Of a DNA stretch of 33,942 nt, positions 1-33,942 are shown one piece after another. This DNA is from Chloroflexota bacterium (lineage in GTDB: Bacteria; Chloroflexota; Dehalococcoidia; Lucifugimonadales; Lucifugimonadaceae), in assembly GCA_013204545.1 (NCBI GenBank), contig JABMNN010000062.1, positions 1 to 33,942 on the forward strand, written 5' to 3'. Both the position numbers and the translations under genes were made by a program. Below the pieces are notes generated by a model that worked only from the letters and a program-made list of their open reading frames with translations, was not told where the DNA came from and searched no databases. Numbering within the stretch: the first letter of the stretch is position 1; every line of letters begins with the position of its first letter.

Positions 1-595
1 CGGCCTTCGGGAAGATGCCTCCTCCGACTCGAGCGAAAAGTGCGATTGATGATGCTCCGAAACCGAAACCGGCAATCACGTTAGGATTGCCGAAGATGAG
101 CCAGAGCACCGAAACTCCAATGATGCCGATTCCGACAACGGTTAATCCCATCACTGCACCGGTGCTGAATGCAACCTGAAGAGCTTTGTTGAGGCCAGTC
201 TGAGCGGCGGTTGCAGTTCGGGTGTTACCGCGAACTGCAATGTTCATGCCGATAAAGCCGGCGAGGGCAGAACCGATAGCACCAAAGATGTAGGCGATAG
301 CTGTCCACGGTCCGTCAGACGTGACCGCTCCACCGTGAGTAAGAGAGGTGATCTTGGCGTTGTCGAGAATGTTGTAGTCGATGAACAATGCAAGGATTAC
401 AAAAATGACTACGACGAACACCGCAAGAATTGAATATTCCTTACGAATAAACGCCGAAGATCCTTCCCGAATGAGATCACCGATCGCCCGCACTTCATCA
501 TTTCCCTGAGAGTGCTTCAGCACCCGCATGGCGAGTAGGGCAGCCGCTAATAGGCCAATCCCTCCTGCTGCAATTGCAAGGTAGATCGCTTCCAT
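1..595 (-). CDS. hppA: Membrane-bound ion-translocating pyrophosphatase, N-terminal part (runs off left edge)
   Basis: The enzyme couples hydrolysis of inorganic pyrophosphate to H+ (or Na+) export across the cytoplasmic membrane. About 198 codons are visible, beginning with ATG at 595. Several hydrophobic segments can be seen: the N-terminal helix after MEAIYLAIAAGG, a helix near residues 50-65, and others near 100 and 150. The conserved stretch GFGFGASSIALFARVGGGIF lies close to the window edge; in this family it leads into the pyrophosphate-binding loop, which falls outside the window. A GGAG ribosome site at 604-607 lies 8 nt before the start. The K+-dependence residue and the catalytic Asp-rich motifs are not in the window, so the ion specificity cannot be told. 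A structured leader precedes the gene (620-678). Confidence 0.95.
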   Translation of the reverse strand, partial: MEAIYLAIAAGGIGLLAAALLAMRVLKHSQGNDEVRAIGDLIREGSSAFIRKEYSILAVFVVVIFVILALFIDYNILDNAKITSLTHGGAVTSDGPWTAIAYIFGAIGSALAGFIGMNIAVRGNTRTATAAQTGLNKALQVAFSTGAVMGLTVVGIGIIGVSVLWLIFGNPNVIAGFGFGASSIALFARVGGGIFPKA

Positions 596-612
596 TAAAA
601 TATCTCCGCAAG

Positions 613-678
613 AAAAAACGTTCCAACTATCGCTACGTTTTGTAGCGTCGCCGGAAGGTACGTATTGAAAGTTGGAAC
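613..678 (-). promoter_or_regulatory. Structured leader or attenuator-like element before hppA
   Basis: Read on the minus strand, GTTCCAACT (678-670) pairs perfectly with AGTTGGAAC (628-620), and a second perfect hairpin CGCTAC/GTAGCG (647-642 with 636-631, 5-nt loop) lies inside it. The outer stem is followed after one base by six T residues (618-613), giving the form of an intrinsic terminator only a few bases before the GGAG ribosome site at 607-604. TACGT in the linker could instead pair with ACGTA of the inner hairpin, so a switch is possible. I see the pairing directly; a regulatory role, and any ligand, are inferred. It matches no riboswitch family I can name with confidence. Confidence 0.5.
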
Positions 679-1192
679 ATCAGAAAACCTATCATTTCCG
701 TGGTTCGAACACGATTCAGTTTCGTCCAACTTTAAGTTGACCAAAGAACGCTAGCATTGGCGTAATTTGCAGTCAACGAATGCGGTGACAGATTGTGGTG
801 CTGGAATCACTTCTACGAAATAGGCTCCAGGGTATGTCAAGTGTGCTCGGTCAATACTTGAGTCTATCTCACTCAATCCTGATCCCGAGGTGAATAACGC
901 ATAACAGATCATGTGAGGATAGAGGCATAGTTGCTGGTAAACGCTTGATCATGAGTTTGAGGCTGCGTCGCTTGTTCGGCATTTCTCATGGCGCTGTGCT
1001 AATCGGGATGTCCAAACCACTGGTGTAGAAAAAATCTGGTGGTTTGAGTTGTGACACCAATTTCGAAAATTACGGCGGTCATCGGCTATATTTTGATCAA
1101 ATAACGATTATGTACGACGATTAGAATATGTAATTGAGCTGTTATTGGAATTTGACAACAAACTAGAGTTTCCTAAATTTCGACTTAGGTAT

Positions 1193-1225
1193 TTTGTCTC
1201 TCGAAACTCATACATTCGAGACAAA
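1193..1225. repeat. Imperfect inverted repeat (11 bp with a 2-nt bulge)
   Basis: TTTGTCTCTCGAA (1193-1205) pairs with TTCGAGACAAA (1215-1225), leaving two bases bulged in the left arm and a 9-nt loop. No T-run follows on either strand, so it is not an obvious terminator. It sits roughly 220 bases before the cyclase gene and could be an operator or chance. Confidence 0.35.
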
Positions 1226-1442
1226 GTTGATACTTTGATTGTAAAAACACTAGTTTGCGTCACGAGTATTGCAAGAACACTCGACTATACTAATCTTAGG
1301 TATATAACATAAAGATACTAATGAAAACGACTTCCTTTAAGACTCGTCACCGTGAACAATAGTTGTACGCATGTCACGCTGATGTCCTATACGCTTCATT
1401 CAAAATCGTCGACACCGTAGTGAACACTGGAGCAATTTCCAT

Positions 1443-2387
1443 ATGACCGTTAATTGGCCTTCACAGGATGATCTACTTAATTGGTTAAATTCGGACCTTA
1501 ACAATTGGGGTCGATGGGGCAAAGACGATCAAAAAGGTACCCTGAACCATCTTTCCAGCGAGAAAACTCTCCATGCTCTCCGACTGGTGTCAGAAGGGGT
1601 AATTGTGAGCTGTTCCCGACCCGTGGAATTCACTGCATCGGTCGACGTGCCACGGCCACCTCAACACTTCATGGTTTCCGCAGGCGACACGTACAGAAAA
1701 GGCGAAACTGGTGATCGTCAGGTGGCGATGGATTACTTCGGAATGATCTTCCACGGTCACACGGTCACTCACATCGATAGCCTTGCTCACTTCTTTTGGG
1801 ATGGTCAAACATACAACGGACGTCCGTCTAATGTGGTATCGACCGCATTGGGGGCGACCGAATTCGACGTAATGGCCGCATCAGGTGGAATAGTCACTAA
1901 AGGTGTTCTTGTGGATGCTCCTCTGCTGAGAGAAGTCGACCATATAGAGCGAGGTGATGGTGTTGGCGTTGCCGATATCGAAGCGGCTGAACGAGAACAC
2001 GGTGTAAAAGTTGAACAGGGCGACGTTTTGCTATTACGAACGGGTCAATTGGGGCGTCGTGAGATCACAGGTCCCATCGATGTAAATGTCGGAGGATCTT
2101 CGGGGCCTTCTCCAGATATTCTCCCGTTTCTGCACGCGCGAGGGGTGGCTGTGATGGGATCTGACACAGGAAACGATATCAGCCCCAACCCATACGAACG
2201 GTTCTCAAACCCAGTTCATCAAGTTGGAATAGTTGGTTTGGGGATGTGGATACTCGATAACGCGTGGCTCGATGATCTTGCATTAGAGTGCAAAAAGCGT
2301 GGTAAATGGGAATTCCTGATCTCAATTCTGCCGTTGAAAATGCCCACCGTAACCGGTTCACCAGTTAACCCTGTGGCGATTTTTTAG
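1443..2387 (+). CDS. Cyclase-family metal-dependent hydrolase (kynurenine-formamidase-like fold)
   Basis: The protein has 314 residues and belongs to the putative cyclase family, whose members hydrolyse amides, esters or lactones with a divalent metal (kynurenine formamidase, isatin hydrolase and related enzymes). The metal-binding signature HxHTxxHxDxxxH is seen as H104, H106, H110, D112 and H116. The length fits the longer subfamily rather than the shorter (about 210 residue) KynB type. No signal peptide is evident, so it is probably cytosolic. The start is ATG at 1443, with a weak GGAG about 11 nt upstream. It stands alone on the plus strand. The substrate cannot be told from sequence; in marine Chloroflexota such genes are usually catabolic, which is inference. 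Confidence 0.88.
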   Translation: MTVNWPSQDDLLNWLNSDLNNWGRWGKDDQKGTLNHLSSEKTLHALRLVSEGVIVSCSRPVEFTASVDVPRPPQHFMVSAGDTYRKGETGDRQVAMDYFGMIFHGHTVTHIDSLAHFFWDGQTYNGRPSNVVSTALGATEFDVMAASGGIVTKGVLVDAPLLREVDHIERGDGVGVADIEAAEREHGVKVEQGDVLLLRTGQLGRREITGPIDVNVGGSSGPSPDILPFLHARGVAVMGSDTGNDISPNPYERFSNPVHQVGIVGLGMWILDNAWLDDLALECKKRGKWEFLISILPLKMPTVTGSPVNPVAIF

Positions 2388-2442
2388 AGCGAAACACAAA
2401 GCTGTAACGAATACAGTCGAGTTTACTCATAATGTGTGTACT

Positions 2443-2874
2443 CTAAAGTTCAATCGCATTTTGGACATGAGCGATGTGCTGTACATGCCCTGACTTTGTC
2501 ATTTCAATGCTTAACAAATCTATCCGCCAGTCAACGTTGGTCGATTCAGTTTGTTCCAAATAACGCTGGGCTGCTGCCTGAAGACGGATAGCCTTTCTTT
2601 TCGTGATCTGTTCGATCCCTAAGCCGAATTCTTTGTTAGTTCTAGTTTTGACCTCAATAAAAACCAAAGTGGCTCCGAGTTTGGCGATGATGTCGATTTC
2701 ACCCTCGCGCGTCCGAAAGTTTGTTTGTAGGATTTTGTAATCTAGATGTTCGGAGATAAACATTCGTGCGGCCGCTTCCCCAGCTCTGTCTATTCCGGGA
2801 GGTAAATTCAATTTTCCGCGGTATGAACTCAAGTTTCGTAGAGACCTAAAGGCGAAAAAACAAACGTGAATCAC
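2443..2874 (-). CDS. yraN: YraN/UPF0102 family putative endonuclease-fold protein
   Basis: The protein has 143 residues with the UPF0102 pattern: GEAAA near residue 32, then REGEIDIIA (E59, D61) and VFIEVKTR (E74, K76), which together form a restriction-endonuclease-like D/ExK core. The biological role is unsettled; the family has been linked to Holliday-junction-like DNA processing and, in some bacteria, to cell separation. The reading frame begins with GTG at 2874 overlapping the rnhB stop (GTGA, 4 nt), which suggests translational coupling. The first 25 or so residues are not conserved in the family, so an internal start is possible. The rnhB-yraN pairing is common in bacteria and supports the call. 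Confidence 0.85.
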   Translation of the reverse strand: MIHVCFFAFRSLRNLSSYRGKLNLPPGIDRAGEAAARMFISEHLDYKILQTNFRTREGEIDIIAKLGATLVFIEVKTRTNKEFGLGIEQITKRKAIRLQAAAQRYLEQTESTNVDWRIDLLSIEMTKSGHVQHIAHVQNAIEL

Positions 2875-3536
2875 ACACAGGGGAGTTTAACTAGCTTGCT
2901 TAGCAGAACAGCCTTGACGGGCTTGAAGCTACGTCTGTGGATCGGAGAAGCACCTAATCTTTTTAGAGCCGACAGATGAAATGCCGTTCCATATCCCTTA
3001 TGCGCAGCAAATCCGTAACCGGGAAATTCCGAATCGAAAACATCCACCATCTGTCGATCCCTAGTCACTTTAGCAATAATTGAAGCCGCAGCAACACTTT
3101 GGCTTCGAGAGTCAGCTTTGATAATAGAAGTTTGTGGGATTTGCACTCCACCCAACACTATGGCGTCGATAAGCAGGTAATCTGGTCGAATATCCAGTTC
3201 GGCAATAGCACGCGACATAGCCTGCCTAGTCGCAGGGACGATCCCTATGGCGTCGATCTCATCAGCTGTGCAGGCTCCAACTCCATAGCTCAGACACCAG
3301 TTGACCAACCATGTGAATGCTCGTTGTCGCTGAGCAGCTGAAAGTAGCTTGCTGTCGTTTATGATCGATTTGTAGTTTGCCGGAACCGGTCCAGGAAGAA
3401 TGGCGGCGGCGGCAACAACCGGCCCTGCCAACGTGCCTCGACCCACTTCATCTACCCCGGCCACCAAAATACGTGATCCGTTTGCAATTACGGTTTCTAT
3501 CGAAAAATCAGGAAGGGTCTTTGCGGCCTTCAGCAA
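2871..3536 (-). CDS. rnhB: Ribonuclease HII
   Basis: This enzyme cuts RNA in RNA-DNA hybrids and removes single ribonucleotides misincorporated into DNA. The 221-residue protein carries the acidic catalytic set of the family: D29-E30 in GVDEVGRGTLAGPV, D124 in LLIDA, and D142 in KADSRS followed by AASIIAKVTRDR. Translation starts with TTG at 3536; a GGAG at 3544-3547 spaced 7 nt away supports that unusual start. The stop overlaps the yraN start by 4 nt. It lies 96 bases downstream of mnmA on the same strand and may share its transcript. Confidence 0.95.
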   Translation of the reverse strand: MLKAAKTLPDFSIETVIANGSRILVAGVDEVGRGTLAGPVVAAAAILPGPVPANYKSIINDSKLLSAAQRQRAFTWLVNWCLSYGVGACTADEIDAIGIVPATRQAMSRAIAELDIRPDYLLIDAIVLGGVQIPQTSIIKADSRSQSVAAASIIAKVTRDRQMVDVFDSEFPGYGFAAHKGYGTAFHLSALKRLGASPIHRRSFKPVKAVLLSKLVKLPCV

Positions 3537-3632
3537 AAGCGTACTCCACGTAGGTTGCTGATATGAGCTCCGGTCTTAATACACAAGCCAAGCGTCCCCT
3601 AAGTTCAGAACATACCGCTTACATCAGGGGAA

Positions 3633-4778
3633 TTAGACAGTGATGGTAGAAGACTCTTCAGAGATCGGAGTTGCCAAGTTGGGAAGCGAGGTCTCGATAA
3701 GTCCGCCACCGATCACAACGTCATCCTGATAGAAAACAACAGCCTGTCCCGGTGTGATCGCCCTGACTGGCTGCTCAAACTCAATTTCGGCTCCGCTAGA
3801 TAAGGCCCGGATTTTCGCAGACGTATTCTTGCCATTGTAACGAATACGCGCCTCTGCATGGATTGGCTCGACTGGGGCAGATCCTGAAATCCAATTAACC
3901 CCGGAAGCGTAAAGCCGAGTCTTCATCAAATTTTCAGCGGGTCCGATCGTAACCTGACCTGACTCAGCGTTGATATTGGTTACGTACATCGGACGTGGCG
4001 TGCTATTGAGAATCGGAATCCCCTTGCGCTGACCGATAGTGAATCCGTGTATGCCCTCGTGAACGCCGAGAACCTTGCCATCCGCATCAATGATGTCTCC
4101 ATGCACTTTTGTTTTGAGGCGCGGTTCGATGAAACGGTTGTAATCGCCGTCAGGGATGAAACAGATGTCTTGAGAATCGGGCTTGTCAGCGATAGAAAGA
4201 CCGAGTTCCCGAGCAACCTCCCTAATCTGATCCTTCGAGTAATCACCGATTGGAAGAGCTAATTTGGAGAGTTGTTGCTGATTTAGTGTGTAGAGAACGT
4301 AAGACTGATCCTTTTGTGGGTCAGTTCCAGCCAACAAACTGTACTGGCCGTTTCGTTCTTTAATCCGCGCGTAATGACCTGTAGCCACAACATCGGCGTC
4401 CATGAGTTCGGCGCGCCGAATTAGGAAATCGAATTTTAAGCGATCGTTGCAGGCCAAACAGGGATGTGGAGTTCGTCCTCGTTCATACTCACCCACAAAG
4501 TAATCAATAACATGCTTCTGGAATTCTTCTTCGAAGTTAAGGAAGTAATGCTTAGCACCAATTTTCCGGCAGACAGCACGGGCATCTTCGACGTCTTCCA
4601 ATGAACAACACGACTTGTTGAGTCGAGCGACTTTTTCATTTGGTGCGTTGAAAAGCCGCATGGTTACACCGACGACATCGTAGCCGTCTTGGGCGAGTAA
4701 TGCAGCGGCTACTGATGAATCTACCCCACCACTCATTGCAACCACAGCACGTTTTTTCTTGTATTGAACTTGCGCCAT
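3633..4778 (-). CDS. mnmA: tRNA-specific 2-thiouridylase MnmA
   Basis: MnmA adds the 2-thio group to U34 of the tRNAs for Lys, Glu and Gln, using ATP and sulfur relayed from cysteine desulfurase. The 381-residue protein has the PP-loop motif SGGVDSS at 16-22, the nucleophile-bearing PHPCLACN (C107, C110) and the persulfide Cys C206 in DSQDICFIPDGDY. The C-terminal beta-barrel with TIGQRKGI and the VRAITPGQAVVFY signature is present, so the gene is complete. A tRNA-Lys gene lies elsewhere in this window, but it carries CTT rather than the TTT anticodon that MnmA modifies. The gene diverges from rsfS across 107 bases. Confidence 0.97.
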   Translation of the reverse strand: MAQVQYKKKRAVVAMSGGVDSSVAAALLAQDGYDVVGVTMRLFNAPNEKVARLNKSCCSLEDVEDARAVCRKIGAKHYFLNFEEEFQKHVIDYFVGEYERGRTPHPCLACNDRLKFDFLIRRAELMDADVVATGHYARIKERNGQYSLLAGTDPQKDQSYVLYTLNQQQLSKLALPIGDYSKDQIREVARELGLSIADKPDSQDICFIPDGDYNRFIEPRLKTKVHGDIIDADGKVLGVHEGIHGFTIGQRKGIPILNSTPRPMYVTNINAESGQVTIGPAENLMKTRLYASGVNWISGSAPVEPIHAEARIRYNGKNTSAKIRALSSGAEIEFEQPVRAITPGQAVVFYQDDVVIGGGLIETSLPNLATPISEESSTITV

Positions 4779-4871
4779 AAATTCAGATTACCAAATCTTC
4801 GTTAGTTAACTGCTATCAAGCGTTAGTAGAATTGTTCAGAATTGGTTAACAGGAACCACGTTGATTGCGAC

Positions 4872-4877
4872 TATAAT
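4872..4877 (+). promoter_or_regulatory. TATAAT -10 box of rsfS, implying a leaderless mRNA
   Basis: A perfect TATAAT ends 8 bases before the rsfS ATG. With normal spacing, transcription would begin at or next to the start codon, and no Shine-Dalgarno sequence is visible upstream. The -35 is poor: TTAACA at 4846-4851 would leave a 20-bp spacer. The box is seen directly; promoter use is inferred. Confidence 0.5.
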
Positions 4878-4885
4878 TTATAGCG

Positions 4886-5260
4886 ATGGACGATATAACA
4901 AAAACAATACACATCGCTACTAATGAAGAAATCGCTCGTGCGGCGGTGGATGAAGCATCGGAGAAACTCGGCTCTGACATCGTTCTCCTCGACACTAAAG
5001 GGATCTGCAGTTTTGCTGATTATTTTGTGATTGTTAGTGGAGAGACAGATCGCCATCTCGAATCGATGGCTGAAGACATTAGCCGACGTTCACGTAAGAT
5101 GGGCGTTCACACGACTCACCGTGAAGGATCAGGCGGAGGAGGGTGGTTATTGATCGATTTTACCGGCGTCGTAGTCCACCTGTTCACCCGGGAACAGCGT
5201 GACCGCTATGGACTCGAACAGTTGTGGTCACGAGCTACTGAAATCGTCAGAGTTCAATAG
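4886..5260 (+). CDS. rsfS: Ribosomal silencing factor RsfS
   Basis: RsfS binds ribosomal protein L14 (uL14) on the 50S subunit and blocks joining with the 30S subunit when nutrients are short. The 124-residue protein shows the family core: DIVLLDTKGICSFADYFVIVSGETDRHLESMAEDI followed by the GSGGGGWLLIDFTGVVVHLFTREQRDRYGLEQLW segment (the latter is normally E-G-x-x-x-x-x-W-x-L-x-D). The length is typical. The start is ATG at 4886 without a Shine-Dalgarno site; the strong -10 box just upstream suggests leaderless translation. No nadD is adjacent, although the two are linked in many genomes. Confidence 0.93.
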   Translation: MDDITKTIHIATNEEIARAAVDEASEKLGSDIVLLDTKGICSFADYFVIVSGETDRHLESMAEDISRRSRKMGVHTTHREGSGGGGWLLIDFTGVVVHLFTREQRDRYGLEQLWSRATEIVRVQ

Positions 5261-5351
5261 ATGTTACGATCCAGTGAAATGTCCCGAGCTTCAATCTTCG
5301 GGTTCATAACCTAGATCGCACCGAAGCTTCGAAGGTACCTGCTGGACTTAT

Positions 5352-5380
5352 GCACTAGAGCAGATGAATCTGCCCTGTGC
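5352..5380. terminator. Hairpin between the convergent rsfS and ndk genes
   Basis: GCAGA (5360-5364) pairs with TCTGC (5369-5373) around a TGAA loop, and GCAC (5352-5355) with GTGC (5377-5380) can extend it across an internal loop. There is no clear T-run on either strand, so this is a weak, possibly bidirectional terminator. A second small hairpin (CCCGA/TCGGG, 5283-5302) lies closer to rsfS. Confidence 0.3.
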
Positions 5381-5394
5381 TAAAAATGCCCTGT

Positions 5395-5850
5395 TTACTC
5401 TACGATCCATGGCTGGGTAGCTCGGTCGTAGGAAATTAGCTCAGAGTCGTTGAAGAACAGAGCGACTTCACGTGCAGCGTCATCAGCATTCGCCGAGCCG
5501 TGAATCAGATTTCGTCCCATGTCGACACCGAAATCACCGCGGATTGTTCCAGGCGCAGAATCAGCAGGATTAGTTGCTCCCATAATCTTCCGAGTAGTTG
5601 AAATCGCGCTTGGACCTTCGAGGCAGATCGCCACAACAGGGGAAGATGTTATGAACCCTACGAGCCCAGCATAGAAGGGTTTGCCTTTGTGCTCGCCGTA
5701 GTGAGTGCCGGCCAGTTCATCTGAAATTTGCATCAACTTCAATCCGATGATCTGCATACCTGTGCGCTCAAGGCGGCTAATAATTTCACCTGCAAGTCCG
5801 CGTTGTACACCGTCAGGTTTTACCAGTACGAGTGTTCGTTCCGTTGTCAT
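5395..5850 (-). CDS. ndk: Nucleoside diphosphate kinase
   Basis: The enzyme balances nucleoside triphosphate pools by passing the gamma-phosphate through a phospho-histidine. From the ATG at 5850 the protein has 151 residues. TLVLVKPDGVQRG gives the N-terminal signature and NLIHGSANADDA carries the active-site His (H117), though the usual HGSDS is HGSAN here. I prefer ATG at 5850 over the in-frame TTG at 5862 because GGGAG at 5856-5860 sits 5 nt before the ATG and the family normally begins a few residues before the beta1 strand. It follows tsaB by 88 bases on the same strand. Confidence 0.95.
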   Translation of the reverse strand: MTTERTLVLVKPDGVQRGLAGEIISRLERTGMQIIGLKLMQISDELAGTHYGEHKGKPFYAGLVGFITSSPVVAICLEGPSAISTTRKIMGATNPADSAPGTIRGDFGVDMGRNLIHGSANADDAAREVALFFNDSELISYDRATQPWIVE

Positions 5851-5938
5851 TTCATCTCCCAAGAGTAATTACAGGAATTGTGTCTATTGATTGTGTCGTG
5901 AAAATCCTAGACTTGTACGTGGAATGAACCCAAATTCG

Positions 5939-6604
5939 CTACTTTGCTGGATTCGGTTCGGTAATTGAAGGAGGTCGGGCATAGATTGGACGCAACTCTT
6001 TGTATGGTGTCGAGTGCCCTGCATCGAATTTGACTTGGGCGATGTCAAGAACGGAGTTTGGGTCTCGTGTTGGGGTTGTTTGATCACGAAAATGAGATTT
6101 GTCGACAATGCTAGCCATCAATGCGTATGCCTCACCGCAAAGAATGGAGTTAGGTTCTATTTGTAAAGCCAGTTTGTCTGGTGTGAGTACGCCGGTCGAA
6201 GGACATACATCTATAAAATGACGTGTCCACGACACCTCATTACGCCCAGCTGGGAGCAATGTATAAACGGGATACTCTGAACTTAAGAGACTAGAAAAAG
6301 GATGTAACTCAATGTCGTGAGTCGGTAGTCCAATAATAGGGAGGTGATTGGCTACTGCAAGGCCAAGCGCCACGCTAATACCAACTCTGACTGCACTGAA
6401 CCCACCAGGACCGAGTGCAACAGCAATATGGGTCACGTCTTTTGCCGTAAGCGATAGTTCGGCAAGCGAGTCAACGACTGCTGGCATGAGTTCACGACCG
6501 TGATTATGATCCGAACGCCAACTCCGCGTTGCTCGATTGCCAGTGATATCCATCGCACCGACCCCGGCGAATCGAGTCGAAGTGTCGATTGATATTAGGA
6601 TCAA
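5939..6604 (-). CDS. tsaB: tRNA threonylcarbamoyladenosine biosynthesis protein TsaB
   Basis: TsaB is the non-catalytic partner of TsaD; together with TsaE they place t6A at position 37 of ANN-decoding tRNAs. The 221-residue protein opens with the ASKHA-type ILISIDTSTR strand and carries ALGPGGFSAVRVGISVALGLA, a variant of the family GPGSFTGLRIG motif. The start is TTG at 6604, overlapping the tsaE stop (TTGA, 4 nt), and the conserved N-terminal strand begins right there, which favours this start. Order thiL-tsaE-tsaB with overlaps indicates one translationally coupled operon. tsaD is not in the window. Confidence 0.93.
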   Translation of the reverse strand: MILISIDTSTRFAGVGAMDITGNRATRSWRSDHNHGRELMPAVVDSLAELSLTAKDVTHIAVALGPGGFSAVRVGISVALGLAVANHLPIIGLPTHDIELHPFSSLLSSEYPVYTLLPAGRNEVSWTRHFIDVCPSTGVLTPDKLALQIEPNSILCGEAYALMASIVDKSHFRDQTTPTRDPNSVLDIAQVKFDAGHSTPYKELRPIYARPPSITEPNPAK

Positions 6605-7167
6605 TTTTCCGATTTACCTGATTGTTCGCGTTTCGATGGGTAATTCAATCCGACAGCCGCGTCTAACGCTTCATATACAGCCGCCGAACGGCTTAGCAGA
6701 CCAGCAGAACGTGGGCCCGTCGGAGTGAACGTAATGAGTCGTTGTTCATCATGATCACCGTTATCTAGTTTCAGGAACAAAACGTCCTCTGGCAATGCAT
6801 TTGCCCCGACTTCCGGCCACTCAATTACTAGGGCGCCGTCAGGCAACCGTTCTTCCAAAGCTAGCTCTTCAACTTCGTCCTCTGAAGTGAGCCGGTATAG
6901 ATCACAGTGGCTGAGGTGAATTCGTCCCGGATACTCATTGACGATCACGAATGTAGGACTTCGTGCCGCTATCGGACTCTCAATTGCGTCGGCCATTCCG
7001 TGAACGAGACGGGTTTTTCCTGCGCCAAGGTCGCCTGAAAGTAACACTGTGTCGCCAATCCGCAGTGCATGCCCGATCGATTTGCCGATTCTGACAGTAT
7101 CTTCCTCCGAGTCGGAAACCAGTAGGAGTGCTGGGCTAGGCGCACCAGTTAGGGTGACATCAGCCAT
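6601..7167 (-). CDS. tsaE: tRNA threonylcarbamoyladenosine biosynthesis ATPase TsaE
   Basis: TsaE is the small P-loop ATPase that resets the TsaB-TsaD complex during t6A synthesis. The Walker A GDLGAGKT is at residues 45-52, followed by SPTFVIVNEY and the HCDLYRL motif, with VIEWPE near residue 115. The 188 residues exceed the usual 150 or so; the excess is a C-terminal tail that I do not recognise. The ATG at 7167 overlaps the thiL stop by 8 nt, and the stop overlaps the tsaB start. Confidence 0.94.
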   Translation of the reverse strand: MADVTLTGAPSPALLLVSDSEEDTVRIGKSIGHALRIGDTVLLSGDLGAGKTRLVHGMADAIESPIAARSPTFVIVNEYPGRIHLSHCDLYRLTSEDEVEELALEERLPDGALVIEWPEVGANALPEDVLFLKLDNGDHDEQRLITFTPTGPRSAGLLSRSAAVYEALDAAVGLNYPSKREQSGKSEN

Positions 7168-8185
7168 TTAGATGATCCCAACCTTTACGGATAGGTTCGT
7201 GCAAATTGCCCTTCTCATCGACCACAATTACTTGTGCACCAGTCGACCCGTCACCTGTGACTCGTCCGACGACACTAAACTCGACTTTCTTAGCTGTTAG
7301 ATTTTCTACAACTGATTCTGGAGCGGTGAATGCAAGTTCGTAGTCCTCGCCTCCGCTGAGTGCGAGTGTAATTGATCTAGCGCCGAACAAGAGCATCATC
7401 TCATCAACAATTGGAATGTTGGCCATGTTAACCGTTATCTCCACGTTGCTGAGCTTCGCAATTTTTTCGAGATCGCCCACGAGACCGTCGCTAATGTCCA
7501 TGCCGCAACGAACACCAAATGCAACGAGTTTATTGCCGACCTCGATTCGTGGAACTGGACGAAAGTGTCGGTCGATGAGAATTTCCCCACTAGGGTTGGT
7601 TTCACCGCTGAGTAGAACCTCGAGTCCACCTGCTGAACCACCCAGAGGACCTGTTACACAAACTAAATCGTCTAGCTTCGCTTCACTTCGTAAGAGACAT
7701 ATTGGTACACCTGATGCATTGATTGACGGGTGACCGGTCAACGCCATGTTTACGAACATGATTGGCGACGACACGACATCTCCCCCAACAATCTGACCGC
7801 CGAACAGTTCAAAAGCCTCATTCATGCCAGAGTACAACTCCGCAAAGGTGTCGGCCGAAGCAGCCGGAGGAACACCTAGGGTTACGAGCGCACTGTCAGG
7901 AATTCCGCCCATCGCTGCGATATCGCTAAGATTGGAGACAGCGCACTTCCACCCAATGTCGTGCCAACGCTCATCGATCGATCGAAAATGGACTCCGTCG
8001 ACCATCGCGTCCGTGGTAAGTAGAGTCTGCCCGAAAGGTGTCGATACAACCGCAGCATCATCGCCGATTCCGATGAGAATCGACTCGGAATTTTCAACAT
8101 TAGACGATGCGCCAACTTCGGCAAGCCGAGCAATAAGCTCAAACTCGGTCATGTGATCGCTGTGTTTGTTCTTAGAAGAATCCAT
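7160..8185 (-). CDS. thiL: Thiamine-monophosphate kinase
   Basis: ThiL phosphorylates thiamine monophosphate to the cofactor thiamine diphosphate. The 341-residue protein has the PurM/SelD superfamily fold with the ThiL markers MTEFELIARL at the N-terminus, GIGDDAAVV, LLTTDAMVDGVHF, SNLSDIAAMGG, GGDVVSS and GMDISDGLVGDL. The ATG at 8185 lacks a Shine-Dalgarno; a TATAAT (8202-8197, minus) ends 11 bases before it, so the mRNA may be nearly leaderless. An in-frame ATG 11 codons later (MTEFELI) is an equally natural start by family comparison. First gene of the thiL-tsaE-tsaB set. Confidence 0.95.
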   Translation of the reverse strand: MDSSKNKHSDHMTEFELIARLAEVGASSNVENSESILIGIGDDAAVVSTPFGQTLLTTDAMVDGVHFRSIDERWHDIGWKCAVSNLSDIAAMGGIPDSALVTLGVPPAASADTFAELYSGMNEAFELFGGQIVGGDVVSSPIMFVNMALTGHPSINASGVPICLLRSEAKLDDLVCVTGPLGGSAGGLEVLLSGETNPSGEILIDRHFRPVPRIEVGNKLVAFGVRCGMDISDGLVGDLEKIAKLSNVEITVNMANIPIVDEMMLLFGARSITLALSGGEDYELAFTAPESVVENLTAKKVEFSVVGRVTGDGSTGAQVIVVDEKGNLHEPIRKGWDHLNG

Positions 8186-8325
8186 ACTGGATCCAATTAT
8201 ATTGGGAATACTGCCTTTTCTTCAGCAATATGGCCTCAATCACCCAAAAACAGTTTTGATTGCCGCCTATAATTTGTCTTGAATCGGAAATCTAGTGCGA
8301 TTAATCAATTACTAAGGAGACGTTC

Positions 8326-8511
8326 GTGCCAATAGTAAACATAGCGTTATATGCTGGCCGTACCGCCGAACAGAAGGCCGCTCTAGCGAAGGCGATTACG
8401 AAAGCCATTTCCGAAACGGCAGGAGTGCCAGATTCAGCCACCACCATAGTTTTCCAAGATGTCGAAAAGTCCAATTGGGCGGTTGGCGGCGTTATGGCTT
8501 CAGAAAGCTAG
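8326..8511 (+). CDS. 4-oxalocrotonate tautomerase-like protein
   Basis: This 61-residue protein belongs to the tautomerase superfamily, whose members use the amino-terminal proline as a general base. Pro follows the initiator Met directly (MPIVNIALYAGRTAEQK), and the Arg of GRT occupies the place of the 4-oxalocrotonate tautomerase catalytic Arg11. The start is GTG at 8326 with AAGGAG spaced 6 nt upstream, which fixes both the start and the exposed proline. It is a single monocistronic gene. The real substrate is unknown; such proteins act in aromatic or halo-acid degradation or are promiscuous. Confidence 0.88.
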   Translation: MPIVNIALYAGRTAEQKAALAKAITKAISETAGVPDSATTIVFQDVEKSNWAVGGVMASES

Positions 8512-8514
8512 GAC

Positions 8515-8532
8515 TTCTTATTTAGGTAAGAA
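8515..8532 (+). terminator. Small hairpin just after the tautomerase gene
   Basis: TTCTTA (8515-8520) and TAAGAA (8527-8532) form a perfect 6-bp stem around a 6-nt loop, starting 3 bases after the stop codon. It is AT-rich and no T-run follows, so it is a weak terminator candidate. Confidence 0.3.
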
Positions 8533-8708
8533 ATTCGAGCTAACAGGGCTTATTGCTGTTTCTCACTCGGTGATCGTTTGCTAGATTTGGCGACATTAAT
8601 CAGCCGGATGCGACATTCAAGGTCGTATTCGGCGCGCTGGCACTTCGTTGCTCTTTTTGTTTAGCGGGTTCTCCATGTAGAAATCGCTACTGAGTTCTTT
8701 CTGCCGCT

Positions 8709-8736
8709 TTGACCGTCTATTGGTACACAACAGAAT
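8709..8736 (+). promoter_or_regulatory. Possible promoter of amt
   Basis: TTGACC (8709-8714) and CAGAAT (8731-8736) are spaced by 16 bp. The -35 is good, the -10 matches four of six positions. Transcription would begin within about 7 bases of the amt ATG. Nitrogen control is expected for such a gene, but no operator is recognised. Confidence 0.28.
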
Positions 8737-8748
8737 TGGAACTCGAAT

Positions 8749-9984
8749 ATGTCTGACCCCGGTAATGTCGCTTGGATGCTGACCGCGTCAGCGTTGGTTT
8801 TACTTATGACCCCCGGTCTTGCTTTCTTCTACGGCGGATTAGTCCGTGGGAAGAACGTTATATCGACGATGATGTATAGCTACGTCTCTATGGGCGTTGT
8901 TAGCGTGCTGTGGGTGTTATGGGGATACAGTCTGGCATTTGGTGCAGGTGGAGATTTCATAGGGAATTTCGACTTTGTCGGATTCCGAGATGTTTCAGCA
9001 GAGGGCGTTGATGGCGGAATATCTCCAATGCTATTTGCCATATTTCAGATGATGTTTGCAATCATCACTCCGGCTTTAGTGACCGGTGCCTTCGCAGAGC
9101 GGTTCAAATTCACCACTTACATCGTGTTCCTTTTCATTTGGGTAACGGTGGTTTATGTGCCAGTAGTTCACTGGGTTTGGGCCCCTGATGGCTGGATCGC
9201 GGGTATTGGAGCCCTCGATTTTGCAGGCGGAATAGTCGTTCACGCCTCGGCGGGTATAGCAGCAATAGTGGTGGCGAGGATTATTGGGTCGAGGCGTCAA
9301 GTCGAGCGCGGTATTGAGCCTCACAACGTTCCATATGTTCTATTGGGAACAGGGCTGCTCTGGTTTGGATGGTTTGGGTTCAATGCCGGATCTGGTCTAC
9401 TTGCCGATAGCGTCGCTGTTACCGCTTTTTTGGTGACCAACACATCGGCTGCTGTAGCTGGACTCGTGTGGATGATTCTTGAATTCAAGTCGACAGGACG
9501 TACCAGCGGTGTTGGATTTGCTACAGGCGCCATCGCAGGACTTGCGTCAATCACACCAGCAGCCGGGTTTGTTGGCCCGATGGGAGCATTTGGGATTGGG
9601 ATCGTCGGCAGCATCGCTGCTTACTCAGCGGTCAAGCTGATGTCGAAAACCAGAATCGATGATGCTTTGGAAGTATTTGCTGTTCACGGCGTAGGTGGAA
9701 TATGGGGTTCGATTGCAACAGGAATTTTCGCTGTACAACTGTCCGATGAGAACGGTGTCCTCCAAAACGTTGGTCTGATCAACGGAGAAACCGGATTGCT
9801 CTGGGCAAACTTTAGAGCGGTTGCGGCAGTTGCAGCTTATTCAGGTGTGTTGACGTTTGTAATTTTGAAAATCCTCGACGTTCTTCCTGGCCTAGGCCTT
9901 AGGGTCACTATTGAGCAAGAAGATCTTGGTCTAGACATCACGCTGCATGGTGAGCGTGGCTATGTCGGTGATGGAGCCGACTAA
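8749..9984 (+). CDS. amt: Ammonium transporter (Amt/MEP/Rh family)
   Basis: Amt proteins are trimeric channels that bring ammonium into the cell when it is scarce. The 411-residue protein has about 11 membrane helices and starts outside-in without a cleaved signal peptide. Pore residues are visible: the twin histidines H165 (GGIVVHASAG) and H313 (FAVHGVGGIWG), the ammonium-site Asp D157 (ALDFAGG), and AFAERFKF with FGWFGFNAGS. The cytoplasmic C-terminal tail is short but keeps the GLDITLHGERGY segment used in PII contact. It is followed after 102 bases by a PII gene, the standard amtB-glnK arrangement. A strong intercistronic stem lies between them. Confidence 0.97.
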   Translation: MSDPGNVAWMLTASALVLLMTPGLAFFYGGLVRGKNVISTMMYSYVSMGVVSVLWVLWGYSLAFGAGGDFIGNFDFVGFRDVSAEGVDGGISPMLFAIFQMMFAIITPALVTGAFAERFKFTTYIVFLFIWVTVVYVPVVHWVWAPDGWIAGIGALDFAGGIVVHASAGIAAIVVARIIGSRRQVERGIEPHNVPYVLLGTGLLWFGWFGFNAGSGLLADSVAVTAFLVTNTSAAVAGLVWMILEFKSTGRTSGVGFATGAIAGLASITPAAGFVGPMGAFGIGIVGSIAAYSAVKLMSKTRIDDALEVFAVHGVGGIWGSIATGIFAVQLSDENGVLQNVGLINGETGLLWANFRAVAAVAAYSGVLTFVILKILDVLPGLGLRVTIEQEDLGLDITLHGERGYVGDGAD

Positions 9985-9995
9985 TCGAACTGATC

Positions 9996-10036
9996 GATTC
10001 GTCGTTCACCTAGCATTTTGTGGTGGACGGCGAATC
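9996..10036 (+). repeat. 15-bp intercistronic stem-loop between amt and the PII gene
   Basis: Bases 9996-10010 pair fully with 10022-10036 (15 pairs, two of them G-U in the plus-strand RNA) around an 11-nt loop. No T-run follows. It begins 12 bases after the amt stop and ends 50 bases before the PII start. It could stabilise or trim the message, or reduce read-through, so that the two proteins are made in different amounts. On the minus strand the two G-U pairs become A-C mismatches, which suggests the plus-strand RNA is the functional form. Confidence 0.6.
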
Positions 10037-10086
10037 AGTTATTACTTACCGCATGAAACTGCGGGAATGAATGAGGTGACTTAGGC

Positions 10087-10440
10087 ATGATAAAAATCGA
10101 AGCTATCGTTCGCCCCGATCGTATCAACATCATTATTGATGCACTGGACGCAGTTGGATGTCGTGGATTCCACGTTCAAAACGTTAACGGGCGTGGTCAA
10201 CAGCAGGGCGTTGAAGTATTTACTGGTCGAGGAGCCACCACCGCTACGAGAACATCGCTTCCAAAAGCGTTGATTACTACGGTGATTCCAGACGAAGACA
10301 AAGAAATAATTATCGAAGCCATTTTGACAGCTGCCAAAAGTTCTGAAAAAGGTGCCATAGGTGACGGTAAAATCTTTGTAACTCAAGTTTTGGAAGTAAT
10401 CAGAGTCCGAACCGGTGAACGGAACGAATCTGCCCTTTAG
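10087..10440 (+). CDS. glnK: PII nitrogen regulatory protein (GlnK-like) with atypical T-loop
   Basis: PII proteins sense ATP/ADP and 2-oxoglutarate and gate Amt. The 117-residue protein keeps the fold markers: KIEAIVRP at the N-terminus, GRGQQQG (residues 35-41), LPK (K60), the B-loop IGDGKIFV, and VIRVRTGE for ATP binding. The T-loop is unusual: it reads FTGRGATTATRTSLPK, is about two residues longer than the E. coli loop, and has no tyrosine at or near position 51. Uridylylation therefore looks impossible. The adjacent amt makes GlnK a better name than GlnB. Start ATG 10087 with GAGGTG upstream. Confidence 0.93.
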   Translation: MIKIEAIVRPDRINIIIDALDAVGCRGFHVQNVNGRGQQQGVEVFTGRGATTATRTSLPKALITTVIPDEDKEIIIEAILTAAKSSEKGAIGDGKIFVTQVLEVIRVRTGERNESAL

Positions 10441-10471
10441 CAGATTGTTATTGGCTACTTCAACTTGTCAT

Positions 10472-10519
10472 GTTTGACTGTCTATGGGGAAGAGGAAATT
10501 TCTCGCAGAGAAGTCAGAC
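10472..10519 (+). terminator. Stem-loop region after the PII gene
   Basis: GTTTGACT (10472-10479) pairs with AGTCAGAC (10512-10519) with one G-U pair, and a small TTCTC/GAGAA hairpin lies inside. It begins 31 bases after the stop. No proper T-run follows, so factor-independent termination is uncertain. Confidence 0.3.
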
Positions 10520-10651
10520 CCGTCGTGGTATTTTGAACGATTCTCCAGTGAATCAGCCAAAAAAGAATCGACAAGTGAACTCGACTCATGGCTATACAGA
10601 GTAAAATTGCCGTTGACACTGTCGATGGGCTCCGATTGAATTGTTAATAGC

Positions 10652-10727
10652 GACGGGCTAGCTCAATTGGCAGAGCAAGTGACTCTTAATCACTAGGTTC
10701 GGGGTTCAAGTCCCCGGCCCGTCACCA
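10652..10727 (+). tRNA. tRNA-Lys (anticodon CTT), CCA encoded
   Basis: A full cloverleaf can be drawn: acceptor GACGGGC/GCCCGTC, D-stem GCTC/GAGC with AATTGGCA loop, anticodon stem AGTGA/TCACT with loop CTCTTAA (anticodon CTT at 10685-10687), variable AGGTT, T-stem CGGGG/CCCCG with TTCAAGT loop, discriminator A and encoded CCA at 10725-10727. It reads AAG codons. TTTT follows shortly after. Confidence 0.97.
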
Positions 10728-11662
10728 TTTTAAGCCTTTTATGTTCAACTCAAAGGCATCAAGCAAGGTCGCTACCGCCATCCGGCAACTAAGCAACCCG
10801 TGGTTATAATCGAGCCGGGGTCTAGGCAATGTTGAAAATACCCATGATCACCGCCAGTCTTAGGGGGTGATCTTCGGCTGTCTCCGCTGGATTTAGTTAT
10901 GACACTTCGAACTCTGATCTATACCTTCAGAACGCCGGTATCGTAGAGAAGATTTGTAACATCTAATTGGGAGTCGAATTTCAGAACACTTGGTTACTCG
11001 AGAACCCGTAGAAGAATCGTACATTCGGACGATGTGAACTGATTGTTTGTGCGTTGCTACTCGCCAATTCCATAAGTGATCAATCAACAGACATCTATTT
11101 CTCTGGCCTGAAAATGTGCATCCGTCTAACTTGATCCCGTATCGAAACTAGTTGGAACCTGATTTCTGACAGAACTTAACATTAGCCAACGCACCCTCCA
11201 GAAACCGTATCTGATCTTCATTTTCCAAACTGCGAAATCACTGAACTCGGTAATGTGATTGGAATGTGATCGCTGGGCAGATTAGTAGTCGCTAGATTTA
11301 ACGTTTACATAGGGGCCAATGTGTTTCTCGGGCTCAGTTACGTGCCCTCGAAGTAAACTACCCGTATGCAATTTCCGAGGGGAGTATCGAGTTCAAGAGC
11401 CGTTGAAGAGAGTATATGTTGGGTCATATCTGTAGGTGTGACAAAGTGACTAGAAGTACTGGCAGAAGAAGGTTATTACATGTTGTGGAGTTCGTCTTTC
11501 GTAAATGCTGATCATGGTTGGTGCGATCTACGACTGTATTTACCGAATTGATACGTAAACTCTGATCGAATTGCGAGTAATCTGCGAATAGACTTGAACA
11601 GATTCATTACTTTCGTTAATCAGCTTTAACAGCAAAAGTAACTTTTCACCACGAGTTATCGA
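10728..11662. other. Gene-free stretch between tRNA-Lys and the giant kinase
   Basis: About 935 bases in which I find no credible coding frame on either strand. The first 145 bases hold the candidate structured RNA. From about 10890 to 11660 I see nothing but AT-rich sequence, presumably including the kinase promoter, though no clear -35/-10 pair stands out. Confidence 0.6.
10744..10872 (+). ncRNA. Candidate structured RNA, riboswitch-like, no obvious target gene
   Basis: TTCAAC (10744-10749) pairs with GTTGAA (10831-10836) and encloses motifs resembling SAM-I/SAM-IV type riboswitch cores: ATCAAGCAAGGT (compare S-box ATCAAGAGAGGT), CCGGCAAC, then GCAACC with a possible ACC/GGT hairpin, and GCCGG (10814-10818) able to pair with CCGGC (10782-10786). 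A second hairpin follows (GATCACC 10846-10852 with GGTGATC 10866-10872, extendable past one mismatch) and could be an expression platform. No gene follows for about 790 bases. The pairings are seen directly; family membership is a guess from short motif similarity and is not supported by an alignment. Confidence 0.27.
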
Positions 11663-14600
11663 GTGTCTCAAACCAGCAAAATCGAAATACCATCTGCCCT
11701 AATTGACGCAATTAACGGGCTTGCTGATGCTGCATTTTTAGTCGCGGACGACGGCGTTATCCTCGCCGTTAATTCGGCAGCTGCCAAAATGTTTGACTAC
11801 TCAGAGAGTCAGCTTGTTGGCAGTCAAGTCGATGAGTTAATGCCATCGGCGGCGCGCGAATATCACCATGGTGTTCGAACTGGTGCTGTGGCTGATAGGC
11901 GCCCGCGACATTTTACTTCCGGTGCGACCTTCGAGTGCGAGAGGCGTGGCGGTGATCGCTTCCATGCCGACATCATGCTGTCTCCAACTGAGATCGACAG
12001 CGTTCCCATGACATGGGCGGTCGTGCGCGATCTGGATCGACCATCGCCTATGGACGAGGGGCGACGACAGGCACTCGACACACTTGATGCCATAGGGTAC
12101 ATGACCGCCTCAACCTTCGACTTGAGTAACGATTTTTCGAAAGTTGCAGACCGGATAAAAGAGATCATTCCTCATGACCGAATGTCGGTGATGTTGATCT
12201 ATGAAGAAGATCCGAAAATGGTCGAAGTAGCCTTTCTTTCAGGCGAGGTCCAATCGGGATACGAACAGGGAGCATTGGTTCCACTTGTAGATTCGGCCAC
12301 CAGTTGGGTCGTGAAATCCCGTAGCGTCACTTCTTTCACCGCCAAGAATGCCAGATTTTCGCCTCCTGGGATGCAGGCAGGGTTCAAGCAAGGTTTAATC
12401 GAAGGTTTCGGTGTTCCGTTATTTGATGGTGATGACGTAATCGGGATGTTGGGACTTGGGACGAGAAACCCGCAGGGATTTTCAGAGTTCCAACGTGGTT
12501 TGATTGAGCGTATGGCCCGCCACCTCAGCGTTGCGGTGATGAACCAGCGTATGCGGGCGAGGTTACACAGCCAATCCGATCAGCTCAAGGCTATTGGCGA
12601 GATCGCTAGAGTCGTATCTTCAACAACGGATTTGAACAGTGCTTTTACTTCGGTGAGCGCGTTGATAGCACGTCAAGTTTCTTACGACCGCCTTTCGGTT
12701 TATAGCGTGAATCTTGATCTCGGATTAATCACGGGAATATTTTCCGGTGGAGAAAAATTACCCGGTTTCGACAAGACCATCCATCAGCTACCAGATAAGG
12801 GAGTTCAATCGTTCAAAGAGTTGTTTAGCAGTGGCAAACCGACGGTGTTTGATCGCGAAGTAATTGCAAAGACGGCTGAGTCACAGGCGTCGTTCGTTCC
12901 GTATCGAGATGCTGGATACAACTGGACACTGGTCGTTCCATTGGCCGTGAGCCAGCATCCTGTCGGATTCATTGCTTTTGCCCGTAAAGCGAAAGTGGGT
13001 TTTAGTGATCGGGAAATTACGATAGCGTCGCAGATTGGAGACCAACTGGCTGGTTCCGTGTCTAATGCGTTCCAACGGAGTCGGTTGACTAAAGAGTTTG
13101 AAGTAGACGCAACCCTGATAGAAATTGGCAGAATTATTGGTTCGACACTGGATTTAAAATCTAGTAAAGACCAGCTTGGACCTCTGATTCGTAGCCTAGT
13201 CGATAGCAATTCTATGATTGTGTCGAGCATCACTGAGGATGGACGGCACTTAAGAATTAACTTTATTGACTACGCGAGTGTTGTGCATGAGTCTGATTTC
13301 TCTGAAGGGTCTGTCCATCCCATAAAAGGGACGACCGCTGAGAAAATACTCCAGACTCGTCGACCAATTATCGTCAATGTTGAGAGTGGCGCAGAGTTCA
13401 TATCGAAGTTCCCTGGTGCTGGGCCTGCGCATGCAACCGATGGACTCGTTTCAGTAATGAACATTCCACTGATTACTAACGATGCGATTTTTGGGTTCTT
13501 GACATTTCGGTCAGTAATTCCGCAGTTCTATTTAGACGCAACTGTTGAAATAGCGGAAAAAATAGGTGCTCAACTCGCGAGTTCCGTGGCCTTTTCTGAA
13601 CTACGTCTGCGCGACGTATTTCTTGAAAAAGAACGTTCAGTACTCGCATCAATTGGTGCTTTGATGGGAGCGTCAATTGACTTGTCTGAAGTGTGGAGTC
13701 AGTTCGCCGAAAAGTTAACTGAAATTCTTTCGTTTGACTATATCTCGCTTGCGAAAATCGATCGCGTCGCAGGTCAAATGGAGTCACTTTATTATTGGTG
13801 GTCAACCGAGGAACAACGTTTCGGGCGATCACCCGGAGATGTTTACTCGATTAAAGACACTTTAGCTGAGGAACTAATATCGACAAATCACGGTCTACTA
13901 TTTTCCTTTGATTCTTCAACTAGCTGGAAAAGTCGATATCCGGGTTCTCACCCGACATCAAATGACAATCCGGTGCGTTCTGTTCTAGGAATCCCGCTTG
14001 TTTGGGGAGGTGAAACGGTTGCAGTGATGTTCATTCACTCTCTGAAAGTGAACGGATTTAGCCCAATAAATCTACGTCTTGCTGAGCGAGTTGCCACCTA
14101 TCTTGCTGGCCCTGTCGCAGGCAGCATCTTACGCAGGCGAGAAGTAGAAGTGGCAACGGAAAACGAGATTCTCACCAGAATAGGATCCGTGATGGGCTCC
14201 GTTATCGATATCGATGATGCATGGCCAACCGTGATTGATCTCATTGATGAACTTGTCGAATGTCACCGAATCAACCTCGTTTCGATAAATCACTCATCTT
14301 CAAAAGCAACTGTCATCTACGACAGTTGGAACTACGGTGATTACGCCCAGTTATCTCGCCTCGGAATCACATACGATCTGACTGGGAGTTTAGCTGGTCG
14401 GGTGGTAGAGACGACCACTGGACTGATTGTCAACACCGAATCCACGAACAAGCTTCGTGAGCAATTTTCCGGCTCGTTAAACCTCGATGGAAATATATCG
14501 ACCGAATCGAATATGGGGATTCCGCTGATTTGGGGTGGAGATGTAGTCGCTGTTCTATTTATCGGTCACTTTGTAGCTGGAAATTATGATCAACAAAATC

Positions 14601-17600
14601 TACGTCTCGCCGAGCGAGTTGCCACCTATCTTGCCGGCCCTGTCGCAGGCAGCATCTTACGTAGGCGAGAAGCAGAACTGGCAAATGAAAACGAAATTCT
14701 TGCCAGAATTGGATTAGAGATGGGGGCAGCCCTCGATCTGGCCGATGCCTGGCCCGGTGTTGTCGAACTTGTGGGCAAGCTCATAAAGTTCGATCGGCTC
14801 TCTCTTGTTTCGATCGACCATGAACACGAAACGGGCACATTTATTTTCGACAGTTTGGAGCAAGACGATCCCTACGTTGAGGGATTTCTTGGAATGTCAT
14901 ATAAATTGGGCGGGACCATGACTGAAGCTCTTGTTACGAGTCGACGTGGTTTAGCAACCGGTGACGAGACATCGGATCAGCGTATTCAGAAATACCCCGG
15001 AGTGATTCACAACAGTTTAATTGAACCAGACGCGTTCCCGTCACTGCTAATGATTCCATTGATTTGGGGGGGCAAAGTTGTAGCTGTATTGTCCATTGGT
15101 GATCATGGTTTTGGTAAGTATCACGAAAGCGATTTGATCTTGGGAAACCAGATTGCTTCTCAGATCGCAGGTTCGGTGGCGGGGAACATTTTGCGAATGC
15201 AGGATGCAGAGTTCGCTTTTGAGCAAGAAATTCTTAGTAAAATTGGATCAGAAATGGGTGCTGTCATTGACCTCAATGACGCGTGGCCTACCGTTGGTGA
15301 ACTAATCGGAAATCTTATCGAGTTCGATCGAATTAACCTATCGACGATAGATCAAGAATCAGCGACAGCAACTATCGTGTTCGACAGTTGGCAGAATGAC
15401 CATCGAACTGACATGTCACGTCTTGGCGGCCACTACAGTCTTTCCGAAAGCGTAACGGGTGTTGTAGTTGAGACCGCAACCGGATTAGTCACTAATGTGG
15501 AGACGACCGAAGAACTTCTTGAAAAATATCCAGGTGCATTGACCTACGATCGAAATTTATCCTCCAAGTCGAACATATCGGTTCCATTGAAATGGGGTGG
15601 GAATGTTGTGGCTGTCCTGTTTATTGGGCACCAACAGATCGGAATCTATGACGAAAATGATCTTGCTATAGGGGTTCGGATCGCTGCGCAGATCGCTGGG
15701 TCTGTGTCGGGAAGTATCCTGCGCACCGCAGAAAATGCCATTGCACAAGAGCATGAGGTGCTAGCAAAAATCGGGACGGTAATGTCTGCAGCGCTCGAGT
15801 TGGACGCTGTCTGGGATGAATTTTCGGATTTGGTTTCAACGTTACTCGGATTCGATAGACTCTATCTAGTCTCGATTGACGAGATTACACAAACAGCAGC
15901 TGTTCTGCATGACCGCTGGTTCATCAAGCCAATCATAGAATTTTCGAGTAACGGAGAGTCCTATGACCTAAAGGGCACAGTTGCCGGACACGTGGCACAC
16001 GTCAACCTCAGCGTGGAATACTCTTTTGAATACCCCGACGAAGTTCGTGCCAAATTTCCTGGGGCATTTAATTTGTCTGTTCAGTACCCGTTTATGTCGA
16101 ATATGGCGGTTCCATTGTCTTGGGGGGGCAGGGTTGTGGCTGTGTTGTTCTTCTGTGATCTTGACAGTCGACAATACGGAGGAAAAACGGTAAAACTGGC
16201 AGAGCGAATTACTTCACAAATCGCTGGACCTGTGGCTGGAAGTCTTTTGCGAGAGCGTGAAGTAATAATTCTACGAGAAAGATCTATGCTCGTCAGGATC
16301 TTAGAATATGTGGGAGCTGCAGAATCGTTCGGTGAGGTTTTTGACGATTTCGCTAGTGATATTGGTCAATTCTTATATTTTGATGCAATTGGGTTTATAG
16401 AAATTGATCATGCCAGAAAAATCATTCAGCCATCATTGATAAATTACCGCGAGGGTGCCGAGAAGTCTTATGACACTTCTTCCACTGTAATTCCGTTAGC
16501 CGGAACTATGACCGAACAGGTTGTAAACACTTCACGTACGGTTAGTTTTAGTTACTCGGACGTGGCAGAAATCAGAGCTAAATACCCCGGTTCGACAATG
16601 ACCGGTCAAGATATACCACGATCATCTTTGACGGTGCCAATTCGATCAAGTGATCGAGTTGAGGCTTGTCTCTGGTTTAGTCGCATCGATGGAAGTGATT
16701 ACTCCAAAGATGAGATCGAGTTTGCAGAGCGAATCGCTTCTCAGATTGCTGGTCCTGTTGCTCGTACATTGATTCGTAAAAAAATCACATCACTGGCACG
16801 TGAACGAACCGGTCTAGCCAACATCGGCGAACTGATGATTGGTGCGCCAGATATCGGATCGGTATTTGCCGAGTTTTTGAGTCAGATGCGCGAGTTACTG
16901 CGGTTCGACGCGTTGACGTTCATGGAGATTAATCATGCCCGGAAAGTGGTTGAGCGCCGACACATATTTCTAGATCCTGAAGTGGATCACAAGTATGCAT
17001 TTCAACCTAGAACCTTCCAGCTAGAAGGAACGATTGCCCAGAAAGTTGCATCAACAAAAGTGGGAGTGCTGCAACGCACCGATACTAATGGGAAAACCAA
17101 AAGTAACACCAAACCTAGATCTATGACCGCTACGCCATATGTACCGCGTTCCTCGATAATGGTTCCTCTTCTTTGGGGCGATGAAGTAGTTATGACCTTG
17201 TGGGTGGCTCGCGATTCGGAAGAAATGTTCGATAGCGAAGATTTTTCACTGATGGTGAGAATCGCGTCTCAGATTGCTGGTCCCGTAGCGGGAACGGTAA
17301 TGAATCGCCGTGAACTTGACGTCGAGGATGAACGCCGCCGCAGAGAGATAGCGGAATTAAAAGTTACTGCTCTTTCTGAGCTTAGTGAGACTAAGAGTAA
17401 TTTTGTCAGTGCTATGTCACACGAGTTGCGGACACCATTGACCAGTATCGTCGCATTCGCAGATATTTTGACCAGAAATCCTCAAACTGAGTTTGCAGAC
17501 AGAGACATAAAACAGATTAAGGTTATTCAACGCAACGCACGACGGTTGGAAGGAATGATCAACGAGCTTCTGGATCTGTCGAGAATGGAATCAGGAAAAT

Positions 17601-18088
17601 TCGAAATATTCCGTGCGTCCTTCGATTTCGTATCTATGATCGCAGAATGCCTGGAAAGTGCAGAACCACAGTTCCAAGCTCTTTCGCAAACGATCCACTG
17701 CGAGATGCTTGACGAGGTATTACCCGTCAACGGAGATCGAGGACGATTACTGCAAGTGGTAAATAACTTGTTGAATAATGCGTCGAAATTTTCACCAAAG
17801 GGCACCGATATCAACCTGACTGTAATTGAATCAAACGAGTGGCTAACCGTCGAGGTCCGAGACCAAGGTCCCGGTATCTTTGAAGAGAAACCAGATCAAC
17901 TATTTGAAATGTTTTACCGCACGGACAATGAGTTGACACGCCGCGTTCCGGGAACCGGAATAGGTCTCCACATTTCGAAACGGATTGTCGATGAGCACGG
18001 TGGCGAGATTAAACTGAGCAATCGAAAAGACAGATCTGGCACGGTGGTTTCGTTCAGTATTCCCATGGTGGCTAACTTTTCTAACTAA
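11663..18088 (+). CDS. Giant soluble PAS-(GAF)x10 sensor histidine kinase
   Basis: The protein has 2141 residues, several times the usual kinase size. Domains in order: PAS (about 12-125), then by my count ten GAF domains (about 140-305, 305-475, 480-650, and seven in strict register about 176 residues apart from 655 to 1887), HisKA with phospho-acceptor H1920 in AMSHELRTPL, and HATPase_c with N-box NNLLNNASKFSP (about 2033), DQGPGIF (about 2067) and GTGIGLHIS (about 2097). Each late GAF ends in a variant of QIAGPVAGSILRRRE and restarts with EILxxIGxxMG. There is no membrane segment, receiver domain or cognate regulator nearby, so it is cytosolic and signals to a partner elsewhere. Start GTG 11663 has only a weak ribosome site. 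The ligand is unknown; GAF domains bind cyclic nucleotides, tetrapyrroles, haem or small molecules. Confidence 0.93.
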   Translation: MSQTSKIEIPSALIDAINGLADAAFLVADDGVILAVNSAAAKMFDYSESQLVGSQVDELMPSAAREYHHGVRTGAVADRRPRHFTSGATFECERRGGDRFHADIMLSPTEIDSVPMTWAVVRDLDRPSPMDEGRRQALDTLDAIGYMTASTFDLSNDFSKVADRIKEIIPHDRMSVMLIYEEDPKMVEVAFLSGEVQSGYEQGALVPLVDSATSWVVKSRSVTSFTAKNARFSPPGMQAGFKQGLIEGFGVPLFDGDDVIGMLGLGTRNPQGFSEFQRGLIERMARHLSVAVMNQRMRARLHSQSDQLKAIGEIARVVSSTTDLNSAFTSVSALIARQVSYDRLSVYSVNLDLGLITGIFSGGEKLPGFDKTIHQLPDKGVQSFKELFSSGKPTVFDREVIAKTAESQASFVPYRDAGYNWTLVVPLAVSQHPVGFIAFARKAKVGFSDREITIASQIGDQLAGSVSNAFQRSRLTKEFEVDATLIEIGRIIGSTLDLKSSKDQLGPLIRSLVDSNSMIVSSITEDGRHLRINFIDYASVVHESDFSEGSVHPIKGTTAEKILQTRRPIIVNVESGAEFISKFPGAGPAHATDGLVSVMNIPLITNDAIFGFLTFRSVIPQFYLDATVEIAEKIGAQLASSVAFSELRLRDVFLEKERSVLASIGALMGASIDLSEVWSQFAEKLTEILSFDYISLAKIDRVAGQMESLYYWWSTEEQRFGRSPGDVYSIKDTLAEELISTNHGLLFSFDSSTSWKSRYPGSHPTSNDNPVRSVLGIPLVWGGETVAVMFIHSLKVNGFSPINLRLAERVATYLAGPVAGSILRRREVEVATENEILTRIGSVMGSVIDIDDAWPTVIDLIDELVECHRINLVSINHSSSKATVIYDSWNYGDYAQLSRLGITYDLTGSLAGRVVETTTGLIVNTESTNKLREQFSGSLNLDGNISTESNMGIPLIWGGDVVAVLFIGHFVAGNYDQQNLRLAERVATYLAGPVAGSILRRREAELANENEILARIGLEMGAALDLADAWPGVVELVGKLIKFDRLSLVSIDHEHETGTFIFDSLEQDDPYVEGFLGMSYKLGGTMTEALVTSRRGLATGDETSDQRIQKYPGVIHNSLIEPDAFPSLLMIPLIWGGKVVAVLSIGDHGFGKYHESDLILGNQIASQIAGSVAGNILRMQDAEFAFEQEILSKIGSEMGAVIDLNDAWPTVGELIGNLIEFDRINLSTIDQESATATIVFDSWQNDHRTDMSRLGGHYSLSESVTGVVVETATGLVTNVETTEELLEKYPGALTYDRNLSSKSNISVPLKWGGNVVAVLFIGHQQIGIYDENDLAIGVRIAAQIAGSVSGSILRTAENAIAQEHEVLAKIGTVMSAALELDAVWDEFSDLVSTLLGFDRLYLVSIDEITQTAAVLHDRWFIKPIIEFSSNGESYDLKGTVAGHVAHVNLSVEYSFEYPDEVRAKFPGAFNLSVQYPFMSNMAVPLSWGGRVVAVLFFCDLDSRQYGGKTVKLAERITSQIAGPVAGSLLREREVIILRERSMLVRILEYVGAAESFGEVFDDFASDIGQFLYFDAIGFIEIDHARKIIQPSLINYREGAEKSYDTSSTVIPLAGTMTEQVVNTSRTVSFSYSDVAEIRAKYPGSTMTGQDIPRSSLTVPIRSSDRVEACLWFSRIDGSDYSKDEIEFAERIASQIAGPVARTLIRKKITSLARERTGLANIGELMIGAPDIGSVFAEFLSQMRELLRFDALTFMEINHARKVVERRHIFLDPEVDHKYAFQPRTFQLEGTIAQKVASTKVGVLQRTDTNGKTKSNTKPRSMTATPYVPRSSIMVPLLWGDEVVMTLWVARDSEEMFDSEDFSLMVRIASQIAGPVAGTVMNRRELDVEDERRRREIAELKVTALSELSETKSNFVSAMSHELRTPLTSIVAFADILTRNPQTEFADRDIKQIKVIQRNARRLEGMINELLDLSRMESGKFEIFRASFDFVSMIAECLESAEPQFQALSQTIHCEMLDEVLPVNGDRGRLLQVVNNLLNNASKFSPKGTDINLTVIESNEWLTVEVRDQGPGIFEEKPDQLFEMFYRTDNELTRRVPGTGIGLHISKRIVDEHGGEIKLSNRKDRSGTVVSFSIPMVANFSN
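14069..14172 (+). repeat. Internal repeat copy 1 in the kinase GAF array
   Basis: These 104 bases match 14597-14700 with about 11 differences, mostly at third codon positions. The offset is 528 bases, exactly 176 codons or one GAF unit. It covers the end of one GAF domain and the linker helix into the next. Confidence 0.8.
14597..14700 (+). repeat. Internal repeat copy 2 in the kinase GAF array
   Basis: Partner of 14069-14172 (see there). The similarity of this stretch, against much weaker DNA similarity in the rest of the two GAF units, points to a recent tandem duplication or gene conversion. Confidence 0.8.
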
Positions 18089-18517
18089 TTGAGGGCGATC
18101 GATGTCTGTTGATTACTAAGACGTAATTGCCTCCTAGTAATTGCAGTGACGTTTAAACCGCTTCAAGTCAGATAGTTTTTTAGGAAGATCTAAGATTTGT
18201 TCTGGGCGAACCCTGTGCTTTCTTGTTAACTCTGGGAATTACACCGCCTGAGATAGCGAGAGTTATGAGAGCCGCTTTCTAGTCAGACGAATCGGATTTC
18301 ACGACAACGGAAGTGAATGGGTATTAGCACGTCTGGTTATTGTCGAGCTTCCGTCTGAATATGCTCCGGCAACAGCGCTACGACACAAAGTAGCCGTTTT
18401 ACGGAACCTTACGGTCGGAAGGAAATAGAAGTTGGTATCGATGCCACCATCAGTGAATAACGCATCCGCTGGTCATTCGTCATTCAGGCAGACAACCAAC
18501 GGATGCGTGTGCCACCG
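18089..18517. other. Intergenic region between the kinase and sdhB (convergent)
   Basis: About 430 bases without a credible gene. The only feature I can support is the long hairpin at 18460-18508. As the flanking genes converge, no promoter is expected here. Confidence 0.55.
18460..18508. terminator. Long hairpin between the convergent kinase and sdhB genes
   Basis: Bases 18460-18473 pair with 18495-18508 over 14 positions with a single mismatch (core ACGCATCCG/CGGATGCGT) around a 21-nt loop. It lies 9 bases beyond the sdhB stop on the minus strand and about 370 bases beyond the kinase stop. The T-run is poor (GTTATTC on the minus strand), so it may act as a terminator aided by Rho or as a 3' end stabiliser of the sdhAB message. 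Confidence 0.5.
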
Positions 18518-19477
18518 CTAATCTGAGTCGTTCTCCACACTTTCATATAGTTCTTGCACTTTTTTGTGATCTTCGGACTTGTGCGGTAGCAAAGGCGGGA
18601 GTTTGCCTTTTCGCATCGCCGCAATCCCGATTGGTGCAAGATCGAGAAGGCGTGGAAGATTTGTCCAACCAGCCGAATCTATGGCAAGTCGTGTTTCGTC
18701 GAGTCGACCATTCTTCTTGACGGAATTGTAGAACGATTCGGTGTGTCTGTAGCCAGCCGTATTTGTGTTACCCGTTTGGATTGCTGCCTCTCGCATCTCC
18801 ATGATGCGATCCATTGGGGCTACTTCCTTCGGGCAGACCTCAACACATTTCATGCAACGAGTACAATCCCACATGCCGCCTTCGGTGTTGTTAAGCATGT
18901 TGAGTCGCTGGTCGGCCGTTGAGTCGCGGGGGTCTTCTACGAATCGCCATGCTTTCGCCAACGCCGCAGGGCCCATGAAAGTCGGATCGACTTCGAGAAC
19001 TGTGCAGTCAGAAAAACAACAACCACACATGATGCAGTTCACTGCAGTCAGCAAATTACTCATCGACTTGTTGCTGGCGATACGCTCAAACTCAGGTTCA
19101 GGCCCCGATGTTGTCAGATACGGGTTTACCGAGCGGATTTTGTCCCAAAAAGGCTGGAAGTCAGCGACAAGGTCTTTGACGGTTGGGAGATTTCCAACAG
19201 GTTGAACAGTGATTGTCCCACCGTCTTCTGCCAATTCGACAAGCCGAGTTTTACACCCTAATGCCGCAGAACCGTTGATTTTCATTGCACAGGAACCACA
19301 GATCGATGATCGACACGAATAGCGCATAGCTACAGTTCCGTCGACCTCTTCGTGAATCTTTATGATCGCGTCTAGAACAGTTGCGACTTCGCTGATTTCA
19401 ATTGTGTATTCCTGAAATATGGCAATGGGTGTCGCAGTTTCCGGATCGAATCTCTGAAGGCGTATTGTGATGTTCAT
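18518..19477 (-). CDS. sdhB: Succinate dehydrogenase / fumarate reductase iron-sulfur subunit
   Basis: SdhB carries electrons from the flavin of SdhA through three iron-sulfur clusters to quinone. From ATG 19477 it has 319 residues, longer than the usual 240-260 because of a C-terminal extension. The [2Fe-2S] ligands are C55, C60, C63 and C75 (CRSSICGSC...C). The second set is C148, C151, C154 and C158 and the third C205, C211 and C215, with an additional Cys at 208 (CTRCMKCVEVC). The ATG overlaps the sdhA stop (TAATG), so I reject the longer frame that begins 34 codons upstream inside sdhA. The extra Cys could make the third site a 4Fe rather than a 3Fe cluster; this is inference. Confidence 0.95.
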   Translation of the reverse strand: MNITIRLQRFDPETATPIAIFQEYTIEISEVATVLDAIIKIHEEVDGTVAMRYSCRSSICGSCAMKINGSAALGCKTRLVELAEDGGTITVQPVGNLPTVKDLVADFQPFWDKIRSVNPYLTTSGPEPEFERIASNKSMSNLLTAVNCIMCGCCFSDCTVLEVDPTFMGPAALAKAWRFVEDPRDSTADQRLNMLNNTEGGMWDCTRCMKCVEVCPKEVAPMDRIMEMREAAIQTGNTNTAGYRHTESFYNSVKKNGRLDETRLAIDSAGWTNLPRLLDLAPIGIAAMRKGKLPPLLPHKSEDHKKVQELYESVENDSD

Positions 19478-21153
19478 TAGTACACTCGTTCCACTGGTTC
19501 CCAACGAGTTATATCGACTGGACTGGTGTCCATCCTCGGGGTGTCTTCGGTTTGGTAGGCGAGAGTGTGCTTCAGCCAATTTTCATCGTCACGAGTCTTT
19601 AGATCGGTTCGATTGTGAGCGCCACGGCTTTCTGTGCGCATTAGCCCGCCGGCGACAATCGCCTCGGCACAGTCGACCATGTTTTCTAGCTGAAGCACGG
19701 ACATTAGATCGATATTGAAAACTTTGCCTTTATTATCGACTGAAACGGTTGGTAGTTTCATTTTGACCTCTGCCACTTTCGCCGCAGCCGATTCCATACC
19801 AGTTTGATCACGGAACACCGCCATGTTCTTGTCCATCTCGAGCGCAAGCTCTCGGCGTACAGCAGCGGCACGTGGTCCACGGGGGCGATCAAGAATTTCC
19901 TGAAGCCGTTTAGATTCGGAGTTTTTGACTGATTCATCGCCGACTGAACGCTCTGCTTCGGTTTTGATGAACTTCACCGCACCAGCGGCAGCTCGTCGGC
20001 CGAACAGCACTGCTTCAAGTAGTGAATTGGCTCCGAGTCTGTTTGCACCATGAATACTCACACAGGCTGCTTCTCCGGCTGCAAATAGCCCAGGTATCTC
20101 GGTTCGACCATTTACATCAGCTTTGATTCCTCCCATGTTGTAGTGCATACCGGGGCGAATTTTAGCTGGAGTTTCGGCGAGGTCGATACTCATGAAGTCG
20201 GTAGCGACTTCTTGTAGGTATCCTAGGCGTTCGTTAATGAAATCTCTGCCTAGATGTCTCAGATCCAGCAGTACGCAACCATCTATGCCTCTGCCTTCGT
20301 TAATTTCTGTCTGTTCGGCACGAGAAACTACATCTCTGGAAGCCAATTCCATGTAATCAGGTGCGTATTTCTCCATGAATCGTTCACCGAGTGAGTTGAG
20401 GAGATAACCTCCTTCACCCCGAGCTGCTTCAGACATGAGTACGCCGTTAGTAGGTAGGGTTGTAGGGTGGTACTGAATCATCTCCATATCCATGAGAGGA
20501 GACCCTGCTCGATAGGCGAGTGCCTGCCCATCACCGGTGCATATTGCTGCCTGAGCGGTTGGTTCGTACGCTCGACCCGCTCCGCCCGATGCCATGATTA
20601 CGGCTTTCGCCCTTATCGTATGGAGCTCGCCAGTCTTGATATCCATTGCAACGACGCCGCGGCAGACTCCGTCTTCCATAATCAGGGAAGTAGCAAACCA
20701 TTCTTCGTAGGTTCGTGCTTCGTGCTTGATAATCTGCTCGTACATCACATGCAAGAGCGCTTGGCCGGTTATAGCTCCGACGAAAAATGTACTTGCCACG
20801 CGCTGACCACCGAACCGACGCACTGCCAACTTACCGTCTTCGTTTCGGCTGAAGATGACCCCCATGTGTTCCAGTTCGATGATTGCATCACCTGCCTCGC
20901 GACACATAATTTCGACTGCTGACTGGTCTGCGAGATAGTCACTTCCTTTGACGGTTGCCAAAGCGTGATCTTCCCAATCATCCCCACGACTGGTGAGGGC
21001 GGCATTGATGCCGCCTTGAGCCGCGTTGGAGTGGCTTCTGACCGGGTGGACTTTGGTCATGAATGCGACGTCCAGCCCTTCCTGAATTCCTTCGATTGCG
21101 CCACGCAGGCCTGCCAGCCCAGCACCAATAATCAGGAGGTCGTGTTCATACAT
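19477..21153 (-). CDS. sdhA: Succinate dehydrogenase / fumarate reductase flavoprotein subunit
   Basis: SdhA oxidises succinate to fumarate in the TCA cycle, or the reverse. The 558-residue protein shows the FAD dinucleotide fold LLIIGAGLAGLRGAIEG, the covalent FAD His H41 in RSHSNAAQGG, the FAD contact stretch YEPTAQAAICTGDGQALAYRAG, and the catalytic HYNMGGI and HGANRLGANSLLEA segments. It overlaps sdhB by one base. The membrane anchor genes sdhC and sdhD, normally upstream, are absent: 277 bases without a fitting frame lie before the start, and the next gene is unrelated. They are encoded elsewhere or replaced. Whether it works as a dehydrogenase or fumarate reductase cannot be told here. 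Confidence 0.96.
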   Translation of the reverse strand: MYEHDLLIIGAGLAGLRGAIEGIQEGLDVAFMTKVHPVRSHSNAAQGGINAALTSRGDDWEDHALATVKGSDYLADQSAVEIMCREAGDAIIELEHMGVIFSRNEDGKLAVRRFGGQRVASTFFVGAITGQALLHVMYEQIIKHEARTYEEWFATSLIMEDGVCRGVVAMDIKTGELHTIRAKAVIMASGGAGRAYEPTAQAAICTGDGQALAYRAGSPLMDMEMIQYHPTTLPTNGVLMSEAARGEGGYLLNSLGERFMEKYAPDYMELASRDVVSRAEQTEINEGRGIDGCVLLDLRHLGRDFINERLGYLQEVATDFMSIDLAETPAKIRPGMHYNMGGIKADVNGRTEIPGLFAAGEAACVSIHGANRLGANSLLEAVLFGRRAAAGAVKFIKTEAERSVGDESVKNSESKRLQEILDRPRGPRAAAVRRELALEMDKNMAVFRDQTGMESAAAKVAEVKMKLPTVSVDNKGKVFNIDLMSVLQLENMVDCAEAIVAGGLMRTESRGAHNRTDLKTRDDENWLKHTLAYQTEDTPRMDTSPVDITRWEPVERVY

Positions 21154-21430
21154 CTGTAGATTGCCTTTACGTCAGTCAGGATTCGAGTACACGTGCCATC
21201 GGCGAGCGATTTGTCGATCTCCCATTTGATCGATGTCAGCTGATCATCCTCAGCACAATCCCCGCGTAGTCACCGTATAGCGGAACTCGCTGCATTGGCG
21301 TGTCCCGCGTGTGAGTCGTAATAGGGTGATTGTGAGCTACGCGTGAAGACTCGAACAATTTCTATATATGAAACGCAGTCCGCGTAGTTCAACGCATACG
21401 CACCGAGAGGGCAGCAGGAACGGCAAATGG

Positions 21431-22267
21431 TTAGTGGATAGTTATCTTGCCATTCGAAGTTCTTAATACGAGTGATGCTGATCCGTCACCGTATTTTCCA
21501 ACAAGATGAGATTTTTCAGTTTTGGTTGCTAGGATCGGGAGAGCGCTATTGGCAGCCACATTACTGGTGTGAGCATCCAGATCTACGTTCGGAACGCCGT
21601 CGAACGTGATACTGATCGATCCGTTAGAAGTTGAAAACTGATTGTTTGAATTTTCAATGAATGAACCTGAAAAATCGATGCTTCCGTTAGATGTCTTAGC
21701 TTGGAATTGTCCCGATACGGCTGCCATTGTTATCTTTCCGTTACTTGTTGAAGAAACGTATGTTCCGTCGATTTTTGTGATAGAAATTCTGCCGTTGCTG
21801 GTATTGAGTTCACCGTCTCCGATAAGTCCATTGACAGTAATCTGACCGTTACTCGATCGTGCCTTGACAGTGGCTTTCATGGGGACGGTGATGTGGATAT
21901 TCGCCGCAGGTTCTCTACCTATGTTGATAATGCTTCCAGTCCTCTTAGCGATTACGGTGACGGTGTTACCGCTTTGTGTAGCACTGTATAAAACCTTGTT
22001 CGGAGTTCTCAATGTGGCTTCGACGTCAATTACTCCATCTGAACCGGCGATTATTTCGATTTCACCATTGAATCCAGTCACATCGATCACCGCGTTGTCA
22101 CCCACTTCGAAGGTTTGTTTTTGCTGATCATCACTTGCTCCGCTTTGCTCATCGCCGGTGGAGCTAATCGAAACACATCCGAGGATCAACAATCCAGAAA
22201 ACAAAACCATAAATACGAGTATTTTGTTAATCAGTCTCGCAGCCCTGTTTGATGTCTTCATGTGCAT
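21431..22267 (-). CDS. DUF4097-type beta-repeat lipoprotein
   Basis: The 278-residue protein has a lipoprotein signal peptide with lipobox LILGC (lipidated C31), so it should sit anchored on the outer face of the membrane. After a short polar linker comes a repeated motif of the form (T/S)SNGxI, seen about seven times: SSNGQITV, TSNGRISI, TSNGKITM, TSNGSIDF, TSNGSISI, a degenerate TSNVAAN, and TSNGKITIH at the extreme C-terminus. This is the repeat of the DUF4097 family, which is expected to fold as a beta-solenoid with stacked Asn-Gly turns. Function is unknown. AAAGGA precedes ATG 22267 by 9 nt. It diverges from the dehydratase gene. Confidence 0.85.
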   Translation of the reverse strand: MHMKTSNRAARLINKILVFMVLFSGLLILGCVSISSTGDEQSGASDDQQKQTFEVGDNAVIDVTGFNGEIEIIAGSDGVIDVEATLRTPNKVLYSATQSGNTVTVIAKRTGSIINIGREPAANIHITVPMKATVKARSSNGQITVNGLIGDGELNTSNGRISITKIDGTYVSSTSNGKITMAAVSGQFQAKTSNGSIDFSGSFIENSNNQFSTSNGSISITFDGVPNVDLDAHTSNVAANSALPILATKTEKSHLVGKYGDGSASLVLRTSNGKITIH

Positions 22268-22476
22268 CGTCGTAAGTCCTTTACAACACGTTGTTGTTCT
22301 AATTCATGATTTCGTACTTACAGTGTCAGCGACTTGCGCACTGTGTTCGTCTCCCTAGCGAGGTATTGTTTGCGGTTGTTCGAACTTGGTAACGTAACAA
22401 TCTATTGCGTTTGCACCAAGCGTAAGATGCACACCTACTATTTTTGCAGCAGTTCAATATCAGTCGTAGGTGTCCA

Positions 22477-23640
22477 ATGAAAATCACAGCCATCAAACCG
22501 TATCCAGCATGGTCAGTTTGGCGGAACGTGTTCCTGGTTAAAATCGAGACTGATGAAGGAATTTACGGATGGGGCGAGGGTGGCACGTCGTGGCGTGAAC
22601 TTGGTGTGAAAGGTGTTACCGAACACCTCAGCCAATGGCTGATCGGTAAAGATCCGATGCAAGTAGGCAGGCTATGGCAGGAGATGTATCGAAGCGCCTA
22701 CTTCGAGGGTGGAAGAGTCGTAACCGCTGCAATTTCTGCAATCGATATCGCCTTGCATGACATCATCGGAAAGAAGCTCGGCGTCCCGGTGTACCAGCTT
22801 CTCGGTGGTCGACAACGTGACTACATCCAATGTTTCGCGACCACTAGTGCAAATACCGGCGAAGAAATGGTCAAAAAAGCACAAGTATTGGTCGCAGATG
22901 GTTGGGAGTGCATGCGTCTGTCTGTAACGCCCGGTGTTGATGGATACGACGCAGCAACATTCGAGCCCAGAATCGATATCGCTGAAAACGCAAAATGGCT
23001 TGTGAAAGCGCGTGAGACCCTCGGAGAAAAAGTGGTAATCGGTATTGACTATCACCATCGTCTGAGTGTTGCCGAGACTGCTTCGTTCTGCCAAAAAATG
23101 CCAGATGGCACGCTCGATTTTTTGGAAGAACCGATCCGTGATGAAAACCCTGAAGCGTACGAAGCTCTTCGAGCATTGACATCTATGCCATTCGCCATCG
23201 GCGAAGAGTTCTCCTCAAAATGGCAGTTCGCTCCATACATAGAACGTGGACTGACCAACTACGCACGAGTAGATCTAGGGATCGTTGGCGGGTTCACCGA
23301 AGCCCAAAAAGTCGCTGGTTGGGCCGAAACACACTACATAGATCTCATGCCGCACAATCCGCTTGGGCCGATCAATACTGCGGCTACTGCACATCTTGCT
23401 ATGGCTACGCCGAACTTCTCATGGCTCGAAATGTTTCAACGCTCTGAAGAAATTGAGCAACAGCACGAGCAGTTATATCCAGGGCAGTTCCGGGCTATTG
23501 GGGGTAAGATGAACGTTCCAGAAAAACCTGGATTGGGCATAGATGTCGACGAAGACACCATTGCTAATAGCCCGCTACACCCAGACAACCACATCGCAAC
23601 ACGGCTCCACCGCCGTGATGGATCTGTCACTAACTGGTAG
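22477..23640 (+). CDS. Enolase-superfamily acid-sugar dehydratase (galactonate dehydratase-like)
   Basis: The protein has 387 residues from ATG 22477, preferred over TTG 22444 because AGGTG lies about 5 nt before it and MKITAIKPY is the natural family start. It belongs to the mandelate racemase/muconate lactonising group. The active site matches the D-galactonate/mannonate dehydratase subgroup: D191 and H193 in GIDYHHR, E217 in DFLEEP, E243 in IGEEF, and H293 in MPHNPLGPI. These enzymes bind Mg2+ and dehydrate sugar acids to 2-keto-3-deoxy acids. The exact sugar cannot be told. Marine Chloroflexota of the SAR202 type carry many paralogues of this superfamily, which fits but does not prove the source. 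Confidence 0.9.
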   Translation: MKITAIKPYPAWSVWRNVFLVKIETDEGIYGWGEGGTSWRELGVKGVTEHLSQWLIGKDPMQVGRLWQEMYRSAYFEGGRVVTAAISAIDIALHDIIGKKLGVPVYQLLGGRQRDYIQCFATTSANTGEEMVKKAQVLVADGWECMRLSVTPGVDGYDAATFEPRIDIAENAKWLVKARETLGEKVVIGIDYHHRLSVAETASFCQKMPDGTLDFLEEPIRDENPEAYEALRALTSMPFAIGEEFSSKWQFAPYIERGLTNYARVDLGIVGGFTEAQKVAGWAETHYIDLMPHNPLGPINTAATAHLAMATPNFSWLEMFQRSEEIEQQHEQLYPGQFRAIGGKMNVPEKPGLGIDVDEDTIANSPLHPDNHIATRLHRRDGSVTNW

Positions 23641-23720
23641 TCCAGGCTCGCTTGGTGCTTAGAGTGTTCATCTAATTCAATCGAGCGAGTGGCAAGTCCA
23701 TATATTTGCTCTAAATCGTA

Positions 23721-23966
23721 CTAACTGACTTCAATATCAGTGACGTGTGGAGCATGGATGCCTAATGAGGCGGTAAGGAATTGGACGACCATATCGAGTG
23801 ATGGAACGCACTCTGGGCATTCTTCGTTCACCCCGGGTGTGTATTGAACTTTTAAACTATTGCCGATGAGAATGGCAGTACCCAGCGTTCCACCTTCAGA
23901 CGCAACAATTGTCTGAATCTGCGCAAGTACGAAGTCCACGCTTGAATCTGAAGCACTTTGAACCAA
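23721..23966 (-). CDS. NifU-like C-terminal domain protein with CPEC motif
   Basis: A short protein of up to 81 residues that resembles the NifU/Nfu iron-sulfur scaffold domain: an N-terminal helix (DFVLAQIQTIVASEGG), a beta strand (SLKVQYTP), the Cys pair C50-P-E-C53, a second helix and a final VTDIEV strand. In true Nfu proteins the motif is usually CxGCP-like and the proteins transfer Fe-S clusters. The match here is by pattern only. The start (TTG 23966) is uncertain: the frame is open upstream for about 25 codons without ATG, and GTG at 23939 is possible. It follows the Sec-glutaredoxin gene by 80 bases on the same strand. Confidence 0.6.
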   Translation of the reverse strand: MVQSASDSSVDFVLAQIQTIVASEGGTLGTAILIGNSLKVQYTPGVNEECPECVPSLDMVVQFLTASLGIHAPHVTDIEVS

Positions 23967-24046
23967 TTGTCTGAAATCTTTCTGGCGGAAAGCTGAACTA
24001 AAACACTCGAACCGTGTAGGTCTATATATACATTTTCAGTTGCTAC

Positions 24047-24289
24047 TTACCCGTTTTCGAACGAAGCAAGTGCATCGTCAATCTCTTTTACATCAAATCC
24101 AACTAGTTGACGATCACCGATTACTGTCACCGGTGTCGAATCGAACCCCATAGTTAGCAATTCAGTGCGCCCTTCCATATCGACCGATACGTTTTTATCG
24201 ACAAACTCGATACCACGAAGTGAAAGGTACCCCTTCACCATTTCGCAGGTTCCTCAGATATTCGATGAATAGACAGTTATCGGTGACAT
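24047..24289 (-). CDS. Glutaredoxin-like selenoprotein with UGTC active site (in-frame UGA at 24254-24256)
   Basis: Reading from ATG 24289 gives an 80-residue glutaredoxin/NrdH-like protein if the TGA at codon 12 is read through. The N-terminus is MSPITVYSSNI, then UGA, then GTCEMVKGYLSLRGIEF. The UGA occupies the first Cys of the thioredoxin-fold CxxC active site, giving U12-G-T-C15. The rest is a complete fold: strand VDKNVSVD, helix RTELLTMGF, the cis-Pro motif STPVTVIG, and GFDVKEIDDAL. UGA serves as a normal stop in rnhB, thiL and the amidase, so Trp recoding is unlikely. A SECIS-like hairpin lies directly downstream (24213-24248). The gene begins 12 bases after the SDR stop, inside an apparent operon. 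A frame starting at ATG 24241 would lack the active site. Alternative: a nonsense mutation or sequencing error (TGC to TGA). Confidence 0.75.
24213..24248 (-). promoter_or_regulatory. Candidate bacterial SECIS element
   Basis: Downstream of the UGA, the minus-strand RNA GUGAAGGGGUACCUUUCAC (24238-24220) folds into a hairpin: GUGAA pairs with UUCAC, GG with CC, leaving one bulged U and a GGUA apical loop (24231-24228). Below it, after a 3-nt AUG bulge, CUGCGAA (24248-24242) pairs with UUCGUGG (24219-24213) with two G-U pairs. The first loop G is 23 nt after the UGA, inside the 16-37 nt range known for bacterial SECIS elements; the fdhF element of E. coli likewise has a GGUC loop and a bulged U. 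The pairing is seen directly; SelB recognition is inferred. Confidence 0.62.
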
Positions 24290-24301
24290 GTTTACGGTTT
24301 A

Positions 24302-25081
24302 TTACCTAACGCCGTCTTGCGGTGCGTAACCGAGAACATCCTTGGCGTGCGCATTATCGCGGAACAGCTTTCGATTATTAGATGTCGCCCAGAAAATATC
24401 GAACTTCAGATCAGCAGGAGCCTCGATGATTTTGATGGTCAGCTGTTGAAGATCACGATGACTCGACCAATTTGCCTGCCCGCGGCCAGGTCCGGCCTTA
24501 TCGATCGGTCCACAGCTGCTAATACGAAGATTTATAACTGAAAGATCGGTCGTGAGTGCGTAATATCTTCCGATGTCTTCACCGAAAAGCTTGGTGACAC
24601 CGTAGAGACTTATGGGCTTCGGTTCGGAGAACTCGTTGACCATCTCCCACGATTCTGGGATTTCAACATCTTCGGTCGCTACGAGGCTTTTGTATGGTTC
24701 TTCCAACTCGTAACCATTGGATGTGGCACCTGAACTTGCGAGAATCACCCGAGATATGCCGGCTTGCTTGGCTACCTCAAGAACGTTGTAGGCTCCGATG
24801 ATGTTATTGTTCAACATAGAATCCCAACCGGCGTTCATTCCCGCATCGCTACCAAGCCCACCGTCAGCGGCAAGATTGAGTACAACATCGATGCCTTCAA
24901 AAGCTGGACGTAGGGAGTCGATATCGGCGATATTTGCCTTGAACACGCGTTCAGCCGGTAGCCCATCCACGCCGCTTCGTGAGAGCGCACTAATCGTGTA
25001 TCGCTCTTCCAATACTGGGCGAAGAACCTGTCCGACGACTCCGTTCAGGCCCGTGATGAGGACTTTCAGTTTTTCTGACAA
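24302..25081 (-). CDS. NAD-dependent epimerase/dehydratase family protein (uronate dehydrogenase-like)
   Basis: This 259-residue protein is an extended short-chain dehydrogenase. It shows the NAD-binding GLNGVVG motif at residues 11-17, NLAAD, the Ser of LASSGATSNG and the catalytic pair in YGVTK. The overall shape resembles uronate dehydrogenases, which oxidise uronic acids to aldaro-lactones, but a sugar epimerase or reductase cannot be excluded. The start is TTG at 25081 with GGAG spaced 8 nt. It lies 47 bases downstream of the diacylglycerol kinase gene and 12 bases upstream of the Sec-glutaredoxin gene, so the three are likely co-transcribed. With the acid-sugar dehydratase nearby, a uronate or aldonate route is a reasonable guess. 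Confidence 0.82.
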   Translation of the reverse strand: MSEKLKVLITGLNGVVGQVLRPVLEERYTISALSRSGVDGLPAERVFKANIADIDSLRPAFEGIDVVLNLAADGGLGSDAGMNAGWDSMLNNNIIGAYNVLEVAKQAGISRVILASSGATSNGYELEEPYKSLVATEDVEIPESWEMVNEFSEPKPISLYGVTKLFGEDIGRYYALTTDLSVINLRISSCGPIDKAGPGRGQANWSSHRDLQQLTIKIIEAPADLKFDIFWATSNNRKLFRDNAHAKDVLGYAPQDGVR

Positions 25082-25128
25082 ATATAGATCTCCGTTGAAA
25101 TGTGAAGCATTGTTGTAGTTTCAGTGGA

Positions 25129-25491
25129 TTAGACGAGGATTATTAGCCAGATAACTGCTGCCGAAATGAGCGACACGAATACTGCCGCTGAACCTAAATC
25201 TTTGGCTTTTTTCGATAATGGGTGCAGTTCGGTTCCGACTCTGTCGATGGTTGCTTCGATAGCAGAGTTCATAAGTTCGACAATTAACACTGCGGCGAGC
25301 GACCCGACCAGAATTGCACGTTCGACATTGATGTCGGTAAGGATAAATGCTGCGATTGAACCGACGATCAAGAGAACAAGTTCTTGTTGGAAAGCGCGCT
25401 CTGATTTCGTTGCCCGAGTTAGGCCGCTAAACGAATTTTTGAGTGCGTTGGTGAGGAGTAATGGATTGAAGATGCTTATGAGGTGATTCAC
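25129..25491 (-). CDS. dgkA: Diacylglycerol kinase / undecaprenol kinase (DgkA family)
   Basis: This 120-residue membrane enzyme phosphorylates diacylglycerol or undecaprenol with ATP. The family signature NSAIEATIDRVGTELHPLSKKAKDLGSAAV is complete, with catalytic Glu E79 and metal-site Glu E31 (SERAFQQE). Three membrane helices are visible, near residues 38-52, 58-75 and 101-120. The length is that of the E. coli enzyme. The start is GTG at 25491 with no strong ribosome site. First gene of the minus-strand group running to 23721. The E. coli-type and Gram-positive-type (undecaprenol) substrates cannot be separated by eye. Confidence 0.93.
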   Translation of the reverse strand: MNHLISIFNPLLLTNALKNSFSGLTRATKSERAFQQELVLLIVGSIAAFILTDINVERAILVGSLAAVLIVELMNSAIEATIDRVGTELHPLSKKAKDLGSAAVFVSLISAAVIWLIILV

Positions 25492-25685
25492 GGATGTTTG
25501 TATACATTCTACTTCGGTGTTTTGGAAGCCCTAAGAAAATCGGAATTGTGGTGAACAAGTCATATTGAAATTGCTTACAGGGTACTACTACTCTGCGTGT
25601 GGGAGATTATCTCTATTGAATACCATTAACAAGGTCGGATAATGAAAAGAGTTCAAATCGTTAGTCATGGTCTAGGTGTAAGTAC

Positions 25686-26357
25686 TTGTTGAATCTATAT
25701 CGCTTCATTCCAGTTTCCTGTGTATTCGTATTTGTGGTGGCGGTCGCAGCTTGCGGCGGGGGTGATTCCGATGGGGTTGTGGATGTTGCTCCGACTACGT
25801 CGACGACCTCGAGTTCTACTACGGAAGCAACTCTGCCCGACCCGACGTCGATGATGATTCCTAGTTCGCAAGCGAAATCGACCGCCACGGCAATACCGAA
25901 AGCCAGTTCAGCGACTGCGGTGCTTCCTAATTTTACGGCGACTCCGTTACCTGCTCCTACTGTGAACAAAGTACCCGCTATGGCGCCTACCGTTCAACCC
26001 ACTTCCACCGTCACTCCGGCTGCAACGCCGACTATTGGCCCACCGACGCCGATTCCGACGGCTACTCCCATTGGATTTTCGGAGTTCAGCGGCAACGGTT
26101 CAGCTGAGACCAAGAATTTCATTTCGCCGCCTCGTCTGCCATGGCTGATTGAGTGGGATGCTAAAGGACAGGGGGCTAATTCGATAACAGTCACATTGAT
26201 GGATCCTGAAAGCAAGACTGCGGTTAACGAATTGGTGTCAGATTCTGGGACGGGTGATATAGGCGGAGTTAATCTTGTAGTAGGAAACCTCGGAACCTTT
26301 TATCTAAAGGTGGAAGGTCCGGAGAGTGGCTGGACTATCTGGATCACCCAACAGTAA
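25686..26357 (+). CDS. Lipoprotein with Pro/Thr/Ser-rich linker and small C-terminal domain
   Basis: The protein has 223 residues. It starts with a lipoprotein signal peptide (FVFVVAVAAC, lipidated C23 followed by GGG), which predicts anchoring on the outer membrane face. Residues from about 35 to 135 are a low-complexity stretch of Thr, Ser, Pro and Ala, a linker style that is frequent in Chloroflexota exported proteins. A C-terminal domain of about 85 residues (FSEFSGNGSAETKNF onward) with many beta strands and conserved Trp residues follows; I do not recognise it. It could bind a surface ligand. The start is TTG at 25686, supported by AGGTG spaced 7 nt. The linker is also strongly biased in base use. 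Confidence 0.75.
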   Translation: MLNLYRFIPVSCVFVFVVAVAACGGGDSDGVVDVAPTTSTTSSSTTEATLPDPTSMMIPSSQAKSTATAIPKASSATAVLPNFTATPLPAPTVNKVPAMAPTVQPTSTVTPAATPTIGPPTPIPTATPIGFSEFSGNGSAETKNFISPPRLPWLIEWDAKGQGANSITVTLMDPESKTAVNELVSDSGTGDIGGVNLVVGNLGTFYLKVEGPESGWTIWITQQ

Positions 26358-26381
26358 TTTGTTTGTTTTTCATTCTCGTAA

Positions 26382-27173
26382 TTAGTCCATAGGTCCAATC
26401 CAGCCAGTCACGCCTCCGTCAGCAAGTAATTCACTGCCAGTCACATATTTAGCTTCGTCTGATGCCAAGAAAAGGATGGGGCCGGCTATGTCCGATGCAT
26501 CGGCAACTCGTCTTAGCGGTACACGTTTCGCCAGCCGCTCCATCCATTCAGCATCAAATGCGTTCGATGTGAATGGTGTCAGCGTCCAGCCGGGTAAAAC
26601 GGTGTTCACCCTGATGTTGTCTGGACCGTACTGCACTGCTGCTGATCGGGCAAAGTGGGTCATTCCTGCACGAGAAGTGGCGTATGCGTTTGCTTGATCT
26701 CGCACGACCTTCGCCATCATGGATGAGATCAGAACTATCGATCCACCACCGTTTTTTCGCATCGGTCCGACAACCGCTCGAGTACCGAGGAACATCCCCA
26801 AATTGGTGACGTCCATCACCTGACGCCATTTGTCGACCTCGGTGGTGTCTATCGTTTCCCCGCGATCTGGGATTCCCGCAGCCATGATCATAATGTCGAG
26901 CCTGCCGTACAGTGACAGCGTCATTTCGACAGTGGCAGACCAGTCTGATTCAGATGTAACATCCATGTGGACGTATTTGGCGGTGAGGCCAGCCTTTTTC
27001 ATCTTGTCGACAGACCGATTTCCTGCTTCATCATCGATGTCACCGATGATAATTTTTCCGCCGCTTCTGGCGATTTCTAGTGCCGATAATCCTGCGAACC
27101 CCAACAGATGACTTTCGTCTGCGTTCGCCCCCCCTACTACCAGAGCTACTTTTCCTTCGAATCGGTTGTTCAT
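26382..27173 (-). CDS. Short-chain dehydrogenase/reductase with Arg in place of the catalytic Lys
   Basis: The protein has 263 residues from ATG 27173 (AGAG upstream); a TTG at 27185 overlapping the amidase stop is the alternative. It has the classical SDR layout, with DVTS, the NAG-like MAAGIP, Asn in DVTNLG, Ser in LISSMM, and a C-terminal GSELLADGGVTGW. Two oddities stand out. The active-site YxxxK reads Y-A-T-S-R (Y164, R168), and the cofactor-binding TGxxxGxG loop is enlarged to GGANADESHLLGFAGLSA. Both suggest altered activity or cofactor use rather than decay, since the rest is intact. The substrate is unknown. It is coupled to the upstream amidase gene. Confidence 0.88.
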   Translation of the reverse strand: MNNRFEGKVALVVGGANADESHLLGFAGLSALEIARSGGKIIIGDIDDEAGNRSVDKMKKAGLTAKYVHMDVTSESDWSATVEMTLSLYGRLDIMIMAAGIPDRGETIDTTEVDKWRQVMDVTNLGMFLGTRAVVGPMRKNGGGSIVLISSMMAKVVRDQANAYATSRAGMTHFARSAAVQYGPDNIRVNTVLPGWTLTPFTSNAFDAEWMERLAKRVPLRRVADASDIAGPILFLASDEAKYVTGSELLADGGVTGWIGPMD

Positions 27174-27181
27174 AGTTTCTC

Positions 27182-28573
27182 TCAAACTGGAGGGTGAAGA
27201 TTGTGGAAATCGGTAGCTCGCTCAAATGCATCACCAATTCCAACGAGCAATGGCTCGGAGAGATGATGACCCGAGAACTGAAGTGAAACCGGCATGCCGT
27301 TGTTGTCGAGTCCGCAGGGCAGGGCGATAGTTGGTAGACCCGAGAAATCAAACGGAACTGTAAACCGGCTATCCCAAGGCTTTCTATTCGTCGGAATCGG
27401 CCCGTAGAGCAATTCAGGGGTTACGGGGTACGACGCTTTCGGCGTTGATGGACCTGCTAAAACATCAATACTCCGCATGGTATTTCTTAGCTCCCCATTC
27501 ATTGCCAATCGTAATTTGTGGGCATTAGCGTATTCAGTAGCCGTGTGAGAATTGCCGTTTTCAAGCCATTGACGAAAAAAAGGACCGTACTGATCAGACC
27601 GAGAAGGGTATGTATCGGCGTGAGCGATAGCTGCCTCGCTCGAGCATATGATCGGCCAAGCGGTCATCGCCTCTCCCATGATCGGAGGCATTGTTACCGG
27701 AACAATTACGGCCCCAAGGGCTTTCATCACTCTTACCCCAGCTTCGACGGCTCTCGCGAATGATGGCTCCATGTCCGACGTCGAGTATTCTTCGTCCCAG
27801 CCGATTTTTAGGCCTTTCACACTCATTCCGATTTTTGAAAGCATGTCTGGAACGTTGTGGGATAGCGTCGTTGAGTCTTTAGGGTCGAGACCTGAAATGG
27901 CCTGGAGGACAATACCGGCATCGGCTGCTGATCTGGTTAACGGTCCTACGTGGTCGAGCGATGCCGCCAAATCCATCACCCCATACCGAGAAACGCGGCC
28001 CCATGTAGGTTTCAGCCCCACGGTTCCGCACACCGCCGCGGGATGTCTGATAGATCCTCCTGTGTCGCTACCGAGTGTTCCATATGCCAGTCCCGCCGCA
28101 GTAGCAGAACCAGATCCGCTGGAAGAAGCACCTGCCCAATACGAAGGACGCCACGGATTCTCCGGAACCTGAAGTTCAGGGTTGTAACCTCCCATAGCAC
28201 CTTCCGTCATATTCAGTTTACCCAGCAACACTGCGCCAGCATTGCGAAGGTTCACGACCACTGTGGCGTCGTGGTCTGGCACGTTATCCGCGAACACTGC
28301 CGACCCACCCATGGTGCGAATACCGGCGGTGTTGCACAGATCTTTTACCGCAATGGGTATGCCGTGAAGTTTTCCTCGATACTTGCCCTTTGCGATTTCA
28401 CTTTCGGCGAGCCTAGCCTGTTCAAGGGCAAGTTCAGTAGTGACGGTTGCGTATGATTTCAGAGTGCCGTCTAGAAGGTCGATTCTAGCGAGTTGGGATT
28501 GAGCAAGATCGACCGGCGATAGATCACCGGATTCGATCAGTGGAGCTAGTTCAGAAATCGTTTTGTAATGCAT
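27182..28573 (-). CDS. Amidase signature family hydrolase (GatA-like fold)
   Basis: The protein has 463 residues and carries the amidase signature triad: K77 in GIPIAVKDLC, the cis-Ser within GASSSGSGSA (about 152), and the nucleophile S174 in GSDTGGSIRHPA. Family members hydrolyse amides or carbamates; some serve as GatA in Glu/Asp-tRNA amidation. No gatC or gatB is adjacent and the neighbours are catabolic, so a degradative amidase is more likely. The stop overlaps the first possible start of the SDR gene, suggesting that the two proteins act on one substrate. The start is ATG at 28573 without a visible ribosome site. Confidence 0.92.
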   Translation of the reverse strand: MHYKTISELAPLIESGDLSPVDLAQSQLARIDLLDGTLKSYATVTTELALEQARLAESEIAKGKYRGKLHGIPIAVKDLCNTAGIRTMGGSAVFADNVPDHDATVVVNLRNAGAVLLGKLNMTEGAMGGYNPELQVPENPWRPSYWAGASSSGSGSATAAGLAYGTLGSDTGGSIRHPAAVCGTVGLKPTWGRVSRYGVMDLAASLDHVGPLTRSAADAGIVLQAISGLDPKDSTTLSHNVPDMLSKIGMSVKGLKIGWDEEYSTSDMEPSFARAVEAGVRVMKALGAVIVPVTMPPIMGEAMTAWPIICSSEAAIAHADTYPSRSDQYGPFFRQWLENGNSHTATEYANAHKLRLAMNGELRNTMRSIDVLAGPSTPKASYPVTPELLYGPIPTNRKPWDSRFTVPFDFSGLPTIALPCGLDNNGMPVSLQFSGHHLSEPLLVGIGDAFERATDFHNLHPPV

Positions 28574-28683
28574 TGTTTGATTGAAAGATCACACAGATAT
28601 GGCAGTTTCATCAAGCGAAGTATCATCTAAGTGCCGACACTAATCGTGTTCATGTCTCAGTATTATCTATAGTCCAATACCGT

Positions 28684-30417
28684 CTAAGGCGTTGGTAGTA
28701 ATCTTCGAGGTCCGAGCCGTGCGGCGATCACCGGTCCGCCTCCATGATTATGCCGGGTGATTGTGCCGAGTTTAGGTCTGAGTGAAAAACCGGGATTCTC
28801 CCAGTCCTCGACTTCGCAACGTTCTGCCCACTCGTTATAGAACCGAATCATCGCCTCGGAACGCACTCTTTCTCCGTCAATTAAGTCGTTCAACTCAGTT
28901 CGGTCATCTCGAATGTTGTACAGCTCCCAAACAGCCCTCGAATCGGGGTCAGCCGGATCACCTATTTCACTGACCAGTTTCCAATCGCCGATTCGAACGG
29001 CGCGATTTCCCTCGTGCTCCCAAGCAATCGGTTTGTCGCGTTCCCAGCTCTGTCCTTTCAGGACGCTGGCAAACGATTCACCTTCCGGTGGCTTAATGTT
29101 ATTGCCTTTGAACGTCGCAGGATAAGCAGCACCGGCGATGTCGAGCAATGTGGCGTTGATATCTATGAGGTGTGCGGGATTATTGAAAATTGATCCCTTG
29201 TCGGCGACACCATCGGGCCAGCTGATTATGAACGGAGTCGAAATTCCACCTTCGTGCGTGTAGTGCTTGAACAACCTAAATGGGGTGTTATTAACATTTG
29301 CCCATGCAATGTCAACGCTCGCGAAAGTATCGGCTGGCCCCGGTTCTATATTTGGCGAATTTCCGGTGCGTACTACCCGACCATCGACTGTTGGGTAGTT
29401 GTAGCGCGAGGGATCAGGTGCAGGCGAGTCTTCGGCGAGAAACTCAGCGCAGCCGCCGTTGTCAGCAAGGAACACGACTACCGTATTGTCGGCCTCTCCC
29501 GACTCTTCGATCTTTGCCATTAGCTGTCCGATACCTCTGTCGACCTGTTCGACCTGAGCTGCATAGACAGCCATCTGGATGTCTCGCCATTCTTGATCTG
29601 GTGTTTCTTCACATGGAAGAACTCCAGCATCACGAGGGGAAATTTGCCAACTGGCATCGACGACGCCAAGTCCACGTTGGGTTTCATGGCGATTCAGGCG
29701 GGTTTCATCCCATCCCTTTAGATACTTGCCTCGGTACTTCTCAATGTCCTCGGGCCACGCATGCAAAGGCCAATGTGGTGCTGTAAACGCCATATACAGG
29801 AAGAAAGGCTCATCTCTGTGCAGTGCATCATCAACGAACTGTGTTGCCTTCGAAGCAATCTCATCTGTGAAGTGGTAGTCCGTAGTATCGATGCTGATAC
29901 GGGTTAGATCGTCCATAAGCATATTCGGGTTGTAGTAACTACCTCCACCCGAAAGAATGCCGTAGAAACGGTCGAATCCGCGTCCTTTTGGTGATGGATA
30001 GCCGATCATGTCCGGATGCCATCCGTCTGGAAGATTTCCCTGCTCGCCTCCTACATGCCATTTGCCAGTCATCAGAGTGCGATAGCCAGAAGTCTTAAGC
30101 ACTTCTGCAATCGTTACGCAGTTGTCGTTGAGATAGCCCTGATATGCCGGTAAACCCAGATTGTTAATCATGTGGCCAATTCCGGCCTGCTGCGGATTCA
30201 ACCCTGTCAGTAATGCTGCCCGAGAAGGGCAGCAGCGTGCCGAGTTATACATCTGCGTGAACCGAACACCCTGTCCTGCCAATTTGTCGAGATTTGGTGT
30301 ACGCATTTCAGATCCGTAGCAGCCCAAATCCGACCAACCAAGATCATCTGCCATTATCAAAACGATATTGGGCTTTTTGGTTTCAGTCGTATTGTTTTCA
30401 ACGTAAGACTGTGTCAT
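28684..30417 (-). CDS. Type I sulfatase (formylglycine-dependent, arylsulfatase family)
   Basis: The protein has 577 residues and belongs to the alkaline-phosphatase-like sulfatases that remove sulfate esters from organic compounds. Metal-binding Asp residues appear in MADDLGW (D24, D25), and the formylglycine site is C62 in CCPSRAALLTG, so a maturase (formylglycine-generating enzyme) is needed; none is in this window. Later motifs are TGKWHVGGE, FFLYMAFTAPHWPLHA, FLADNGGC and GDWKLV. No signal peptide is seen, so it appears cytosolic, unlike many polysaccharide sulfatases. It diverges from the sarcosine-oxidase-like gene across 174 bases and precedes the amidase gene on the same strand. Confidence 0.95.
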   Translation of the reverse strand: MTQSYVENNTTETKKPNIVLIMADDLGWSDLGCYGSEMRTPNLDKLAGQGVRFTQMYNSARCCPSRAALLTGLNPQQAGIGHMINNLGLPAYQGYLNDNCVTIAEVLKTSGYRTLMTGKWHVGGEQGNLPDGWHPDMIGYPSPKGRGFDRFYGILSGGGSYYNPNMLMDDLTRISIDTTDYHFTDEIASKATQFVDDALHRDEPFFLYMAFTAPHWPLHAWPEDIEKYRGKYLKGWDETRLNRHETQRGLGVVDASWQISPRDAGVLPCEETPDQEWRDIQMAVYAAQVEQVDRGIGQLMAKIEESGEADNTVVVFLADNGGCAEFLAEDSPAPDPSRYNYPTVDGRVVRTGNSPNIEPGPADTFASVDIAWANVNNTPFRLFKHYTHEGGISTPFIISWPDGVADKGSIFNNPAHLIDINATLLDIAGAAYPATFKGNNIKPPEGESFASVLKGQSWERDKPIAWEHEGNRAVRIGDWKLVSEIGDPADPDSRAVWELYNIRDDRTELNDLIDGERVRSEAMIRFYNEWAERCEVEDWENPGFSLRPKLGTITRHNHGGGPVIAARLGPRRLLPTP

Positions 30418-30591
30418 TTGCAGCTGGAATCCTTGTATGGGTTACTCGACAGTGTTTGTCTCTCGATAATGAAACGAAACTTTACTCTTGCACGAAGGTA
30501 ACACGCACCCGAATTTTGCAGTGACTGTGCTAAGTTCGATTAATCAGAGAATTGCTCTAGCAAGCCTTCTAAGTCATCAGGAGAGTATTCA

Positions 30592-31719
30592 TTGGCTCAA
30601 CAGTTCGATTGCATCGTTATCGGCGTAGGTGGCATGGGGAGTTCCGCTGTTCACAATCTAGCCAAACGCGGACAAAAAGTACTCGGACTTGAGAAGTTTG
30701 ATATTCCGCATTCCGAAGGCTCGTCGCATGGTGTAAATCGAATTATTCGACTGGCGTATTACGAGCACCCTTCTTACGTTCCATTACTCAGGCGAGCGTA
30801 CGAAATGTGGTCGGAAATTGAGATGATTGCTGGCGAACAACTCCTCTACAAGATTGGTTCGATCGACACTGCTCCGGCAGGGCACGAAGTGTTCGAAGGT
30901 TCCCTAGAATCTTGCCTGCTTCACGATCTCCCGCACGAAGTATTGAACCATCAGCAAATCAATGACAGGTTTCCCGGCTACAAGATGCCTCCCGGCCAAA
31001 TGGGTTTATATCAAAAAGATGGCGGATTCGTGCTCTCAGAGCGATCAATAGTTGCTTACGTCAACGCCGCTGTCGCTGAAGGGGCTGAGATTCACGCCCG
31101 CGAGACAGTTCTCAAATGGGAACCAGAGCGCGCCGGGGTTCGTGTATATACTGATCGATTTGAGTACACCGCTGATCGACTGGTTGTCACGGCTGGAGCG
31201 TGGGCCGCGGGTGTGGTTTCTTCGCTTAAAGAACTTGCGATTCCTGAGCGGCAGGTACTTGCCTGGTTGCAGCCTGAAGAACCCTCTCTATTTTCCCCCG
31301 AAAACTTTCCTGTGTTCAACGCCTATTTTCAGGAAGGTCGATACTACGGATTCCCTATATTCGGAATTCCCGGCTTTAAAATCGGACGATACCACCATCT
31401 CGAAGAATTGGCTGATCCCGACCACGTCAAACGCGGAGTCACTCAAGAAGACGAAGATATTCTGCGAGTCGCCGTTGCACGATACTTCCCGAAAGCAAAC
31501 GGAACGTTGATGACGCTCAAGACGTGTCTGTTTACGAACACACCCGACGATCACTTCATCATTGACTTAGTGCCAGGACTTCCTCAGGTGACCGTCGCAG
31601 CTGGATTCTCCGGTCACGGCTTCAAGTTTGCAAGTGTGGTAGGTGAGATCGTTGGTGATTTGGCGATCAACGGTAAGACGAACCACAATATCGATCTGTT
31701 GAAAATTGACCGCTTCTAA
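30592..31719 (+). CDS. Sarcosine oxidase / N-methyl amino-acid oxidase family flavoenzyme
   Basis: This 375-residue FAD oxidase resembles monomeric sarcosine oxidase and N-methyltryptophan oxidase, which oxidise N-methyl amino acids to the amino acid, formaldehyde and H2O2. It has the FAD-binding IVIGVGGMGSS (9-18), the family ASSHG-like SEGSSHGVNRIIRLAY, and the motif KTCLFTNTPDDHF whose C312 is the covalent flavin attachment site. GFSGHGFKFA completes the fold. The start is TTG at 30592 with AGGAGA spaced 7 nt, so the unusual codon is well supported. The gene is monocistronic, converging on the hydroxyacid dehydrogenase. The exact amine substrate is open. Confidence 0.92.
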   Translation: MAQQFDCIVIGVGGMGSSAVHNLAKRGQKVLGLEKFDIPHSEGSSHGVNRIIRLAYYEHPSYVPLLRRAYEMWSEIEMIAGEQLLYKIGSIDTAPAGHEVFEGSLESCLLHDLPHEVLNHQQINDRFPGYKMPPGQMGLYQKDGGFVLSERSIVAYVNAAVAEGAEIHARETVLKWEPERAGVRVYTDRFEYTADRLVVTAGAWAAGVVSSLKELAIPERQVLAWLQPEEPSLFSPENFPVFNAYFQEGRYYGFPIFGIPGFKIGRYHHLEELADPDHVKRGVTQEDEDILRVAVARYFPKANGTLMTLKTCLFTNTPDDHFIIDLVPGLPQVTVAAGFSGHGFKFASVVGEIVGDLAINGKTNHNIDLLKIDRF

Positions 31720-31752
31720 TTCGATGCCCGACGGTCATTCACTACTCCATAT

Positions 31753-32715
31753 TTAGTACCGCAGTAATTTATCGACAACGTTATTTAGCGGCTGCCCAGA
31801 CACATAGCGCCGGAGATTTTCGGCAAAAATGTCGCCCGTCCGCTTGTCGAGTAATTCTTGTTCTGAGTTTCCAGCTATATGAGGCGTAATTATTACGTTC
31901 GGCAGATCCCACAACTCATTGTCGGCGGGAAGTGGTTCGACAATCGTTGTGTCAAGACCTGCACCAGCGACTCGACCGGATTTTAGAGCGGCGACTAGCG
32001 CATTGTGCTCGACAAGTCGTCCTCGTGAAGTTACGACGATCCGAGCACCTGGCTTCATGAGAGCTAGTTCCGTGGCGCCTATCATGTTCTCGTTTCGAGG
32101 GGTATAGGGAGCTGTGATAACTACGTAATCTGATTGTTCCAGCAAATTATTTAACTTTGAAAGACCCCATACATCTTCGACAATTGGATCACCGTCCACC
32201 GGTTGTTCATCTACCGCTATCACGTTCATACCGAGTGCTTTGGCTCTCCAGCCGATTTCTCGCCCTGATTTTCCAAATCCAATGATGCCGCAGGTCTTGT
32301 TACCGAGATACTCAACAGTGTTCAGCGCACCTTCCTGATCCCACCTGTGCACCGACTTGTCTGCCCAAAATCTAGGCAACTGTCGTGCGAGTGCCAGCAT
32401 CAGTGTCACGCCGTGCTCGCCGATCATTGGAGCACCTGCACCGCGTGCGTTAGTGATTTCAATATCGGTGTCGACGATGGTTGGAACTGCGTTGAACAAT
32501 CCTTCCATACCTGCATCGAGTGTTTGAATCCATTTCAGGTTTTTTGCGGCATCCAATTGTTCTTGAGTCAGGTAGCCAAATACGGCTTCTGCCGACCCGA
32601 TTTCGCTGCGGATTTCTTCGTCGGTATATGCCTCGACCAACTCTAGGTCGGGATGTTCGGCTCGAAGTGTTGGGTAGTACGGGGCGCCAAAATCGGCGAG
32701 TAGTAGTGCTTTCAT
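31753..32715 (-). CDS. D-2-hydroxyacid dehydrogenase
   Basis: This 320-residue NAD(P)-dependent enzyme reduces 2-keto acids or oxidises D-2-hydroxy acids. The nucleotide-binding GFGKSG is at 146-151, and the catalytic triad is R231 (SRGRLVE), E260 (VEPLP) and H279 (TPHIAGNS). The N-terminal substrate domain is divergent and short, as in glyoxylate/hydroxypyruvate reductase-like members. The start codon is ATG 32715. It lies 22 bases after the ceramidase-like gene on the same strand, so co-transcription is likely. The substrate cannot be given. Confidence 0.93.
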   Translation of the reverse strand: MKALLLADFGAPYYPTLRAEHPDLELVEAYTDEEIRSEIGSAEAVFGYLTQEQLDAAKNLKWIQTLDAGMEGLFNAVPTIVDTDIEITNARGAGAPMIGEHGVTLMLALARQLPRFWADKSVHRWDQEGALNTVEYLGNKTCGIIGFGKSGREIGWRAKALGMNVIAVDEQPVDGDPIVEDVWGLSKLNNLLEQSDYVVITAPYTPRNENMIGATELALMKPGARIVVTSRGRLVEHNALVAALKSGRVAGAGLDTTIVEPLPADNELWDLPNVIITPHIAGNSEQELLDKRTGDIFAENLRRYVSGQPLNNVVDKLLRY

Positions 32716-32737
32716 GTGCTCAATTTGTTAACTCTAA

Positions 32738-33942
32738 CTAGAGTGTTTTCAGGACATTGATTGCTGTAGTAACCAACGATTCGCCGGCTTCAGGTGCGTA
32801 AGGACTCGTGGTGGTGCCGTAGTAGCGGCGGTACTTTTTCATATCGACGATTTCGTTGACCGGAATGTCTTTAATTTCCTCATGGGGCTGTCGAGTCGAA
32901 ATGTACCCTATGTATTCATCACAATAACTGGCTACCCAAGGTCGATTATTAGGGAAGGCATTTTTGATCTCTGTACCAAGTTCATTGAAGAGTTCACCGG
33001 CGTGTGCTGAGATCAGAGTCTCTCCGATTCGAAACCCTCTTACCGTCAACGAGACAGCCGGAAGGGACTGGTTTTTGGCCAGACCAACTTCGTTGTTACC
33101 CCATCCATACATCTCAGGATGATTTTCAGCCGTATTGGCGGTTGTCGTTCCTGGAAGCCACGTTTCGCCAGAATAAGTGCCTAGCGAAGCTTTTAGTTCG
33201 GTTCGGTTTTCGAGCGCCGCTTCAACAGACCAGTTCACCTGTTGGCGATGCAGCGTTGCCTGAGCGGTCGCCACTCCAAGGGGTACATTTTGTGAGATCG
33301 TTACGGTCTCGGTAATATTCATCGCAGATGTTGCTAATGATATGCCAAGCAAAGCGGTGTCTTCGTGGGAATGCAAGTGTTCAGATGCCGTGTTGCCGAA
33401 CCACCAATCGAAAGGGTGAATGTCTCCCGCTGCACCCTGAACATATATTGCCACTGCACCGGGAGTTTTACTTTCTATCTCAGCTGACATTTCACCTGCG
33501 AAATCTCCAGACCACTCAAGGTATTGGCCTCCATCGGCGACTCCGTGGCATGCGAAGTTGACCAATCTAGCGATTGGATTGCCTTCATCGTCATCTACAC
33601 GCATCACACCGAGTTCGGTATCCACCGCCTTGGTTGGATACTGGCGATTTACGGTCCAGCCATCGAATGACCCGAGCTTAGTTCCTATTTTGGCAGTGGT
33701 TGACTTATTAGCAGCGTTGAACACGCATCCTGCGACCTGATCGGCAAGCCATGTAGTCCATGTCATCCACTCTCGAGGGAGAGACACAATGGTGTCTGGT
33801 GACGTGTGGTTATGAGTGAAATTCAGTAAAATATTGTCTGTTGGAATGCCTGTAACTTGGGTCATTCGATGGCTGGACCGTAAATCGCCAGTATCCAACC
33901 AAGGCGGTGGATACCGAACTCGGTGTGATGCGTGTAGATGAC
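32738..33942 (-). CDS. Neutral/alkaline ceramidase-like hydrolase, 5' end missing and chimeric
   Basis: The frame resembles the N-terminal metallo-hydrolase domain of neutral ceramidases, zinc enzymes that cleave amide-linked fatty acids from sphingolipids. Matching pieces are NFTHNHTSPDT (family THTHSGP), LVNFACHGV, WSGDFAGEMSAEIE, VQGAAGDIHP, and the GETLISAHAGELFNELG and VASYCDEYIGYI stretches. Without the C-terminal immunoglobulin-like domain it is shorter than classical ceramidases, so a related unknown amidase is possible. The frame is open to the window edge, but bases 33859-33942 are an exact reverse copy of 33590-33673 within the same gene, so the residues before about TQVTGIPTDN are artefactual. 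The apparent start at 33898 lies in that copied part and should be ignored. Confidence 0.7.
   Translation of the reverse strand, partial: HLHASHRVRYPPPWLDTGDLRSSHRMTQVTGIPTDNILLNFTHNHTSPDTIVSLPREWMTWTTWLADQVAGCVFNAANKSTTAKIGTKLGSFDGWTVNRQYPTKAVDTELGVMRVDDDEGNPIARLVNFACHGVADGGQYLEWSGDFAGEMSAEIESKTPGAVAIYVQGAAGDIHPFDWWFGNTASEHLHSHEDTALLGISLATSAMNITETVTISQNVPLGVATAQATLHRQQVNWSVEAALENRTELKASLGTYSGETWLPGTTTANTAENHPEMYGWGNNEVGLAKNQSLPAVSLTVRGFRIGETLISAHAGELFNELGTEIKNAFPNNRPWVASYCDEYIGYISTRQPHEEIKDIPVNEIVDMKKYRRYYGTTTSPYAPEAGESLVTTAINVLKTL
33590..33673. repeat. Left arm of an 84-bp perfect inverted repeat
   Basis: Every base from 33590 to 33673 is the complement of 33942 down to 33859. Arms are separated by 185 bases. 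It lies inside the ceramidase-like coding region, where such a perfect palindrome is not expected. Confidence 0.95.
33859..33942. repeat. Right arm of the 84-bp inverted repeat, at the window edge
   Basis: Reverse complement of 33590-33673; it reaches the last base of the window, so the true repeat may be longer. The most likely source is an inverted amplification chimera or mis-assembly at a contig end. Confidence 0.95.

Follow-up and report, generated by a model that had tools for sequence, protein, structure and literature searches.

On the minus strand of a 33,942-nucleotide contig from a Chloroflexota bacterium (JABMNN010000062.1, called here the window), a short frame beginning at 24241 can be extended upstream into the N-terminus of a glutaredoxin, if a UGA codon at the place of the first active-site cysteine is read through. 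The question raised by this locus is whether that UGA ends a broken gene or is read as selenocysteine (Sec). A preliminary description had placed the gene at 24047..24289; these coordinates are correct, and the strand, which had been left unstated, is minus. The gene starts with an ATG at 24289, ends with a TAA at 24049-24047 and codes for 80 residues reading MSPITVYSSNI-U-GTCEMVKGYLSLRGIEFVDKNV..., with a single in-frame UGA. More specifically, the UGA is codon 12 (24254..24256, minus strand), predicted to be read as Sec and to form the first residue of a UGTC active site, while the TGC codon 15 (24245..24247, minus strand) would provide its resolving cysteine. The earlier translation, MSPITVYSSNI-UGA-GTCEMVKGYLS, was recovered in full, and the short frame at 24241 corresponds to Met17 of the glutaredoxin frame. 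The gene is absent from the mechanical listing of open reading frames (ORFs) of at least 80 residues.

With Cys substituted at the UGA position, the Pfam model Glutaredoxin (PF00462) matches residues 4-60 and spans the UGA (E 5.6e-9; 36.5 bits, above the gathering cut-off of 22.9). An open frame past a TGA is by itself not rare: in Markov-simulated sequence, 68 or more open codons come after 5.5% of TGA triplets. It is the homology to either side of the UGA that goes beyond chance. A filtered scan of the window found 11 other single-UGA read-through frames of at least 60 codons outside the main ORFs, and none of the 10 that were scanned matched Pfam at 0.01. The Pfam scan of the window ORFs gave matches for 8 of 10. 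Consistent with a glutaredoxin, a profile search of solved structures placed glutaredoxin 7c10 first (E 3.8e-22), and Foldseek returned the dithiol glutaredoxin cGrx1 as its first match; the model used in that search is weak (pLDDT 62.6), so the fold matches count only as agreement with the sequence result.

UGA and Cys at codon 12 of related glutaredoxins

A protein search of the 76 genomes of the family found a match in 40 at E ≤0.001, some of them weak. Ordinary gene calling cuts or misses such a gene, yet glutaredoxin copies with exactly one TGA, 23 in total, are present in 22 of the 76 genomes. The TGA lies at codon 12 in all 20 of the one-TGA copies that were fetched; three others, namely the second copies of genomes G008 and G039 and the copy of G033, are outside the fetched set. 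At the level of the class, a profile search gave matches at E ≤1e-8 in 144 of 393 genomes, and many among the matches listed carry one TGA, the place of which was checked in the fetched loci.

Close orthologues from the same family have TGC or TGT at exactly codon 12. The preliminary description had asked whether relatives carry Cys or UGA at this codon, and computation shows both: among the 44 distinct proteins compared, codon 12 is UGA in 27 (13 of them distinct close copies and 14 more distant ones) and TGC or TGT in 17. This count, and the tree described below, are without loci L080-L085, two of which have UGA. Genome G056 carries both forms on different contigs (L029 with UGA, L058 with Cys). 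In a 27-row alignment, Ser7, Asn8 and position 10, which is U or Cys, are invariant (alignment numbering). Since close orthologues have Sec or Cys at one site, they form natural pairs in which the reason for keeping Sec can be studied.

A tree built without alignment columns 10-24 gives 6 Sec/Cys state changes (bootstrap 6-9), at least 2 of them forced by the starred branches; since it rests on 60 columns and has many open forks, the figure of 6 is rough and says nothing on the direction of Sec/Cys change. Among the 13 close UGA copies, the motif letters are UGSC in 11 and UGTC in the other two, the window copy and L044. Three distant glutaredoxins, L075, L082 and L084, read UAPC, UPYC and UAFC, respectively, with a same-register hairpin and a GUU loop, and their sequences suggest that the class may hold several Sec-glutaredoxin subfamilies. 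Among phages, 31 records match the glutaredoxin, all with less than 60% identity, and two of the best 5 of the 31 are annotated as glutaredoxin-like.

The hairpin downstream of the UGA

A bacterial SECIS (bSECIS) hairpin is predicted at 24219..24239 on the minus strand, with a 9-bp stem (24239-24231 with 24227-24219) and a GUA loop. The rules listed for such elements are a loop of 3-9 nt, a stem of 4-16 bp, a distance of 16-37 nt from the UGA, a G at loop position 1 or 2 and an energy of ≤-7.5 kcal/mol (PMC13188914). The window hairpin (L028), with its 9 bp, 23 nt from UGA to loop and -9.8 kcal/mol, agrees with all of them. All 13 distinct close UGA copies pass the same rules; 12 of them have 9 bp, and L027 has 8 bp with a loop of 5 nt. 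Among Cys copies, 1 of 12 orthologues and none of 9 further ones pass, and when the close UGA copies are recoded synonymously, 1.9% of the versions do. None of the 13 distant and 3 further UGA copies passes, all being short of -7.5 kcal/mol as lone hairpins. A same-register hairpin of 7 or 8 bp is nevertheless found in 15 of these 16 rule-failing copies, L056 being the exception, and a 7-bp stem is kept in 12 of the 13 distant ones. The rule test includes L070, L071, L072, L075 and L080-L085.

Pairing at the stem site differs between the two sets. Pairing with the stretch that finishes at +37 extends to all 9 positions counted from +17 of the UGA in each of the 13 close UGA copies, but to 4-6 of the 9 in the 12 Cys orthologues. 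Over all stem cells, 89.8% are paired in 24 distinct UGA sequences versus 51.3% in 21 Cys sequences, and slid versions of the stem reach at most 66% in the UGA set. Two-sided changes were seen at 4 pairs in the UGA set, a number reached by none of 500 shuffles, but the Cys set has them at 5 pairs. Sliding the UGA set by -1 raised the covariation score slightly above that of the unslid stem (0.143 versus 0.129) and gave more two-sided cells (9 versus 6). It is therefore the percentage paired, and not the count of two-sided changes, that separates the UGA from the Cys sequences.

The codons that form the hairpin are also constrained. In the close UGA copies the synonymous difference is 0.221 at codons +6 to +12 versus 0.555 elsewhere, the lowest window of 7 codons having 0.169, while in the Cys copies it is 0.647 versus 0.621. 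The 10 distant UGA copies gave 0.121 at the stem codons versus 0.365, with another window as low (0.086). Folding of 33 nt against synonymous recodings gave a mean z of -2.89 for UGA copies (n=23) versus -1.45 for Cys copies (n=12); as the Cys copies also fold better than their recodings, this energy test is not specific. Both the synonymous and the 33-nt folding tests were made without L070, L071 and L075, and the synonymous test also without L072, which contains N. For the window, the 53 nt from the UGA fold with a z of -2.43, and 4 of 200 shuffles were as good. An Rfam search over 23600-25200 gave no match. The SECIS element that the preliminary description had proposed to look for is thus matched by a SECIS-like hairpin, the codons of which are constrained in the close UGA copies.

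Selenocysteine machinery and other readings of the UGA

The genome is a 2.95-Mb draft of 134 contigs, 92% complete, in which the window is contig 49. The preliminary description had supposed that the cell has the Sec machinery elsewhere, and indeed this genome contains a tRNA-Sec with a UCA anticodon (65 bits; classed as tRNA-Sec by both ARAGORN and Infernal) together with selA (518 bits, cut-off 268), selB (best stretch 315 bits, or 338 with its in-frame neighbour, cut-off 242) and selD (374 bits, cut-off 125). The selD gene (L021, G000:C91:10344-11270) has an in-frame TGA of its own, reading SCAGUAGK, and SelD is thus itself a second candidate selenoprotein. Across the family, selB is above its cut-off in 21 of the 22 genomes with a UGA glutaredoxin and in 55 of all 76; the remaining one of the 22, G038, has only a 154-bit stretch, starting at base 2 of its contig. 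A tRNA-Sec match of at least 65 bits is present in 19 of the 22 and was not found in G058, G055 and G032, perhaps because these genomes are incomplete. The use of Sec in the phylum is not new, as Sec-containing formate dehydrogenases are reported for deep-sea Chloroflexi (PMC5736913).

These observations bear on other explanations of the locus. The UGA could be a true stop, or a miscalled TGC or TGT from which it differs by one base in a draft of 134 contigs, so that the gene would be dead or ordinary. Such a pseudogene or assembly error is at odds with the presence of UGA at the same codon in the 13 close and 14 more distant proteins among the 44 compared, on which ground it was rejected, and with the synonymous constraint on the hairpin codons in the close UGA copies but not in the Cys copies. 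Frame decay in the relatives, named by the preliminary description as a finding that would refute the Sec reading, is not what they show, their frames being intact downstream of the UGA. We regard this explanation as exceedingly improbable. The same is true of a truncated protein made only from Met17, with the upstream part arising by chance: an in-frame ATG does exist at 24241, but the Pfam match already begins at residue 4, on which ground this start was rejected, the invariant Ser7, Asn8 and position 10 argue against it, and the Cys relatives share the N-terminus free of stops. Such a truncation is hardly credible.

Another possibility is that the UGA is decoded as a different amino acid, either through a genome-wide reassignment to Trp or through a Cys-type tRNA reading UGA, and the occurrence of Cys at this site in relatives would fit the latter. 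As the preliminary description had noted, UGA serves as a stop in other genes here: it ends 4 of the 25 window ORFs taken as genes, among them a Pfam-matched amidase at 27182-28573, and UGA as Trp was rejected on account of these stops. Moreover, the UCA tRNA that was found is a tRNA-Sec according to both programs, and selA, selB, selD and the SECIS-like hairpin are all present. Decoding as another amino acid is therefore very unlikely.

We conclude that the glutaredoxin gene, in spite of its apparent stop, is almost certainly intact, its UGA being very probably read as Sec. To the extent that sequence can tell, the preliminary description is supported both in what it observed and in its Sec reading. 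The locus very probably encodes an 80-residue, Sec-containing glutaredoxin of the dithiol type (UGTC), with SECIS- and SelB-directed insertion of Sec12 and a predicted role as a thiol-disulfide oxidoreductase. We infer the following course of insertion and catalysis. SelB with Sec-tRNA-Sec(UCA) would insert Sec at codon 12, directed by the 21-nt SECIS hairpin that starts 14 nt past the UGA. Sec12 would then attack a substrate disulfide or an oxidised thiol. The selenenyl-sulfide would be resolved by Cys15, and the glutaredoxin would be regenerated by a reductant of the cell, either glutathione or an enzyme resembling thioredoxin reductase. The genome has PF02955 matches, which are not specific as archaeal control genomes match too, and thioredoxin-reductase-like frames of up to 278 bits, below the cut-off of 343.

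Known families and neighbouring genes

The kind of protein is already known. Glutaredoxin (UxxC) is listed as a selenoprotein family in the table of a 2026 review (PMC13188914), and cGrx1 of Clostridium oremlandii (PDB 7c10/7c12/7c13) is reported to contain a catalytic Sec natively and is proposed as the reductant of cMsrA (PMC7642778). An earlier count from 2006 gives 3 Grx selenoproteins with 3 Cys-to-Sec events (PMC1794560), and for aquatic GOS samples the reported numbers of UxxC selenoproteins are 2 for Grx and 42 for Grx-like (PMC2398784). Like cGrx1, the window protein is small and has a predicted Sec first in UxxC; the motif of cGrx1 is U(or C)PxC, whereas that of the window protein is UGTC. 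They differ also in the partner, since cGrx1 is proposed to act with a selenoprotein MsrA (PMC7642778) and the single MsrA match of the present genome has no internal stop; MsrA as a Sec partner gained no support here. With the Grx families of the GOS samples and the review table the window protein has PF00462 and UxxC in common, and these may already include its subfamily. On sequence comparison, the gene is well supported as a further example of a Sec-glutaredoxin, a type already described.

Against the NCBIfam models, the window protein stays below the cut-offs of all 14 that match at E ≤1. The best matches are YruB (TIGR02196; 60.8 bits, cut-off 88.55) and NrdH (TIGR02194; 49 bits, cut-off 85.75). 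The UXX-star (seleno)proteins are likewise small, glutaredoxin-like and known in a Sec form, but differ from the window protein, in which the fourth motif residue is Cys, and their cut-offs were not reached (NF041212, 31.9 of 66 bits; NF041211, 27.6 of 100; NF047338, 19.5 of 97). The UGSC selenoprotein family NF041046 is not among the 14. An identity as UXX-star, YruB or NrdH was thus rejected on the cut-offs and one as UGSC for want of a match, and we read the window protein as a putative Sec-glutaredoxin subfamily without a model of its own in that NCBIfam release. Within the titles and abstract openings of the open-licence literature, among the matches listed, no Sec-glutaredoxin is described for this lineage. 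With this gene, a Chloroflexota lineage represented here by its genomes gains a probable redox selenoprotein.

Upstream lies a gene for an NAD-dependent epimerase/dehydratase of the extended SDR type (24302..25081, minus strand), its end separated by 12 nt from the start codon of the glutaredoxin. The preliminary description had placed the two in an operon; the neighbour is indeed present and conserved within the genus, where it adjoins the glutaredoxin in 11 of the 12 genomes having such a glutaredoxin (the exceptions are G055 and the second copy of G056), but it was not seen in other genera within the available flanks. Downstream, at 23721..23966 on the minus strand, an 81-aa protein with a TTG start and a CPEC motif is encoded 80 nt from the glutaredoxin, probably a divergent NifU-C/Nfu-like domain. 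Of 25 distinct close loci, 23 have this gene next to the glutaredoxin, comprising all 13 with UGA and 10 of 12 with Cys, one of the Cys loci being cut by a contig end. The NifU-like neighbour is therefore conserved more widely than the SDR neighbour, and is a less expected feature of the locus.

The CPEC motif of this protein is invariant. PF01106 at E ≤10 matches 15 of 22 family members, with 1.2e-5 as the best value and weak matches for most; the window member lacks any Pfam match, PF01106 included. The family profile finds NifU-like protein 2 (PDB 2z51; E 3.8e-4), and a model of the protein (pLDDT 82) has NifU/NFU domains at ranks 1-4 of a fold search (best E 1.0e-3), so that the neighbour is probably a NifU C-terminal/Nfu-like protein. 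It provides a testable lead on the function of the glutaredoxin. One possibility, which we judge doubtful, is that in this Chloroflexota family the Sec-glutaredoxin and its CPEC neighbour work as a dedicated module, in which the selenol would reduce, repair or load a CxxC (possibly Fe-S-carrying) site of the Nfu-like protein; selenium would then act in Fe-S cluster carriage. Against such a module, the Nfu-like protein occurs in 44 of the 76 family genomes, some without this glutaredoxin, so that the link is not exclusive, and none of the distant UGA loci (L052-L057, L066-L073) has an Nfu-like neighbour within the available flanks. Elsewhere in the window, 11663-18088 of the plus strand encodes a 2141-aa protein with a PAS domain, about ten GAF stretches and a histidine-kinase C-terminus.
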